NCBI RefSeq assembly: GCF_007859855.1
Contig: NZ_SJPK01000017.1
Span: 1-64,000 of the forward strand
Reading direction: 5' to 3'
Source of the DNA: Allorhodopirellula solitaria
GTDB taxonomy: Bacteria > Planctomycetota > Planctomycetia > Pirellulales > Pirellulaceae
DNA: 64,000 nt
Numbering within the stretch: position 1 is the stretch's first letter; each line of letters opens with the position of its first letter. A program made the position numbers and the translations under genes. Below the pieces are notes generated by a model. It saw only the letters and a program-made list of their open reading frames with translations. It was not told where the DNA came from and did not search any database. Positions 1 through 64,000 of this stretch are shown here, piece after piece.

Positions 1-224
1 GCAAAGTGACTGACAATGAGATGCAAAGCATACGCCTAAAACGTAACAGCTTTCACGGTGACTGGAACTATGAGATTCAACCACACAAGAACAGGTCAAA
101 CGGGTAAGTTATTTCCGAACGACGCCTAAGTCGATAGCACGGCGCCAAACTCGTCAGGTTTCTCGCCCGGATTCATGCCGATCTCCATAAATCGGTTTCA
201 ACTCACCTTAACCACGAGAGATTC

Positions 225-569
225 ATGCTTGGTACCATTTTAGCGGAGCCACACGCGAAACAGCACCGCTCGCCCACTCAGCCTCAAGCGGATCGGCGTG
301 CGGGCAGCTATCTTGCCAAGATTGAGCAAGCGGTGATCCACCGGCTCTGGCACAGCGGACGCTCAACACTCCACGCCGTCAAATGTAGTTGCTCGCGAAC
401 GGAAGGTGGTCGCACCTTGGCGACCTTAACGGGGCAGTTGCCCTCGTTCTATTTGAAGCAAGTTGCGCAAGAAATTGTCCGTTACGTTGACGGAGTCGAG
501 CGAATCGACAACAAGATTGAAGTGATCGATGCAAACCAAGTAGAATCAACCGGTCTTCGATCGCGGTGA
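225..569 (+). CDS. BON-domain small protein
   Basis: This 114-residue protein carries a single BON-like domain at about residues 30-105. It shows the usual order: an amphipathic helix (IEQAVIHRLWHS), a short strand and glycine turn (LATLTGQLPSFYLKQVAQ), then the closing segment V-DGVERIDNKIEVI. BON domains usually bind phospholipid or act as small structural modules. No signal peptide is visible, so a cytoplasmic location is likely. The ATG lies after the purine-rich CACGAGAGATTC. It stands alone, with no gene visible on either side for about 220 bp. The exact role is unknown; the domain call rests on pattern only. Confidence 0.6.
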   Translation: MLGTILAEPHAKQHRSPTQPQADRRAGSYLAKIEQAVIHRLWHSGRSTLHAVKCSCSRTEGGRTLATLTGQLPSFYLKQVAQEIVRYVDGVERIDNKIEVIDANQVESTGLRSR

Positions 570-793
570 ATTCCAACCATCAATCCAACAGACCAGGGCA
601 TCCTCCGCTTCTTCCAATGGATCGGTCGCGTTGGCCTGCTAAAACTGATCGAAATATCTATCCTGCTTCCGACTTCGGCGTCCTGCTCAAGTTCGGGTTC
701 TCCTGGCTCGTTGACGGCTGCGACTCACGCCAATCGCTCTGAAGTACATAGTGAAGGGAATGAATCAGTGTTCGCCCCTTCTCGATGGCGCAT

Positions 794-2446
794 TCATTGG
801 CTGTGCAATGAGCCATCATTCATTTCCTGTGTTCGGCAGCTTGCCTTTTCGCTGGCCCGTCGAAACACATCTTCAAGCATCTCCATGGAGGCTGGTTTGA
901 GTCGATACAGATCGATGCCAGCCGACGTCGCTTGCTGCCGCAAGTCAGCATCATCGTACCCCGTCACGGCGACGAGGAACGTTTTTCGGCAGTGCTGTAG
1001 CTTGCGTATTTCTCGTGCCAGATCCAGTCCCGACATATCCTGCAGGCCGATGTCCAGCAGGATGAGGTCCGGCTGAAAGTCCTTCAACGCAGTCAGCGCC
1101 GAGACTCCGTCGGTGGCGGAGCGGGTCTCTTTGGCCCCCAGCTTTGTCACCAGCGCCTTGAGAACGTACTCGTTATCGCGGCGGTCATCGACGATCAACA
1201 CACGCTCGCACTTCGATACCGCCGGTGGCGTCTGCGCCGAATCGTCGGGCTCGGGTGCTGCACATGTTGGCAAGCGCACGACGAATGTTGCCCCTTGTTC
1301 CTTTCCGTCGCTATGAGCGGTGACACTGCCATCATGCATATCGATCAAGCTCTTGACCAAGCCCAATCCGATGCCAAGTCCGCCGCAGGAGTGATCGAGC
1401 GAAGCCGACGATTGAGATTGGGAGAAGAACTCAAATAGCCTGTGCATATCGTCGGGATCGATACCAATGCCCTGGTCGATTATGTGAAACTCAGCACATT
1501 CGTTATCCGCGCTGACGTTCAATCGGATCGAAGCTCCGTCTTCGCTGAACTTCGATGCGTTGGAAATCAGATTGATCAGCACTTGAGTAAGTCGAAAACG
1601 ATCACCGTCAATCCACGTCGATTCCGACGGAAGATTAGTCACAACACGCTGTCGTTTATCGCTGAGAGTGGACTGCATACTCTGCAGCGCCGCCTCGACG
1701 ATCGATGGTATTTGCGTCGGCTCTTTCTTAAGTCGTGTTTTTCCGTTGAGGCAGCGTGACATATCCAGTAGGTCGTCGACCAGATGTGTCATCCGCTCAG
1801 TTTGCAGCTTCAGCATTCCATGCAGCGGTTCGCTGGACGATCCGTCGTTCTCCATCAGGTCGACGGCGGTGCGGAAAACGCTCAGCGGGTTACGAAGTTC
1901 ATGTGCGAGAACGCCGCAGAGGTGGTGTAAGCGAGCTTCGGTTGGTTGAGCATCCGGTACGGATTGCTGCGGATGCGGTTGGAGGTCGGCCGCCGGCCCA
2001 GCGGCCATGCTCGCGGCGATCCGGCTCGCGACCATTCGAGACAGTCGTTGTGCTCTCGCCCGTTCGCCCTCAGAAAACGGTTTCGATGCCGGTAAACGCG
2101 CGAGCGATATCGCCCCGACGAAGCCTCCGGCATAGGTCAGAGGCAGCTTCGTAAAACGCTCGCGATCGCGAACGCCTCTCAATTTTTCATTGTCAGCGAC
2201 AAACACCAACTCGTCACTGGCAAACTTCGCATACCGTTGCGTCAATCCACTGGGCTGGAAACAATCGACACAGACCTCGTCGGCGAACTCTGGAACCAGC
2301 AACGCGACCACCGTGCTCAGCTCTTGTTGCAAGCGCGTAGTCGACGCCGGCTGTGTACTCTGCGTTTGTAAATATCGCCATGCCGCGGCTTGCTCTTGTT
2401 CGGGTAGTCCGGGTACTTCTGATTCAGTCTCGCGTTTTTGCGTCAT
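794..2446 (-). CDS. Hybrid sensor histidine kinase with C-terminal receiver
   Basis: A cytoplasmic hybrid kinase of 550 residues. Residues about 30-145 look like a GAF-type sensor domain. A HisKA domain follows with the phosphoacceptor His182 in AHELRNPL. The HATPase_c domain has the N box (LINLISNASKF) and G boxes (DQGIGIDP and GGLGIGLGLVKSL). The C-terminal receiver (about 405-525) starts RVLIVDDRRDN and has its phosphoacceptor Asp in LILLDIG. No membrane segment is seen. An in-frame ATG lies 48 bp further upstream, but the start at 2446 is preferred because GAGAGGA sits 6-7 nt before it. It is divergent from the CheB/CheR kinase across a 660-bp gap, so the two signalling units may share a control region. 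Confidence 0.85.
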   Translation of the reverse strand: MTQKRETESEVPGLPEQEQAAAWRYLQTQSTQPASTTRLQQELSTVVALLVPEFADEVCVDCFQPSGLTQRYAKFASDELVFVADNEKLRGVRDRERFTKLPLTYAGGFVGAISLARLPASKPFSEGERARAQRLSRMVASRIAASMAAGPAADLQPHPQQSVPDAQPTEARLHHLCGVLAHELRNPLSVFRTAVDLMENDGSSSEPLHGMLKLQTERMTHLVDDLLDMSRCLNGKTRLKKEPTQIPSIVEAALQSMQSTLSDKRQRVVTNLPSESTWIDGDRFRLTQVLINLISNASKFSEDGASIRLNVSADNECAEFHIIDQGIGIDPDDMHRLFEFFSQSQSSASLDHSCGGLGIGLGLVKSLIDMHDGSVTAHSDGKEQGATFVVRLPTCAAPEPDDSAQTPPAVSKCERVLIVDDRRDNEYVLKALVTKLGAKETRSATDGVSALTALKDFQPDLILLDIGLQDMSGLDLAREIRKLQHCRKTFLVAVTGYDDADLRQQATSAGIDLYRLKPASMEMLEDVFRRASEKASCRTQEMNDGSLHSQ

Positions 2447-3110
2447 GGAGCATCCTCTCGTCGCAGGTCGATACATCTGTTGGCGGAGCATCATTGGGTT
2501 CCCACTGAAACGGGTTCTTAAGACGTCATTCCAAATCCAGTTCCATACGGTCCATCGCGCCTCATCAGCAGTGCATCTCTGCGGTGATCGCCATCGCCTT
2601 CACGTTGGCTGCAAAGCTTTCCATCGGTGCCTCGCATTTTCGACACGAGAGAATTCCGCGAGCCAGGACGGGAGATTATCTTCGTGGTGCCCGTAACCCC
2701 AGCAAAGCGTAGAAATACCATATTGCTGGTGGGAGAATCCCCCATCTCAGGCTAGCCCTTGCCTCTCTCGACATTCGCGGTGGTGTTCACGATGCCCCAA
2801 CCCACCACTATTTTCTGAAACGCATGCCGGGTCAGAAAACTTGCCGCTGATCCACAGCGTTAAACGGCACACTATGTGCTCCGCCCCGTCCCGTGTACAA
2901 ACACTCCGTTTCAAAAAGCGTGAGCTCGTAGGACCCCTCGCTCTCGTATCGGACCCTGCCGGGCAGTCCAGGGCATCGCGCCAGCCAGATGTTCAAAGTG
3001 ACATCGTTTCATGGGCGGGGCTTCGAATTGGGAAACGACCAAATGACTGTTCGAAGCACATCCGTCTCCCGTATCATGAACATTCATTCAGATCCCGCAT
3101 CGGAGGCACC
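2447..3110. other. Divergent intergenic region between two kinases
   Basis: A 664-bp region between two divergent signalling genes, presumably holding both promoters. No convincing coding region is seen. Positions 2779-2862 hold a degenerate copy of the dispersed hairpin repeat found elsewhere in the window (GGTGGTGTTC...CCACCACTATTTTCT...GAAAACTTG). I could not pick out a convincing -35/-10 pair. Confidence 0.5.
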
Positions 3111-6100
3111 GTGTCGAAGCCAGCGCAGCCTGACGTTCCAATCGCTTCCCCATCCGCACCGGACCGGTTTCCGATCGTGGGAGTGGGTGCGTCGGCGGGC
3201 GGCCTGCAGGCGCTCCGGCGGTTGCTGGAGGCGGTACCCGAGGCCCCGCGTTTTGCCCTCGTCATCGTCCATCACTTAGCTCGAGATCGACCGAGCCTGG
3301 CACCTGAGTTGTTGGCAAAGTACACGCGGATGCCGGTCAACCAGGTCGACGACGGGCCACTAGTGAAACCGGGGCATGTCTATGTGATCCCACCGGGCCA
3401 ATTCTTGAGCATTGACGACGGGAGGCTGAGCTTGACTCGAATGGAGGGTCCGCGCCGCACTCCCGTCGCGATCGACTTCTTTTTTCGAGCGCTTGCGAAA
3501 GATCAGCAACAGTGTGCCGTCGGCATCATCCTGTCCGGTACCGGCAGCGATGGAACGCTCGGGGTCAAGGCGATTAAGGAGGCGGGCGGCCTGGTGTTGG
3601 CGCAAGAATTGAACTCGACCGAGTTTAGTGGGATGCCCGACAGTGCCATCAATACCGGCATCGTCGATCAAGTGTTAACGCCCGAAGCGATGCCGGAAAT
3701 CTTGGCTCGGTTCGCCAGTCACGATTACATCTGCGGCGAAGAGGCAACGCAAGCCGCCGGCCCGAAGACATCCGAGGTCAAGAATTTTCGCCACGAAGGA
3801 TCCGCTCCCGCCCCACGGGCTGGCACCGCCGAGCCAGCGGCGGAAACGCCGGATTCAAATGAGGCTGGACTCGGCGAAATCATCAAACTCTTGGCGAAGC
3901 AGGCCAAGCGGGATTTCCAAAACTACAAACTGGCGACCTTGTCGCGTCGCACGCGGCGGCGGATGTGTTTGCATCACATCGATCGGTACGAGGACTACCT
4001 CGAGTTCTTGGGCGAGCATCCGGACGAAATTCAAGCCCTCGCGAAGGATTTGCTGATCAGTGTTACCGATTTTTTTCGCGACCCGCGAGTTTGGGAGAAA
4101 CTGGCGGCCCACGCGATTCCCGAAATCGTCGCGTCGAAATCGCATGATGATGTGGTGCGAGTTTGGAGTGCGGGTTGCGCAACGGGTGAGGAAGCCTATT
4201 CCATTGCGATGCTGTGTTTGGAGGAAATCGGGAGGCAGCGAAAATCTTGTCGTTTGCAGGTCTTTGCCTCCGACATCGATGTCGATGCCCTCGATCGAGC
4301 CCGGTCGGGAAATTATCCCACAAGTATCGAGGCGGACGTGTCCCGGGAACGCCTAAAGCGTTTCTTTACGCTGCGGGATGGAGACGTCCATTACCAGGTC
4401 AACAAATCGCTACGTGAGACAGTTGTGTTCGCCGATCAAAACGTGATTGCGGATCCACCCTTCTCCCAGCTCGACATGGTCTGCTGCCGCAACCTGCTAA
4501 TCTACCTGAAGCCCGACCTGCAGCAGAAAATCATCTCTCTCTTCCATTTTGCCCTTCGTCAGCAAGGTTACCTCTTGCTGGGTACGGCCGAGACGGTTGG
4601 CCGGCATGAAGACCTGTTCAAGACGATCGACAAGAGCAGCCGAATTTTCCAGAGCAGGGGGCGAACGGCGCAGGACAAGTTCAGCTTGCCGGCGAATCGC
4701 ATCGGGCCGCGCCGCGAATATGAACTGCCGACCCGACCGGCACTGCCCAAACGTCCGGCTCAGCTCGCCCAGCAGAAACTGCTGGCGATGATGTCGGCCC
4801 GGGCAGTGTTGATCAACCGCCAGTGGCAAATTCTCTACATCTGCGGCGACGTGAACCCTTACCTGACGCACCAGGAGGGTGTTCCCAACGACAATCTACT
4901 CCGCAAGATTGTGCCCATCCTACGGAGCCAACTCCGCGCTGCGGTGCAGCGTGCCTACCACGAGGATACCGACGTGAGCGTCGTGTGTCGCGGTGAACTC
5001 ATTTCCAGTGCCTCTTCGATTCGGCTCGACGTGCGACTGATTTCCGGCGAAGACCAGCAGGATGATTTTGCCCTGATCGTTTTCGAAGACGTCACTGATA
5101 ACGGCGACCGTCCTAACACGCGACCTGCACAACCACCAAGTAAGGCTGGCGGGACCGCACCGACGTCCGAGGCGACGTTGTCCTCGATCGATGAGAACAC
5201 CCAACTCCATCAATTAGAGAAAGAACTGGCCGCGACCCAAGATGACCTGCAATCCACGGTGGAACAGTTCGAGGCGGCCAGCGAAGAGCACAAGGCCAGC
5301 AACGAAGAGGTGATGAGCATCAATGAGGAATTGCAGAGCACCAACGAAGAACTTGAGACGGGAAAGGAGGAGCTGCAATCGCTCAATGAGGAGCTCTCTA
5401 CCGTCAACCAACAACTCGCCAGCAAAGTGGGAGAGCTGGAGGTCAAGCACGCGGACCTCGAAAACCTCATCTCCGCCACCGAGGTGCCCACCGCGTGCCT
5501 CGGCAGAGAGCTGACGATTCGTTGGTTCACCCCCGCGATGCGGGAATTGATTCGCATCAAGCCAGCTGACATCGGCCGCCCTTTGGGGGACTTGCACAAT
5601 GATTTCCTGAACGATCATTTGGTCGATGAGTGTGAACAGGTACTGCAGCGATTGACACCTGTTGAAAAGGAAGTGGATTGCTCCGGCGATCGAACCTTCA
5701 TACGGCGAATTGTGCCCTACCGAACCGACGACCATCGAATCGGCGGCGTTGTGATCACACTGATGGATATCACCTCCCGGCGAAAACGCGAAGTCGAACT
5801 GGAAGAGAGTGAGGAAAAACTTCGCGACGCGAACCGAACGCTGGAACGACGAGTGGCTCGGCGAACCGAACTGCTAACCATCCTGCAACATGTCACTCGA
5901 ATCGCGAACGAAGCCCAGTCGGTCGAGTCGGCAATGCGTCTCGCAATGGCCGGGCTGGCCGACTTCAATGGTTGGCGGATCGGTCATCTGTGGCGATTGA
6001 GCACGCAACATGACAGCGAGATGCCCCGACTGACCAGTACCAAGATCTGGCATGTCAGCGACCAGATCGACCAGCAGAAGGCCGAGCTGACCGAGTTTCA

Positions 6101-7037
6101 GCGCCGGATTGAGCAGACAACGATTGACACGCCGGGAACCCTCGCTGGCATCGTCGCAGAAACGGGACAACCGCAGCAGGTCCGTGACATCTCGGAGGTA
6201 CCCGATGCATTGCAAAGACAAGCCGCAGCGGCGGGGCTGCGTGGAGCGATCGCCTTCCCCATCATGATCCGCGAAGAGACCGTCGCGGTCATCGAGTTTT
6301 TCTCCGAGGAGCCAACCTCGCCCGAACCGGAATTTTTAGAGATCATGCCCGAGGTAGGCATCCAGCTAGGGCACGTGGTCCAGAGAAAACGACTCGAACG
6401 AGTAGTCGCAGATATCGCCAACGAAGAGGAGCGGCGAATCGGCCGCGAACTGCATGACGGAATCGCTCAGCAGTTGACCGGCGGTGCCTTGATCGCCGAA
6501 TCAATTCGCGCTCGTATGCCGCCGGAACTATCGCCCCAAATCACTAATCTCGATCATCTCATCGAGATTTTGCAGGAAGCCCACGAAGACGTCAGCCGAC
6601 TCTCGCGTGGATTGATGCCCGACACGGTCGCGGCCGCAGATCTAATGCCCTCGCTCAACCGCCTTGCCGCTGAACTCGAACGGCGGTTTCGGATCGACAT
6701 CACTCTGCATTGCGAAGAATTCGATGACTCATTCGTACGTATCGATGCAGCTGCAGCAACGATCTACCAAATCGCACGCGAATCGCTTCATAACGCAATC
6801 AAGCACTCAGGCAGCGGTCGCATAGACGTTGAACTTTCCACGAGCGACTTCTTTCGGATGGTCGTTGTGGATCGAGGAGATGGATTTGATACCCGCCAAA
6901 TCAAACCCAAGAGCAATGGCCTGCGAATCATGCGTTATCGAGCCGAGATGATCGGCGGCGAATTGACCGTCGAGACCGCCGACGGCGACGGAACCCGCAT
7001 CATTCTCACCATCCCACTGAAAAGGTGCCAATCATGA
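3111..7037 (+). CDS. CheB-CheR-PAS-GAF-histidine kinase fusion
   Basis: A multidomain sensor of about 1308 residues. Residues 20-205 are a CheB methylesterase domain with the expected triad: Ser28 in GVGASAGG, His in VIVHH, and Asp in SGTGSDGT. Residues about 245-510 are a CheR methyltransferase with the SAM-binding motif SAGCATGEEAYSIAM. Then come a PAS-like segment, a long glutamate-rich coiled coil (EELQSTNEELETGKEELQSL), a second PAS and a GAF domain. The end is a NarL-type HisKA_3 kinase (His in GRELHDGIAQQL) with HATPase_c. The GTG start at 3111 is chosen over ATGs upstream because GGAGG ends 4 nt before it. It overlaps the next gene by ATGA. No other chemotaxis gene is present, so it probably senses a signal for its coupled regulator and not for motility. 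Confidence 0.88.
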   Translation: MSKPAQPDVPIASPSAPDRFPIVGVGASAGGLQALRRLLEAVPEAPRFALVIVHHLARDRPSLAPELLAKYTRMPVNQVDDGPLVKPGHVYVIPPGQFLSIDDGRLSLTRMEGPRRTPVAIDFFFRALAKDQQQCAVGIILSGTGSDGTLGVKAIKEAGGLVLAQELNSTEFSGMPDSAINTGIVDQVLTPEAMPEILARFASHDYICGEEATQAAGPKTSEVKNFRHEGSAPAPRAGTAEPAAETPDSNEAGLGEIIKLLAKQAKRDFQNYKLATLSRRTRRRMCLHHIDRYEDYLEFLGEHPDEIQALAKDLLISVTDFFRDPRVWEKLAAHAIPEIVASKSHDDVVRVWSAGCATGEEAYSIAMLCLEEIGRQRKSCRLQVFASDIDVDALDRARSGNYPTSIEADVSRERLKRFFTLRDGDVHYQVNKSLRETVVFADQNVIADPPFSQLDMVCCRNLLIYLKPDLQQKIISLFHFALRQQGYLLLGTAETVGRHEDLFKTIDKSSRIFQSRGRTAQDKFSLPANRIGPRREYELPTRPALPKRPAQLAQQKLLAMMSARAVLINRQWQILYICGDVNPYLTHQEGVPNDNLLRKIVPILRSQLRAAVQRAYHEDTDVSVVCRGELISSASSIRLDVRLISGEDQQDDFALIVFEDVTDNGDRPNTRPAQPPSKAGGTAPTSEATLSSIDENTQLHQLEKELAATQDDLQSTVEQFEAASEEHKASNEEVMSINEELQSTNEELETGKEELQSLNEELSTVNQQLASKVGELEVKHADLENLISATEVPTACLGRELTIRWFTPAMRELIRIKPADIGRPLGDLHNDFLNDHLVDECEQVLQRLTPVEKEVDCSGDRTFIRRIVPYRTDDHRIGGVVITLMDITSRRKREVELEESEEKLRDANRTLERRVARRTELLTILQHVTRIANEAQSVESAMRLAMAGLADFNGWRIGHLWRLSTQHDSEMPRLTSTKIWHVSDQIDQQKAELTEFQRRIEQTTIDTPGTLAGIVAETGQPQQVRDISEVPDALQRQAAAAGLRGAIAFPIMIREETVAVIEFFSEEPTSPEPEFLEIMPEVGIQLGHVVQRKRLERVVADIANEEERRIGRELHDGIAQQLTGGALIAESIRARMPPELSPQITNLDHLIEILQEAHEDVSRLSRGLMPDTVAAADLMPSLNRLAAELERRFRIDITLHCEEFDDSFVRIDAAAATIYQIARESLHNAIKHSGSGRIDVELSTSDFFRMVVVDRGDGFDTRQIKPKSNGLRIMRYRAEMIGGELTVETADGDGTRIILTIPLKRCQS

Positions 7038-7702
7038 GCGAGACGTTGCGGAAAGTTGCGAGAATCGTTGTCGTCGACGATCATGGAATTGTGCGATTTG
7101 GTTACGCTCAACTGATCAATCAGGAACCGGCGATGGACGTCGTCGGGATGGCCGAAGGGGAAAGGGAGGGCCTGGAACTGATCAAGCGTGAACACCCGGA
7201 CCTGGCCATCGTCGACCTGTCACTCGACGAGGGCGACGGGATCAGCTTGATCCGGTCGATCGACTCACGCAAAGACGGCACCAAAGTGCTTGTGATATCT
7301 GCCCACGACGAGGTACTGTTCGCCCATCGCGTCCTAGCCGCTGGGGGGGCGGGCTATATCAACAAAAGAGAAGCCCCTCAAAAGCTGATCCAAGGAATCG
7401 AGACGATCTTGCACGGTGGGTTGTACTTTAGCAATGCGTTGACCGATGGGCTGCTGCGCGGACGCATGGGCTCGCCAGGGACCAAGTCGGTCGAAGGCAT
7501 CGACTCGCTATCGAACCGTGAACTGCAAGTGTTCGAGCAAATTGGCAATGGCCGCAGTACTCGCCAGATCGCTGACGCGATGTATTTGAGCGTCAAAACG
7601 ATCGAACGACACAAAGAGAACATCAAGCAAAAACTTGGCATCGAGCACGCCGCCCAACTCGCCCAACACGCGACGAGCTGGGTACTCGGTGGCGATTTAT
7701 GA
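7034..7702 (+). CDS. NarL/FixJ-type response regulator
   Basis: A 222-residue response regulator. The receiver domain (about 10-130) begins ARIVVVDDHGIVRFG and has the phosphoacceptor Asp in DLAIVDLSLDEGDG. The C-terminal LuxR-type helix-turn-helix (about 155-215) contains LSNRELQVFEQIGNGRS and the recognition segment LSVKTIERHKENI. The ATG overlaps the stop codon of the kinase as ATGA, and AAAGGTG lies 7 nt upstream, so the two are translationally coupled and form a cognate pair. It is expected to bind DNA when phosphorylated. Targets are unknown; the small lipoprotein gene just downstream is one possibility. Confidence 0.9.
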   Translation: MSETLRKVARIVVVDDHGIVRFGYAQLINQEPAMDVVGMAEGEREGLELIKREHPDLAIVDLSLDEGDGISLIRSIDSRKDGTKVLVISAHDEVLFAHRVLAAGGAGYINKREAPQKLIQGIETILHGGLYFSNALTDGLLRGRMGSPGTKSVEGIDSLSNRELQVFEQIGNGRSTRQIADAMYLSVKTIERHKENIKQKLGIEHAAQLAQHATSWVLGGDL

Positions 7703-7805
7703 ACACCGCCTGAGCTCATCACGACAGGGTTGCTTCATTGATCTTTGAGGGACTCCACCGCCGTCCTGACATTCCCTCACAGTGACCCTTGATGGACTGG
7801 AACAA

Positions 7806-7822
7806 TTGGCACGAAACTCGCT
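7806..7822 (+). promoter_or_regulatory. Candidate sigma-54 (-24/-12) promoter
   Basis: TTGGCACGAAACTCGCT matches the sigma-54 consensus TGGCACG-N4-TTGC at all but one position. The invariant GG (7808-7809) and GC (7820-7821) are 10 nt apart, as required. Transcription would begin near 7833, about 57 nt before the lipoprotein start. No sigma-54 activator with an AAA+ domain is seen in the window, so this is a sequence-based inference. Confidence 0.4.
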
Positions 7823-7889
7823 TAACTACCCAGCAGTACTCAGTTCTATCCCGATAGTGCGACAGGCACTTCTTCTAGCGAGGCTTAAC

Positions 7890-8105
7890 ATGAAAACGAC
7901 ATTCTTCTTGACACTGGTATCGGCAGCCCTACTCACGTTCGCTGGATGCGGCGACGCAGACGAGGCTCCGCCGAACGCGACGACGCCATCGTCAAATCCA
8001 CCGACCACCTTGAGCGATACCACGGCCATTGATAGCCCCGAATTCAATCTGGCTGGGCGAGACGGGATGGCGGAGAATGCATTCTACAGCGAAGACGCCT
8101 GCTAG
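7890..8105 (+). CDS. Small secreted lipoprotein
   Basis: A 71-residue protein with a lipoprotein signal peptide: MKTTFFLTLVSAALL followed by the lipobox LTFAGC, so Cys would be residue 20 or so. The mature part is short, rich in Pro, Thr, Ser and Asp, and has no recognised domain. The start follows GCGAGGCTTAAC, a weak ribosome binding site. It is the gene nearest the candidate sigma-54 promoter. It may be a complete small lipoprotein, or the surviving 5' end of a longer gene, since 460 bp without a gene follow. Confidence 0.55.
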   Translation: MKTTFFLTLVSAALLTFAGCGDADEAPPNATTPSSNPPTTLSDTTAIDSPEFNLAGRDGMAENAFYSEDAC

Positions 8106-8565
8106 TGTCTCGAGCACGGAACTGGCGGCCCGATGGCTCTTTCCGACGCAGCCGAAGCTGCCACAGCCCTGGGGACGCACCGCACCGTTGTTGGCTCTGC
8201 CTGCTGGCATGATCAGGAGGCAGGGCCTCTACGGCAGATTGTTTCCAGGCAGCGTCTGAAAGCAAGCATTCCCGTACTTCACGGGAGAAAAAGGCTTCGC
8301 ATTGTTGCCTGCCGGGGTCAAGAGGTGGGACGTCCCCCGCTCGCGAGGTTTGCGTCGTGGACAAATGGCTTTCGCGATTTTATCGCTGGGAGGGAACAGC
8401 ACGAGGTTCCCCGAGAGTGTCTATGCTAAGGTTTGAGGTTTGACGGTCTTCGGGAGATCATCCTAGCTCTGAGTGAGCTCAACAGATGGAGCGTTCATGA
8501 TCTCGTTTTCAGAGTTCGTGTTTTCAGCTACGAGCCTCACCTACATTTTTTTCGGAGTGAAATGG
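8106..8565. other. Intergenic region, nothing recognised
   Basis: A 460-bp stretch without a supported gene. The reading frames here have no recognisable domain and no good ribosome binding site. No strong palindrome was seen. It may hold the promoter of the following sulfatase or decayed sequence downstream of the lipoprotein gene. Confidence 0.4.
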
Positions 8566-10014
8566 ATGCTCAGTTTCCGTTGGTTTGCTTTTGTATTCTT
8601 AGCGGTAGCGCCGATTGGCTTGGTTTCTGCCGAACCGAACCGGCCGAACGTCCTGTTTCTAATCGCTGACGACTTGAACACGGCGTTGAGTGGTTTTGGA
8701 CACCCGCAGTGCCAGACACCGAACCTCGACCGCTTGGCAGCACGCGGCGTTCAATTTGAGAACATGCACTGCCAGTATCCCGTGTGCGGTTCGTCGCGGG
8801 CATCGATCATGTCAGGTTTGTATCCGTATTCCAACTTGACACTCGGCAACGCGGGCACGCTGCGTGGTAGCCTGCCCGAGGTCGTGACGCTGTCGCAAGC
8901 GTTCCGCAATCGCGGCTACTACGCAGCCCGGGTGAGCAAGATCTATCACATGGGGATCCCATCAGAGATTATCGCGGGAACGGCGGATAGCGATGATCCG
9001 CTGTCGTGGGACGAGGCGATCAATGTTCGAGCTCCCGAGCATCACACGCCGGGCGAGTTGACCAACTGGTCACCGAAGGACAAAGGCTCACAGAGTTTTA
9101 CGGCCGTCATCACCTCGGCCACAGACAGCGATCACGCCGATGCATTGGCGGCCGATCGTGCCGTCGAGGTATTGGAAAGAGTCAAGGACAGACCGTTTTT
9201 TCTTGCCGTGGGTTTCGTCCGACCTCACGTGCCGTTGGTCGCACCCAAAGAGTTCTTTGACCGCTACCAACGAGACGCGATGCAAGCACCGCTCGTCCCC
9301 GAGGATGATCTCGACGATGTGCCAAAGGTGATTCGCAACTACAAGAGAAACAAGTCGAGATATGGGGTCACGCCTGAACTCCACAAGGGTTTGCTGCAGG
9401 CCTACTACGCCAGCGTTTCGTATATGGACGCTCAGGTCGGGCGCGTGCTCGATGCACTGCAAGAAAAAGGTTTGGCCGACAACACGATCGTCGTCTTCAG
9501 CAGCGATCACGGATACCTGCTGGGTCATCACCACAAGTTTCAGAAACAGCACCTCTTCGAGGAAGCGACGCGAGTGCCGTTCATCGTCAGTGTCCCGTGG
9601 CTCACCGAAATGCATGGCCACGGCACCAGTGAGATCACGGAACTGATTGACCTGTATCCCACCCTCACCGACTTAGCTGGCGTTGACGCGCCGGAAGTCC
9701 TCCAGGGAGAGAGTCTCCGGCCGCTGCTGACCGATACCGATTCACCGGAGTGGAAGAAGCAACAGGCATTCACGATCAGCCGTAGCGGCGGTGAGTCCCT
9801 GCGGACAGACCGTTGGCGATTCACCCAGTGGGGCTGGGGCGAGAAGGGAATGGAACTCTACGACCTGAAGAATGATCCCGGCGAGTTCACCAACCAAGCG
9901 AGCAACCCCGAGTACGTGTCCGTCGTGGAGGAGATGCGGGCGAAGCTGATTGCAAAACGACGAGAGGCCGGCTTCGACACCAATCGCGAGGCGATGTTTG
10001 GTAAACGGCGATAG
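8566..10014 (+). CDS. Secreted sulfatase, iduronate-2-sulfatase-like, with CGSSR site
   Basis: A 482-residue sulfatase of the alkaline phosphatase superfamily. Residues 1-22 are a signal peptide ending GLVSA. The metal site begins with NVLFLIADDLN. The formylglycine position is Cys74 in CGSSR: the usual rule is C-x-P/A-x-R, and here the third position is Ser. The second metal-site segment FSSDHGYLLGHHHKFQK is intact, as is the C-terminal LRTDRWRFTQW. The start at 8566 is chosen because GGAG lies 8 nt upstream and the signal peptide begins there. Iduronate-2-sulfatase-like enzymes of marine planctomycetes are thought to desulfate algal polysaccharides. The activity is uncertain because maturation of CGSSR is untested. 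Confidence 0.88.
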   Translation: MLSFRWFAFVFLAVAPIGLVSAEPNRPNVLFLIADDLNTALSGFGHPQCQTPNLDRLAARGVQFENMHCQYPVCGSSRASIMSGLYPYSNLTLGNAGTLRGSLPEVVTLSQAFRNRGYYAARVSKIYHMGIPSEIIAGTADSDDPLSWDEAINVRAPEHHTPGELTNWSPKDKGSQSFTAVITSATDSDHADALAADRAVEVLERVKDRPFFLAVGFVRPHVPLVAPKEFFDRYQRDAMQAPLVPEDDLDDVPKVIRNYKRNKSRYGVTPELHKGLLQAYYASVSYMDAQVGRVLDALQEKGLADNTIVVFSSDHGYLLGHHHKFQKQHLFEEATRVPFIVSVPWLTEMHGHGTSEITELIDLYPTLTDLAGVDAPEVLQGESLRPLLTDTDSPEWKKQQAFTISRSGGESLRTDRWRFTQWGWGEKGMELYDLKNDPGEFTNQASNPEYVSVVEEMRAKLIAKRREAGFDTNREAMFGKRR

Positions 10015-10085
10015 GCTGGCAGACGTCGCGCCGTCGAATTTGGAATTTTGACTGATTTCCCCTCGCCAAGAACGCCGATATCGCC

Positions 10086-10103
10086 TATCGTGAATGGACG
10101 ATA
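10086..10103. promoter_or_regulatory. Putative ArsR operator upstream of arsR
   Basis: A perfect inverted repeat TATCGT-GAATGG-ACGATA, ending 10 bp before the arsR start codon. ArsR-family repressors bind such dyads over or next to their own promoter. A related dyad lies between arsR and arsD. Binding is inferred. Confidence 0.55.
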
Positions 10104-10113
10104 AAGGAACCCC

Positions 10114-10440
10114 ATGGCAAAGCGATTGACTCAGAAACCCTGCGACTCGACCCCGGTGCAGCTTCATGCGGACCCGACGGCAGAGTCGTTTGCGAAGCTG
10201 GCATGGGCGATCGCCCACCCGGCCCGGGTTCAGATCGTGCGGTTGCTGATTGGCCGTGAGGCTTGCATTTGCGGTGAGATTGTCGATTGCCTGCCCTTGG
10301 CCCAATCGACAGTTTCTCAGCACCTGAAGATCCTCAAAGAGTCGGGGTTGATCCAGGGAGAAGTGGATGGCCCCAAGGTCTGTTACTGCATCAACCACGA
10401 GAAACTCGACCAATTAAAAGCCCTGGTTGCGGATTTATGA
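10114..10440 (+). CDS. arsR: ArsR-family arsenic-responsive repressor
   Basis: A 108-residue winged-helix repressor. The DNA-recognition helix is [20 protein letters not shown] cysteine cluster, [10 protein letters not shown], sits at the start of the recognition region, in keeping with the As(III)/Sb(III) site of ArsR proteins. It heads the ars locus, followed by arsD, arsA and arsC on the same strand, and a perfect dyad precedes its start. It should repress the locus until trivalent arsenic or antimony binds its cysteines. The family and context agree well. Confidence 0.88.
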
Positions 10441-10460
10441 CGTTTTCTGGCTGGACCTAT

Positions 10461-10479
10461 CGTCCATCGCCGATGGACG
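10461..10479. promoter_or_regulatory. Second putative ArsR operator, between arsR and arsD
   Basis: A perfect 19-nt palindrome, CGTCCATCG-C-CGATGGACG. It shares the words CTATCGT and ATGGACG with the dyad in front of arsR, which suggests the same protein binds both. It lies 21 bp after the arsR stop and 57 bp before arsD, so it could give arsD its own regulated promoter. It could also act as a transcript hairpin. Confidence 0.45.
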
Positions 10480-10536
10480 TTCCGTCTTTGCCGTCTACTT
10501 CCCACCATTGAAACTTTCATCCCAGGAGACGAAGCG

Positions 10537-10911
10537 ATGACCCAAGTTCAAATCTACGACAAAGCAATGTGTTGCTCGACCGGCGTTTGCGGGCCGCAAG
10601 TTGACCCGGTGTTACCAAAATTTTCTGCTGACCTGGATTGGCTCAAGGCGGAGGGGCACGACGTGGTCCGATTCAATCTGGCCCAAGATCCGGCTGAGTT
10701 CGCCAGCAACGCCACAGTGCAACAACTGCTCACCGACGAAGGCGTTGATTGCCTGCCGCTGGTTATTGTCGATGGCCGCGTTGTCAGCCGTAGCGAATAC
10801 CCATCGCGAGAGAACCTCGCCCTGTGGACCGGAACTGCGATGAAGCCCAAGGCGACGCTGCCGGTGTCCGGTGACTCGGGCTGCTGTGGCGGCAGTTCGG
10901 ACTGTTGCTAA
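10537..10911 (+). CDS. arsD: ArsD arsenic metallochaperone
   Basis: A 124-residue ArsD. The three cysteines of the metal site are at positions 12, 13 and 18 (MCCSTGVC), as in the characterised ArsD. Two vicinal pairs near the C-terminus (Cys116-117 and Cys123-124) match the accessory pairs of the longer family members. ArsD passes As(III)/Sb(III) from thiols to the ArsA ATPase. A ribosome binding site (CAGGAGACGAAGCG) precedes the ATG. Its normal partner, arsA, is downstream, but 583 bp of repeat-rich DNA lie in between, which is unusual for this operon. Confidence 0.93.
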   Translation: MTQVQIYDKAMCCSTGVCGPQVDPVLPKFSADLDWLKAEGHDVVRFNLAQDPAEFASNATVQQLLTDEGVDCLPLVIVDGRVVSRSEYPSRENLALWTGTAMKPKATLPVSGDSGCCGGSSDCC

Positions 10912-10933
10912 GCAGGTCGGGGGAATTGTTTCG

Positions 10934-11190
10934 GTTTATTAGCCGGCGGGCGTTAGCTCCGGTTGCTTCAACGCTTCGCGTTTGGCGGCAGAAAACCGGG
11001 GCTAGCGCCGAATGGCACTTACTTTGGCCCCGTTTGGGGCATGGCTAGGTTGGTAACCCGATGCGTGAGCGAGGAAAATGCAGTGCTTTGCGTGCAATAG
11101 ATCATCCTCGCTCACGCATCGGGTTACCAAGACCGCTTCGCATCTGAAGTAAGCGGTATTCGGCTAGCGCCCACCGGCTAATTAAGTTAT
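10934..11190. repeat. Nested palindrome between arsD and arsA
   Basis: The core is a perfect inverted repeat with 26-bp arms (11050-11075 and 11105-11130) and a 29-nt loop. Outside it, imperfect arms continue: GCTAGCGCCGAATGGCACTT on the left pairs with AAGTAAGCGGTATTCGGCTA on the right, and TTAGCCGGCGGGCGTTAGC pairs with GCTAGCGCCCACCGGCTAA. The whole could fold into a cruciform or a long RNA hairpin. It resembles REP-type elements and would be expected to weaken read-through from arsD into arsA. Confidence 0.7.
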
Positions 11191-11199
11191 GCGGAGAAC

Positions 11200-11476
11200 C
11201 TTCCCCAGACGTGCTTAAGCATCGGGAGGACAACAAGTGGCTTCAGCTTCCAGCTGCGGCCGGCTCAAATCGCAAGCTGAAAGCTTACGCCGCTTTCAAA
11301 CGGGGATACCTGTCAGACAAGCTGACAGGGGATCCGGTTTTGTGGGTAGTCAACAGCTCGCTGCTTTGTCCACGTCGGCGTTCATTGTTTCCGCGTCGGT
11401 TACCCGATGTCTTACGGCATTCGGCACATTTTTGTACTAGGAATTACCCGATGCCTTACGGCATTCGGCTCACTTT
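11200..11476. repeat. Dispersed repeat and tandem 33-bp repeat upstream of arsA
   Basis: Positions 11265-11370 resemble 40975-41050 (shared words AAACGGGGAT, CCTGT, GGTTTTGT and CAACAGCTCG), so this is a copy of part of the dispersed repeat family. Next come two copies of a unit starting TTACCCGATG and ending near CACTTTT or CACATTTT, at 11400-11432 and 11444-11476, with period 44. No gene was found here. Confidence 0.6.
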
Positions 11477-11494
11477 TGAGCCAGGAGAATGAAA

Positions 11495-13285
11495 ATGCAG
11501 TTTCTCGATCAGCCCACTCGCAATCTTTTTTTCACCGGCAAGGGCGGCGTGGGGAAAACGTCGATGGCGTGTGCGAGTGCGGTTCAGCTGGCCGATCGCG
11601 GCCTACGCGTGCTGCTTGTTTCGACTGATCCGGCGTCCAATCTCGATGAAGTTTTGGGCACGCCCTTGGCGAGTGAACCGACGCCGGTCGAGTCCGTCCC
11701 CAACCTGTACGCGGTCAACCTGGATCCTGAGGTGGCAGCTCAGGACTACCGAGAGCGGATGGTTGGTCCCTACCGTGGCGTCTTGCCTGATGCAGCTGTA
11801 GCGAGCATGGAGGAACAGTTTTCGGGTTCCTGCACGCTGGAGATCGCGGCATTCGACGAGTTCGCCAAACTGCTCGGTGATCAAGAAGCGACTTCGCAGT
11901 TTGATCACGTCGTTTTCGACACGGCTCCGACCGGGCACACCCTGCGTCTGCTGACGCTGCCTTCGGCTTGGTCGGGATACATCGACAACAACACAACGGG
12001 CACGTCCTGCTTGGGCCCGCTCGCTGGATTACAGGCCCAGACATTGATTTACAAGCAAACGGTTGATGCGTTGGCCGACGGCGGCTGCACGACCTTGGTT
12101 TTGGTCACCCGTCCAGAAACCTCCGCGTTTCGCGAGGCAGGGCGGACCAGCGGCGAGTTACAGGAGCTCGGCGTGCACAATCAGCATCTGATCGTCAACG
12201 GTATCTTCACCAGCCAAACACCCGAAGACACGATTGCGGCGGCGATGCAGCGGCGTGGTGAAGAGGCGATCGCAGCCATGCCCGACGTGATCGCGGGGCT
12301 GGACCGCTCAACCGTTCCGCTGGCCAGCGGCGGACTGATGGGGATCGATTCGCTGCGGAGTGTCGGTACGACTGGCGGCACGGCAGGCCTTGAATCGATC
12401 AATGACAGCAATGATCTGCTGGAGGCAGAGCCCACCTCGGCCGCTGGACTCGGCTCACTGATCGATGATCTCGCCGCCGTTGGCCATGGCGTGATTCTGG
12501 CGATGGGCAAGGGAGGAGTCGGCAAGACGACGGTAGCAGCTGCCGTGGCGGTCGCGTTAGCCGAGCGTGGTTTCGACGTGCACCTGTCGACGACAGATCC
12601 CGCTGCTCATGTCTCGGCCCTGATCGCGGCGGACGAGCTCGCAGGATTGACCGTTGGGCGCATCGACCCGGTTCAGGAAACCGCCGACTACACCGACGAA
12701 GTGATGCAAACGGCAGGCAAAGACTTGGACGAGGAGGGCAAAGCGTTGCTCGAAGAGGACTTGCGTTCGCCTTGCACAGAAGAAATCGCTGTGTTCCGTG
12801 CGTTCGCCCGAGCGGTTTCCGAAGGTGCGGACCGTTTCGTTGTCTTGGATACAGCACCGACGGGGCACACCATTCTTTTGCTCGATTCCGCACTGGCGTA
12901 CCACCGGGAAGTGACACGGCAATCAAGCCAGATGCCCGAGGCGGTTGAGAAGTTGTTGCCGCGACTGCGTGACCCCGATTTCACGCGAGTGCTCGTGGTG
13001 ACATTGCCTGAAGCGACTCCGGTTCACGAAGCGGCACGGTTGCAGGAGGACCTACGCCGTGCTGAGATCGAACCTTTCGCCTGGGTCATTAATCAAAGCC
13101 TCGTGCCACTGAGCGTCACGGATCCGGCGCTCCGCCAACGCCGCCAACGTGAGTTACCGTTCATCAACGAGGTGCGATCGACACTGGCGACTCGCGTGGG
13201 GATTGTTCCTTGGCAGAGCGAAGCTCCCACTGGATTGTCGGGGCTACGCCGCATCGTCGCTGTGGATTCCGCACCGGCGAGCTAA
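11495..13285 (+). CDS. arsA: ArsA arsenite/antimonite-stimulated ATPase
   Basis: A 596-residue two-domain ArsA. P-loop A1 ([12 protein letters not shown]) is at residues 13-23 and P-loop A2 ([10 protein letters not shown]) at about 337-346. Each half has the signal-transduction motif DTAPTGHT. The three metalloid-binding cysteines are present: Cys113 (SGSCTLE), Cys172 (TSCLGP) and Cys427 (SPCTEE). The second of two nearby ATGs (11495) is chosen, because AGGAG lies 7 nt before it but only 1 nt before the first. ArsA normally drives an ArsB or Acr3 pump; none is encoded here. It must work with a pump elsewhere in the genome, or the pump gene was lost from this locus. Confidence 0.94.
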
Positions 13286-13332
13286 CAAACGAATTGACTG
13301 ATACCTTATTTATCAAAGAAAGGTGGGCTCTC

Positions 13333-13770
13333 ATGGCTCCAAAGCAGGTTCTATTTCTATGCACGGGCAACTCCTGTCGCAGCCAGATGGCAGAGGGTTG
13401 GGCGAGGCATTTTCACGGCGATGAAATCGAAGTGCACTCCGCTGGCATCGAGGCGCACGGGATGAACCCCAATGCGATGCAAGTGATGCAAGAGGCTGGC
13501 GTGGATATTTCGGCGCAGACCTCGAAACTCGCCAGTACGCTGGCAGAAACACCGCTCGATTTGGTGGTCACGGTGTGCGGTCATGCGGACGAGAATTGTC
13601 CGGCATTTCTAACGGATGCGAAACTGGTACACGTCGGTTTCGACGACCCACCGAAACTCGCCAAGGAAGCGGCAAGCGAGGAAGAGGCTCTCGATGAGTA
13701 TCGCCGGGTTCGCGACGAGATTCGCGATTTTGTCCGAGACCAACTCTTGGATATGCTTCCGGGACGTTAG
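13333..13770 (+). CDS. arsC: Thioredoxin-coupled arsenate reductase
   Basis: A 145-residue enzyme of the low-molecular-weight phosphatase type. The P-loop CTGNSCRS places the nucleophile at Cys10 with Cys15 and Arg16. The redox pair is Cys82 and Cys89 ([11 protein letters not shown]). These positions match thioredoxin-dependent ArsC of the staphylococcal type. It reduces arsenate to arsenite through a Cys10-Cys82-Cys89 relay. The start has AAAGGTG 8-9 nt upstream, 47 bp after arsA. It completes an R-D-A-C locus that makes arsenite but has no local exporter. Confidence 0.93.
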
Positions 13771-14045
13771 GAACGCGAGAGTAAAAAGTGTCGTATTGGA
13801 CGAAGCATCGAGCTGTTGGATACCCAGAAGTATCCCGTCGTGAATGATCTTCAACCCCATTCGGGGTTGGCTCTTGCGTTTGGTGACCTATCCGGTGGTG
13901 TTCGCTTACGCTCAAACCACCGGCTATTTTCTTCAACGCCTTCGGCGTAGGGAAACTTGTGGGGGATCTACAGATCGTTGCCTCGTCCACCACAGAAAAG
14001 CCTTCGCAAAATCCGCCACTTATTGGCTTGCCGTTGGCGGACCGG
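13771..14045 (+). repeat. Dispersed hairpin repeat, copy after arsC
   Basis: It begins immediately after the arsC stop with GAACGCGAGAGTAAAAAGT, nearly identical to the sequence directly after the uppS stop at 60147. Modules in order: the hairpin CAACCCCATTCGGGGTTG (13851-13868), the hairpin CCGGTGGT...ACCACCGG (13892-13923), CGGCTATTTTCTTCAACGCC with a small CGCCTTCGGCG hairpin, and a right end CCGCCACTTATTGG. It separates arsC from the convergent DUF11 gene. Confidence 0.7.
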
Positions 14046-14066
14046 CAACGGGCTACCGCCCTAATG

Positions 14067-14117
14067 CCGGTGGTGAAACGGCCTGTCGATTAAATCGACA
14101 GGCCGTTTCACCACCGG
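14067..14117. terminator. Perfect 51-nt palindrome between convergent genes
   Basis: Two 25-bp arms (14067-14091 and 14093-14117) around a single central A form a perfect inverted repeat. It lies 28 bp beyond the end of the minus-strand DUF11 gene and downstream of the plus-strand ars locus, so it could stop transcription from both sides. No U-tract follows, so it may instead act as a transcript-protecting hairpin or cruciform. Confidence 0.6.
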
Positions 14118-14145
14118 ACCCATGAGTTTCCCCACACCTCGCCGA

Positions 14146-17100
14146 TCAACGCGCCATGAACAGGCGTTTGGAGAGTGTGGCGGGGGGATGGATCGAGACG
14201 CTGGTTTGGTCGTCTTCCTCGGGATCGTGGTTGCCCGCGGTGCTGTCGATATCGATCTCATTGGTTTCGAGGACTTCGATCTCAAACGTCTTCAGAGTGA
14301 GCGTATCGACACGGAAGGTTAGGATGAGCTGCTTGCTCGAGTTGGCGGCGACTTCGCCGGCCGTCCACTGTTCCGAGGGCGCGTCGTAGACACCCGCTGG
14401 ACTGGCGTCGATCAACGTCAATCCTTCGGGAATCGTCACACCGACAACGACGCCGGTGGCATCGGAGATTTCCCGGTCATCGGCAGCCGCAAGCGGTGCG
14501 GTGGAGGACGATCCGTTGTGAACGGTCACGGTGACCTCTACGGTATCGCCGAGTTCAATCTCCTCTGGGATCGCCGATGCCTCGACGCTGACGTCGATGA
14601 CTCGCGGGATCACCTGGACACTCGCCATATCATCTTCGCTGGGGTCGCTATTGCCTGGCGTGCTGTTCGGATCGAGTTGATCGGCGGCGATGATCTCGGC
14701 GACGTTCGTTACGATGTTGGCGCTCGTCACCCGGGCTCGGATCTGCAATTGAGCGGAGCCTCCCGACTCGAGCTCTGCGATCGTCCAGTGGTTCGTCGAC
14801 GCGTCGAAGTCGCCCGTCAGTGCAGTGACCTGTACATCGGAAAGACCGACTGGGAGTGCGTCGTTGACAACGATATTGGTCGCGGTATCGGGCCCGGAAT
14901 TATTGACGGTAACCAGGAACGTAATAATGTCGTTCTGGTCCGGGGTGGCATTGTCGACGGTCTTCGTCAGCGACAAGTCGGACTGGGCAATTTCTAGCGT
15001 GATGGCTTGGTAGTCATCTTCGCCAGGACCGTTGTCGGGCGTGCTATCGCGATCGGGCTGATCGGCGGCAATCACCTCGGCGATGTTGGTAATCCCGCTG
15101 GCGAGGATCTCGTCGACGATACTGGGGTCGGGCGAGACGGTGGCGTTCAGAATCAGCTCCCGGGTCTCGCCGGCAGGGATTTGAGGGATCGACCAATCGC
15201 CTGTTTGTGGATTGTAGTTTTCTCCGCTCGAGGGTGTTGCCGAAACAAATGTCAACCCAGCGGGCAGCGGGTCGGAGACGACCACGCCGGTTGCATCGGT
15301 CGGTCCATCGTTGCTCACCGTGACGCGGTATTCGATCGTGTCGCCGACGTTGGCGCGATCGGAATCGCTCGTTTTCGTCAACGCGAGATCGATCAACTGT
15401 GGGACGAACGAAACCGAGGCGCTGTCGTCTTCGTCGTTGTCACCGTTGCCGGGCGTGCTATCAGGGTCGAACTGGGAACTGGCGATGATTTCAGCGAAGT
15501 TGGTTCGCGTGATCGGCTCGTCGCTGTCGTTGGCACTGCGGTCGACCGTTGCGGTGAGCGTGAGCACGGCCGTACTGCCGGACTCGAGTTCGTCGATTCG
15601 CCAAATCCGGTCGTCTGGATCGTAGCTGCCGGTTTGCTCGTCGGCACGAATGTCAGTCAATCCCGGTGGCAAGGTATCGAGCACCTCAATGCCCGCGGCG
15701 GTATCTGGCCCGTCGTTGCGGACGGTCAGGGTGAACACAACATCGTCGCCAACGTTGGGTGTGTCATCGTCCACTGTCTTGGTCAGCGACAGGTCAGCAC
15801 TGGCGGGCGTGACCGTGACGCGGGCGGTATCGTCTTCGCCATTGTCGAAACCGTTATCGGGCGTGCTGTCGCTATCGAATTGGTCCGCCGCCACCACTTC
15901 GGCGAGGTTCTCAAAGGGTTCGGTCGAGATCACATTGCCTCGAATCTCCAGCGATTGCGATTCGCCACTGGCCAGAGCGCCGACATTCCAGAGGCCGGTT
16001 AGGGGCGAAAAGGCGATGGGGTGGTTCGATGAGAGGAACTCAAATCCATCGGGCAGCTCATCGGAGACAACAACACCGGTGGCGTCATCGGGCCCATCGT
16101 TGAGCACCTCGAGTGTGAAAGTGACCTCGCTACCGACCGATGGTCGCAGCGGCATGTTGGTCTTCTGCAGCGAGAGATCGATGACGGGCGTGGACAGCGT
16201 GGCGCTGGACTGATCGTCTTCGTCAGGCAGTTGATTGTTGGGGGTCGAATCGGGGTCGTCCTGATCCACCGAAATCAGTTCGGCCGTATTGGTGAACATC
16301 CCCGCCAACTCGACGTCAGCAACAAGCTGCATCGATACACTTTGCCCCACACCGAGTGTGGCGATGGTCCACAGCCCCGTGTCGGACGCGTACTCGTTGT
16401 CGTTATCACTCTGACTATCCGAGAGGTAGGTCAGACCCGGTGGCAGCGTATCGGCGATGACAATATTCGTGGCCACATCGGGTCCAGCGTTCTGGACGAC
16501 GATCTCGAACCGGGCATTCTCACCAATGTTGGGATTGGGCGTCAGTGTGGTCTTTTCGACAGAAAGGTCCGCGATCGGCACGCGTACGCTGACGGAGTCC
16601 TGGTCATCCTCACTCTCGACATCGTTGCCGGGTGTGCTATCGGAATCGGTCTGATCGACGGACATGACTTCGGCGGTATTGAGCACGCCCGTAAAGATTG
16701 GGTCATCTGAGGGCAACCCCGCGATGGAATCGATCCGCCCATCAAGCTTCAGAGTCGTCGACTCGCCGGCCGCGAGCGAGGGAATCGTCCAAAGTCCGGT
16801 GCTCGAGACAAAGGACCCCGACGCGGGCTCATTGCCGACGAGCGTCACCTCGTCGGGCAAGCGATCGGCGACGACGATGTTGGTCGCGGTATCGGGGCCA
16901 CCGTTGGCGATTGTAATCGTGTAGCTGAATGTTTCACCGGCGCGGGGGGTGGGGTTATCGGTGTCCTTGGTCAGCGACAGATCGATCTGTTCGGCTTGAG
17001 CCACCGCGGCTGCTTGGTCGTCTTCCTCTTCGACACCGTTGCCCGGCGTGCTGTCGGGGTCGGGTAGACTCGCCGAGACAATTTCCGCAACGTTGTTGAT

Positions 17101-20034
17101 CGTACCGCTCGCACTGGCTCGGAGCACGAGTGTCAAGGTTGCGGTTTCGTTCAGTTCGAGGCCCGCGACGGACCAGCGCTGTGTTCCCGGATCATAGGAA
17201 CCGTTTTCTGTGGTTGCATCCACAAAGACAGCGCCTTCGGGAAGCGGGTCGGCGACGACAAAGGAGCCCGAGGGGTCGGGGCCGGAGTTCGTTGCCGTGA
17301 TCGTGAACGTGACATCCTCGCCCACGTTGGCGAGTGGATTTTCGACCGTCTTGGTCAGAGACAGATCCGCATTGGCCGGTGTGACCGCGATCGTCATCTG
17401 ATCGTCTTCATTGGGCTCGTGGTTGTCGGGCGTGCTATCGATATCAAACTCGTTGGCCGCAGTGATCTCGGCCGTGTTGCTGATCGGGCTCAGGAGATCG
17501 GACCGTGACGGATCGAGCGACACGTTGATGGCGATCGTCCGTGACTCACCGGCAGGCACGCTGCCTACGTTCCAGACACCGGTGTCGGGTGCGTAATCTT
17601 CATCCACGGTGGAGGACTGAAAGATCAATCCGACGGGAATCTGATCGGTGACCCTCACACCGGTCGCGTTGTCAGCGCTGGTGTTGGTGACGGTCAGGTT
17701 GTAGGTGAACGTTTCCCCTGGGGCGGGACGCTCCGAGGTCGTGGTCTTGCTCAGTTCGAGGTCGATGGCGACGGGTGTGAGCATGACCGAGTCGATGTCA
17801 TCCTCTTCGCCCGCCGTTCCTGAGGAACCGTTGCCCGGCGTGCTATCGGGATCGGATTGATCCGACGCCATGATCTCGGCGGTATTCGTTTTCGTCCCGG
17901 TCGTGGTGACTTCGGCGACCAAATTGAGCGTTACCGGCGTGCCGACAGGCACTTCGGCAATCGTCCAATCTCCACTGGCCGAATCGTAATCGCCGACGCT
18001 CGTGGTGTCCGACACGTAGGTCAAACCCGCCGGCAGCACATCTCGGACGCGGACATTCGTCGCTGGATTGGGTCCCTCATTGTTGACCGTGATCGAGAAC
18101 GTCACGTTGTCGCCAATGCTCGAGACCTGCCCGACGACGGTCTTGGCCAGCGAGAGATCGGCAGTCTGCGTTTGAAACGTAACCTGATCCTGGTCGTCTT
18201 CATTGGGATCGTTGTTGTTGGGAGTGCTGTTGGTGTCGAACTGATCCGCGGCGATCACCTCAGCAACATTGGTGTAGCTACCCGCCGCCGTGACGGTTGA
18301 ATTCAGCAACAGCGTGGTCGACTGACCCGCGGCGAGCGAGGGAATCGTCCATTGTGCGTTGCTCGGGTTGAACGTCCCTGACGCCGGTTCGTTCGATGAG
18401 ATCGTCAGCCCTGGCGGCAGCGTGTCCTGCACGACGATGTTGGTCGCGTCATCGATTCCGGAGTTCGAAAGAGTCAAGGTAAACGAGACCGGATCACCGA
18501 CGTTGGGACTGGGTTCAGAAACGGTTTTGTCGAGCGCAAGATTGATCTGTGCTGCTGTCACGACCGCCGAGTCTTGGTCATCTTCGCTCGGATCGGAATT
18601 ATCCGGCGTGCTGTCGACATCGAACTGGTCAGCGGCCGTGACCTGCGCCGTGTTCGTTTGAGGTGCGTTGCTGGTCAAGAGCCCGGTCAATTCGAGCGTG
18701 ACGGTTGCACCAGGTGCCAGGCTCGGGATCGTCCAAAGCCCTGTATCGGATGCATAGGTCGACCCTGCCGAAGGTTGATCCGAACTGTACGTAATGCCCG
18801 CGGGCAGGTTGTCGGTAACCACCACGTTCGTGGCGGTACTCTCACCTTCGTTGAGCAGCGTCAAACGAAACGAGACGGGCAAGTTCACGTTCGGATCTGC
18901 CGTGATCAGTTCTTTCGAAAGATTCAAATCGATCGGTTCATAGTTATCGAAATCGGCAACGGGAATCAAATTCGGTCCGATCGTACCGATCAAATCCGCG
19001 AGCGCATCGTAATTGGGGTCCGCGACGACCTCGAACTCAATCGCACCGATACTCGTCAGGTCCGCCGGACCGCTCGCTCCCGAAGCGGTGGTGAAGTCCG
19101 AAAAGGGTACGAATTCCACCGACGTGGGCTGGGTCGTCGTTTGCGGGATATCGAGTGTTGCCGTGCTGCTCAGGGTCAGCGTGCTGCCATTGCCGTCGTC
19201 GGTGTAGAGCCGCACGATGGCCGCCCCTGCAGGCAAATCCGCACCGATGACCAGGCGCATGCCCGCAGCCTCGCCATTGCTAGTCAAATCGATTCCACCG
19301 AGACCATCATCGTTGACGACGGTCGGGTCATCGTCGGCCCCGTCCCAAATCACAACACGCTGCCCGCCACCGAAACCGTCCGAGCGAACTTGCAAGAGAT
19401 CCGGTGAGACAGGGTCGTTGACGACCAGGCTGATCGTGCCGATATCACTTGTCTTGTTGACCAGTAGATCTCGCGAGCCACCAATCGCTTCGGGTGCGTC
19501 CGCAGTCGACGTCACAGGGACGCCGTCGAGCACTTCATCCGAAACGGTCTGCATGGCGCCATCGAATCCATCGATCGTGCGGATCAATTGCCCCGCGACC
19601 TGCTCCGCGGTGATCGTGACCGGCGGCGAAACAGCCTGCTGCAAGGAGACCCCGCTGACGTCCTGGGCCGGTTGCAATACGAAGTACTGACCCGCAGTCA
19701 ATCGCTCGAACGTGTACCGACCGTCGGCGTCCGTCGGCGTTGTCGCAACTTGACTGTCGCCACTATCCGGTTCGAACTGCCCATCGCCATCATCGCGGTA
19801 AAGCGTCACCGAGGCATTGACAACCTGCTCGCCCGGCGTGAATCCGTCACCATTGAAATCGTTGTAGACGAGGCCCGAGAGATTCGCGAGGTCGGTGCCT
19901 GCGGCCAGCAACCGGCGATTCTCCAGCGGTTCCAGATGCAGCCGACGACGGTAGTCGCGGCTGATTCGACGGCGGCGTCGCTTGGTGTTTGCTGTAGCGT
20001 GGGGGAACTTTGTCCGTCGGCGTTGGTCCGTCAT
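14146..20034 (-). CDS. Giant cell-surface protein with SdrD-like and 12 DUF11 repeats
   Basis: A surface protein of about 1962 residues. The N-terminus is very basic (KRRRRRISRDYRRR) followed by LEPLENRRLLA, a motif common at the start of large planctomycete exported proteins. An SdrD B-like domain follows (LSGLVYNDFNGDGFTPGE), then a beta-rich region, then 12 DUF11 repeats of about 115-140 residues. Each repeat has (I/A)DLSLTKT near its start, a D-LP-GLT motif, and an acidic loop such as DSDSTPDN-EDDQ that could bind calcium. No LPxTG or dockerin is visible at the C-terminus. The ATG at 20034 is chosen (AGGA about 10 nt upstream) over a TTG 51 bp earlier. Such repeats build stalks for adhesion or cell-wall structure; the ligand is unknown. 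Confidence 0.85.
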   Translation of the reverse strand: MTDQRRRTKFPHATANTKRRRRRISRDYRRRLHLEPLENRRLLAAGTDLANLSGLVYNDFNGDGFTPGEQVVNASVTLYRDDGDGQFEPDSGDSQVATTPTDADGRYTFERLTAGQYFVLQPAQDVSGVSLQQAVSPPVTITAEQVAGQLIRTIDGFDGAMQTVSDEVLDGVPVTSTADAPEAIGGSRDLLVNKTSDIGTISLVVNDPVSPDLLQVRSDGFGGGQRVVIWDGADDDPTVVNDDGLGGIDLTSNGEAAGMRLVIGADLPAGAAIVRLYTDDGNGSTLTLSSTATLDIPQTTTQPTSVEFVPFSDFTTASGASGPADLTSIGAIEFEVVADPNYDALADLIGTIGPNLIPVADFDNYEPIDLNLSKELITADPNVNLPVSFRLTLLNEGESTATNVVVTDNLPAGITYSSDQPSAGSTYASDTGLWTIPSLAPGATVTLELTGLLTSNAPQTNTAQVTAADQFDVDSTPDNSDPSEDDQDSAVVTAAQINLALDKTVSEPSPNVGDPVSFTLTLSNSGIDDATNIVVQDTLPPGLTISSNEPASGTFNPSNAQWTIPSLAAGQSTTLLLNSTVTAAGSYTNVAEVIAADQFDTNSTPNNNDPNEDDQDQVTFQTQTADLSLAKTVVGQVSSIGDNVTFSITVNNEGPNPATNVRVRDVLPAGLTYVSDTTSVGDYDSASGDWTIAEVPVGTPVTLNLVAEVTTTGTKTNTAEIMASDQSDPDSTPGNGSSGTAGEEDDIDSVMLTPVAIDLELSKTTTSERPAPGETFTYNLTVTNTSADNATGVRVTDQIPVGLIFQSSTVDEDYAPDTGVWNVGSVPAGESRTIAINVSLDPSRSDLLSPISNTAEITAANEFDIDSTPDNHEPNEDDQMTIAVTPANADLSLTKTVENPLANVGEDVTFTITATNSGPDPSGSFVVADPLPEGAVFVDATTENGSYDPGTQRWSVAGLELNETATLTLVLRASASGTINNVAEIVSASLPDPDSTPGNGVEEEDDQAAAVAQAEQIDLSLTKDTDNPTPRAGETFSYTITIANGGPDTATNIVVADRLPDEVTLVGNEPASGSFVSSTGLWTIPSLAAGESTTLKLDGRIDSIAGLPSDDPIFTGVLNTAEVMSVDQTDSDSTPGNDVESEDDQDSVSVRVPIADLSVEKTTLTPNPNIGENARFEIVVQNAGPDVATNIVIADTLPPGLTYLSDSQSDNDNEYASDTGLWTIATLGVGQSVSMQLVADVELAGMFTNTAELISVDQDDPDSTPNNQLPDEDDQSSATLSTPVIDLSLQKTNMPLRPSVGSEVTFTLEVLNDGPDDATGVVVSDELPDGFEFLSSNHPIAFSPLTGLWNVGALASGESQSLEIRGNVISTEPFENLAEVVAADQFDSDSTPDNGFDNGEDDTARVTVTPASADLSLTKTVDDDTPNVGDDVVFTLTVRNDGPDTAAGIEVLDTLPPGLTDIRADEQTGSYDPDDRIWRIDELESGSTAVLTLTATVDRSANDSDEPITRTNFAEIIASSQFDPDSTPGNGDNDEDDSASVSFVPQLIDLALTKTSDSDRANVGDTIEYRVTVSNDGPTDATGVVVSDPLPAGLTFVSATPSSGENYNPQTGDWSIPQIPAGETRELILNATVSPDPSIVDEILASGITNIAEVIAADQPDRDSTPDNGPGEDDYQAITLEIAQSDLSLTKTVDNATPDQNDIITFLVTVNNSGPDTATNIVVNDALPVGLSDVQVTALTGDFDASTNHWTIAELESGGSAQLQIRARVTSANIVTNVAEIIAADQLDPNSTPGNSDPSEDDMASVQVIPRVIDVSVEASAIPEEIELGDTVEVTVTVHNGSSSTAPLAAADDREISDATGVVVGVTIPEGLTLIDASPAGVYDAPSEQWTAGEVAANSSKQLILTFRVDTLTLKTFEIEVLETNEIDIDSTAGNHDPEEDDQTSVSIHPPATLSKRLFMAR

Positions 20035-20140
20035 GGGCTGATTATCCTGATTCTCGCGGACTGAGTGATTAGTCAGACTAGGCAAGATAAGAGGATAGCA
20101 CCGCGCAGAAAAGATGGCGAGTCGGCAGCGTGTCGTCAGC

Positions 20141-20450
20141 TCACGACTGCAACTGGCTGATCCAGAGCCGCAAGAAGCGATCGGTGATCACGTAGGATGA
20201 TTCCTCACGCTCGACCACGTCGCTGACGACGAGGGACTGAGCAGCCCGCTGGGCATTGGAGGCGGTGCGAAGTCCGTGTATTTGCGGGTGAAATCGGACG
20301 AGAACGGCTGCGGCGGTGTTTCGCTGTCAGCCAAACCTCGCAGAAAGCGTTGTTCGTTCTTGGTCAAGGTTGCCAGTGCTGGGTGTCGATCGGCCCGATC
20401 GGATAATGCATCGCCGATCGAAACAGAGGTCTCGATTGGACTCAGAACAT
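20141..20450 (-). pseudogene. Decayed C-terminal end of an AAA+ ATPase
   Basis: Read on the minus strand, about 20276-20430 gives LTKNEQRFLRGLADSE and FSSDFTRKY. After a frame change near 20275, 20141-20275 gives GLRTASNAQRAAQSL, VVSDVV and SYVITDRFLRLWI before a stop. Together these look like the winged-helix C-terminus of the archaeal-type AAA+ ATPases, which end in D-(P/R)-LRLWI. The N-terminal P-loop part is missing. This is a frameshifted remnant. The homology is judged by eye. Confidence 0.5.
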
Positions 20451-20582
20451 GGACTGCAACAGATGCTTGCGACTCCCCAAAAAGAGAATACGCCACGTGC
20501 TTGTGATGTCCGGCCCATTCGCCTGGCCTGCATCCATCGGCCTGGATGCTTGACCGTTGGCCCTGCGCGTCGTGAGAGACGG

Positions 20583-21749
20583 TTAGAACAAGCTTGCCGG
20601 ATCGGCGCGAACGAGGTTGCGCAGGGCCAGCAGGCCGCTGATCAAGCACATCGAGGTGGTCAGTGCGAGCACGGTGATGGCACGCGTGAATGTCAGCCGC
20701 ATCGGCAGCCCGGAATAACTCTCGAGCATCCAGAACAACGCCAGTGCCACGAGCACCGCCGGGACGAAGCCAAACCAGGACAGGAATACCGATTGGCGAA
20801 CGACCACGCCTACAAAGTATCTGTTGGGATAGCCCATCGCCTTGAGCGTGGCGAACTCGGGCATCGCGTCCTGCAGGCTGGTGTAGAGGATCTGGTAACA
20901 GATAATCACACCGACGACGAAACCCATCACGGTGCCGATAAAGAAGATTGCGCCGACGGGCGTCTGCTCACTCCAAAACTTCCTTTCCTTCTGTTTCAAC
21001 TCGTCCTTACGAACGACGTTCCAGATACAAGGAGCCAGGTTGGTCAAACGCTCGGCGACTTGATCGGGGTCGGCGCCTCGCTTGATCCGAAACATCCCCA
21101 CATCAACGACACCGAGGGGACTGCCGCTTCCGCGAAGTGGGAAATACCTGGCAAACTCGCTCTCTCGGATCAGCAGCGAACCTTCGTTGGCAAAGTCCGT
21201 TCCGATCGTGACGCTGCCGACGATCCGGATGCGTTTTTCGGCGAGTTCCACCGTTTGCGGTAGAGGCGAGCCCCGGTGATCGAATTGGAATCCATACCGA
21301 GCGCGTGTTTTTCGGTCGATCAACGCCGTCCCCGGTGGCTGGAGAGACAACCGCTGCTCCTTCAATCCTGGAATCGTCAACCAGCCGGGCGGGTCGGGAA
21401 CGGAGACCACCCGGATCGGGCGCGCCCGCTCACCGGCAACACGCACGCGGGCCATCAATCGTTCGATCAGCAGCGCCTCGGCGGCGGAAACGTCGGGATC
21501 GGACTCGGCCCGGCGGAGCAGCGAGCGGGCGAATCGCTGGTTCACCGGCAGCATGTATCGGGCGGTGCTGGTCGCAACGAGATCACACTCCATCCACTCG
21601 ATCAGTTGCACGGGGCTATCGAGCAGCGCGTGTCGAAATCCATTCTGCGTGAACATCAACACCGCGGCGAACCCGACGCCCGCCGACGCCAGCAGCAGTC
21701 GGCGGGGCTCGTGGACGAGATTCTTCCAGGCCAGTGGCGTGCGGCTCAT
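20583..21749 (-). CDS. DevC-like ABC transporter permease (FtsX fold)
   Basis: A 388-residue membrane protein with one N-terminal membrane segment (LLLASAGVGFAAVLMF), a large periplasmic domain, and three C-terminal segments. This is the layout of FtsX/MacB-type permeases. The N-terminus (TPLAWKNLVHEPRRLLLASAGVGFA) and C-terminus (LRNLVRADPASLF) recall DevC of the cyanobacterial glycolipid exporter. The start overlaps the nrdR stop as ATGA, so it is co-translated with nrdR. No ATPase (DevA) or adaptor (DevB) partner is adjacent; downstream lies only the ATPase relic. It may work with a partner elsewhere. Confidence 0.75.
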   Translation of the reverse strand: MSRTPLAWKNLVHEPRRLLLASAGVGFAAVLMFTQNGFRHALLDSPVQLIEWMECDLVATSTARYMLPVNQRFARSLLRRAESDPDVSAAEALLIERLMARVRVAGERARPIRVVSVPDPPGWLTIPGLKEQRLSLQPPGTALIDRKTRARYGFQFDHRGSPLPQTVELAEKRIRIVGSVTIGTDFANEGSLLIRESEFARYFPLRGSGSPLGVVDVGMFRIKRGADPDQVAERLTNLAPCIWNVVRKDELKQKERKFWSEQTPVGAIFFIGTVMGFVVGVIICYQILYTSLQDAMPEFATLKAMGYPNRYFVGVVVRQSVFLSWFGFVPAVLVALALFWMLESYSGLPMRLTFTRAITVLALTTSMCLISGLLALRNLVRADPASLF

Positions 21750-22306
21750 GAGCCGTTTCGCTGGGCGCGGGAATGTCGTTTGAATTTTTCCTTCACCGGT
21801 GGCTCGTCTTCTGGGTCATCAGCGACCGGGGGGACCTCAACCTGATCGTCGCCCGCGACTTGCTGCAGCCCAGTGATCATTCGCAGGAAATCCGTGGCCC
21901 CGGAGAACTCGCGGTACACGCTAGCGAATCGGATGTAGGCGACCTCGTCGACATCGGCGAGAAAACGCAGCACCACCTCGCCGATTTTTTGAGCCGGGAT
22001 TTCGAAATCAAACTCGGCATAGATCGCGGCTTCGATCTGCTGCACGGTCGCTTCGATTGTTTCGCTCGCCACGGAGCGTTTGGAGCAAGCTCGCTCGATG
22101 CCACGGCGGATTTTTTCGCGATCAAAGGGCTCTCGGGTTTCGTCGCCTTTGACAACCCGCACATTGAGCGCCTCGATATGCTCCATCGTCACGAATCGCC
22201 GCCCACACTCCTGGCAGACCCGTTTCCTGCGCACCCGATAGCCGGCCTGGGCGGAGCGGGAATCGAGCACTTTGTCGTTATCGGAGTGGCAAAACGGGCA
22301 ACGCAT
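21746..22306 (-). CDS. nrdR: NrdR transcriptional repressor of ribonucleotide reductase
   Basis: A 186-residue NrdR. The N-terminal zinc ribbon starts MRCPFCHSDNDKVLDSR and closes with CQECGRRFVTMEH. The ATP-cone follows (VVKGDETREPFDREKIRRGIERACSKR and VAYIRFASVYREF). The usual length is about 150 residues; a charged C-terminal tail of about 35 residues (VPPVADDPEDEPPVKEKFKRH) is extra. The start is fixed by the conserved MRCPFC; in-frame starts further upstream are ignored. It represses nrd genes according to the nucleotide bound. It overlaps the DevC-like gene, a pairing with no obvious functional reason. Confidence 0.93.
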   Translation of the reverse strand: MRCPFCHSDNDKVLDSRSAQAGYRVRRKRVCQECGRRFVTMEHIEALNVRVVKGDETREPFDREKIRRGIERACSKRSVASETIEATVQQIEAAIYAEFDFEIPAQKIGEVVLRFLADVDEVAYIRFASVYREFSGATDFLRMITGLQQVAGDDQVEVPPVADDPEDEPPVKEKFKRHSRAQRNGS

Positions 22307-22533
22307 GGCGGCGACGGGAGAGAGTAGGGTGGGGCAGAGCAGGGGAGCGTTGGGTGCTCCTAGCCCAACGGACGAGTGATTTCGCGATCGGAAAATTCGC
22401 GGTCGATGTCGAGAGCGGAACACCGGTTGCGGAAGAAAATCGGGACACTCACGATTTCCTCCGCCCTGTGTTATATTCGATCCTGCCGTATTTCCCCATG
22501 GCAACACCGACCGATCTGGAAAAGCGACCTACC

Positions 22534-23190
22534 ATGAGTGAATCAGAGCCTCTCGACCCAACCGCCGACGACCAACGACGGGGCGGCCCGCCCCCAGGCC
22601 CTGCGTCGAATCCGCCGCCCGCGGACCGGGCACACCCGCTGGAACACGAATCCCCACGCGATCGATTTGAGAAACACGTCGCCAACCACCGCGATTCGCA
22701 CGACGATCATGATCCCGAGGAGACCTTGTGGAGCGGCGGATATAGCCCGAAAGCCATGACCGGGTGGTGGATCGTCCTGGTTGTGATCACGATCGCGCTG
22801 CTGGTGGCCTGTTTCATGTTCAGCCAATTGCCCCTTACTGTCGCACTGGGCATCATTGTGCTGCTCTGGGTTTTGGTCGCTGCGAACTACGCCCGCATGC
22901 GATTGGGGTATCATTACGAACTGACGAGCCAGCGATTCATTCACAAGACGGGGCTGCTTACCCGCCGGAGCGATCGTGTGGAAGTAATCGATATCGACGA
23001 CGTCAGCTACGAGCAGGGCCCTGTGCAACGACTCTTGGGTGTGGGCTCGATCCTGATCACGAGTTCGGATCGCAGCGACCCGGAACTCAAATTGCTCGGT
23101 ATTGATCGAGTCAGTCAAGTCGCGGGTTTGATCGACGATGTCCGGCGCAAGGAGCGCCGTCGTCGCAGCCTGCATATTGAATCCATTTGA
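22534..23190 (+). CDS. Membrane protein with bacterial PH domain (bPH2/YdbS-like)
   Basis: A 218-residue protein. Residues 1-70 are a proline- and charge-rich cytoplasmic stretch. Two membrane helices follow at about 77-97 and 98-118. A bPH2 domain lies at about 125-205, with LGYHYELTSQRFIHKTGLLTRR and VEVIDIDDVSYEQGPVQRLL, the typical YdbS pattern. The function of these proteins is poorly known. The start is uncertain: an ATG at 22498 would add 12 residues, and neither has a strong ribosome binding site. It is divergent from nrdR and 40 bp ahead of the GYF protein. Confidence 0.75.
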   Translation: MSESEPLDPTADDQRRGGPPPGPASNPPPADRAHPLEHESPRDRFEKHVANHRDSHDDHDPEETLWSGGYSPKAMTGWWIVLVVITIALLVACFMFSQLPLTVALGIIVLLWVLVAANYARMRLGYHYELTSQRFIHKTGLLTRRSDRVEVIDIDDVSYEQGPVQRLLGVGSILITSSDRSDPELKLLGIDRVSQVAGLIDDVRRKERRRRSLHIESI

Positions 23191-23230
23191 GCGAAGCTCC
23201 CGTTTTCTTTCGCCTGATACGAGCGCAAAC

Positions 23231-23632
23231 ATGACCGCATGGTTTGTCAAACGCGAAAACGAAGAGGTTGGGCCTCTCCGGCCCGCCGATTTGTTGGATC
23301 TCGTCCGTGACGGGAGCGTGCGTCCTGAAACGATGATCCGCAAGAACGATTCCTCGTGGTTCTCCGCCGATAGCGTGGGGGGACTGTTCGAAGCGGCCCG
23401 CCGGCCGACGATCGAGCACTATTGCCCGCACTGCGAGAACGTCCGCGTCGCCGCGCCGCCGTCGACCTGTCCCAAGTGCGACCAGAATTTAACGAACACC
23501 CGCCAGCGAATCATTGAGAATTCGCTGAGCAAATCCAGTCGCACGACCAAGGAGCCAGGTGCCTCCCAAGGCCCCGCACTCTCCGCCCGCCGCTGGCTGC
23601 AAAAGCGGGTTGGCAAAGACTCGTCGAACTGA
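23231..23632 (+). CDS. GYF_2-domain protein with zinc ribbon
   Basis: A 133-residue protein. Residues 1-50 form a GYF_2 domain (AWFVKRENEEVGPLRPADLLDLVRDGSV...W), common in planctomycetes and thought to mediate protein contacts. A Cys4 zinc ribbon follows (YCPHCENVRV and TCPKCDQNL). The tail is basic and Ser-rich. No signal peptide or membrane segment is seen. It follows the PH-domain gene by 40 bp on the same strand, so they may share a transcript. Its partner is unknown. Confidence 0.75.
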   Translation: MTAWFVKRENEEVGPLRPADLLDLVRDGSVRPETMIRKNDSSWFSADSVGGLFEAARRPTIEHYCPHCENVRVAAPPSTCPKCDQNLTNTRQRIIENSLSKSSRTTKEPGASQGPALSARRWLQKRVGKDSSN

Positions 23633-24364
23633 GCAATGCGGGAACAGTCCACGTGGTGGTGGACGAGGCAACAAGCTCCGTACGAACAAATCGACTTCTC
23701 GAAAAAGTCAAGCAATCGACCGCGAGGAACACCCGGGCCGCAAAACCCTGGCGACCCATTCCATCGTACGCATTCGATCGGAACAGCCAAGGAGAAAATG
23801 CCTGTCCGCTGCTGTCGCTACAGCATTTGTCAAATTCGCTCTCACACGGCCCCACCGGATCAGATTGTTCGTTAATCGACACGGGCGAGAGAAATTCATC
23901 GCCACCAACTGACACTACTCAGCCGTTTGCGGATTTCCTCGCGTTTGATAGGCCCCCCCAGCAATGCCATGTTTCTAGGCAGTTGCGATTCCGCCGCTAG
24001 CAACTGCTGCATCTTTGGTGCGCACGCGGTGCCAACCGGATATCAGTCAACGGAGATTCTCAGTCGCAAACTTCACTAGCCAATCGAAAGTGCATGGGGG
24101 GCGTCCGGCGCCGTTGACTATCGGATAAGGGGGGGGGCAGCGCACCGTGTTGAAATAGGGTTTCCGTTGGACCAAATGTCCCGCTGCCATGTGGCATCGT
24201 TGTTGCTCGGACGTGCTAATGCCCACGAGCGATCCATGCACCAGCACGAAAAGGCATTCCCTCTTTTGCGATACCTCAAGCTTCAAAACACCGGTCCGAA
24301 GATCAATCAAACTGTGAGATCCTCCCGTTGGAATTCCGATGTAGCGAAACTCTCGCGCTGTGTT
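23633..24364. other. Intergenic region, GC drop begins here
   Basis: A 730-bp stretch without a supported gene. Reading frames have no recognised domain. A run of nine G lies at about 24129-24137. Base composition becomes visibly more AT-rich from about 24.0 kb, the left edge of the accessory region. The promoter of the following DUF1573 gene should be in the right part. Confidence 0.4.
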
Positions 24365-25381
24365 ATGTTTCTGCTGTTACTGCTGTTACTGCTGTCCGGA
24401 AATGGCCGTGCTAGCGCGCAGGAACTCGCGCCACACGTCTTTGATGTCACGACATCGAAACTCCTCAACGGCGGTGCTGTCCAGATTGATCTGGGAAATC
24501 TAGCTTCAGGCACAACGACGAAACTTGACTTAGAAATAACGAACGATCAACCTACAACAGTATCGGTTTCGTTCCGAGCAGCATCGTGCGGTTGTACCAG
24601 CGCAGAGCCGAGTGAACTCGTCATAGCGTCCGGCGAAACACGTGATCTTAAGGTCAGCGTCAAAAGTAATCGGTCTGACGGCGTTACGTCAATCGTTACC
24701 CTCAGTCTCCATGTCAGTCGTGAAGGCGAACTGGCGTTTGCGAGACGTGTCGCGATTCGCTTCGCCTCGCGGACTGACTACAGCCTGACACTCAAGAATC
24801 CGGTATCTCGGTTCATCGCTGGGGTTGATGATTCGGTCTCAACGGAAATCGTTGTTGATAGCTTCTACGGAAAATCCCTGGAAGGTCTGGAAGTTCGATG
24901 TAGTCTCGCTGACTGCGAATTGACAAAGGTCTCTAACACCTCGAACGGGAAACTGTTGTATCTTGCTAAGTTGAAAGGTCTCACTGACTCTAGCATGAGC
25001 CGGGTCGGCGAAGTCCGCCTTGTTCGCGCCGATGAGACGAAAGAGAAGACGTTAGCTCGAGCCAAAGTATACATACGTGCCGTAGAACCCATCAGCGCTT
25101 ATCCCCGCGTGCTTACATTGCCTCACGACCGTTTGACAATTGTCTTCGCGGAGGGTCTGTCCTTGGGTCGAACGATAGTGCTTCGCTGTGAGAAGGGTGG
25201 ACCAGTCATAGCTGAGCCTACTCAGATAGGAAAGAGAATTGTAAGTTTTGATAGAATCAGCATCCCGAATGACTGCCAAGCGATAAGTGTCGTTAACGAG
25301 GCCACGGATACTACGTTGGCACAAATTCCAGTTAAAAGGACGCCAAGATTTTCTCCGTCAATCGAGGGCCCCACGAAATGA
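24365..25381 (+). CDS. Secreted DUF1573-like protein
   Basis: A 338-residue exported protein. The signal peptide is MFLLLLLLLLSGNGRASA, ending at about residue 18. The first domain (about 30-125) is immunoglobulin-like and carries SCGCTSAEPSELVIASGET, the CGC signature of DUF1573, a family common in planctomycetes and Bacteroidetes. The rest is beta-rich and unrecognised. The leucine run is coded by two 9-bp repeats (CTGCTGTTA). The start is uncertain because no clear ribosome binding site precedes it; the frame stays open upstream. It overlaps the next gene by ATGA, so they act together. The function is unknown. Confidence 0.6.
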   Translation: MFLLLLLLLLSGNGRASAQELAPHVFDVTTSKLLNGGAVQIDLGNLASGTTTKLDLEITNDQPTTVSVSFRAASCGCTSAEPSELVIASGETRDLKVSVKSNRSDGVTSIVTLSLHVSREGELAFARRVAIRFASRTDYSLTLKNPVSRFIAGVDDSVSTEIVVDSFYGKSLEGLEVRCSLADCELTKVSNTSNGKLLYLAKLKGLTDSSMSRVGEVRLVRADETKEKTLARAKVYIRAVEPISAYPRVLTLPHDRLTIVFAEGLSLGRTIVLRCEKGGPVIAEPTQIGKRIVSFDRISIPNDCQAISVVNEATDTTLAQIPVKRTPRFSPSIEGPTK

Positions 25382-26373
25382 TGCACGCCAACCAACCAAA
25401 TCCCCCACTGTTCCTGATCGTCATCTGCTTGACCTTACTCGCTGGGGAGCCTGCGTGCCCGATTGCTTGGGCGGACGAACCCCAGCAGCCATTGGATTCC
25501 AAGTGGAGCCCGTTGGTTGACATCAGCAAAGCCGAGTTCAGCCAATTGCCAAAGGTGGATTCGCAGTACATCACGGATAGAGTGGCACGGAATCGGGATG
25601 TGCTCATCAAAGGTGCGTTCGACTATACGTTAACGATGAAGCGCGCCGGGCAAATCAAGAATGAATTTGAACAGTCCGGGGTGTTTTCATTTGATGAGGA
25701 AACACAGAGAGTTCTGCACGTGCATCAGGATCGCACCAATCTGCCCGCAGGACGGGAACGCACCTCCACTGGCCCGGTCGATCGTCCTGCGATCAATACG
25801 GTCGTCCGGAAAGCGATCTTGAGGGTTGGCGACCAAGTGGAAACGGCTGTTTTTGAAGCTGGTCAGTTTTCTTCCCGATCAACGTTTTATCAACCGCAAA
25901 CACACGACGTGGACCTCTATCCGTTTCACATCCAAACTCTGGGACTCGCCTTCTATGGCGATATCCGCACAAAACGTTCCAGCCATGAAGTCCTTGCCTC
26001 CTATAGCAACTGGCCACCGTTTCGCGTTCTGGTGGGCAGGCGAGACGAGTCGACCTACATTTCGCTTGGGACCAGAATCACTTTTGATAAGCAACACGAA
26101 TTTTGGCCAACGAGTCATTTGTCGGTGTACCCAACTGGGCGAAAGGATGGCGAATTCATTTATGAAACAATCTCCCAATGCACGACGACTCTCGTTTCCG
26201 TCAGTGGATTGTCGCTTCCGTCCCTGGTCGTTTACAAAGCTGCTAAGAAACCGACAATGACGATTCAACTCAAGTGGCGCTCGGTGAACGATGATGCAAA
26301 ACTGAGCTTGCTCGACCAAGATGTCTTCATCCCAAACACAATTTCTCTCCTCGAAGAACTGGATCAAAACTGA
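25378..26373 (+). CDS. Secreted protein of unknown function
   Basis: A 331-residue protein with a signal peptide (FLIVICLTLLAGEP...AWA). The mature part begins DEPQQPLDSKWSPLVDISKAEF and is beta-rich throughout, with no motif I recognise. Its start overlaps the DUF1573 stop as ATGA, so the two are translationally coupled and probably work together in the periplasm or at the surface. It is the last plus-strand gene before the integron remnant. Confidence 0.6.
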   Translation: MMHANQPNPPLFLIVICLTLLAGEPACPIAWADEPQQPLDSKWSPLVDISKAEFSQLPKVDSQYITDRVARNRDVLIKGAFDYTLTMKRAGQIKNEFEQSGVFSFDEETQRVLHVHQDRTNLPAGRERTSTGPVDRPAINTVVRKAILRVGDQVETAVFEAGQFSSRSTFYQPQTHDVDLYPFHIQTLGLAFYGDIRTKRSSHEVLASYSNWPPFRVLVGRRDESTYISLGTRITFDKQHEFWPTSHLSVYPTGRKDGEFIYETISQCTTTLVSVSGLSLPSLVVYKAAKKPTMTIQLKWRSVNDDAKLSLLDQDVFIPNTISLLEELDQN

Positions 26374-26660
26374 TTTGCAAGCTCGTGATTTTCGTGATTT
26401 CCATTCCTGTGCTTTTCAACTTGGCGTTGGGTAACGACCGCTTGTATGAGCATTCACGCAGAAGGACTGATTGTCTCGAGATGCATTGACATTGATTGCG
26501 AATTTGAGCCCTACCTCGATGGTTCTTCTCGGAACTTAGTGGCAGGCATCCAGGATGTTGGATTTTTGAGGCATAGGCTCCTGCGTCCAGTGAGCGAAAA
26601 ACGGATGCCCGGCAAGGGCTCATCCGACGGAAGCGTGCGCCCGAGGTTTTCAAGGATCGC

Positions 26661-26727
26661 GGTAGGGACGGCTGTTGCCAGCCGCCCCCCGCACAGATCC
26701 GTACGTGAGCCTTGACTCATACGGCTC
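26661..26727 (-). mobile_element. Group II intron 3' remnant (domains V and VI)
   Basis: On the minus strand, 26727 to 26696 is a 32-nt domain V-like hairpin. It starts GAGCCGTATGAG and ends CTCACGTACGGATC, with the AGC triad and the two-base CG bulge of group II introns. Directly after it, 26695-26661 forms a domain VI-like hairpin (GGGCGGCTG-GCAA-CAGCCGTCCC) followed by TACC. Upstream intron domains and the reverse transcriptase are missing: a transposase fragment begins about 60 bp away. A 32-nt domain V and a location at the end of an attC array suit the group IIC class, which is known to target attC sites. Confidence 0.65.
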
Positions 26728-26784
26728 CTCCGTCGGGTCAAACGATCGCGACACATCGTGTCGCTACCTGTCGTGATTTCCTGG

Positions 26785-26975
26785 TGGAGTCCGCATGCAA
26801 ACAGATCGTCAGCGAACGGATGAAGCTGTCGGGGATGCGTTGGAAGAAGGAAGGCGGTCAACAAACGATGACACTTCGTTGTCTGCTGCTCAGTGGAGTG
26901 TGGGATGCCGTCTATGAGAACTGGCTCCAGTCAAAACCGACCGTCGGCGACCTTATCAATTTGGAAACAGCGTGA
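26785..26975 (+). pseudogene. C-terminal fragment of a transposase
   Basis: The plus-strand frame reads LVESACKQIVSERMKLSGMRW, then GGQQTMTLRCLLLSG and VWDAVYENWL before a stop at 26975. This resembles the C-terminus of IS transposases (ESACK-x-RxKxSGMRW...LR...WD), closest by eye to ISKra4-like enzymes. Only about 60 residues remain and no start or catalytic core is present. It abuts the intron remnant and overlaps the end of cassette gene 7, so the IS end probably interrupted that cassette. Confidence 0.5.
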
Positions 26976-27335
26976 TGCAGGACTCGTCGAGCGCACCAAG
27001 CGGATCGCACCCGTTACAATCGTTCCTCTGGCGGTGGTACGTGCAGGACGTGAAAGAATGCGTTCGCCGACTGAAAAAAGTAGCGGCATCGCAATGAAGA
27101 ATGCTGGGACCAAGATAAACGGAAGAATGCATCCAAGCGAATCGGACCACCAGGCAGACGACGAGCGGCTCTGAACGGCTGCGCGCGATTCAGCGATCTG
27201 CTCCGCGGTCTTGATGTCACGATCAAGTGTCAGCTTCCGGTGGATTGCAGCAAGCACCTCGTGGGAGTCTGCCGTGTCGGGCAAGTCGTCGAGCGCCTCG
27301 CGGGCGCGGTCGATGTAGGTCGAGTCAGCGGTCAC
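26931..27335 (-). CDS. Integron cassette 7 gene, 3' end disrupted: small membrane protein
   Basis: A 134-residue frame starting with GTG, 22 bp inside the cassette boundary at 27357. The N-terminal half is charged and helical (YIDRAREALDDLPDTADSHEVLAAIHRKL). One membrane segment follows (LGCILPFILVPAFFIAMPLLF). The last 15 or so residues overlap the transposase remnant and are probably not original. No attC follows on its 3' side, so the cassette is truncated. The function is unknown. Confidence 0.45.
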   Translation of the reverse strand: MTADSTYIDRAREALDDLPDTADSHEVLAAIHRKLTLDRDIKTAEQIAESRAAVQSRSSSAWWSDSLGCILPFILVPAFFIAMPLLFSVGERILSRPARTTARGTIVTGAIRLVRSTSPASRCFQIDKVADGRF

Positions 27336-27356
27336 GGTTTGTTCATCGTCCTAGTC

Positions 27357-27447
27357 GGATAACGTTGCGGATCACGCGGTCGCCGCGAGTGATCCTCCAC
27401 TTCAAAAATCACGACTCGGCGACTCGTCGTGCATCCGATGGTTATCC
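27357..27447 (-). other. attC-like recombination site 1 (attC1)
   Basis: A 91-nt imperfect inverted repeat between the outer cores GGATAAC (27357-27363) and GTTATCC (27441-27447). Inside, GCGGATCACG on the low side pairs with the complement CGGATGCACG of the high side, leaving one unpaired G; a second mismatch lies near CG/GTCGCCG. Unpaired bases on one arm are the hallmark of attC. The outer bases GTTATCCGT match the R' core of attC2, as expected for the two ends of cassette 6. Confidence 0.8.
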
Positions 27448-28074
27448 GTTCTTATGCCGCGAACCCCACCAACTCTCAAACCCGCGGCTAATGTCGAGAG
27501 ACACACCGAGATCCACGTTCCCCTGGAACGCGTTGAACAGGAAACTGCAAAGCCCTTGCCGAAAGACGCGGAAGCTGAGGTTGCGCGACAAAACGACAGC
27601 CTCCTGTTCTTCAGATGTGCGCCAAAAAAGATAGCACCCATTCGGGTTCAGACCCAAGTAGTTGTTGCCGATGTAACCCAGTGGCAACAGTCCAGGATTA
27701 GATGGATAGAACTCGTATGGTGAGGCCTCGTGAATGTTGCATGCAGCTCGTTGACAATCGTGGAACGCCTTCAAGTATTGAGAGTCCTCGGACAATGGAG
27801 CAGCACGCGGGTTGAAAAGATGTGAGTTGCTCGCTATTTCGACAGTGTTTCGGTAGACATTGCAGAACCTTGGAGTAATCAGCACCAAACTGCCCCCCCA
27901 CAAGCCGTCTCCGTAACGTTCAACCACCCGCTTGTGATCTTCGGGGAAGGAAATGCCAAGAGTTTCTTCCGCATCCTCCCATGAGCGACCGAACCCGTTT
28001 GAAGCTCCACGTATTGGAGGAACGACAAACGGCCGTCGCGGCGGAGGAACTAGTTGCGTTAGGTTTTCCACCAT
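27442..28074 (-). CDS. Integron cassette 6 gene: SUKH (SMI1/KNR4-like) protein
   Basis: A 210-residue protein with a SUKH-like core: WEDAEETLGISFPEDHKRVVERYGDGLWGGSLVLITP at about residues 31-67, followed by LPLGYIGNNYLGLN and CYLFWRTSEE. SUKH proteins often act as immunity proteins against nuclease and deaminase toxins. No toxin gene is adjacent. The ATG is 11 bp inside the cassette core at 28085-28091, and the stop codon lies within the R'' core of attC1, a tight fit typical of gene cassettes. The immunity role is an inference from the family. Confidence 0.7.
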   Translation of the reverse strand: MVENLTQLVPPPRRPFVVPPIRGASNGFGRSWEDAEETLGISFPEDHKRVVERYGDGLWGGSLVLITPRFCNVYRNTVEIASNSHLFNPRAAPLSEDSQYLKAFHDCQRAACNIHEASPYEFYPSNPGLLPLGYIGNNYLGLNPNGCYLFWRTSEEQEAVVLSRNLSFRVFRQGLCSFLFNAFQGNVDLGVSLDISRGFESWWGSRHKNG

Positions 28075-28084
28075 ACTGATTCAC

Positions 28085-28175
28085 GGATAACGGCAGACAT
28101 CACCGGGCACGAGCGGAAAGGCAACCATCGCCAAAACGCGTTTTCGAGTGCTCCGTGTGAATGTCATGGTTCTGC
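28085..28175 (-). other. attC-like recombination site 2 (attC2)
   Basis: A 91-nt site between the cores GGATAAC (28085-28091) and GTTCTGC (28169-28175). The low arm GACATCACCGGGCAC pairs with the complement of the high arm, GACATTCACACGGAGCAC, with extra unpaired T, A and A. The bases GTTCTGC match the R' core of attC3, defining cassette 5. Confidence 0.8.
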
Positions 28176-28252
28176 ATCTTTTTCAGCCTGTCAAGTGAAA
28201 GTCGCCCTGCGAATCGAATCGTCGCTCAAGATGTCGCGTCGCGTGAAATGGG

Positions 28253-28672
28253 TCAGAAGCCACGCTGACGAGTGCGTTCGTCCAGGATCATCGAAAACGT
28301 CCTCGTCGCGGTCCGTCGGTCAGCGAAACGACGAGTTACCGGCAGTTGGTAAACGTGCCCGAAGACCCAAGCGTAATACGACCGGTCCGTAGTTACGGTG
28401 TTGCCAAATGGTTCACCAACGACCGTCACGCGTTCCAACACGAACGGCAAGTAGTATTCGGGAGGGCCGAATTCTTTGAGTTTTGTGGAGACAAAAGCTG
28501 CCTCGGGAAACGCCACGTCAGAGTCGAGCAAGGACAGATAATTTGTCACATCGTCAACCCCTGATGTTTTCGTCGCAACGCCGCATGCCAAATACACGGC
28601 AAGCAACAACGGAATCGTAAGGACGAATCGGAGCGAGAATCGTGGACACCATCGGGCGGACGTTTTGTTCAT
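28253..28672 (-). CDS. Integron cassette 5 gene: small membrane-anchored protein
   Basis: A 139-residue protein with one N-terminal membrane segment (FVLTIPLLLAVYLACGVA) and a soluble remainder (DDVTNYLSLLDSDVAFPEAAFVSTKL and YYLPFVLERVTVVGEPF). I recognise no domain. AAAGGA lies about 10 nt before the ATG, and the start is 21 bp inside the cassette boundary at attC3. It belongs to the minus-strand cassette array and probably depends on a promoter near attI or inside another cassette. Confidence 0.6.
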   Translation of the reverse strand: MNKTSARWCPRFSLRFVLTIPLLLAVYLACGVATKTSGVDDVTNYLSLLDSDVAFPEAAFVSTKLKEFGPPEYYLPFVLERVTVVGEPFGNTVTTDRSYYAWVFGHVYQLPVTRRFADRRTATRTFSMILDERTRQRGF

Positions 28673-28693
28673 AGGAAATCATTCCTTTGATTG

Positions 28694-28782
28694 GCAGAAC
28701 GTCCGCGATGACCGAGTCGCGGCATTGTGGTTTCCATTCTTAAACGCCTTATCCGCGACTTCGGTCCATCGCATGGTTCGTC
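28694..28782 (-). other. attC-like recombination site 3 (attC3)
   Basis: An 89-nt site between the cores GCAGAAC (28694-28700) and GTTCGTC (28776-28782). The low arm GCGATGACCGAGTCGCGG pairs with the complement of the high arm, GCGATGGACCGAAGTCGCGG, with one extra G and one extra A unpaired. This is the clearest attC fold of the array. GTTCGTCG matches the R' core of attC4, defining cassette 4. Confidence 0.85.
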
Positions 28783-28807
28783 GGTGCATTACCCATCCAT
28801 TGTCGCT

Positions 28808-29332
28808 TTAGGGGCCAAACGGGTTTCCGCTCTGCGAAGCACTTTGGCCTCGCAAATCATAGGCAAACTCCGGAAAGAACGGATCTCCGTGACTGAAGCG
28901 GCGGTGCAATAGCTTGTCAGGATCAGCGATCGTGGTGTCGTGTATTCCAAGGCCATTGAGTCCCTTGGTTAACGCGCGAGTCGCGTCAAACGGAAAATCG
29001 CTCCCGGGAGCAACCGTTAAATCGTCACCGTCGATTCTCATAATCATGAATGAGGCGGTAGAGAATTCCAATACGATGTTATGGCGTGTGATCAAACGCC
29101 CGATATCGATGCCTCGATCGGAGAGCGTATTTGCGATGGCGTCGATGACCTTAAAGTCGATACCGCTAGGAACCTGCAAGTCAAAACTCGATGTTTTACG
29201 GTCGTTAGACTGCGACTTACAGATAGTGATCCAAGTCGGACTTGATGCTTGTCGTGGCGTTTCCGCGGAGATATTGCCTCCGAGCACCATGGTGCACAGA
29301 CAAGCAACGGAAGCAAAGATTCTAGATCGCAT
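28808..29332 (-). CDS. Integron cassette 4 gene: secreted protein of unknown function
   Basis: A 174-residue protein with a signal peptide (RIFASVACLCTMVLGGNISA) and a soluble mature part (DFKVIDAIANTLSDRGIDIGRLITRHNIV) with no domain I know. The start at 29332 is chosen over one 60 bp upstream because TTGAGGAATACGCT gives a ribosome binding site and the signal peptide begins there. A 150-bp leader separates the gene from attC4, so this cassette could carry its own promoter. Confidence 0.65.
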   Translation of the reverse strand: MRSRIFASVACLCTMVLGGNISAETPRQASSPTWITICKSQSNDRKTSSFDLQVPSGIDFKVIDAIANTLSDRGIDIGRLITRHNIVLEFSTASFMIMRIDGDDLTVAPGSDFPFDATRALTKGLNGLGIHDTTIADPDKLLHRRFSHGDPFFPEFAYDLRGQSASQSGNPFGP

Positions 29333-29479
29333 AGCGTATTCCTCAAGTTTGAAGGAGAAGGAGAGAATTTGTGGGAAAGAGTCACCGCTCAAAAGTTAGT
29401 GCAACTCAAAACCGTAGCGGCGCGCGAAATCCAAAAAGAACGTTCGACATTTGTCCGCTGAGTCGATGTTAAGGCAGTC

Positions 29480-29570
29480 GACGAACGTTGGCCATCAGCG
29501 AGCCGCGACGAGCGATTCAACCACTGCCAAAACGTATGGCACGCGGCTTCGTTGCATGGCATTGTTACGA
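29480..29570 (-). other. attC-like recombination site 4 (attC4)
   Basis: A 91-nt site between the cores GACGAAC (29480-29486) and GTTACGA (29564-29570). The low arm GCCATCAGCGAGCCGCG pairs with the complement of the high arm, GCCATGCAACGAAGCCGCG, leaving an extra G and A. GTTACGAG matches the R' core of attC5, defining cassette 3. Confidence 0.8.
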
Positions 29571-29849
29571 GTCTTTCAGTGTAGCGTAGTACCCGTCGGC
29601 TTGCCCGCGTCTTCGGTCCGAAACGAGCACTGCCCCACAGTCACCGATCTGTCAGGCGTCGGACAGTGCCCCGCAGGGCTGTCGCCGGAGAGTGCCTCGC
29701 AGAGCAGGCATTGGTTGATGCCCCGCAGGGCATGCGCTGGTTTTGTGTCCCGCAGGGCGGGCGTTGGTTGTCGTGACTCCGGCGTGGGACGATGCCCCGC
29801 AGGGCACACTTGGCGTTTCATCCACACTCGTCGTCAGCACGGCTTTGTC
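29571..29849 (-). other. Integron cassette 3 body: repeat-rich, no clear gene
   Basis: The DNA between attC4 and attC5, about 280 bp. It holds repeated palindromes around CCCCGCAGGGC at about 29668, 29720, 29749 and 29792, plus a degenerate copy near 29695. A minus-strand frame from an ATG at 29821 would code for about 81 residues with CPAGHRPTP-type repeats, but nothing shows it is translated. This may be a gene-free cassette, a regulatory cassette or a small RNA. Confidence 0.5.
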
Positions 29850-29939
29850 TCGTAACGTTACCAATCACCCGGCGGCGTCGAGAGATTGTCCATTTAAAAA
29901 CGCCCGACTTCGCCGCTCGGGTGCATTGGATGGTTCCCC
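29850..29939 (-). other. attC-like recombination site 5 (attC5)
   Basis: A 90-nt site between the cores TCGTAAC (29850-29856) and GTTCCCC (29933-29939). The low arm CCAATCACCCGGCGGCG pairs with the complement of the high arm, CCAATGCACCCGAGCGGCG, leaving an extra G and A. GTTCCCCG matches the R' core of attC6, defining cassette 2. Confidence 0.85.
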
Positions 29940-29944
29940 GCTCA

Positions 29945-30430
29945 TCAATACGTGTAAATCGTCGCGTCGTCAAAGCCATCCTCAATTGTTGCAGAAGCCT
30001 CAACGTGATAATCGGAAAGTCGGGTGTCGGAGCCGCCCCAGTCATGCCCGCCACCATTGAAATCGATCCGAACGGTATCAGAATCGTCAAGCGGACGAAT
30101 CGTAATCATGTAAGGGCAAATCAGCGAATCACGTATCTGCTTTGCAGTTATCGTTTGCGGCGGATCCTCCTGGCTCAGCAGCGTCCTAAATTGCGAAAGA
30201 CGATCTGCGGCGACGAAATCGCGAAATTTCTTGAACCATGAGTTGTGCGTCATCCAAATGCGATTGGCAGTCGGCGTGAGACTTGCCAGCAATTCGTCGG
30301 ATCGTATCTGGTTCGTGTCGAACGTGAAGCCAACCGTTTGGCCGTTGAAATTGCGGTCCGCGACAAAAGTCTGGAAATGTTCGTCCCAGTGAATGCCGTC
30401 AAACTTCGTGTTGACTTTTGAACCGCCCAT
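29945..30430 (-). CDS. Integron cassette 2 gene: DUF2262-like protein
   Basis: A 161-residue soluble protein. The pattern FQTFVADRNFNGQTVGFTFDTN, a middle SWFKKFRDFVAADRL, and the end DFNGGGHDWG...YHVEASATIEDGFDDATIY recall DUF2262, a family that often occurs next to toxins as a possible immunity protein. The start is 14 bp inside the core at attC6 and the stop is 5 bp from attC5, so the gene fills its cassette. The family call is by eye. No toxin partner is visible. Confidence 0.6.
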   Translation of the reverse strand: MGGSKVNTKFDGIHWDEHFQTFVADRNFNGQTVGFTFDTNQIRSDELLASLTPTANRIWMTHNSWFKKFRDFVAADRLSQFRTLLSQEDPPQTITAKQIRDSLICPYMITIRPLDDSDTVRIDFNGGGHDWGGSDTRLSDYHVEASATIEDGFDDATIYTY

Positions 30431-30443
30431 GCTTTCTTCAGTC

Positions 30444-30536
30444 GGGGAACGTTACGCGTCAGCGGGGACGGGCGAAAGACTTGCAAGCATACCAAATCGC
30501 ATGCCACCCGTCCTCCGTTGCACGCGATGGTTATTC
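30444..30536 (-). other. attC-like recombination site 6 (attC6)
   Basis: A 93-nt site between the cores GGGGAAC (30444-30450) and GTTATTC (30530-30536). The low arm GCGTCAGCGGGGACGGG pairs with the complement of the high arm, GCGTGCAACGGAGGACGGG, leaving an extra G and A. GTTATTCG is repeated as its complement CGAATAAC at 30909-30916, which marks the start of the first cassette and places attI there. Confidence 0.82.
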
Positions 30537-30827
30537 GCCGTTTTTGGGGTCGGGAAAATTGACGGAGGAAGCGGGGCGTCGCTTGGTAACCGCAAGTACG
30601 AACAGTGCAGCAAGGCACGCCAACAGTGTGATCGCTGGTCCGGTAAACTCGGAAGCATAGGCGTCCATGCAGTTCCGCGCAATCTCGTACGGGTTGCCTT
30701 CGCCAGATTCGACCGCGTCGTACACAGGACGGACAAACACATATCGCAATTCGGTCGCGATCCAGATGCAAAACGCAGCGTAAGAGCCGATCAGCAAAGC
30801 GAGTATGGCGAGAGTAATTCTGATCAA
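30531..30827 (-). CDS. Integron cassette 1 gene: small two-helix membrane protein
   Basis: A 98-residue protein with membrane segments at about 4-24 (ITLAILALLIGSYAAFCIWIA) and 63-82 (GPAITLLACLAALFVLAV). No domain is recognised. The only available start is TTG, since a stop lies just upstream in frame; the ribosome binding site is poor. Its stop overlaps the R'' core of attC6. As the first cassette after attI it would be the most recently inserted and the best placed for expression. Confidence 0.55.
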   Translation of the reverse strand: MIRITLAILALLIGSYAAFCIWIATELRYVFVRPVYDAVESGEGNPYEIARNCMDAYASEFTGPAITLLACLAALFVLAVTKRRPASSVNFPDPKNGE

Positions 30828-30904
30828 GCGTCAACTATGTTCACGAGGTGTTAAAAATGGCTCGAGGTGTAATCAACGACCCAGGTGAGAGATCAGTACT
30901 ATTT

Positions 30905-31044
30905 CAGTCGAATAACGAGGTAATTATCGCCGGTTGTGGAGGTGATAAGTTGATCCTCGGGGGTGTTATCGCCGGTTGGACCTTCGGTTCCCTCGGTGAC
31001 ACGGGAAGTGTTATCGCCGGTTCGAGGGAGTCTTATCGCCGGTT
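30905..31044 (-). other. Candidate attI site with four 12-bp repeats
   Basis: The core GAATAAC (30910-30916) pairs in sequence with the GTTATTC end of attC6 but has no attC-type inverted repeat beside it, as expected for attI. Four copies of TTATCGCCGGTT follow at 30924-30935, 30965-30976, 31011-31022 and 31033-31044. They could be integrase-binding direct repeats, which known attI sites also carry. The site lies between the first cassette and the divergent intI remnant. A frame through the repeats was judged non-coding. Confidence 0.65.
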
Positions 31045-31351
31045 GGCGTGGCTTGAGTATGAGGGCTCTGGATTCTTGGGTCAAGCAAAATCTTGGATCA
31101 ATTTTGAGGCGTAAGGCTTGACCTGTTTTGAGGACATGCGAAGAATCGGCTCGGTAAAGCTGCGGCGATGCGGTACGGCGGGGAGCACGAATTAACTCCT
31201 GGGAACGTCAATAGCTCGCATTGGAAATGGCCGTGGGAGAGGGCGGTGCTCTTCGCTGGAGGGCTGCGTGAGACTGGGACGGAATCTGCTGCGTATGATC
31301 GACTTGGTGAGTTTCTCTTCGCCGAGTCGGATGATTGCAAAGGACGATGTC

Positions 31352-31609
31352 ATGGCAGGCGTTAGTCAGTCTGAGACCACGTGGCACGATCAGCGTGACA
31401 AGTGGGCGAAGATTTGGTTTGAGAAGCTCAGTCGCTTTCATGGTCGCAAGCCCCAAGCGACCTGGGAATTCACAGCTGACGATGTGATTGCCTTCCTTCG
31501 CGACCACCTGCGGCGCAAGACACCGGGGTGGAAGCGTCTGAAGATCGTTCATGCCGGGATCTGCGACCCACTTCGGGGTCGACGTTTCACGACCAACAAG
31601 ACTCCGTAG
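31352..31609 (+). pseudogene. Truncated integron integrase (intI), N-terminal domain only
   Basis: The frame from ATG 31352 (AAAGGA 7 nt upstream) reads QRDKWAKIWFEKLSRFHGRK, FTADDVIAFLRDHLRRKTPG and WKRLKIVHAG. This is the SAM-like N-terminal domain of tyrosine recombinases, and WKRLKIV is typical of integron-type enzymes. After about 70 residues the frame runs into a copy of the dispersed repeat (ICDPLRGRRF) and stops. The catalytic domain with its Arg-His-Arg-Tyr residues is absent. It is divergent from the cassettes, the normal integron layout. A recombinase from elsewhere would be needed to move these cassettes. Confidence 0.65.
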
Positions 31610-31710
31610 GTGGCGCTGCGCTGACCTACGGCAATTCTCTTCAACGCCTCCGGCGTAGGAAGACTTGCGGGGCCGACATCGATTAGATCGACAGTCCGCT
31701 ACGTGGGAGG
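31558..31710 (+). repeat. Dispersed hairpin repeat, copy interrupting intI
   Basis: It starts with GGGATCTGCGACCCACTTCGGGGTCG and continues with GTAGGTGGCGCTGCGCTGACCTAC and CTTCAACGCCTCCGGCGTAGG. The same modules occur in the same order at 41190-41275. It replaces the rest of the integrase gene. Confidence 0.7.
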
Positions 31711-31789
31711 GAAAGGGGTGAGATACAGTTTTCGCACTGATTTGATGCGCGGACTGCCCTCCCCGGAAGACTCGCTGAAGGCTCGTCTT

Positions 31790-31891
31790 GCGACCCTCCC
31801 GGCTTCGCCGGGCGGGTGAAGTCAATCGCTGAGTCACGATCACTTAAAAACTGCGACCCTCCCAGCTTCGCCGGGCGGGTGAAGTCGATCG
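31790..31891. repeat. Tandem GCGACCCTCCC...GGGTGAAGTC hairpin repeat
   Basis: Two copies of a 39-bp unit, at 31790-31828 and 31853-31891 (period 63). Each contains the hairpin CCGGCTTCGCCGG or its variant CCAGCTTCGCCGGG. The units lie in the 770-bp gene-free stretch between the intI remnant and the fad operon. They may act as transcript ends or REP-like elements. Confidence 0.65.
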
Positions 31892-32185
31892 TTTCTGCGC
31901 AGTAACTTAAATATTGTACGACCTGCGCAGGGGAGACGGGCGTGGGCCAATGGCTCGGCTCTCGCGGGGGTTGCTCGGCCTCCGGAGGAGTTGCGGACAA
32001 TCGTTGAAACATCATTGCATCGCCGGCTGCTGCGGATCACTCTCGGCGGCGCGTTGTGCTTTTGGGTGTGGTGTTCGGTCTCGGTTGACGCGCGCGATCA
32101 CGCGTATCGTCGCTTCCAGTCACATACTTGGGGATTGCTTTTAGGGGTGCGAATCAGCCCTAATGCGAAAATGGCGGTAATCAAC

Positions 32186-32214
32186 TTCACTTTGGGGTGC
32201 CGGCTGCGTATAGT
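32186..32214 (+). promoter_or_regulatory. Candidate promoter of the beta-oxidation operon
   Basis: TTCACT and TATAGT are separated by exactly 17 nt, with four of six and five of six matches to the sigma-70 consensus. Transcription would begin near 32221, about 160 nt before the first gene. This is the best pair I found in the region; no operator dyad was obvious. Confidence 0.4.
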
Positions 32215-32379
32215 GGAATGTTCGGCCAGTCGGACCTTTGGGGTTCGATCTTCTTTTGCGTTCGCCTTGCTGAGCCACCGCCGATGGAGCGGAACGGGGC
32301 AGCCTTCATGGGACGTCCCGTTCGCCGCGACCTGTCAAGGACGACCCACAAGCCTGACTCTCTGAACAGGAATCGAGTG

Positions 32380-34185
32380 ATGGGTGACGTTCTTCCCGTA
32401 TCCAATGCAGACGCGATCTCACAACCAGCCGGCACCCAGGGCGCCGCCGCAGCCATCGGCGGTTTTCCGAGGACGGGGGAGCTTCCAGCGATCGGCGGCG
32501 TCGGATTGCCAGCGGATTCTGCCAGCGGTGCGGCTGGCGTTGTTAGGGCCATCGAAGACTACCGAGAGCTGCCCGCCTTTGGTTTGGTCCGTCACGCTGC
32601 CGAGGTCATCCCACACCGTGTTGCGGTAATCTATGGGGAACGCAGCTGGACCTATGAGGAGCTCAACTATGACATCGTCCGCTGCGCGGCGTTGTTCCAA
32701 GCCTATGGGATCCAGCCAGGCGACCGCGTTGGCCTATTGTTGCCGAATGTGCCCGAGTTCATTGTCGCGGCGAACGCGATTTGGAGAGCCGGTGCGATCG
32801 CGGTGGCCCTGAGTCCCTTGATGGCGGCGGAGGAGATTGACAAGCTGGTCGATTGCACGGGGTGCCAGGTGATCGTCACGCTCGACATGCTGGCCCACCT
32901 GCTGGCTCCCTGCCAAGGAAAACTAAAACACACGTTTTATGTTTCCATTCGCGAGCATTTGCCAGCCTTGAAACAGATCGGTTATCTCTGGATGCGGGGC
33001 CAGCGATTGGGCACGTGGTCTCTGCCGTCGGACGATGCGCACCATTGGTTGCGCGAAGGGATCGCGGCAACGCAGCGTGAGTGGCAACCTGTGCCGATCG
33101 AACCGCGCAGTGATGTCGCGTACATCTTGCCCACCGGCGGCACGACCGGCGCCCCCAAGGCGGTCGCGCTCAGCCATCAGAACATGGTCGCCAACGCATG
33201 GCAGCAGTTGGAGTGGACGCGTCGTCGGTTCGCTCAAGACACGATGCTCGCGGTGCTGCCGTTTTTCCATAGTTATGGCATGTCGGCGATGGTCATGGGG
33301 GGAGCCGCCATGGGGGCGACCCTGGTCGTCCATCACCGATTCAATGTCCGGCAAGTGATCTCGTTGATGGTGGAGCACCATCCGACGGTACTGCATGCGG
33401 TACCCGCGATGTTGTCGGCCCTGAACGAACGGCTTGACGATTACCCAGCAGACCTGAACTCGCTGGACTGGGTCATTTCTGGTGGAGCCTCTTTGGACGC
33501 CGAAATCGCAGAGACGTTTGCTGCCCACTGCGGGACGTTGGTGGTCGAGGGGTTTGGATTGTCCGAAGCCTCGCCGGTCACGCATGTTGGAGACCTTTTT
33601 AGCGAACCTCGCTACGGCACGATCGGTTTGCCGCTGCCGGAAACTCAGTGCCGGATTGTCGATCCCCGAGGGGGACTCGGTGATCTGGGCTGCGGCGTGG
33701 TCGGGGAACTGATAGTACGCGGACCGCAGGTGATGCTGGGGTATTGGCAGGATCCCGAGCGAACTGCTGCGACGATCGAAAAGGGTTGGTTGCGTACGGG
33801 CGACTTGGCTACCCGCGACCCGAGCGGTTGTTACACGATCGTCGGTCGCAAGAAGGATTTGATCATCACGTCGGGATTCAATGTTTATCCGGTCGAGGTG
33901 GAAGCGGTCCTGCAAGCGGCCCCGGGGGTCGCGGAGGTGGCCGTGATCGGGCAGCCCGATGACCAGCGTGGCGAAATCGTCACCGCCATCATCGTGATGA
34001 AAGCAGGTGCTCAGTGGGATGAGGAGTCGCTGCGCGAGCACTGCCAAGAACACTTGTCCAAACACAAACAGCCGCGGCAGTACGAGCAATCCACCAGGGA
34101 ACTGCCCAAGAACTTTCTCGGCAAGGTTATCCGCCGCAAACTGCGAACGGTGGCAGCGTCGGGGCAACTGGGAGAAGCGTCATGA
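32380..34185 (+). CDS. Long-chain fatty acid-CoA ligase (AMP-binding)
   Basis: A 601-residue acyl-CoA ligase. The AMP-binding core begins near residue 60 (WTYEELNYDIVRCAALF). Motifs are complete: the P-loop YILPTGGTTGAPKAVALSH, GFGLSEASPV, the hinge YTIVGRKKDLIITSGFNVYP, and the catalytic Lys in LPKNFLGKVIRRKL. It activates fatty acids with ATP and CoA. The first 55 or so residues are low-complexity. The start at 32380 follows AGGAA by 8 nt; the frame stays open upstream but without a site. It overlaps the thiolase by ATGA and opens a five-gene beta-oxidation operon. Confidence 0.88.
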   Translation: MGDVLPVSNADAISQPAGTQGAAAAIGGFPRTGELPAIGGVGLPADSASGAAGVVRAIEDYRELPAFGLVRHAAEVIPHRVAVIYGERSWTYEELNYDIVRCAALFQAYGIQPGDRVGLLLPNVPEFIVAANAIWRAGAIAVALSPLMAAEEIDKLVDCTGCQVIVTLDMLAHLLAPCQGKLKHTFYVSIREHLPALKQIGYLWMRGQRLGTWSLPSDDAHHWLREGIAATQREWQPVPIEPRSDVAYILPTGGTTGAPKAVALSHQNMVANAWQQLEWTRRRFAQDTMLAVLPFFHSYGMSAMVMGGAAMGATLVVHHRFNVRQVISLMVEHHPTVLHAVPAMLSALNERLDDYPADLNSLDWVISGGASLDAEIAETFAAHCGTLVVEGFGLSEASPVTHVGDLFSEPRYGTIGLPLPETQCRIVDPRGGLGDLGCGVVGELIVRGPQVMLGYWQDPERTAATIEKGWLRTGDLATRDPSGCYTIVGRKKDLIITSGFNVYPVEVEAVLQAAPGVAEVAVIGQPDDQRGEIVTAIIVMKAGAQWDEESLREHCQEHLSKHKQPRQYEQSTRELPKNFLGKVIRRKLRTVAASGQLGEAS

Positions 34186-35486
34186 GCGAGTCAACGAGCC
34201 GGCGATCCTTCACGCCCGTTGCGATTGTCGACGGCGTGCGAACTCCGTTTGCGAAAGCCTTTGGTGGGCTTGCTCAGGTGACTGCCGTCGAGCTCGGTAG
34301 GATCGCGTTGGAGCAATCCCTGGATCGCTGCGGATTGTCTGCCGAGGCGGTCGACCAAGTGATTTTCGGAAACGTGGCATCGCCGCCCGATGCTGCCAAT
34401 ATTGCGCGTGTGATCTCGTTGAAAGCAGGCGTGCCGCAATCGCGGATCGCCCATACGGTCAATCGCAACTGTGCATCGGGAATGCAATCGCTGATCGCAG
34501 CGTGTACCGCCATCGAACATCAAGGCGCCAACGCAGTTGTTGCGGGCGGCACCGAATCGATGTCTCAGATCCCACTATTGGTGAGCCCGGAGGCGGCTGG
34601 ATTGTGGACGCGACTATCGCGGGCCAAGACGATGATGTCGCGGTTGGCGGTGCTGAAGGATTTTCGCCCCCATCATTTCAAACCGGTTGCTGGGATTGAG
34701 CTGGGGCTGACCGATCCGGTCAGCGGCATGAACATGGGTGAAACGGCCGAGCTGCTCGCTCGCGAATTTGCTGTCTCTCGGAGCGAGCAAGATGAATTTG
34801 CCGCCGCCAGCCACGTCAAAGCGGCCCGGACGCAGGAACAGTGTTTCTTCGCCGGCGAGATCGCTGCTGTGCCGCTGCCTCGCGGTGAGACGATGGACAA
34901 GGACGATGGAATTCGCAGCGGGCAAACGGTCGAGAAACTTGCCAAGCTGCGTCCCATTTTTGACAAAGACGGCACCGTGACGGCGGGCAACAGTTGCCAG
35001 ATCACCGACGGCGCGGCGGCGTTGGTGGTGTCATCGGCCTCGGGGCTTGAGCGATTCTCGCGGCCGCCGCTGGGGTACCTGACCGCCTATGCGATCGCGG
35101 GATGTGACCCCCGGCGTATGGGTCTGGGGCCTGTTTACGCGGTCGCCAAGCTGTTTCGGCAAACCGGCTTCTCGCTGGGAGATTTCGATTTGATCGAGAT
35201 CAACGAGGCCTTCGCGGCCCAGGTCATCGCTTGTCAGCGAGCGATGGCTTCTCAGTCCTTTGCCAAGAAGGAGCTCGGACTCGACAAACCGCTGGGCGAG
35301 TTGCCGATGGACCGGGTCAATATTCACGGGGGGGCGATTGCTTTGGGGCATCCCGTGGGCACAACAGGAACGCGGATGGTGTTGACCCTGCTCCGTTCGC
35401 TCCGTGACCAGCAGAAACACCGGGGGCTCGCCACACTCTGCGTAGGCGGCGGCCAAGGGGTCGCGATTGTCGTCGAAACGCAGTGA
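34182..35486 (+). CDS. fadI: 3-ketoacyl-CoA thiolase
   Basis: A 434-residue thiolase, close in length to FadI. The nucleophile Cys97 lies in VNRNCASGMQSL. The catalytic His is in NIHGGAIALGHPVGTTGTR and the second Cys in LCVGGGQGV. It cleaves 3-ketoacyl-CoA with CoA to give acetyl-CoA. The start overlaps the ligase stop (ATGA) and the next gene begins 22 bp downstream after AGGAGATCGTC. The pairing with a fused hydratase-dehydrogenase supports a role in beta-oxidation over biosynthesis. FadA is the alternative name. Confidence 0.88.
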   Translation: MSESTSRRSFTPVAIVDGVRTPFAKAFGGLAQVTAVELGRIALEQSLDRCGLSAEAVDQVIFGNVASPPDAANIARVISLKAGVPQSRIAHTVNRNCASGMQSLIAACTAIEHQGANAVVAGGTESMSQIPLLVSPEAAGLWTRLSRAKTMMSRLAVLKDFRPHHFKPVAGIELGLTDPVSGMNMGETAELLAREFAVSRSEQDEFAAASHVKAARTQEQCFFAGEIAAVPLPRGETMDKDDGIRSGQTVEKLAKLRPIFDKDGTVTAGNSCQITDGAAALVVSSASGLERFSRPPLGYLTAYAIAGCDPRRMGLGPVYAVAKLFRQTGFSLGDFDLIEINEAFAAQVIACQRAMASQSFAKKELGLDKPLGELPMDRVNIHGGAIALGHPVGTTGTRMVLTLLRSLRDQQKHRGLATLCVGGGQGVAIVVETQ

Positions 35487-35508
35487 TCATTCATTTTAGG
35501 AGATCGTC

Positions 35509-37749
35509 ATGAAGATCGAAGAGAAGGACTACGAAGCATTTCACGTTTCCGTTAACCCGGTGGGTGTGATGACTGTGGCGATCGACGTTCCCCAGCGACC
35601 CATGAATGTGTTCACGCACGTTGTCATGGACGAGCTCGACTCGATTGTGAGCGAAGTTGAATCACGTTCAGATCTGCGTCTGGTTGTCTTCCGCAGCGAG
35701 AAGGAGAGCGGCTTCTTGGCGGGAGCTGACGTTCGGGATGTCGCCGATATCCGCAGCCCATCGCAGGCGGGCCGTTTGATTGATGCGGGGCAACAACTGT
35801 TTCACCGGATCGATCATCTCAAGACACCGACCTTGGTGGTGATTCACGGACCTTGTATGGGAGGTGGTCTGGAATGGGCACTGGCCTGCGACTACCGGAT
35901 CGCCCGTGACAACAGCAGCACGAAGATCGGCCTGCCTGAGATCAAGCTCGGAGTGATCCCGGCGTGGGGTGGCACTCAGCGTTTGCCACGACAGGTGGGA
36001 TTGGTCCAGAGTCTCGGGATGATCTTGCAGGGCAAAGCGGTGTCGGCACATCAAGCTGGCAAGATCGGATTGATCGACCGCGCCCTGTCGCCGGACGACT
36101 GGGAGCATGGAGTCGATCGCTTCATTGACGACGTGTTGCAGGGTAGGGTCCGCACCAAATTGCCACTGCGAAAGCGGGTGGCGAGACTGCTCGAATTCAG
36201 TAAGCCGGGGCGGATGTGGATTCTCCGTTCCGCCCGCGCCAAGATCCGTGACAAGGCCGAACAGTACCCGGCCCTGCCCGCTGCGATTCATGCCATCGAG
36301 ACTGGATTGCAGAAACAGGGTGCGGGGTATGTGACCGAGCGCAGCGAGTTTGTCAAACTGCTGGCCACACCGACCTGCCGTAATCTGCTGAACCTGTTCT
36401 TTGCCCGGGAATCGGCGCGGAATATCAAGACGTGGGCGACGCAGACCGATCGCGCCGACATCCACTTTCATGAGATACGCCGAGTGGGTGTCGTTGGCGC
36501 GGGCGCCATGGGAGCAGGTATCGGCCAGTTCGCTGCCACGCGGGGGTACGACGTGGCTTTTCGTGAGGTCGACGAGTCGGCAGCCCAGCAGGGCCGCACC
36601 CGAGTCGAAAAACTAATGAGCAGCTTTGCCGATCGAAACCGCTTGGACTCCGACCAGCGACGGGAGCTGAACAATCGCATTGTGATGTCGACCGATGACG
36701 ATGCCATCGTACTGTGCGATCTCGTGGTGGAAGCCGCCGTTGAACGCGTGGATGTTAAGCAGCAGATCTTTGCTCGGCTCGATCGGTTGGTCGCCACGGA
36801 CTGCATTCTGGCAACGAATACTTCTTCGCTTTCAGTGGATGCCATCGCGACGGCGACGGACAGTCCTGAGCGGGTCGCGGGACTGCACTTTTTCAATCCG
36901 GTGCATCGGATGGAGTTGGTCGAGGTGGTGCGGGGAGAACGCACCAACGACGATACGATCACGCGATTGGTTGCATTTGTCCGCTCACTCGGCAAGACAC
37001 CGATCGTGACCAAGGACGCTCCTGGGTTCCTTGTCAACCGAATCCTATTTCCATATCTCGGAGAGGCGATTCTGATGTCTCGCGAGGGCTACCCAGCGAC
37101 GGAGATCGATCGGGAGTTGCGTCAGTTTGGGATGCCGATGGGGCCGCTGGAACTCGTCGATCAGGTGGGCGTGGATGTTGCCAAACACGTTGCGATGTCG
37201 CTAGGTGGCGTGATCACAGGGCTCGATGCTTCTGTCGACGAGCTAACGGAAATGGTCCAACGGGGTGACCTGGGAAAGAAATCAGGCAGTGGATTCTATC
37301 AGTATCGCGATGGGAAGGCCGAGCCAGCGGATGCCCGGTCTCACTCACAGGCGGTTGCCTCGCAACCGGGTGATGGTTTTTCCGACGATGGTCTCACTGC
37401 GATCCAGCGACGGTTGGTTTACCCCATGCTGCGTGAGGCGGTGCTCTGCAAAGAACAGGAGATCGTTCGAGAGGACTGGATGGTCGATCTCGGCATGGTG
37501 CTCGCAACCGGTTTTGCACCGCACCGAGGCGGTCCTTTACGCGTGATCGATGGAGTTGGCGCCCGCGTGGTACACGAGAATTTGAAACGCTTGCAGGTCG
37601 CCTTCGGGAAGCGATTCGCACCACCCCATACGATCGCCGCAATGGCCGAGACGGACCAGCGTTTTTATGTTCGAGAGTGTACCGAGGCGGATGCCTCGAA
37701 ACAGGCGGTTCGCCCTGACGAGTCCTCTTCCCCTAGGAGCCCACGATGA
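35509..37749 (+). CDS. fadJ: FadJ-type enoyl-CoA hydratase / 3-hydroxyacyl-CoA dehydrogenase
   Basis: A 746-residue fusion enzyme. Residues about 10-200 are an enoyl-CoA hydratase ([11 protein letters not shown] oxyanion region, [15 protein letters not shown], and [21 protein letters not shown] with the second catalytic Glu). Residues about 320-500 are the NAD domain ([17 protein letters not shown]). The C-terminal dehydrogenase domains follow ([14 protein letters not shown] and [18 protein letters not shown]). It performs hydration and oxidation, the middle two steps of the cycle. A good ribosome binding site (TTAGGAGATCGTC) precedes the ATG. It overlaps the next gene by ATGA. Confidence 0.9.
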
Positions 37750-39776
37750 GTATCGATTTTCGCAGCAAGCCATCGGCGGAGTCGACTGCCTCCGCTCCCG
37801 CTGGAACCGAGACCCCGTGTTCGGAGAAGCCAGGTTCAGGCAAGCCAGGTTCAGGCAAGCCAGGTTCAGAGAAGCCAGTGAAGAAAGACTCGTTTGCCGA
37901 GGTCGCTCTGAGATTGGGTGGCGCTTCGGCCGATGAAGCCAAACGCACGGGCGTTCTCGATACGGCTGATGATGAAGTCGAGTCGCTCTTTGCGCCTCGT
38001 TACCAAACCGTCAATAGCCCGGTGCATCGGGCGGTGTGGGAGAAACAAAATGATACCGCTCTGTTTGCATCCGATCCGCTGCACCCATCCCCCACTGTAT
38101 CGCTCGTTGTCGACCAGTCTTTGACCATCGTTCGCAAACATCGCAATGAAGGCACCCTGTTCGGTGTCGACGGAAAAATTACCAGCAGGGTTCTGGCTGA
38201 GTTGGGCTCGGTTGGCTACTGGGGTCTGTTGGTGGATCGCCAGTACGGCGGCAGTGGCGCGACGATGCGAGAATTTGCCGACATGATCACACGCATGGCC
38301 ACGATCGATCCCACCGTCGCGGGGCTGGCGTCGGTTCATGGCTGTATCGGCGCGGTCGACCCAGTTCGCTCGTTCGGCAACGAGGAACAGAAAACGCGAT
38401 TTCTACCCAAGCTTGCTGACGGGCGAACTCTCTCTGCGTTCGCGCTCACCGAACCCGGTGCCGGTAGCGACCTGACGGCGTTGCGGACGACGGCCGTTCT
38501 CGACGGTGACGAATACGTCGTCAACGGCGAAAAACTTTTCATCACCAACGCTATCCCAGGGCGGACGATCGGATTGGTCTGCAAAATTGAGGGTGAGCCG
38601 AGTGCCTTGATTGTCGATTTGCCTCGCGAAACGGACGAGTCGTTTTCGATACGTGAGTACCAAATTTACGCGCTGCAACGAGCTCACAACAACGGTTTGG
38701 TTTTTCGTGATTTCCGTGTTCCCAAGGAGAATCGCCTCGAACCCAATCACGGGGATGGACTAACGATTGCCTACCATGGTCTGAACTTGGGACGCGTGTC
38801 GCTCTGCGCGAATGCTGCTGGGGCGATGCGGTGGATGCTTGCTGAGATGTTGCCATGGGCGGCGTACCGGGAAACCTATGGACTGCCGATTGAGCGGCGA
38901 GAGTTGGTCCGCCGTCGCGTTGGCCGGCTGGCGGGAATGATTGTCGCCTGTGATGCGCTTTCGGCCTGGTGTTCGGGACTGCTCGACCAAGGGTACCGGG
39001 GAGAAATGGAGTGCATCATCGCTAAGATTTTCGGCAGTGAGATGCAGAAGGAAGCAGCGATTGAATTGTTCATGAAAACGCATGGCGGACGATCGTTCCT
39101 GCAAGGTCACCTGTTCGGTGATAACGTCCACGATTTCCTCGCACCCTGTATCTACGAGGGCGAGGGCGAGATGCTAGGCATGGCGTTCTTCAAATCGATG
39201 GTCAAACATCACGGCAAAGAGTTCTTTGAACCGATCGGTCAGACGCTCCATGAGTTGGGCGTGAAGTCACCCAATCCACTTAACCCGACCCACGTCTGGG
39301 CATTACGCCATCCGATGGCGAAATACGCCCACTGGTCACTGGGACAATGGCTGCGACCGGCGCACTGGACCCATGATCGCCTGGCCGACTCTGATCTGCA
39401 GGGACACGTTGAGTTTGCACGGCGGTATCTATCCGCGAGCGGTAAGGAGGTCAGTGCGACGATGCGCAAGTATCAGTTGAAACTCGCCGATCGTCAGTGC
39501 CGGATGTCTGCCCTGTCGCTCGACATTCAATCCGCCGTGGTGATGTTGGTCACGAGTCTGTATGCCGGTCGCAGTGAAGATGCCACTACCCGAGCGGCGG
39601 GCGACACGATCTGCCGCGAGCTGCGACGGAAAATGGAAGGCGGCCGAGCGACGGATGACGAATTTCGACGGGCCACGCAGCTCGGTGCCACGATCAGCAA
39701 GCAGGGGTGGTCAGCGCTCGAAGGTGTGCAAGCAGGAAAGATCCTGATGCCCTATAAGGAAGACTCGGCCGCATGA
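37746..39776 (+). CDS. Acyl-CoA dehydrogenase
   Basis: A 676-residue acyl-CoA dehydrogenase, longer than the usual 380-residue form and similar in size to the very-long-chain type. The N-terminal linker contains [16 protein letters not shown], coded by 15-bp tandem repeats. The middle domain has [19 protein letters not shown] and the substrate loop. The catalytic Glu region is [14 protein letters not shown]. An additional helical C-terminal domain follows, as in VLCAD. It introduces the 2,3 double bond with FAD, the first step of the cycle. The start overlaps the fadJ stop (ATGA). Confidence 0.88.
37828..37880. repeat. In-frame 15-bp tandem repeat in the dehydrogenase linker
   Basis: About three and a half copies of the unit CCAGGTTCAGGCAAG, coding for the pentapeptide PGSGK. 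The period is a multiple of three, so gain or loss of a unit would change the linker length without a frameshift. Confidence 0.75.
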
Positions 39777-40750
39777 AGTTTCGAGACCTGATTGCGTTTC
39801 TACCACCTTCGAAGCCGCTACCACGTCGCGAGCGTTCTGCGGTCGTTGCCTTGGGTGGGGGTGGCGCGAGGGGACTGGCGCACCTCGGTGCGGTCGAGGC
39901 GATCATGCAAACAGAGGTCTCTCCCCATCGCTTCGTCGGGGTCAGTATCGGTGCGTTGATCGGAGCGATGTGTGCGATCGACACCAATATCCGCCGTATC
40001 CAATCCCGCGTGACGGGATTCTTGACGTCGCCTGAATTCCGACGTCATCAAAGCCAGTTGTTCGGCTCGACTGGGGTGAATGACGAGTATCCTTCCACGG
40101 GCATTGTCGCTTGGTATGAGCGCGCCAGGTACCTCTATTCGGCTCACCGCCGCTTGACGCGTGCTGTCACGCAGCAGTCGCTCATGCCAGCTGCGATCCT
40201 GACCACGTCCATCGCCGAGTTGGTTCCCGATATTGAATTCTCCGACTTGACGACTCCTCTGAGTATCGTCGCTGCGGATCTACGCAGTGGGCACTGCGTG
40301 GTGATGGAATCGGGGTCACTGCGCAGCGCCATTGAGGCATCGATGGCGCTGCCCGGGATCTTTCCTCCCGTGGAACGCGATGGGATGTTGTTATGCGATG
40401 TCGGTGTGGTGGATTCGATCCCCAGCACGGTGGCGAGTGCGTATGCGACGGACCTGACCATTGCCGTGGACATTGGACAGCACAACGCACGGATCGAGAG
40501 TTTTGACACAGCCCTGGACGTGATGATGCGGGTTCAAGACATCGGCGAACAGATTCTCCGCCGCGAGAAGTCTCAGTGGGCCGACATCCATATTCGTCCC
40601 GATCTTGCGGAGGTTGCTTGGTTCGATTTTCGCAACCCTGAACGGCTGATCGATCGGGGGCGTGCGGCGGCCTGGGAACAACTCGCCCGCCACCGATTCC
40701 GCCGCGTCGAGGACATGCCAGCCGAGCGATCCAATGCCCTATGTGGGTGA
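39773..40750 (+). CDS. Patatin-like phospholipase (RssA/YchK type)
   Basis: A 325-residue patatin-fold hydrolase. The oxyanion loop is [14 protein letters not shown] (about 26-39). The nucleophile Ser lies in [10 protein letters not shown]. The catalytic Asp is in [12 protein letters not shown], where the usual DG(G/A) reads DVG. No signal peptide is seen. It overlaps the dehydrogenase by ATGA and ends the operon, so it probably supplies or edits acyl chains for the beta-oxidation enzymes. Substrate and cellular location are not shown by the sequence. Confidence 0.85.
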
Positions 40751-40767
40751 CGTGTCCGTTCGGGCAC
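40751..40767 (+). terminator. Hairpin directly after the fad operon
   Basis: Right after the patatin stop, CGTGTCC-GTTC-GGGCACA can form a short stem with one G-U pair and a four-base loop. A second stem, GCACACGG (40788-40795) with CCGTGTGC (40815-40822), follows. Neither has a clear U-tract, so termination here is only likely. Confidence 0.35.
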
Positions 40768-40879
40768 ATGCCTGCTGGAGCGATATCGCACACGGCTAGC
40801 GTGATTGACTACAACCGTGTGCTTGTCACACGCTGAAGCGACGCAGGGATATGAGTAACCCGCGGCATCGCTACGCGTT

Positions 40880-41345
40880 CCTCTGTCAGCTTGTCTGACA
40901 GAAAGCCAAGCCGATACACTTTGCTCTCAAGCGGGGCATGCCCACTTGGGAGCGGGTTGAACGTTCCGTTGTTTTAATCACAAAACGGGGATTCCTGTTA
41001 GGCAAGCCGAAAGGAGATTTGGTTTTGTCGGGAATCAACAGCTCGTCGCCTCCTGTCCTTTGACCACCAGTTTTCCTTTTCCGGAGGCGTTTTAGAGGAT
41101 ATCTGGTGGTTTGAGCGGAGCAAACACCACCGGAACAGCTGCCAAACGCAAGGATCAATCCCGAATGCGGGTGAAGATCACTCACGACGAGGTCTGCGAC
41201 CCACTCCGGGGTCGACGCTCCATCTTCAACAAAATATCGTAGGTGGCGCTGCGCTGACCTACGGCTATTTTCTATCATCCCTTCGGGATACTTATGGGTG
41301 ACGACCAGCTCGTCGCCTCGTTCACCACTTATTGATCGCGTGGTG
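40880..41345. repeat. Cluster of dispersed hairpin repeats
   Basis: A 640-bp gene-free gap filled by repeat modules. 40975-41060 resembles the block upstream of arsA. 41065-41135 is the GGTGGTTTGAGCGGAGCAAA hairpin module in reverse orientation. 41185-41340 holds, in plus orientation, GGTCTGCGACCCACTCCGGG, TAGGTGGCGCTGCGCTGACC, CGGCTATTTTC and the right end CACCACTTATTGATCGCG. A long minus-strand frame across this gap has no domain and is taken as chance. Confidence 0.65.
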
Positions 41346-41389
41346 CTACGATCACCGATTTTCAACCCATTTCCGAGCTCTACCCTGCA

Positions 41390-42853
41390 ATGAATTCCCG
41401 ATTCTGTTTCTGCGTTCTCATGATCGCAATCACCGTCTCTGTATTTCGCTCTGCCGAGGCGGAGTCTCAGCCGCCCAATCTCCTGATCTTGCTCGCCGAC
41501 GACATGGGGTATGGTGATCTTGGTTGCACCCATAGCGATCATTTGCGGACTCCGAACATCGATGCGTTGGCGGAATCCGGGGTGATCTGTAGCGCCGCCT
41601 ATGTCACCAGTTCGGTGTGTTCGCCGTCCCGGGCGGGATTGATGACCGGTCGCGACCCGCGACGGTTCGGCTATGAATCGAATTTGAACCAATCCGCGTC
41701 CGGCTATGGCACGCGGCCCGAACTCCTCGGGCTGGCCCCGACCGAGCACACGATCGGCGATCAACTGCATAGTGCTGGGTACGAGACCGCTTTGGTCGGA
41801 AAATGGCACCTTGGCGGGGGGCCTGGTTTTCATCCCAACCGGCGCGGCTTTGACTACTTCTGCGGGATGATTGTTGGGCATCACGATTACTTTCCTGATC
41901 CACAAAAGAACAAGCTCGAGCGGAATGGAGCGCCGCTCGAAGAGTTCAGCAGTCCTTACTTGACGGATTTTTTCACAGATGAAGGCATTGACTGGATCCA
42001 ACAGCGAGAAGGCGAGGAGGGAACCCAGCGGAAACCGTGGATGTTGATGATGTCCTACAACGCTCCGCATACACCGATGCAGGCTCGGGAGGATGATCTC
42101 GCGCGATTCGAACATATCGAGAACCCTCGCCGGCGTACCTACGCAGCCATGGTATGGGCGCTTGATCGTGGCATCGGCCGGATTGTCGAGCATTTGAAGT
42201 CGACCGGCCAATACGAAAACACGCTCGTCGTATTCTTTTCTGACAACGGTGGTGCCACCAACAACGCCAGTTGGAACGGGCCCTACTCGGGAGCCAAGGG
42301 GTCGCTTCGTGAAGGCGGTGTCCGGATTCCCATGATTTGGTCTTGGCCGGGCCATTTGCCATCAGAGAGTACGCATCGGGGCGTCGTTTCGAGTCTCGAT
42401 GTGTTGCCAACGTTCATGGCGGCGGCGGGGCAGGAATTGCTCCCTTTGAATGATCCGCCCTCGCATGAGGACGCGAGAAATCGACGTCGAGGTATCCGGC
42501 AATACGGTGCCTATGACGGGATCAATCTGTTGCCACAACTTGCTGGCGAGCAACCTGCTGCTCATCGCACGCTGTTTTGGCGTCTGCAAGGTCAGACGGC
42601 CGTTCGCGACGGCGAGGACAAACTGATTTCACTGTCACACCGCCCGGCTGAGATGTTTCAGGTGGATGTGGACGCCGCCGAGGCCGACGATCTCTCCCGC
42701 GAGTCACCTGAGCGATTTGAAGAACTCTACCGGAAACTCGGAGAGTGGGAGGTTTCGCTACCCACGGTACCGCTCTGGGGATCGTCTCCATTTTGGTCCG
42801 GCGAAAGCGCCGGAATATACGACTCCTGGCAACCCCGACCCGAGCCGGAATGA
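41390..42853 (+). CDS. Secreted arylsulfatase
   Basis: A 487-residue sulfatase with a signal peptide (FCVLMIAITVSVFRSAEA). The canonical formylglycine motif is Cys77-S-P-S-Arg81 in SSVCSPSRAGLMTGR. The metal site includes NLLILLADDMGYGDLG at the start and VVFFSDNGGATNN later, and the substrate region has VGKWHLGG. It cleaves sulfate esters in the periplasm or outside the cell, typically on algal polysaccharides in this group. It needs a formylglycine-generating enzyme, which is not in the window. Its 3' end overlaps the opposing membrane-protein gene by 127 bp. Confidence 0.92.
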   Translation: MNSRFCFCVLMIAITVSVFRSAEAESQPPNLLILLADDMGYGDLGCTHSDHLRTPNIDALAESGVICSAAYVTSSVCSPSRAGLMTGRDPRRFGYESNLNQSASGYGTRPELLGLAPTEHTIGDQLHSAGYETALVGKWHLGGGPGFHPNRRGFDYFCGMIVGHHDYFPDPQKNKLERNGAPLEEFSSPYLTDFFTDEGIDWIQQREGEEGTQRKPWMLMMSYNAPHTPMQAREDDLARFEHIENPRRRTYAAMVWALDRGIGRIVEHLKSTGQYENTLVVFFSDNGGATNNASWNGPYSGAKGSLREGGVRIPMIWSWPGHLPSESTHRGVVSSLDVLPTFMAAAGQELLPLNDPPSHEDARNRRRGIRQYGAYDGINLLPQLAGEQPAAHRTLFWRLQGQTAVRDGEDKLISLSHRPAEMFQVDVDAAEADDLSRESPERFEELYRKLGEWEVSLPTVPLWGSSPFWSGESAGIYDSWQPRPEPE

Positions 42854-43500
42854 GCACAGGGCATCACCCGTGCTAGCAGCAGATGGGTGGGAGCGTAGAT
42901 GAAGGCTGGCAATCCCACCATCAAAGCCGTTAGCCATGCCCAACCTGGCATCCAGGTTTGCGGCGCGTCGGCGCTCATGCCGTAGACATAGTTGACGTTG
43001 CGTGGTTGGTTGGCGAAATCCAACGCATCGCCCGGTGCAGGGAGGAGGAAGTATCCGATCAGCATCGCAGCCCACGCGGTCAGCGTCCACGCCCAAAACG
43101 CGCGCCGGTCGTAGCCGAGACGGTATACGATTACGAGCAGCAGGATCGGCAGCCAGAAGTGAAAAAACGACAGACCGCGGCCCATCAGTGAGATGTTGGG
43201 GTCGAACATGTAGTCCGTCATTCCTGTTAGCGGCAGGCCGACGAAATTTCCGAGAAAGTCGACCTGCCAGAGCAGTTGCGGCACGGCGATCCCCACCAAT
43301 GCCATCGAGGCGAAGATCGACTTTTCGGTCCACACCGCCGCCAAGGTTAGGAACAGAGCGATGTCGCAGAAGTAGACGAAGTTGGTGGGACCGTACTCGA
43401 TCCAGTAATACGGAACCAGGACCGCCATGAAAGCGGTGAATCCGATTTTCGCCACCAAGGCAGTGCGTTGCTTCGATCGAGTTTCGGTGGTCGATGTCAT
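42727..43500 (-). CDS. Multispanning membrane protein of unknown function
   Basis: About 257 residues with roughly six or seven membrane segments (TAFMAVLVPYYW, FVYFCDIALFLTLAAVW, LPILLLVIVYRL, AWTLTAWAAMLIGYFLLP, WAWLTALMVGLPAFIYAPTHLLLA). A short proline- and aspartate-rich tail lies antisense to the end of the sulfatase. The periplasmic loop contains DALDFANQPRNVNYVYG. I know no named family; similar proteins seem common in planctomycetes. Starts at 43518 or 43500 are both possible, and neither has a clear ribosome binding site. Confidence 0.65.
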   Translation of the reverse strand: MTSTTETRSKQRTALVAKIGFTAFMAVLVPYYWIEYGPTNFVYFCDIALFLTLAAVWTEKSIFASMALVGIAVPQLLWQVDFLGNFVGLPLTGMTDYMFDPNISLMGRGLSFFHFWLPILLLVIVYRLGYDRRAFWAWTLTAWAAMLIGYFLLPAPGDALDFANQPRNVNYVYGMSADAPQTWMPGWAWLTALMVGLPAFIYAPTHLLLARVMPCAHSGSGRGCQESYIPALSPDQNGDDPQSGTVGSETSHSPSFR

Positions 43501-43866
43501 GAGAGGCACGTCCGTCATGGAGGAGTGGAAGCGAAAACCGCAAGAACGTTTCGCTGTTCTCACTGGTGACCGCTGACGGGGAAACACTGCGCCAGATCGC
43601 CTCAGTATTGCAAAAAAATCAACATGGATGTTGACCAAAGGAAACGTGGAGCATTCCTCGCGACTGTTGTGGTCGGCCACGTAGGGTGTCGTAAGTCTCG
43701 TGCCGGTAGTGGTTTAGAGGCTGTTGAGTGTGTCTAGGGGGAGCCGGTGAGGAGAGCGGGCACGGCGAATGCACTTAGGGCGTGCGAGGCGGCTGTTGGT
43801 CACCGTGTGAGCCGACTCGGTTTTCGCTCCGCCGTCTGTTGTTTATCCCCGGTCTTTCGCCATCCT

Positions 43867-44745
43867 ATGCACGTCGTCAAGCTAGCCGAACTCGCCGCCG
43901 TGATGACTCACCACGGACCCGCTCTGTTGTACCGTCACGCGAGCGTGTCGCCGGAGGCTGTCAATTGCTATTGGACGGCATCGCGCCAACGATTGGAACT
44001 TTGGCACCAAGCATTGATTCGATTTCAACGAGCCAAGGACGACGCCGATTCCAGTCGAGTTCAAGAGTGGTGGCAGGACCATATCGGCGTGGTCGAAGAA
44101 ATCTTGGCGAGTGAGCTACTGACTCGCGTGATGGCTGCGATTGCCGACGGCAGTGACCGAGCCAGCGGTCGTGACGAGTTTTCTCCGATCGCCCAGGCCA
44201 TCTATCTATCGCACTTGGAGGTTCGCAATCGAGTGCAGATGCTGCTTTTGGACCGCCGCGGGTGCAGTGTATCCGATGCGATGCGATTGAACCGACTCCG
44301 GCGTTTGGTCGAGCGATGGATTGATGTTCTGATCGGTGAGCTGGCTTGCTACGACGAAGAGCTGCTGCGATATGGTGTCGATGAAGAGCGGACGCGGTGT
44401 CATGCCGACGACTCCGACGGGTTGGCGTCTTCGCCTCAGCGGCAAATGGTCGGGTGTTTGATTCGCGCATCGATGACGGATTCAATCCAGCGTCGGGTCG
44501 CGGAGCGGGCTTCACTGCCTCTCGCAAACCAAGCCGTTGCTGAGAGTGTTTTATTGATGTTGCGTCCCGAGATGTTCGACAGCGTCGGTGTATTGAAGTC
44601 GCTCTGTTTGCACAGGATCGAAAATCAAGCCACTCGTACCGATCAGATGATCGATGACTACCTGCGTCCCAATCTCGACGACTCGCCTACTGCCTCGGCG
44701 ATTGACACCGTCAATGACACCGCATGGGCGCAGTGGTATCGGTAA
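43867..44745 (+). CDS. Conserved-looking soluble protein of unknown function
   Basis: A 292-residue, largely helical protein without signal peptide or membrane segments. Segments such as WTASRQRLELWHQALIRFQ, EWWQDHIGVVEEILASELL and RLRRLVERWIDVLIGELA suggest a helical bundle. I recognise no family. The frame extends upstream to 43747, but the part before MHVVKLAELAAVMTHHGP looks unlike coding sequence, so ATG 43867 is preferred. Downstream, 148 bp away, is the metallopeptidase gene on the same strand. Confidence 0.55.
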   Translation: MHVVKLAELAAVMTHHGPALLYRHASVSPEAVNCYWTASRQRLELWHQALIRFQRAKDDADSSRVQEWWQDHIGVVEEILASELLTRVMAAIADGSDRASGRDEFSPIAQAIYLSHLEVRNRVQMLLLDRRGCSVSDAMRLNRLRRLVERWIDVLIGELACYDEELLRYGVDEERTRCHADDSDGLASSPQRQMVGCLIRASMTDSIQRRVAERASLPLANQAVAESVLLMLRPEMFDSVGVLKSLCLHRIENQATRTDQMIDDYLRPNLDDSPTASAIDTVNDTAWAQWYR

Positions 44746-44893
44746 ACCGTTAGGCAGGGGCGAACCCACGTGGGATTTTTTTTAGCTCGAGCGGTATTGG
44801 GGGACAAACATGCCGCAGCATTGGAATACACTGCTGGCTGTATGTTGACGCTTCACACCTCCTGTGCACCCGCTCATTGATTCTTAGTGCGAG

Positions 44894-45988
44894 ATGACCG
44901 GCCGAAAATCACGACGAACGCGAGTGGCCCTGCCCGAGCAATTGCCTTTGGCTCGCCGCAAAAACGTCCAGCAAGCCGACGATCAGCTTTTGCCGCTATC
45001 GGATGCCGAGTTGCTCGATCTGCGAATGAGCGATCTCAGGCTGACCATTCGTGGCACGATTTTGGAAAAGCGCATTGCTCAGCTCAATGAGGAATTGGCT
45101 GCCCGAGGTTTGAAGTTCAAACCACACTTTTGGTTGAGTGAAGATTGGTTTTCGCCTGATGATGTGCCCGGCATCGCGATCCCATTCTATTTGGCTCACC
45201 GCCGCTTGGTGCGTTTGGAACGCAAGCAGTTACTCGACGTCGAGGGTGGTACGCATGAATGGTGTATGAAAATTCTGCGTCACGAAACCGGACATGCCAT
45301 CGATACGGCATTTCGGTTGCGGCGCCGGGCGATTTACCGCAATGTCTTTGGGAGGTCGTCGGAACCTTATCCCGAGTCGTACCAACCAACACCCTCGAGC
45401 CGGGACTATGTTCATCATCTCGAGATGTGGTATGCGCAGTCGCATCCGCTAGAGGATTTTGCCGAGACGTTTGCAGTTTGGTTGCGACCGGGTTCGCGGT
45501 GGCGCGCTCGCTATCGCGAGTGGCCGGCGATCAAGAAACTCGAGACGGTCGATGAACTGATGAGCTCGATTCAAGGCAAAAAGCCCGTCGTCCGGTCTCG
45601 CGCGACCGTTGACCCGTTGTCGCGACTGCGTAAGACTCTGCGGACCCATTACCAACGCAAACGTGCGCACTATGGAGTCGATTTGCCGAGCGTGTATGAC
45701 GGCGATCTGCGGCGTCTTTTTTCGGCAGATCCTGCGCATCGACGCAACATGACCGCAGCCGCATTCCTGACCCGCATTCGCACCGAGTTGCACCGAACGG
45801 TTTCCAAATGGACGGGCCAGTATGCCTATACGATCGACCAGGTCGTTCAGGAGATGATCGAGAGATGCCGTGAGCTGAATTTGCGTTTAGGTGGACCGAT
45901 CGAGGAAGTCAAACGGGACGCGATGATCTTGGTCGCAGTTCGCACCACTAATTTTTTGCATGAGGGAGGCCATCGTGTCGCCATTTGA
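44894..45988 (+). CDS. Putative zinc metallopeptidase (HExxH)
   Basis: A 364-residue protein with the zinc motif His130-Glu131-T-G-His134 in LRHETGHAIDTAFRL. A probable third ligand is in the EDFAETFAVWLRPG segment at about 187-191. This matches the putative zinc-binding metallopeptidase family (PF15887). No signal peptide is seen. The gene is 24 bp ahead of a Ddl-like ATP-grasp gene and on the same strand, so they are probably one operon. A peptidase next to a peptide-bond-forming enzyme suggests a shared peptide substrate, which is an inference. Confidence 0.75.
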   Translation: MTGRKSRRTRVALPEQLPLARRKNVQQADDQLLPLSDAELLDLRMSDLRLTIRGTILEKRIAQLNEELAARGLKFKPHFWLSEDWFSPDDVPGIAIPFYLAHRRLVRLERKQLLDVEGGTHEWCMKILRHETGHAIDTAFRLRRRAIYRNVFGRSSEPYPESYQPTPSSRDYVHHLEMWYAQSHPLEDFAETFAVWLRPGSRWRARYREWPAIKKLETVDELMSSIQGKKPVVRSRATVDPLSRLRKTLRTHYQRKRAHYGVDLPSVYDGDLRRLFSADPAHRRNMTAAAFLTRIRTELHRTVSKWTGQYAYTIDQVVQEMIERCRELNLRLGGPIEEVKRDAMILVAVRTTNFLHEGGHRVAI

Positions 45989-46012
45989 ACACCGCCCCCA
46001 CTTGAGGCCGAT

Positions 46013-47038
46013 ATGAGCAAACTGCGCGTATTGGTATTGGTTCGGGACGGCCACGTGCCTCCTGAGTCCCTCCACGGAATTGATGAGAAGGAGTGGGGAG
46101 CATGGAAGGCAGAGTTTGATATCTGTGAAACCCTGCGTGGGCTCGGTCACGAAGTGCTGCCGCTCGGCCTCTACGATGATTTGGGACCGATCCGGAAAGC
46201 TCTCAGAGAGTTTGAGCCGGACATCACCTACATGCTGCTCGAAGAATTCCACGGAGTGGTGACCTACGACTTCGCGGTGATCAGTTATCTCGAATTGATG
46301 CAGCAGCCCTACACAGGCTGCAATCCACGGGGGTTGCTATTGAGCAAGGACAAGGCGCTGTCGAAGAAAATACTTGCCTATCACCGAATCCCAACGCCTC
46401 GGTTTGCTGTTTTCAAGCAGGGCCGTGCGGTCCGGCGTCCCAAGCGGCTGACCTTTCCGCTGTTCGTCAAATCGGTGACTGAGGACGCGTCGTTCGCGAT
46501 CTCGCAAGCTTCACTGGTCCACAACGACGAGGCCTTGGCCGAGCGTGTTGCGTTCGTCCATGAGAAAGCAGACGACGATGCGCTCGTTGAACAATACATC
46601 GACGGACGCGAAATTTACTGTGGAGTACTCGGCAATGATCGTTTGGTTTGTTTCCCCGCGTGGGAAATGGATTTTGGTAGCATGCCCGACGACGCCGCCC
46701 CGATCGCGACGAGCCGTGTGAAGTGGGATCTCAACTACCAGGAGCGACATCAGATCACCACGCACGCGGCCAAGGACCTCGATCCAGCGATGGAGCAGAA
46801 GATCGCCAAGCTGTGCAAGCGAACCTATCGCGCCCTCAGCATGAGCGGTTATGGCCGCATGGACCTTCGTTTGACGCCGGGTGGAGAGATTTTCGTGATC
46901 GAAGCCAACGCCAACCCGAATATCGAGTACGGCGAAGATTTCGCGGAGTCCGCTGAGGCCGCAGGAATCTCCTACGAAGCTTTGATTCAACGAATCCTCA
47001 ACCTCGGGCTCAACCACAAAGCAGCCTGGATGGCCTGA
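46013..47038 (+). CDS. ATP-grasp ligase related to D-alanine-D-alanine ligase
   Basis: A 341-residue ATP-grasp enzyme. The N-terminal domain holds LEEFHGVVTYDFAVISYLEL. The central domain has GCNPRGLLLSKDKALSKKIL and FPLFVKSVTEDASFAI, with VEQYIDGREIYCGVLG. The metal-binding end is GRMDLRLTPGGEIFVIEANANPN. The Ddl resemblance is clear, but the usual D-Ala substrate motifs are not conserved enough to call it Ddl. It probably joins an amino acid or peptide to an amine. It forms a pair with the upstream metallopeptidase. Confidence 0.78.
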   Translation: MSKLRVLVLVRDGHVPPESLHGIDEKEWGAWKAEFDICETLRGLGHEVLPLGLYDDLGPIRKALREFEPDITYMLLEEFHGVVTYDFAVISYLELMQQPYTGCNPRGLLLSKDKALSKKILAYHRIPTPRFAVFKQGRAVRRPKRLTFPLFVKSVTEDASFAISQASLVHNDEALAERVAFVHEKADDDALVEQYIDGREIYCGVLGNDRLVCFPAWEMDFGSMPDDAAPIATSRVKWDLNYQERHQITTHAAKDLDPAMEQKIAKLCKRTYRALSMSGYGRMDLRLTPGGEIFVIEANANPNIEYGEDFAESAEAAGISYEALIQRILNLGLNHKAAWMA

Positions 47039-47040
47039 GG

Positions 47041-47059
47041 CCAGCCAGGGCTTGGCTGG
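47041..47059 (+). terminator. Hairpin after the ATP-grasp gene
   Basis: CCAGCCA-GGGCT-TGGCTGG forms a perfect 7-bp stem just past the stop codon. Beside it the word GGGGGCTCACTCGTGG occurs twice; the second copy contains the stop codon of the opposing permease gene, so its 3' end was partly duplicated. Confidence 0.45.
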
Positions 47060-47081
47060 GGGCTCACTCGTGGTTGGGGGC

Positions 47082-48416
47082 TCACTCGTGGCGGAGGGCG
47101 TCGATTGGGTTCATGCGGGCGGCGCGGATAGCGGGATAGAGACCGCTACCGAGCCCCACGGCAACGGCGATGAATACGGCCAGTGGGATGGTTTCCATCA
47201 CGATCGTGGGTTGAGAATCACGGATGGCACTGGGCAATACCGCGAACTGTTCCGGGAAGCCCTGTTCGATCATCAGCATCGCCCCGCGGTAAAGTGGTGG
47301 TCCAGCGAACCCGAGTAAGATTCCGAGTGCGGCTCCGGCGAATGAGAGCAAGATCGTCTCCACAAGAAACTGCCGCACGATATCACGCCGCCGAGCTCCA
47401 AGAGCACGCCGGATCCCAATTTCCCGGGTCCGCTCGGTGACACTGGCGAGCATAATATTCATGATCCCGATGCCGCCCACGAGCAGCGAAATGCAGGCGA
47501 TTAAAACGCCGATCCCTAAAAACATCAGTCGCAGGTTTCGCGCTTGCTCGAGCAGTTCGAGCGGCACGACGACAGCGATGTCGCCTGCCTCTTGATGCTT
47601 CGGGGCCAAAATGTCCTCGATCACCTTGGCGGTCGGACGCACTTGGCTGACGCGCTGGACCTGCATCGTGATCTGGTTGAGTTCCATGATCTCGATCTGA
47701 AACTGGCCGCTTCGCCGAGTCACGATCGTATCCCCGATGCGCTTCTGCATGGTTTCGATCGGAATGTAGACGTCTCGATTAAAGTCTTGGGAATCGAGCG
47801 AACCACCGATAGCTGCCGAGGCGCTGCGTGATTCGAGCACTCCGACGATGCGGTAGTAGTCGGTATGCTCGGGAACGTAAATACGTTTCCCTACCGCATC
47901 TTCGAAGGGGAACAGTTTTTCAGCGATACCCGCAGCGATGACGCAGACGTTCTCTGCACGAGCGCCGTCAGCATCGGTGAGGAATCGCCCGCCTCGCTTT
48001 CTGAGTTCTAGCTGGTTGACGGTTTTGTATCCGGGCGTGCACCCGACGAGCCGTCCGGACGCGAGTTCATCGCCGTGCGTGAACTGTCGTTTGATTTCGC
48101 GAATCGGGATCGCCCGATCAATCATCGGGAGGGTCGCGACGATTTGGTCGAATTCGCTGCGTGACAATCCGTATTTGGATGCGTCGGAACCGGCGAGTTT
48201 TTCTTCGGGTGGCTTGACCGAGCGGACGATGATCGTGGTCGCACCGAGCGATTCGATCTGCTTTTGCACTTGGTCACTAGCGCCCTGGCTGATGGCCGTC
48301 AAAACGATCACCGACCAGACCCCGATCAAGATGCCGAGCATCGTCAGGCCGGTGCGAAGAGGGTGCAGCGTCAAGCTCTTGACGCCCATGCGGATTGTTC
48401 GCAACCACATTAACAT
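47082..48416 (-). CDS. MacB-type ABC transporter permease
   Basis: A 444-residue permease with one N-terminal membrane helix (LTMLGILIGVWSVIVLTAI), a large periplasmic domain and three C-terminal helices (GIGVLIACISLLVGGIGIMNIMLASVTER, FAGAALGILLGFAG, IPLAVFIAVAVGLGSGLYP). The motifs TERTREIGIRRALGAR and PIDALRHE mark the MacB/FtsX family. It is the third gene of an adaptor-ATPase-permease operon, 13 bp after the ATPase gene. Such systems export lipoproteins, peptides or antibiotics with mechanical coupling. The substrate is unknown. Confidence 0.88.
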   Translation of the reverse strand: MLMWLRTIRMGVKSLTLHPLRTGLTMLGILIGVWSVIVLTAISQGASDQVQKQIESLGATTIIVRSVKPPEEKLAGSDASKYGLSRSEFDQIVATLPMIDRAIPIREIKRQFTHGDELASGRLVGCTPGYKTVNQLELRKRGGRFLTDADGARAENVCVIAAGIAEKLFPFEDAVGKRIYVPEHTDYYRIVGVLESRSASAAIGGSLDSQDFNRDVYIPIETMQKRIGDTIVTRRSGQFQIEIMELNQITMQVQRVSQVRPTAKVIEDILAPKHQEAGDIAVVVPLELLEQARNLRLMFLGIGVLIACISLLVGGIGIMNIMLASVTERTREIGIRRALGARRRDIVRQFLVETILLSFAGAALGILLGFAGPPLYRGAMLMIEQGFPEQFAVLPSAIRDSQPTIVMETIPLAVFIAVAVGLGSGLYPAIRAARMNPIDALRHE

Positions 48417-48429
48417 TGGTCAACGGCCT

Positions 48430-49296
48430 TCATGAGAGTCCTTGTTTGTTTTTAACCGCGAGCGCTGCGGCGGCTTGAAGCTCACGGGCGGATTGGCGTT
48501 GCTCGTCGCTAACGGGTTCATCGCTGTGCAGCATCCCATCTTTGAGTCGGATGATCCGGCGAGCTCGTTCGGCAACGTCGTCCTCGTGAGTCACCAGGAT
48601 GATGGTACGACCTTCCCCATTGAGTTGATCGAAGAGGGCCAGGATCTCGTCCGTCGTGACACTGTCGAGGTTACCGGTCGGTTCGTCGGCCAGGATAAAG
48701 TAGGGGTCGTTGACGAGACTGCGGGCGATCGCGACCCGCTGCTGTTGTCCACCGGAGAGTTGATTGGGTCGGTGATCGAGCCGGTCGGCCAACCCCACGC
48801 GTTCGGCCAAGTCGACAGCGCGAGCATACTCCTTGGGACCGAGCAGGCCTTGGTAGTAGAGTGGGACTTGAATGTTCTCAACGACGGTGAGCTGCTGGAT
48901 CAGGTTGTAGGACTGGAAGACGAACCCGATCCGACGGCTGCGAATATCCGCCAATTGGTCGTCTGTCATCAGACTGATATTGTCTTTCCCGAGCATGAGA
49001 CTGCCCGATGTCGGTTGGTCGAGGCAACCGAGCATGTTCAGCAGCGTACTCTTGCCGCTGCCCGACGGACCCATGATGGCGACATAGTCGCCCTGAGGAA
49101 CGTCAAAGGAGACGCCACGCAGAGCCCGGACGGTCTCGCTCTTGAGAACGTATTCTTTGGTCAGGGCATCAATGCGCGTAGCGAGCTTGGCGGTCGAAGT
49201 CGGCTTTTCAGCAGCGGGCGAGGCGGTAGGAATGGGCACGTCGGGAGATATAGGCACAGGTGCTGGCGGATTGGAATGCAGCAGGAAATTTTTCAT
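48430..49296 (-). CDS. MacB/LolD-type ABC transporter ATPase
   Basis: A 288-residue ATPase with Walker A IMGPSGSGKSTLLNMLG, Q-loop FVFQSYNLIQQLTVVENI, signature LSGGQQQRVAIARSLVNDP, Walker B ILADEPTGNLDS and the switch His in ILVTHEDDVA. An unusual 38-residue Pro- and Ala-rich extension precedes the ATPase domain. Its start overlaps the adaptor stop (ATGA). Together with the permease it powers a MacAB-like exporter. Confidence 0.92.
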   Translation of the reverse strand: MKNFLLHSNPPAPVPISPDVPIPTASPAAEKPTSTAKLATRIDALTKEYVLKSETVRALRGVSFDVPQGDYVAIMGPSGSGKSTLLNMLGCLDQPTSGSLMLGKDNISLMTDDQLADIRSRRIGFVFQSYNLIQQLTVVENIQVPLYYQGLLGPKEYARAVDLAERVGLADRLDHRPNQLSGGQQQRVAIARSLVNDPYFILADEPTGNLDSVTTDEILALFDQLNGEGRTIILVTHEDDVAERARRIIRLKDGMLHSDEPVSDEQRQSARELQAAAALAVKNKQGLS

Positions 49297-50945
49297 GCGG
49301 CCGGTTGATCGGATTTTTCGGCTTTCAGATCCGCCGTTTCCTTGGCATCGCCCCGGTTCGCTGCGGGCGTCGATTGGACACCGGGCTGAGCGTCACCTCG
49401 CGGGGCATTCTCGGACATGTTGTCCTTGGCGGCGGCAACCGATCCCGGCCGACGAATCATGTCGCTGTTGTCCTCGGCTTCGACCTCCGGCAAATTCATC
49501 AGCGACAGATGTTGACGAAGATTCAGCACGGCTTTCTCGCCTGGGTTAAGCCCCTCGGTGATGCTCGCCATGGTGTCGTTGGTAGCCGAGATCTCCACTT
49601 CGCGAGTTTCGAAGCTTTGGGCTCCTGTTTGGACCAACGCGAACATGTTTTTATCGTGTTCGTAGACAGCCTGGATAGGGACCTGTATCGCCTCGGGAAT
49701 CTGTTCGACGAACACCTCGACGGCGGCAGTCATGCCGGTGCGAATGTGATCAGGTGGATCGGTGATTTCAACGATCACCCCGTACTCTTTAATCGATGAG
49801 CTGAACCAGCTGCCTGGTTCGGCATAGCGGTTGACTTTCGCGACGTGCCCCTTGAGCATCAGAGACGACAGGGCATCGATGCGAATCTTTGCAGGCATGC
49901 CTTTTTCAAGCAGCGTGATGCGAGATTCATTCACGTTGCAGCGAACTTGCATTTTGGTTGGGTCGGGCAAGCGGATGAGTGTTTGGCGTTCACGGACGAC
50001 CGCGCCAGCTTCGACAACGAACTCCGAATCGCCGCGGCGGCTTTGTTTATTGGCATGCACGACCACGCCATCGGTCGGCGCCACCATCACGCAACTCGCA
50101 ATCTGCTGCTCAATCTGCTTGTACTCGAGCTTTTCCTCGGAGAGTTTTTCGCGGGCCGCGGTCAAACCAGCCTTCGCTGCTTCGATATCACTATCGAACT
50201 GCACAAGCATCTTCCGCTTGGTCAGATCTTGGAGTACCCGGAGCCGACCTTTCGCCGCATCGAGTTGGTTTCGTGTATTGGCGAGAGCAAACTTGTCCGC
50301 CTCGAGTTGAAGTGAATTGACGAGTCCCTTGGCGACGAGTCGCTCGCTACTCTCGAGTGCGAGTTGAGCCTTCCGCATCTCCTGTTCGGCGATCGCCATC
50401 TCACTGAGGATCGCTTTCTCTTCAGTTTGAAACAAACCTTCGAGGTATTCTTCCCGAGAAATCGTGGCCTGTTCCAACAACGCATCTGCCGTCGCCACAG
50501 CGGCTTCTGCGGTGATCACTTCGAGCCGATTCTCTTTTAACTCAATTTCGAGATTGGACGAATCCAACTCGACGAGCTTGTCGCCTGTGCGAACGTGGGT
50601 CCCTTCATCGATGACCCACAAAATTGCGGTGCCCGTATTGCCGCGAGACTCAATCTCGCAAACCACTTCCGTATTGCTGCTACTCTCGATTTCACCCTGC
50701 TCGACGATAGTGTGGTCAAACGAACCCTGCGTGACCTCACTGATGAGCAGGTCGTCAGGCGAAATCAGCGTTTGCTGTGTCTGATAGGTATCGTAAGCGT
50801 ACCAACCGGCGCCACCGAGAATCGCCAACACCACGAGCAGGATCGTTTTCGCTCCGCCGCGACGGGCGTGGGTGGGTGGGCGGAAGCGGGGCGAGATGAC
50901 GGGATGCATGGTGAAGTGGTGGGGAGAGAGGGGAGGGGCGAGCAT
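49293..50945 (-). CDS. MacA/HlyD-type membrane fusion protein
   Basis: A 550-residue adaptor with one membrane anchor (TILLVVLAILGGAGWYAYDTY), a biotinyl-lipoyl-like hairpin domain, a long coiled coil (about 140-270: EEYLEGLFQTEEKAILSEMA and LEADKFALANTRNQLDAAKG), and the beta-barrel domain (VRCNVNESRITLLEKGMPAK). A charged, low-complexity C-terminal tail is unusual for the family. The first ATG is chosen because AGGA precedes it by 8 nt. It opens the export operon and would link the permease to an outer membrane exit, for which no gene is seen here. Confidence 0.88.
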   Translation of the reverse strand: MLAPPLSPHHFTMHPVISPRFRPPTHARRGGAKTILLVVLAILGGAGWYAYDTYQTQQTLISPDDLLISEVTQGSFDHTIVEQGEIESSSNTEVVCEIESRGNTGTAILWVIDEGTHVRTGDKLVELDSSNLEIELKENRLEVITAEAAVATADALLEQATISREEYLEGLFQTEEKAILSEMAIAEQEMRKAQLALESSERLVAKGLVNSLQLEADKFALANTRNQLDAAKGRLRVLQDLTKRKMLVQFDSDIEAAKAGLTAAREKLSEEKLEYKQIEQQIASCVMVAPTDGVVVHANKQSRRGDSEFVVEAGAVVRERQTLIRLPDPTKMQVRCNVNESRITLLEKGMPAKIRIDALSSLMLKGHVAKVNRYAEPGSWFSSSIKEYGVIVEITDPPDHIRTGMTAAVEVFVEQIPEAIQVPIQAVYEHDKNMFALVQTGAQSFETREVEISATNDTMASITEGLNPGEKAVLNLRQHLSLMNLPEVEAEDNSDMIRRPGSVAAAKDNMSENAPRGDAQPGVQSTPAANRGDAKETADLKAEKSDQPAA

Positions 50946-51240
50946 GCGAGGAATCCTGGTCGCTCGATATCGATGGACCCGATCGAGTTCTTTCTTGGGT
51001 CGAGTGACGGGCCGACACCTGCGGTGGGATGCGACGACGGCAGCAGCAAACCACTCATTTCGGCCACAGTGTTCCTCGCCGGGACCGCAGCCTGGTTGAA
51101 ACCCCGGACCGCGTTGAACCGATCGGTGGTTTCTACGAAACTCGATTGAAAAATATCACTCAAATATCGCGGGAAGCCAGTAAGGTTGCTCGAACTTCCC
51201 TTAAGCGATGTTTCTGGAGTGGTGGGTTCCGAATATTCGC
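50946..51240. other. Intergenic region upstream of the export operon
   Basis: About 295 bp between the adaptor start and the end of the pyrophosphorylase gene. No gene is supported. It should contain the promoter of the MacAB-like operon; no clear box was found. Confidence 0.4.
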
Positions 51241-52644
51241 TTAGGCATCCCAGTAGCGGTCGGCGTCAACGCTTACCTCTGCAGGTAGTTTAGCTTGCAA
51301 TTGCGCGGGATCGAGCGCGAATTGGGCATTGATCTCGACTTTTACGCCCGTGGCGACGCTGCCGCCCGCATCTTCGATCCAGGCCCGGTGCAAATCCACC
51401 ATTGCCTGTCGGGCTAGGGTCGGCGTGTCCGCCTCGGCGCCGTCCGCATTTTTGACAGGAGCAAATGCCTTGGCCGGTTCTACTTCACAGATAATGGTCT
51501 GTTCCGCCGCTGGCAGGAGGTCGAAGATGAACTTCTCGAACTTGGTCGCATTGGGCGACGAAGGCTCGACGAGGTTCGCGTTGGCGTCCAGGTAAGGCAC
51601 CTTCTTGCTGGCCCGGTGAAAGGGAAGTGACGTGCTGCTGTTTCGTTCACGAGCGAGAAACGCGATGTCGAACAGGTGCACGGCAATGCTGCCGGCCCAC
51701 AGTTTCAGGCCGCCGCTCTCGTCGGTCATCTCGGCGGCCTCATCTGGCAGGTCGCTGTACTCGATCACATGGGTGCGACCATCGACTTCAACAACATTGC
51801 CAACTTTCTCAGTCGGGTAGCGTTTACGAATGACCTGCGACGTCATCTCGCTGCTTGAGAGCAGATGGTGCCCAATGAATTCGGGATCACAGAGGGTGAC
51901 GAGTGGATTGTCGACTTGGAAATAGAACAGGTGCCGATGCCCTGCTGCGTGCATGCGATCCAAGCAACCATGACGGGCGAGAGCCGTCAGGGTGCCGCCG
52001 TGGCCGTCGGGGCTCAGCGCGAGTGAGTCCTGTTCGGCGAGCAGCAATTTTCCCGACGCTGCATCGACTGCCGGCATGGTACCCTGCTTGAAGATCACGA
52101 CCTGATCACGATCGATCCCGAAATAATCGTTCGCTTCGAAATAGTCGCGTGTGGGAGCATCCGTCGCGTCGCTGGTCATGATGTACCATGGGATCGTCAC
52201 GCCGTAGCGTCGACCAGTCGCGATCAAGCGATCCGCGAAGATTTGGAACAGGGTGCGTTCGCTGATCGGCCCGATGGGGAACATGCCCTTGGGCGAGTCA
52301 AAACCGAGCCGAGTGCCCTGCCCACCCGCGACGAGAACGACAGCGATTTCACCGGCGCGGAGAGCTTCCTCACCGCGCTGGCGAGCATCGGCAACCGACC
52401 AGGGAACGCCGCTACCATCGGCCGAAACGGCGAGCGGTAGCGTGGCACCGCGCGCCATCGCGGCGTAGTCGGTAGGCTCTTCGGCGCCGCTGACCAAATC
52501 GGCGAGCTCGGCTAAGTCGATGGCTTGAACTTGTGCGGCGAGCTGGTCACGCGAAGCGGAGTCCAGTTCGTCCCAATACCGCAGAATGTGCGTCTGATCA
52601 TACGGTGCGAGGAGGGCGGTGAGTTCGTCGCGAGTGGCAGTCAT
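51241..52644 (-). CDS. UDP-sugar pyrophosphorylase (UAP1-like)
   Basis: A 467-residue nucleotidyltransferase of the UDPGP family. The signature VLVAGGQGTRLGFDSPKGMFPIG lies at about residues 105-127. Further family motifs are YIMTSDATDAPT, FKQGTMPAV, SPDGHGGTLTAL, FYFQVDNPLV and the later HVIEYSDLP. It resembles eukaryote-type UDP-N-acetylglucosamine pyrophosphorylase more than GlmU or GalU. It makes UDP-sugars for wall or capsule synthesis. The ATG at 52644 fits family N-termini; the frame remains open upstream. It lies 82 bp after purD on the same strand. Confidence 0.85.
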   Translation of the reverse strand: MTATRDELTALLAPYDQTHILRYWDELDSASRDQLAAQVQAIDLAELADLVSGAEEPTDYAAMARGATLPLAVSADGSGVPWSVADARQRGEEALRAGEIAVVLVAGGQGTRLGFDSPKGMFPIGPISERTLFQIFADRLIATGRRYGVTIPWYIMTSDATDAPTRDYFEANDYFGIDRDQVVIFKQGTMPAVDAASGKLLLAEQDSLALSPDGHGGTLTALARHGCLDRMHAAGHRHLFYFQVDNPLVTLCDPEFIGHHLLSSSEMTSQVIRKRYPTEKVGNVVEVDGRTHVIEYSDLPDEAAEMTDESGGLKLWAGSIAVHLFDIAFLARERNSSTSLPFHRASKKVPYLDANANLVEPSSPNATKFEKFIFDLLPAAEQTIICEVEPAKAFAPVKNADGAEADTPTLARQAMVDLHRAWIEDAGGSVATGVKVEINAQFALDPAQLQAKLPAEVSVDADRYWDA

Positions 52645-52726
52645 GATCGAATCGGAGGTATGAAAGGGAGCGGACGGATGCGTTCGCGGGGAGTGCGATT
52701 GCGGGGAGTGCGATTCCGGGTGTGAT

Positions 52727-54034
52727 CTACTGAGCGGCAGTGAGTGCTTTGTCGCTGATGTCTTTGCGGCACCAGGCACCCTGCCAGCGGATCTGGGCGA
52801 CGGCTTTGTACGCCTGCAGTTTCGCGGCGCTGATCGTGTCGCCCATCGCCGTGACGCCGAGCACTCGCCCGCCGGTATTAACAACCTTGCCATCAGCAAC
52901 TCCCGTGCCCGCATGGAACACCTTCACATCGGTCATCGCGTCAGCTGCATCGATTCCGGTAATCGTGTGTCCCTTGTCGTAGGAAGCAGGATAACCCTCA
53001 CTCGCCATCACCACACAGATCCCCGGACGCGGATCGAAAGTCAACTCATCGAGTTCGCCGAGACGCCCGTCGACGGTTGCTTCCATGACGTCAACGATGT
53101 CGGTCTGCAACCGCATCAACAGCGGTTGGCACTCCGGATCGCCGAACCGCACGTTGAACTCGAGCACTTTGGGGCCGGCGGGGGTTAGCATCAATCCGGC
53201 ATAAAGGACACCTTTGAAGGGGCGACGCGCCCGTTTCATAGCGTGGACGACGGGCACGAGAATCCCCGATTCGACCTCTGCGAGTGTCTGTTCATCGAGC
53301 ACCGCCGCGGGGCTGTAGGCACCCATGCCGCCGGTGTTCGGGCCACGGTCTCCGTCGTGGGCCGGTTTGTGGTCCTGGGCCGTCGGCAGGGTGAGAATGG
53401 TTTCGCCATCGGTGATCGCCAGCACGCTGACCTCGGGACCGGTCAGCCGTTCTTCAATGATCAGTTCTTTGCCTGCGGCGCCAAATTCTTTGCGGGCGGC
53501 GATGCGGTCGATCGCTTCGAGGGCTTCACTTCGCGTGGTGCAAACGACGACGCCTTTACCGGCCGCCAAGCCGTCGGCTTTGACAACCACGTTGACTGGA
53601 TCGTTCGGTTCGCTGTAGCGATCCTTGATATACCGCATCGCGTCGTCAGCGGACCGGAAGGTACGGTAATCGGCGGTGGGGATATCGGCCGATCGCAGCA
53701 GGTTTTTGCAGAAGACCTTGCTACCCTCGAGTTCAGCGGCGGCCCGCGACGGACCAAATACCTTCAACCCAGCGGCTTGCATGTCATCGACCAAACCGGC
53801 GACCAAGGGGGCCTCCGGCCCGACGACGACGAGGCCGACATCGTTGGATTTGGCGAAGGCAATCAATGCCTCATGATCATCTTGGGCGATATCCACGTTG
53901 ACAGCATCCGCTCCCGTGCCCGCATTGCCGGGCGCCACGAATACCTGGTCGACACGTGGGCTTTGGCGGATTTTCCACGCCAGAGCGTGCTCGCGACCGC
54001 CACTGCCGACGATGAGAACGTTGTAGGAGGTCAT
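52727..54034 (-). CDS. purD: Phosphoribosylamine-glycine ligase
   Basis: A 435-residue GAR synthetase of usual length. The N-terminus VLIVGSGGREHALAWKI is diagnostic. ATP-grasp features include VVKADGLAAGKGVVVC and LIIEERLTGPEVSVLA. The signature AQDHKPAHDGDRGPNTGGMGAYSPA is intact, as is EFNVRFGDPECQPLLMRL. It catalyses the second step of purine synthesis. The gene stands apart from other pur genes and precedes the UDP-sugar pyrophosphorylase on the same strand. Confidence 0.96.
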   Translation of the reverse strand: MTSYNVLIVGSGGREHALAWKIRQSPRVDQVFVAPGNAGTGADAVNVDIAQDDHEALIAFAKSNDVGLVVVGPEAPLVAGLVDDMQAAGLKVFGPSRAAAELEGSKVFCKNLLRSADIPTADYRTFRSADDAMRYIKDRYSEPNDPVNVVVKADGLAAGKGVVVCTTRSEALEAIDRIAARKEFGAAGKELIIEERLTGPEVSVLAITDGETILTLPTAQDHKPAHDGDRGPNTGGMGAYSPAAVLDEQTLAEVESGILVPVVHAMKRARRPFKGVLYAGLMLTPAGPKVLEFNVRFGDPECQPLLMRLQTDIVDVMEATVDGRLGELDELTFDPRPGICVVMASEGYPASYDKGHTITGIDAADAMTDVKVFHAGTGVADGKVVNTGGRVLGVTAMGDTISAAKLQAYKAVAQIRWQGAWCRKDISDKALTAAQ

Positions 54035-54437
54035 ATATCAAGAGGTGGCCAAAGGAGCGAAACGGGTAAGCTGCGCTGATGGTAGAAAACCAGCGAGAAA
54101 ATGAAAGACGTCGGAGGTCAAATTGCCCGTTTCCGTGCGAATTCTTTCATTCGCTAGTGGGGGCGGGCAGTGATTGCTCACACCCCGCAGCATTCCGGGC
54201 CATCGGTTTTGTGAGCCGAGCCGCGTAGGCGCCCGGGTGGGCGGCGCTACCCGGGGCCTTGCGGCCCTCGGCTCAATTTTGCGGTGCCAGTTTCGAATAA
54301 ATCAACAGCTCGCTTCGTTGGCGGTCCATTTTACCCCGGTTGGGTCTGGAGCGGGAGACGCTCGAGTGGGCGCCTTCACACTGCCTGCGGCAGCACGGTC
54401 AGCGGGCCGGAATCGATCCAGGATGTTGGCTGTCCGG
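54035..54437. other. Intergenic region with inverted repeat
   Basis: A 400-bp gap with no supported gene. TGAGCCGAG (54212-54220) and CTCGGCTCA (54267-54275) are perfect inverted arms around a GC-rich loop that itself contains CCCGGGTGG and CTACCCGGGG. This could end transcription of the histidine kinase gene, whose stop is 160 bp away. The purD promoter should lie near 54050-54150. Confidence 0.5.
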
Positions 54438-56975
54438 CTAGCTCACGAGCAGGTCATCGACCGCGTCGAGGACCCGGCTGGATTCGTCGAGCAGGGATTG
54501 TAGGAGCTGCCGCGACTGAGCGGGATCGGAAAGCTGACGCTCGTTGGCCTCGATTTCAATTTCGCAGACGACCGCTTGCAGTTGGTCGGCGCCGAGCAGG
54601 CTGCAGGCACCTTTGAGTGTGTGTGCATTTCGCCTGGCAGCGTCATGGTCGCCAGCCAGGATATCTTTCTGAAGTTCCGCTACCAGGCTTTGGCACTCCT
54701 CTTTGAAAACGGCTGCCAGCCGCAGCACGCCCGATACCCCGCCGGGGATTCGGGAGCGAGCCGAATCCAAGTCCAAGCATTCGGCGTGTTCATCGGCGAT
54801 CGACAGGCGGCTCGACGGATTTTTCACGAACGGGGCCGCCGGGCTCTGTTGCGCGGCGGGTTCGGCTGGTCGGATATCCACAGCGCTGCTCCGCCTCGCG
54901 GCAGATTCTGCTTCACGGCGTTCATCCACATCTTCGTCGTCCGCTGCGACAGCGGGATGGGCGGGGTGGATGCAAGCGAGTATTTCCTGCAGTTTCCGGC
55001 GGCGGATCGGTTTGGTGAGGAAGTCATCCATGCCCGATTCTCGACAAAGCCGGGCGTCCTCCGCCATGGCCGCAGCCGTCACAGCAATAATCGGAATGTG
55101 GCGGTCACCGCCAAGTTCCTGTTGGCGAATCGCTCGCGTGGCCGCGGGCCCATCCATCACCGGCATGTGCATGTCCATCAACACCAGATCGAAGGGTTCA
55201 CTTCGCCACTTCACAAATGCCTCGCGTCCGTCGCTCGCGATGAAACACTCATGGCCGAGGGAACGCAGCAATCCCGCGATCACGTGCTGGTTGGTGACGC
55301 CGTCTTCAGCGACGAGTACCCGCAGGGGCTGGGTCGGCACGGATTCGTCGATGACGAGGTCCTGTTCCTGGTCGGCATCGTATTGGTTGGCCGCGTCGGT
55401 GTCGGCGGTTGGCAATTCCAGGTCAAAGTAAAACGAGCTGCCCACGCCTACTTCGCTGTTCAATTGCAGGGTGCCGCCCATCAATTCGACGAGTTGCCGG
55501 GTGATGCTGAGCCCCAAGCCGGTGCCGCCGAAACGCCGAGTGGTGGATGCATCGGCTTGCGTGAACGGCGCCAAAACAGCAGCTTGCTGGGCGGGGGAGA
55601 TGCCGATCCCGGTATCGATGATGCTGATCCGAAACGCAGAGGTGGAGCCAGCCAGGCTCGGGCCTGATTCATCGCCGGGTGCCTTCGGTTCCTGGCCAGG
55701 CACCTGCTGCACCTCCACGGTGACGCTGCCGCGATCGGTGAATTTGACCGCGTTGCCGATCAAATTCACGAGAATCTGCCGCAATCGCCCCGGGTCACCG
55801 ATCAAGTGATTGGGTAACAAGGAATCGCTGGTGTAGTGGAGTTGCAGCCCCTTTTCGGTCGCTTGAAACCTCAGCGTTGAGATGGCGGCTTGGATTTCAT
55901 AGCCGAGGGAAAAAACGATGGATTCCAGTTCGAGTTTGCGGGCCTCGATCTTCGAAAAATCGAGGATGTCATTGAGCAGTCGCAGTAGCGAATCGGAGGA
56001 GCGACGAATCGTGTCAACGTACTCGCGTTGATCTTCATCGAGTGGTGTTTGGGCCAGTAGATCTGCCATGCCCACCATCGCGTTCATGGGAGTGCGAATT
56101 TCATGGCTCATGTTGGCGAGGAATTCGCTCTTGGCTCGGTTAGCGGTATCGGCCATCCGCACGGCTTCTTGCAGAGCCGCTTCACTTCGTTTGAGGGCCG
56201 TGATGTCGCGTGAAATCCCACACGTGCCCATGATTTCGCCCGTGTCGCTTCGCAGCGGCATCTTGGTTGTCAGGCACCACGTATCGTCTTGATCGGGCCA
56301 AGTTTCTCGTTCCGCTCGGTCGACCAGGGCGTCTCCCGATTCAATGACTCGACGTTCATCCTCGAGTGCTTGCTGAGCGTGCTCGGGGGTGAAGACGTCG
56401 GCATCGGTCAGGCCTAGAATCGCTTCGACGTCGGTATGGCCAAATTTCTTTGCCATGGCGCTGCTGACGCGAATGTAACGACTCTCGAGATCCTTGAAGT
56501 AAATCGAGTCGGGGATCGTTTTGAGGAGCGTCTTCAAGAGTGATTGCTCGAAGCGGCTCTTCTCTTCGGCCTCGACGCGGGCGGTCACATCCCAAAACAA
56601 AACTTGCAGTCCGATCAACCGGCCGTGGGCATCGTAGATGGGACTTTTGACCCGCTCGATCCAGCCGAGGCTGCCATCGGCCAGGCGGGTGCGTTCGACC
56701 GCGAGGTTGGATCCCTTTCCCGCGAGTACGGCTTCGTCGTCGACCGAGTACTGCTGAGCAATTTCAGGCGGGAACAATTCCGCATCGACTTTGCCGATGA
56801 CATCTTCCCAAGTCACGCCCCGCCATCTCAGGTAGGCATCGTTGGCGAAAACCCGCCGGCCATCGGGCGCCTTGATCAAGACACTCAGGGGCAAACTGTT
56901 TGCCAGGGCGCGATAGGTGGCTGAGCTTTGGAATTCACGATCCATGTGATCACTCGCTGCGTCGGATTCAGGCAT
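54438..56975 (-). CDS. PAS-PAS hybrid histidine kinase with receiver and HPt domain
   Basis: A soluble 845-residue hybrid kinase. Two PAS domains lie at about 15-135 and 140-270. HisKA follows with His in [19 protein letters not shown]. HATPase_c has [13 protein letters not shown] and [10 protein letters not shown]. The receiver has its phosphoacceptor Asp in [13 protein letters not shown]. The C-terminal HPt domain has His in [15 protein letters not shown]. All four phosphorelay stations (His, Asp, His, and an outgoing regulator) are thus catered for. It lies 25 bp after the REC-HATPase gene, so both are one operon. Confidence 0.9.
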
Positions 56976-57000
56976 TGCTCATCACACCATGGGGAACCGT

Positions 57001-57918
57001 TCAAACATGGCAACGCTTTACTAAGGTGACCTGGTTGCCCTTTTCATTGTAAACCAGCTCATCGACGAAGCTGGTCATCAGAATGAACCCTTGGCCGCGA
57101 GGGGCGTCTCCATCCTCGGAGAGGGACTTGGGATCAAAGAGGCCTTTCTTGGGAACTCTCGTCGTGTCGAAACCGTTGCCTTGGTCGGTCACGATGACTC
57201 GGACTTGGTCGGTTTGGGCGATCGCTTCGACCCGCACCGTGCGATCTCGGTAGGGAGCTTCGGTGAGCCGTTTTTCCATGGCAGGGCTGATCTCGCCAAA
57301 TCTCGCCAAGTCATGGTGGCTGGGGCATTGCTCGGCGGGGAGTTGCAGGTTGCCGTGCACCATCGCGTTGGCGACGGCGTGTTCGACCGCCACGCCGAGC
57401 CGCACCATGTCCACGCTCGGCAGCAACTCCATGCCCGAGCTAACCTGCATCAGTAACCCCACCAAGGGTGAGATTAAAATCGGATCGTTGGGCAGTTCGA
57501 ATACGAACAAATTCTTCCGCAGCGTCGAAATCAATCTCGCGTAGCTTGCATCGGTGCGGATCACACCGAGCACATCGACGATCGTATTGTTGAGCATTTC
57601 GTCAATGCGGTTCTTGGGCACATAGCCCGCGGCACCGAGCTGCAGTGCTTCGGCGGCGAGTTCCTCGCTGCCATGGCCGGTCACGAGAATCGTGGGAATG
57701 TGCGAGAAGTCCTCCCGCATCTGCTCCACGAGTTGCAGTCCGTTGAGTTCGGGCATTTCGAGATCGGTCACGACGATGTCGAACGATTGGGCGTGCATCT
57801 CGCTCAGTGCCAGGTGCCCATTGAGGGCGTGAGCGACGTCATGGTCCGCCGCTTCCAAGAGTATCCGTATCTGTGCCGCCTGGGTGGGACTGTCTTCGAC
57901 GAGTAGGATCCTAGCCAT
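57001..57918 (-). CDS. Response regulator fused to an RsbW-like ATPase domain
   Basis: A 305-residue protein. Residues 1-125 are a receiver (ARILLVEDSPTQAAQ, phosphoacceptor Asp in IVVTDLEMPELNG, Lys in GYVPKNRI). Residues about 140-300 hold a GHKL ATPase domain of the anti-sigma type (HATPase_c_2), seen in VAVEHAVANAMVHGNL and RVIVTDQGNGFDTTRVP with FILMTSFVDELVYNEKGNQVTLVKR. There is no HisKA domain, so it may phosphorylate or bind a partner such as an anti-anti-sigma factor, not itself. It is upstream of, and co-directional with, the hybrid kinase, which is its probable phosphodonor. Confidence 0.82.
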   Translation of the reverse strand: MARILLVEDSPTQAAQIRILLEAADHDVAHALNGHLALSEMHAQSFDIVVTDLEMPELNGLQLVEQMREDFSHIPTILVTGHGSEELAAEALQLGAAGYVPKNRIDEMLNNTIVDVLGVIRTDASYARLISTLRKNLFVFELPNDPILISPLVGLLMQVSSGMELLPSVDMVRLGVAVEHAVANAMVHGNLQLPAEQCPSHHDLARFGEISPAMEKRLTEAPYRDRTVRVEAIAQTDQVRVIVTDQGNGFDTTRVPKKGLFDPKSLSEDGDAPRGQGFILMTSFVDELVYNEKGNQVTLVKRCHV

Positions 57919-58076
57919 GGTTGTCCGTCCTTTCGTGATGAACTATTCGCGGGCAGCAGCGTCGAACGGATCCGAAAAATGGGTGCCCCCTTTTCGGAAA
58001 GGTTCTCACACCAAACAATAACCCGTTGCGGTGAGTAAAACCAGTAGTCCCTCCCTTTTGACCCAGCCTCTCCAAC

Positions 58077-59345
58077 GTGACCATCTACTACGCCAACGGA
58101 TCACCGACCACATCGTTGGATACCGAGGATCTACGCGAGGCACTGCAGAGCACCTTCGCTGCCATCTCGCGGCCGGAGAAAGTGCTGCTGCTGCCGCCGG
58201 ATCAAACCCGGTTGTTCAGCCGGGCGGGCGAGCTGACGGTGCTCTCGCATGAGCTGCTCGGTGACCGGGTGACCGATATCATGCCGGCCCTTGGGACGCA
58301 CTCGGCGATGACACCGGCCCAGCTGGATCATATGTTCCCCGGCATCCCCCACGATCTGTTTCGACCTCACCGTTGGCGTGATGACGTCGTGCAGCTCGGT
58401 GAGGTCCCTGCCGAATTTGTCTCCCGGGTCACGGGCGGGATTTATCGCGACGCGTGGCCCGCCCAAGTCAACCGTCTGCTCCGCGATGGTGGTCACGATC
58501 TCATCTTTTCGATCGGTCAAGTCGTCCCGCATGAAGTGATCGGGATGGCCAATTACAACAAGAACGTTTTTGTGGGTACCGGCGGCGTAGCTGGGATCAA
58601 TGAAAGCCATTATCTCAGCGCGATGGTGGGTATCGATGCAACGCTTGGGATCGCCGATACGCCGCTCCGCCAGATCCTCAACTATGCCCAGGATCACTTC
58701 TGCCAAGACGTGCCGTTGCTCTACGCGTTGACCGTGATCGAGCAGCTCAAGGATGGCACGAAGCTGACCCGTGGTCTGTACATCGGTGATGATCACGACA
58801 CGTTCTTTGCCGCCGCTGAATTGGCGCGGCAAGTCAATATCACCCATCTGCCACGGGCCCCCCAGCACGTTGTGGCCTATCTCGATCCACGTGAATTCAA
58901 GAGCACGTGGCTGGGCAACAAAGCGATCTACCGGACTCGCAAAGCGGTTGCCACGGGTGGGCGTTTGACTGTGCTCGGGCCCGCCGTGGAGGAGTTTGGC
59001 GAAGACAAACGCATCGATCAATTGATCCGCAAGTACGGCTACCGGACCAAGTCCGAAGTGATGCAGTTAGTTGCCGATAACGAGGATCTCGCCGCCGACC
59101 CATCCGCAGCGGCGCACTTGGTGCATGGTTCGCCTGAGAATCGTTTTGAAGTTGTTTACGCAGCGGGCAAGCTCACCGACGAAGAGATTCGTTCGGTCGG
59201 TTTCATCCCAGGTGACCTCGACGCTCTCTTGCAGCGATACGATATCAACCAGCTCCAAGACGGATTTCATACGGATATCGACGGGACGGAATTCTACTAT
59301 GTGCAGAACCCTGCCTTGGGATTGTGGGAAGCACCGCTAGGATAG
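58077..59345 (+). CDS. LarA-family nickel-pincer racemase-like protein
   Basis: A 422-residue protein of the LarA (DUF2088) family. The N-terminal LLLPPDQTRL and ALGTHSAMT motifs and QVVPHEVIGMANYNKNVFVG are typical. The candidate ligands His75, His152, Lys162 and His178 keep the 10- and 16-residue spacing of His174-Lys184-His200 in lactate racemase, so the nickel-pincer cofactor can be expected. The cofactor genes larB, larC and larE are not in the window. The substrate is probably a 2-hydroxy acid but need not be lactate. The GTG start has no clear ribosome binding site. uppS follows by 39 bp. Confidence 0.8.
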   Translation: MTIYYANGSPTTSLDTEDLREALQSTFAAISRPEKVLLLPPDQTRLFSRAGELTVLSHELLGDRVTDIMPALGTHSAMTPAQLDHMFPGIPHDLFRPHRWRDDVVQLGEVPAEFVSRVTGGIYRDAWPAQVNRLLRDGGHDLIFSIGQVVPHEVIGMANYNKNVFVGTGGVAGINESHYLSAMVGIDATLGIADTPLRQILNYAQDHFCQDVPLLYALTVIEQLKDGTKLTRGLYIGDDHDTFFAAAELARQVNITHLPRAPQHVVAYLDPREFKSTWLGNKAIYRTRKAVATGGRLTVLGPAVEEFGEDKRIDQLIRKYGYRTKSEVMQLVADNEDLAADPSAAAHLVHGSPENRFEVVYAAGKLTDEEIRSVGFIPGDLDALLQRYDINQLQDGFHTDIDGTEFYYVQNPALGLWEAPLG

Positions 59346-59384
59346 GAGGCCGATCGGTTAATCATCCATGGACATCGCTATTCA

Positions 59385-60146
59385 ATGACATCAGATTCTT
59401 CCCCGTCAGAGACAACCTCGGCTGCGTCATCTCAGGGTTCAAGCTCCCTGCCGAAGCACGTCGCGATCATCATGGACGGCAACGGGCGCTGGGCTCAAAA
59501 CCGAGGTCTGCCACGAATCGAAGGGCATCGGCGCGGTGTCGACACTGTTCGCAGTACCACGGAACTGGCCGCCCAGCTCCAACTCGAGGCGCTCACCCTC
59601 TATTGTTTTTCCAGTGAGAACTGGAAACGCCCTCAAATCGAACTCGATTTTCTGATGCAGCTGTTGCGTCAGTATTTGATCGAGGAGCGGGCCACGCTGA
59701 TGGATAACAATCTGCGACTGCGGTTCATCGGTCGTGTCGATCGGCTCGATGCGGGGGTGCTCGAAGAGGTCGAGCGGACTCAGGCTCTTTGTCGTGACAA
59801 CACTGGGACGGAACTGGTTTTGGCCGTGGATTACGGTGGCCGCGATGAACTCGCCCGCGCCGCTCGCGCCCTCGCCACAGAGGTTCTCGCCGGTGAACTC
59901 TCCGCGGAGTCCATTGATGAGCAGGCGATCGCCGACCGCTTGGATACCGATGGGCTGGCCGAGGTGGATTTGATGATCCGCACCGGGGGCGACATGCGAA
60001 TTAGCAACTTCTTGCTATGGCAACTCAGTTACGCTGAGCTCTGGTTCACCTCCAAGTGCTGGCCCGAGTTCGACGAATCCGATTTCCGCCAAGCTCTTGC
60101 TGATTTCGGCGACCGTACCCGCCGCTTTGGCGGACTGGAAGAGTAA
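59385..60146 (+). CDS. uppS: Undecaprenyl diphosphate synthase
   Basis: A 253-residue cis-prenyltransferase. The signature HVAIIMDGNGRWAQNRGLPR includes the catalytic Asp. YCFSSENWKRP and the C-terminal DLMIRTGGDMRISNFLLWQLSYAELWF are intact. It adds isoprenyl units to make the C55 lipid carrier for the envelope. A 22-residue Ser-rich N-terminal extension precedes the core. It follows the LarA-family gene on the same strand. A dispersed repeat begins right after its stop codon. Confidence 0.95.
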   Translation: MTSDSSPSETTSAASSQGSSSLPKHVAIIMDGNGRWAQNRGLPRIEGHRRGVDTVRSTTELAAQLQLEALTLYCFSSENWKRPQIELDFLMQLLRQYLIEERATLMDNNLRLRFIGRVDRLDAGVLEEVERTQALCRDNTGTELVLAVDYGGRDELARAARALATEVLAGELSAESIDEQAIADRLDTDGLAEVDLMIRTGGDMRISNFLLWQLSYAELWFTSKCWPEFDESDFRQALADFGDRTRRFGGLEE

Positions 60147-60320
60147 GGAACGCGGGAGCAAAAAGTCTTCTCCGGTGGTGTTCGCTCCGCTCAAACCACC
60201 GGCTGTTTTCTTAAACGCCTCCGGCGTAGGAAAACTTGCGAGGCTCCACAGTTCGTCGCCTCGGCCACCACAGAAGAGCTTTCGCTAATTCGCCACTTAT
60301 TGATTACGCGTTGCCAAGCG
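60147..60320 (+). repeat. Dispersed hairpin repeat, copy after uppS
   Basis: It begins at the uppS stop with GGAACGCGGGAGCAAAAAGT, matching the start of the copy after arsC. Then come the hairpin CCGGTGGT...ACCACCGG (60172-60202), CGGCTGTTTTCTTAAACGCC with CGCCTCCGGCG, the CAGTTCGTCGCCTCG word, and the right end CGCCACTTATTGATTACGCG. This is the most compact complete copy (about 165 bp) and lies between convergent genes. Confidence 0.75.
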
Positions 60321-60344
60321 ATCCCCGGGTAGCACCGACGTCTC

Positions 60345-61688
60345 TTACTCTCCGCCAGCCGGCCCATCCTGCTTGCGCAGTGAAGCTCGAACCAACTCTT
60401 TGTCGTTGCGGGCATAGATGTAACCGTCGGCAACGGCCGGATGAGACCAAGTGACACCATTTCGCCGCGGCAATTGACGGCGGGTGGGAGAGAGCAGTTG
60501 GGTGCGAGAATGCTCGTCGAAACCCTGGGGTGAGAGTGTGGCGAAGATCAATTCACCCTGATCATTGAGCATGATCTCATCGTCGCCGTGCTGCATGATA
60601 TGGATCGTTCCCCAGCGATTTCGTGGCACTGCCGTGAGGTCTTCCCAAACCCGGTCGCCGTTGCTCATCTTCAAACAACGCAGTTCACCGTAGCTGTCGA
60701 CACCGTAGATATGCTCGCCTTTCATGATCGGCGTGCTGATAATCGACTGTAACGCGTCGGTGTTCCTTTCATCGACACCGACGCGGTGCCACTGTTGGGT
60801 CGCGTCGGGTTTCGAGGGATCGAGTTCAATCAACATCGATCCGTCGTAGAAGGAGGTTACGAACAGGTGCTCGCCATCGGTCACCGGTGTGGGGACACCG
60901 ATCGGCATGTTTCGCGAAGGCATCGCCACTCGCCAGAAGACCTCGCCCGTCTGTGGGTCCAGTCCTGACACGCTCGCCCCGGTCCAGCACACGACGACAT
61001 CTTGGTCGCCCTGGTGGATCAAAATCGGGGCGCTGTAGCCTGCGGGTTCGTCGAGCGAACGCCAGCGTTCTTTGCCCGTCTCCAGGTCAAAAGCGAGGAC
61101 GCAGGCACCGTCGGAACCGGCGGCAATTTGGATCACGAGGTCGTCGACGACCAAGGGGGCCCCGGCGATGCCCCAGATCGGCAGCCGGGCCTCGTATTCC
61201 GTTTCGATATCGTGTGCCCAGAGCACTTCTCCGGTGGCTGCATCGAAGCAGTGCAGGTGCCCCATTGCGCCGACCGAAAGGGCACGGCCTTGGTGGATCG
61301 TGACCGCCGCCCGAGGGCCCGCGGTGTACTGGATCGTGTAGGGTGCGTTGTACTGATGCGTCCACACCGTCTTGCCCGTTTCAGTGTCCAGGCACAGCAC
61401 CCGTTCACGGCTGTCACGCTCGTTCTCGGATTGCCGGTCCATCACGTAGACTCGATTACCGACAACCGTCGGCGCGGAGTAACCGGCGCCGATGGGCACG
61501 CTCCACAGCAGCGGTAATTGTCCTTGAGGAAGTGACTCCATCAGAGGTACGTCCATGGCGATCGCACCGTCGCGATTTTCCCCTCGCCACTGTGGCCAAT
61601 CCTCCGCTTGAGACGTGGAGAGGCCGAGTCCGAGCAGAGCGACACCGGCGAGGATCGCCAGGTGTCGCGGGCGAAGTGGGGGCGTCAT
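60345..61688 (-). CDS. Secreted PQQ-like beta-propeller protein
   Basis: A 447-residue protein with a signal peptide (LAILAGVALLGLGLSTSQA). The mature part starts EDWPQWRGENRDGAI, a common opening in planctomycete propeller proteins. Repeated blades follow with the pattern LD-ETGK-VW (VLCLDTETGKTVWTHQY, HCFDAATGEVLWAHD, LAFDLETGKERWR, SGLDPQTGEVFWRV). No PQQ-dehydrogenase catalytic residues are evident, so it is more likely a binding or scaffold protein than an enzyme. It lies 35 bp downstream of rpoZ on the same strand. Confidence 0.85.
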   Translation of the reverse strand: MTPPLRPRHLAILAGVALLGLGLSTSQAEDWPQWRGENRDGAIAMDVPLMESLPQGQLPLLWSVPIGAGYSAPTVVGNRVYVMDRQSENERDSRERVLCLDTETGKTVWTHQYNAPYTIQYTAGPRAAVTIHQGRALSVGAMGHLHCFDAATGEVLWAHDIETEYEARLPIWGIAGAPLVVDDLVIQIAAGSDGACVLAFDLETGKERWRSLDEPAGYSAPILIHQGDQDVVVCWTGASVSGLDPQTGEVFWRVAMPSRNMPIGVPTPVTDGEHLFVTSFYDGSMLIELDPSKPDATQQWHRVGVDERNTDALQSIISTPIMKGEHIYGVDSYGELRCLKMSNGDRVWEDLTAVPRNRWGTIHIMQHGDDEIMLNDQGELIFATLSPQGFDEHSRTQLLSPTRRQLPRRNGVTWSHPAVADGYIYARNDKELVRASLRKQDGPAGGE

Positions 61689-61723
61689 GCAAGAGCCTAT
61701 GCGAAACGTGGTCGAGCGGGCGT

Positions 61724-61996
61724 CTAGAGGTCTGAAGCGTCCAGTTCGGGAGCTTCGGCGGCAGCGACCACGGTGTCCAGGTCGTCAGCTTGTTCGACGT
61801 CATTGTCGAGGTTCAAGAAGATCTTGTTCTGCACGATCTCCTGCAACACGATCGACATCTTGTCGTGGGTATCGATATTCACCAACGCTCGCGAGCCTTG
61901 GTTGAGCTGAACCAATCGCTTTTGGATCAAAGTCGATAGTTTGAATCGACCGCCGACCTTGTTGACGATTTCTTCTTCTTTTAGTTCTTCGAGCAT
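61724..61996 (-). CDS. rpoZ: RNA polymerase omega subunit
   Basis: A 90-residue protein beginning MLEELKEEEIVNKVGGRFKL, then STLIQKRLVQLNQGSRALV and IVLQEIVQNKIFL, in line with divergent planctomycete omega subunits. An acidic tail follows. Its start overlaps the end of gmk by 16 bp, and gmk-rpoZ is a widely conserved gene order, which supports the call for such a small protein. Starts further upstream in the same frame lie inside gmk and are rejected. Confidence 0.78.
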   Translation of the reverse strand: MLEELKEEEIVNKVGGRFKLSTLIQKRLVQLNQGSRALVNIDTHDKMSIVLQEIVQNKIFLNLDNDVEQADDLDTVVAAAEAPELDASDL

Positions 61997-62649
61997 GGCG
62001 TCGATTCCTTGTGAGTTTGCAAGAGTTGGCAGATTTCGTCGACAGTGTGGTCGACGGTCTCGTTGATGACTTCGTGAAGGTAGACGTGGCGAAATTCCAT
62101 CTCGCCCGCAGCGGTGTCGAGGCGTGACCGGATCGCATCCTCGGACTCGGTGCCCCGGGTTCGGAGTCGCCGTTCGAGTTCGCGCATGCTGCCGGGGTGG
62201 ATGAAAACGGAGACCGGAGCGTAGCGAGAATCCGCCATCACGCTCATCGCGCCCTGCACGTCGATCTCTAAAATTACCCACTTTCCCGCATTCAGACCAG
62301 TGGCAACTTGATCAGCGAGCGTTCCATACCAGTGTCCCTGGTTGAAAACCTGTTTGCATTCGAGAAATTCACCAGCATCTCGGCGGCGATGGAACTCGGT
62401 CTCGCTAATGAAAAAGTAGTCTTTTCCATTGACTTCGCCGTCGCGTGGTCTGCGGGTCGTCGCTGAAATCGATGTCGCCAAGGGCAGGGTGCAGACCTCG
62501 CGCAACCGCTGGGTCACCGTGGATTTGCCCGCGCCGCTGGGACCGGAAATGATCACGAGCTGACCTGGATGAGCCGTTTCGAGGCGCGATGATTCTCCAT
62601 GCGACATGTCGCAGTGATCCAGTGCTTCGGGAGGGAATTGAACGGGCAT
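61981..62649 (-). CDS. gmk: Guanylate kinase
   Basis: A 222-residue guanylate kinase. The P-loop is VIISGPSGAGKSTVTQRL. The GMP-binding region has SISATTRRPRDGEVNGKDYFFIS and FLECKQVFNQGHWYGT, and LEIDVQGAMSV follows. It converts GMP to GDP with ATP. The first ATG gives a 29-residue extension before the P-loop; the internal ATG at residue 15 is an alternative start. It lies between yicC and rpoZ, overlapping the latter. Confidence 0.94.
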   Translation of the reverse strand: MPVQFPPEALDHCDMSHGESSRLETAHPGQLVIISGPSGAGKSTVTQRLREVCTLPLATSISATTRRPRDGEVNGKDYFFISETEFHRRRDAGEFLECKQVFNQGHWYGTLADQVATGLNAGKWVILEIDVQGAMSVMADSRYAPVSVFIHPGSMRELERRLRTRGTESEDAIRSRLDTAAGEMEFRHVYLHEVINETVDHTVDEICQLLQTHKESTPCSKN

Positions 62650-62657
62650 GCTAGCGT

Positions 62658-63617
62658 TTACTCCAAATTCTGGACGAGTTCGCGCATCCGCTCAATCGCA
62701 CATTTGATTTCGACAATATGTTCTGCTACTTCGGCGTTGCCCGCTTTACTGCCAATGGTGTTGGTCTCGCGGAACAACTCTTGAATGATGAAGTCGAGCT
62801 TTCGCCCGACGGCTTCGGTTCCGGGTTGGCTCGCTTGGTCGCGATCACCTGCGGCACCATGCGTGCCTGTTAAGACGCCGCGGAACAACTCCAGGTGACT
62901 GGCCAGCCGCGTGAGTTCTTCGCTGATGTCACTGCGGTCGGCAAAGACCTGGACTTCGCGGATCAGGTCGACCGGTTCAGTAGGCTGTTGCTGTTCTGCC
63001 AGCGCCTTCTTTATTTTCTCAGTCAGCCGTTCACGGTACCGCTGGATGACGGCCGGTGCGAGCCCCTCAATGGAATCGGTATGCGATCGGATGGTTTTTA
63101 GGTCGGATTCGAGGGCGACAGCCATCGCGACGGCTTCGTGGTGCCGCATGTGATTGAATCGCTGTACTGCCAGGCCCACTCCCTCGGCGACCAGCAGTCG
63201 CCGCTGTTGGCCCCGTTCGTCCTCCGCATCGGTCTGGTCTTCGACAGTCAAGACTCCGGGCAGAGTGAGCAAGGTGCTCAGGTCGATCTGGGTGGCAGCG
63301 TCGATCTCTTTCGTCGCCGCCACCAATTGACTGGCGTAAGCGTTGACGACAGCCTGGTTGATCCGCGGTACGTCCTGGCCTGGTGGCGGCTTGAGCGTGG
63401 CGTGGACGGTTACGGTTCCCCGTTCGATTTTCCCTCGCAGCCCAGTGGTGATGTCGCCCTCGTGGGCCGAGAGCGCATCGTTGGTACGCAGGTTGATCTT
63501 CAGCCCGCGGTGATTGACCGAACGAAGTTCGACGACGAGCGTTCCCGCTTCACTGCTGACCTCGCTTCGCCCCTGCCCAGTCATGCTTCTCAAGTGCGGG
63601 TAGGAATGATCGGGCAT
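62658..63617 (-). CDS. yicC: YicC-family endoribonuclease
   Basis: About 319 residues. The family opening SMTGQGRSEV followed by LVVELRSVNHRGLKINLRTND is clear. The C-terminal DUF1732 part ends with GRKLDFIIQELFRETNTIGSKAG and IVEIKCAIERMRELVQNLE, as in YicC proteins, which are RNases. The start is uncertain: 63617, 63584 and a TTG at 63626 are all possible. It precedes gmk by 8 bp, a frequent pairing. Confidence 0.9.
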   Translation of the reverse strand: MPDHSYPHLRSMTGQGRSEVSSEAGTLVVELRSVNHRGLKINLRTNDALSAHEGDITTGLRGKIERGTVTVHATLKPPPGQDVPRINQAVVNAYASQLVAATKEIDAATQIDLSTLLTLPGVLTVEDQTDAEDERGQQRRLLVAEGVGLAVQRFNHMRHHEAVAMAVALESDLKTIRSHTDSIEGLAPAVIQRYRERLTEKIKKALAEQQQPTEPVDLIREVQVFADRSDISEELTRLASHLELFRGVLTGTHGAAGDRDQASQPGTEAVGRKLDFIIQELFRETNTIGSKAGNAEVAEHIVEIKCAIERMRELVQNLE

Positions 63618-63668
63618 TGAGAGCAAGGAGAAGAGTGAGAGGGGATAGAAAGGATGAAAACGAGCAGA

Positions 63669-64000
63669 TCAGTCCGCCGAGGTTGTTTCCGGCGTCTCTG
63701 ATTCTGCATCGTCGGGGGTGGCTTCCACTCCGGTCGTCGCGTCGGCCCGCGAGGTGGCCTCGCCCAGTTCCGCGTCTTGGCTGGCGTCGACAGCGGTTTC
63801 CATTTCAACGGGCGTCTCATCCTCAACGGGCTCGTCGGCGGGGCTCAGGTCTCCGTTTCCGAGTTCGCTCTCGAGGTTCTCGTTGGTGGGGATGACCAAG
63901 TCGTTCGATGCATCGTCGGCTTGGTCGTCGCCCGGTCCCGCGATCACATTGGACTCATTCGCAGCGGTTTGGTCGGTTCCCAGGTGCGGTCCTAGTTTCC
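63669..64000 (-). CDS. C-terminal part of a probable SecG, runs off the window
   Basis: An open minus-strand frame from the window edge to the stop at 63669. The visible part (KLGPHLGTDQTAANESNVIAG, then an acidic stretch rich in Glu, Thr and Ala) has no domain. Its position directly upstream of yicC-gmk-rpoZ, and the habit of planctomycete SecG proteins to carry long acidic tails, suggest the preprotein translocase subunit SecG. The membrane helices that would prove this are outside the window. Confidence 0.4.
   Translation of the reverse strand, partial: KLGPHLGTDQTAANESNVIAGPGDDQADDASNDLVIPTNENLESELGNGDLSPADEPVEDETPVEMETAVDASQDAELGEATSRADATTGVEATPDDAESETPETTSAD

Follow-up and report, generated by a model that had tools for sequence, protein, structure and literature searches.

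A conserved multi-box attI candidate with a predicted cassette promoter in Allorhodopirellula solitaria, dispersed in about ten copies, most of them without an integrase gene

Cassettes, core and repeat boxes at the locus

The stretch of Allorhodopirellula solitaria DNA analysed here, called the window, is 64,000 nucleotides long. It carries, from left to right, an array of cassettes with attC sites, a recombination core, a cluster of repeated boxes, two promoter-like sequences and a fragment of an integrase gene (Table 1). Contigs of this genome (G000) are designated below by C-numbers, C17 being the window contig, other genomes of the family by G-numbers, and individual loci by L-numbers. 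C12int is the array of the intact integron, and C12b another array of the same genome.

Table 1. Features around the candidate attI, in window coordinates
Feature	Position	Strand	Remarks
attC	27357..27448	+	
attC	28085..28176	+	only one of the six not used for the model
attC	28694..28783	+	
attC	29480..29571	+	
attC	29850..29940	+	
attC, nearest to core	30444..30537	+	
First cassette	30451..30913	-	second copy in C12b array, 3 differences in 484 bp
Core site GTTATTC	30910..30916	-	homology between platforms ends here; cassettes switch context here
Core, cassette part	30910..30913		
Core, common AAC/GTT	30914..30916		
Box 1, TTATCGCCGGTT	30924..30935	+	7 bp from core; presumptive L half of the simple site there
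Inverted box, GGTGATAA	30941..30948	-	GGCGATAA in several relatives
Box 2, TTATCGCCGGTT	30966..30977	+	
Conserved spacer, GGACCTTCGGTTCCCTCGGTGACAC..	30978..31004	none	mean conservation 0.94, same as boxes
Box 3, TTATCGCCGGTT	31011..31022	+	
Box 4, TTATCGCCGGTT	31033..31044	+	
Candidate Pc	31056..31084	-	TTGACC (31084-31079), 17 nt, CATACT (31061-31056); points at cassettes
Candidate intI promoter	31118..31146	+	TTGACC, 17 nt, AAGAAT; comparable bases noted visually in leaders of relatives
intI remnant, N-terminal part only	31352..31564	+	80% identity over 76 residues to intact G045 IntI; ends in a dispersed repeat

An attC model, for which five of the six window sites had been used, placed all six on the same strand and on the cassette side of the core. 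Four of them were folded, and their hairpins were better than those of shuffled sequences (z -2.1 to -4.9). Among the cassette proteins, one of 210 aa (27442-28074, minus strand) has a SUKH-1 (SMI1/KNR4) match with E 1.3e-5, just over the curated cut-off, and another (29945-30430, minus strand) weakly matches DUF2262, with a score that does not reach the curated cut-off. Towards the distal end of the array, 26656-26729 (minus strand) matches the group II intron domain RF00029 with 42 bits, for a gathering threshold of 40.

A scan of the window found TTATCGCCGGTT in four exact copies on the plus strand, with start-to-start spacings of 42, 45 and 22 bp. The first-pass annotation had reported four exact 12-mers spaced by 41, 46 and 22 bp in a repeat region that it delimited correctly, at 30905-31044; the number of copies and the last spacing stand, and the other two spacings were off by one. 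It had missed the inverted box, which sits between copies 1 and 2. All 12 other matches of the 12-mer in the window have 2 mismatches, and dinucleotide shuffling of 30905-31044, repeated 2000 times, never brought a 12-mer to 3 copies (the maximum was 1 copy in 1999 shuffles and 2 in one). The direct repeats stand on the intI side of the core, as in attI sites with accessory direct repeats. A stem-loop function of the repeats was considered and set aside: folding of 30905-31050 gave a z of -2.25, 5 of 200 shuffles being equally good, and the centroid structure mainly pairs box 1 with the inverted box.

The same annotation had described a GAATAAC core lacking the inverted repeat of attC, rightly so, as no attC-model match lies over it. 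The last four core bases come from the cassette. The full consensus GTTRRRY does not hold (GTTATTC in the window, GTTATCC in C12b, GTTCTGG in C3); only GTT is invariant, and likewise in 14 attC of the window's genome.

To the right of the boxes, only the N-terminal part of intI is left, and no match to TIGR02249 was found on the window contig, nor any NCBIfam or Pfam match of the remnant (P0001) at E 0.01. The window thus lacks the intact intI, with TIGR02249 above its cut-off, that defines a complete integron. The dispersed repeat at the intI break (31538-31678) has relatives at C12b (two places), C6, C8a and C9. Further on, 31789-31914 holds a tandem pair of 63-bp units with a CCCGGCTTCGCCGGG hairpin.

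Cassette junctions and linkage to the integrase lineage

The crossover point was located by comparing cassettes found in more than one context. At the junction of the first cassette, CGAATAAC is followed by GAGGTAATTATC in the window and by GGCAGCCATC, which belongs to an attC, in C12b, so that the divergence between the two contexts starts precisely at AAC/GTT of the core. Of a second cassette, ~610 bp long, there are five copies. Two adjoin attI, at C3 and C4, and three adjoin attC, two of them in C12b and one in C12int. At attI the junction is CAGAAC followed by GAGG; at attC, CAGAAC is followed by GTCG, GGTA or GTTG. In copies of the site from this genome and from relatives, the left edge of homology is the AAC, with unrelated sequence beyond. 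As the same cassettes are found at attI and at attC, and as they switch context after AAC, we concluded that cassettes enter exactly at the core, with the boxes on the other side. The site is in this respect the cassette insertion point, with crossover at GTT, that an attI should be. An attI should also adjoin intI; here the neighbour is a broken intI, and eight of the ten strong copies of the site in this genome have none beside them (see below).

Linkage to intact integrases was sought in relatives, with the IntI protein of G045 as query against 149 family genomes, a search made without regard to attI. Five proteins are at least 76% identical to the G045 type (three in G045, one each in G077 and G141), the next best being 63% identical. 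The G141 frame is cut, with 80% identity over residues 7-274, and the G077 protein has one internal stop but none in the integrase domain. An attI lies upstream of all five, scoring 159-161 bits in the three G045 cases, 155 in G077 and 89 in G141, and in the four G045 and G077 cases its left edge is 449-453 bp before the presumed start codon. Of 30 loci then searched, the other 26, with IntI 42-63% identical, gave six weak attI matches of 15-23 bits (G066 twice, G112, G127, G103 and the genome's own C12) and 20 times none. The attI is therefore present at close IntI and fades at lower identity, which means that the site follows the integrase lineage. The suggestion of the first-pass annotation, to look for the boxes beside intact intI genes of related planctomycetes, was in this way borne out. 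Its proposal of a candidate attI is well supported by this linkage, by the switch of cassettes at the core and by the position of the attC on the cassette side. At L139-L141 of G045, IntI carries a C-terminal extension of ~130 aa, and homology between most platforms ends just past its stop codon.

The only intact IntI found in the window's genome (C12:180843-181790; TIGR02249 413 bits for a cut-off of 265) is of another type, 49% identical in the N-terminal part and 57-58% overall to the cognate IntI. The attI of this intact integron scores 17.8 bits with the model; its boxes are altered, including TTATTACCGG, TTATCGCGGG and TTATCACCGG, and its core spacing is 4 bp instead of 7 bp.

Altered boxes were also counted upstream of 27 family IntI, three of 30 loci having been dropped with less than 500 bp of upstream sequence. 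The variant box ATTCTCACCG gave 59 sites at up to 2 mismatches, compared to 10 in equal lengths of intI. Forty-nine of them fall in 13 loci where IntI shares 51% identity or more with that of C12int (7 for the control), and 45 in 11 loci at 59% or above. The TTATCGCCGG form was only mildly enriched upstream of other IntI (37 versus 18), strict TTATCGCC-type boxes near other IntI lineages were found at 3 of the 30 best-scoring IntI loci, and at most loci no repeated 10-mers were seen beyond those of their shuffles. Multi-box attI sites thus seem widespread in this part of the group, and the box seems to change from one IntI lineage to the next.

Dispersed copies and probable cassette loading in trans

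The first-pass annotation had taken wide occurrence of the 12-mer away from integrases as evidence against an attI. It is indeed widespread, with 26 exact copies in the window's genome against 0 for the reversed control, but 21 of these lie in other copies of the attI unit. The five strays look like chance occurrences: one is in a terminator-like hairpin and one in an apparent rpoB leader, hairpin and gene being judged by eye, and three are inside open frames. The idea that the boxes serve a regulon elsewhere in the genome was rejected, the strays showing no such pattern. In other family genomes the 12-mer has mostly 0-3 copies, the same as the reversed control; exceptions without known attI include G128 (6 copies) and G087 (5).

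A sequence model of attI was then run on 12 genomes, partly picked for having the site, with 150 candidates scored per genome. In the window's genome it gave 14 matches: ten strong ones (above 80 bits), one partial, and three weak ones at two places. The strong loci are C17, C12b, C4, C3, C6, two in C8 near 139 kb (C8b), one in C8 near 37.5 kb, C13 and C9. Relatives had 15 matches in G045, 7 each in G106 and G141, 5 in G013, 3 in G112, 2 in G077 and 1 each in G037 and G115; none was obtained in G130, G091 or G087. The unit is therefore multi-copy in the window's genome, G045, G106, G013 and G141. By DNA similarity, the site is present in 10 of the 149 sampled family genomes, the window's genome included, against 78 of the 149 with an IntI at E up to 1e-60. 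A pattern scan of named genomes, which may omit the window's own, matched 4 contigs, all of Rhodopirellula maiorica SM1, and a scan of viral contigs gave no match. We also considered whether the solo copies are one fixed mobile element, and rejected it on account of their variable right end.

On the cassette side, one or more attC were detected at seven of the ten strong loci (the nearest one at C9 being weak); at both C8b copies and at C13 the attC model gave no match. At 11 of the 12 G045 loci L139-L150, the attI is accompanied on its cassette side by attC of the same strand, with a weak match at L149. At L141, at the end of C2 of G045, the attC array is on the strand opposite to that of the neighbouring attI, by inversion or assembly error. 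Two tandem arrangements were observed as well: at L044 (G000 C8, ~13007-15741), head-to-tail units of ~1.18 kb, each with a diverged cassette and a whole or partial attI, and at L147 (G045 C1), two 545-bp copies sharing 96.5% identity, which lie on the cassette side, further from attI than the attC detected there.

Of the ten strong copies, two have an intI remnant and eight have no intI beside them. The intI piece of the window was detected in its own genome at C17, C12:149390 (internally deleted), C12:181953 (intact, 49%) and C12:61011 (decayed), and nowhere else; a search with the full G045 IntI protein was likewise negative at the remaining eight strong loci. The window array, with 6 attC and no working intI in place, would be classed as a CALIN (at least 2 attC, no intI).

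Some copies devoid of intI nevertheless seem to have received cassettes. Over 607 aligned bases, the C3 and C4 cassettes show 2 mismatches and 6 gap columns (99.7% identical), whereas their attI are only 88.8% identical, and no intI was found at either locus. The C3 cassette, moreover, has 1 mismatch in 613 (99.8% identical) with the copy at C12int. The closeness of the cassettes, set against the distance between the attI sites, implies that the cassettes moved after the attI had diverged, and this points to cassette insertion at intI-less attI in trans, the acting integrase being probably the C12 IntI. Direct exchange of cassettes at attI was seen only at three of the ten strong loci, the window, C3 and C4. 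In G045, a first cassette 91.7% identical to an internal cassette of another array represents an older case. Homologous recombination might spread cassettes as well. Gene conversion may also occur, but leaves the GTT junctions unexplained.

A different history would make the intI-less copies dead relics: platforms duplicated, or arrived, together with intI, took cassettes and then lost intI, without any action in trans. Loss at several stages is indeed on display at the window, C12:149390 and C12:61011, and in the deletions shared between loci of G045, where three loci have one ~596-bp intI deletion with the same junction and three have another, across the intI start. These shared deletions imply that broken platforms were copied. 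The three strong loci without attC by the model (two C8b, C13) would also fit. We nevertheless find a relic origin doubtful in view of C3 and C4, where no trace of intI accompanies attI 11% apart and nearly identical cassettes, one of them a single mismatch from the copy of the intact integron. It accounts poorly, too, for the preservation of attI, which stays 81-94% identical to the window's while the sequence on its right has decayed (to 38-61% at C4, 32-41% at C3, 39-51% at C6 and 43-45% at C8b).

Proposed function of the boxes and significance of the dispersed sites

Conservation was examined in an alignment of 22 copies, all beginning at AAC. Nineteen keep four boxes (up to 3 mismatches each) and the other three keep three. 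The inverted box passes the same test only in G045-type copies, and is shorter in others. Boxes have a mean conservation of 0.94 and spacers one of 0.87, a difference that narrowly misses significance (p = 0.055), and the box 2-box 3 spacer equals the boxes in conservation. In the G045 copies and in C6, the inverted box stands 11 bp further from box 1, or roughly one turn of the helix; C8a, C13 and one G045 copy have lost the box 1-to-box 2 interval and kept core and Pc. In pairwise comparisons of six intI-bearing platforms, the conservation of attI exceeded that of the leader in all 15 pairs; against the intI N-terminus it was ahead in 13 of 15, level in one and behind in one.

The stretch contains 2 promoter-like sites, against 0.2 in shuffles. 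The predicted Pc marks the right end of the conserved unit. Its hexamers are found 17 nt apart in 27 of 33 copies (TTGACC in 26, TTGACG in 1, each with CATACT), copies which are related and do not make 27 independent cases. The six deviating copies comprise one with 16 nt, C4 with a changed -35, three G045 copies with a changed -10, and C12:61371 with a weak look-alike only. Core, boxes and probable Pc are taken to make up a conserved unit of ~180 bp.

We consider it quite likely that the stretch is the attI landing site, with cassette promoter, of a decayed planctomycete chromosomal integron, that the boxes are most likely bound by the integrase, and that the genome holds about ten copies, some of them loaded in trans. 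The order would be, from left to right, crossover core, box 1 as the L half, inverted box, three direct boxes and a leftward Pc. Judging from position and conservation, the cognate IntI would bind the boxes, core and box 1 forming the simple site and the other boxes accessory sites comparable to DR1 and DR2 of attI1, only more numerous. With the integrase gene broken beside the window attI, and some ten core-boxes-Pc units scattered over the genome, most without intI, some units would have received their cassettes after divergence of the attI, presumably from an integrase supplied in trans.

The main competing explanation keeps the unit as an attI and makes the boxes operators, by which a host regulator, or IntI as a repressor, would control Pc with no part in recombination. 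The first-pass annotation had itself named regulation of the cassette promoter or of intI as another possible role. An operator role is unlikely in our opinion: the predicted intI promoter lies clear of the boxes, attI and boxes vary with the IntI lineage, box 1 has the position expected of an L half, and the five stray 12-mers are not placed as a regulon would be. It draws some strength from the fact that every box lies between the predicted Pc and the first cassette, and from the resemblance of box 1 and the inverted box to a dimer site. In addition, PMC3108266 reports that planctomycete LexA does not use the E. coli motif, so that an unfamiliar SOS box could look like these boxes. That the repeat unit is instead an independent short dispersed element of the MITE or REP type, located next to cassettes by chance, is very improbable, for although it is multi-copy in five genomes (this one, G045, G106, G013 and G141) and an internal intI deletion shared by three G045 loci indicates copying of a broken form, it has no fixed right end, homology stopping at various points up to just past the intI stop, and its left end is the recombination core in most copies (C9 has lost the core).

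Among known systems, attI1 of class 1 integrons is similar in having a core with L and R halves and direct repeats. According to passages of PMC8946536 and PMC12901181, attI1 has L, R, DR1 and DR2, all four bound by IntI1, while attIA of Vibrio cholerae is without such repeats; attI1 is given there (PMC12901181) as 65 bp. The window site differs by its four direct boxes of one exact sequence and one inverted box, over ~120 bp, and by a predicted Pc beyond the boxes. CALINs, clusters of attC without integrase, can be mobilised in trans, as stated in parts of PMC12444791 and PMC9668308. The window array, with its 6 attC and no working intI, resembles them, except that arrays of the present kind keep their own conserved attI and predicted promoter, about ten such attI being present in the genome. 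Delta-attI cassettes of class 1 and 2 integrons, described in PMC12901181, also have attI sequence away from intI, which still recombines; there the attI piece replaces the attC of the cassette, whereas here a full attI with a predicted promoter heads its own array. The chromosomal integron of Rhodopirellula baltica, named in a passage of PMC3108266 that does not describe its attI, is likewise a planctomycete integron. Our literature search, which covered few subscription journals and is weak evidence of novelty, found no planctomycete attI of such kind, nor any genome with many intI-less attI.

In the usual picture, an integron has one integrase, one attI and one array. The present observations would be compatible with a distributed integron, in which many promoter-bearing attI pads, mostly without intI, would be loaded in trans by one or a few integrases, and in relatives a pad whose intI has an internal deletion would spread or persist non-autonomously; we regard the case for and against this extension as evenly balanced. 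If it is true, some ten conserved attI-Pc pads would provide many promoters that could express first-position cassettes at once, and some arrays now classed as CALINs would be loadable platforms. The attI sites also form a natural series, varying in box number (3 or 4), spacing and box sequence, that would make the role of accessory integrase sites testable outside class 1 integrons.
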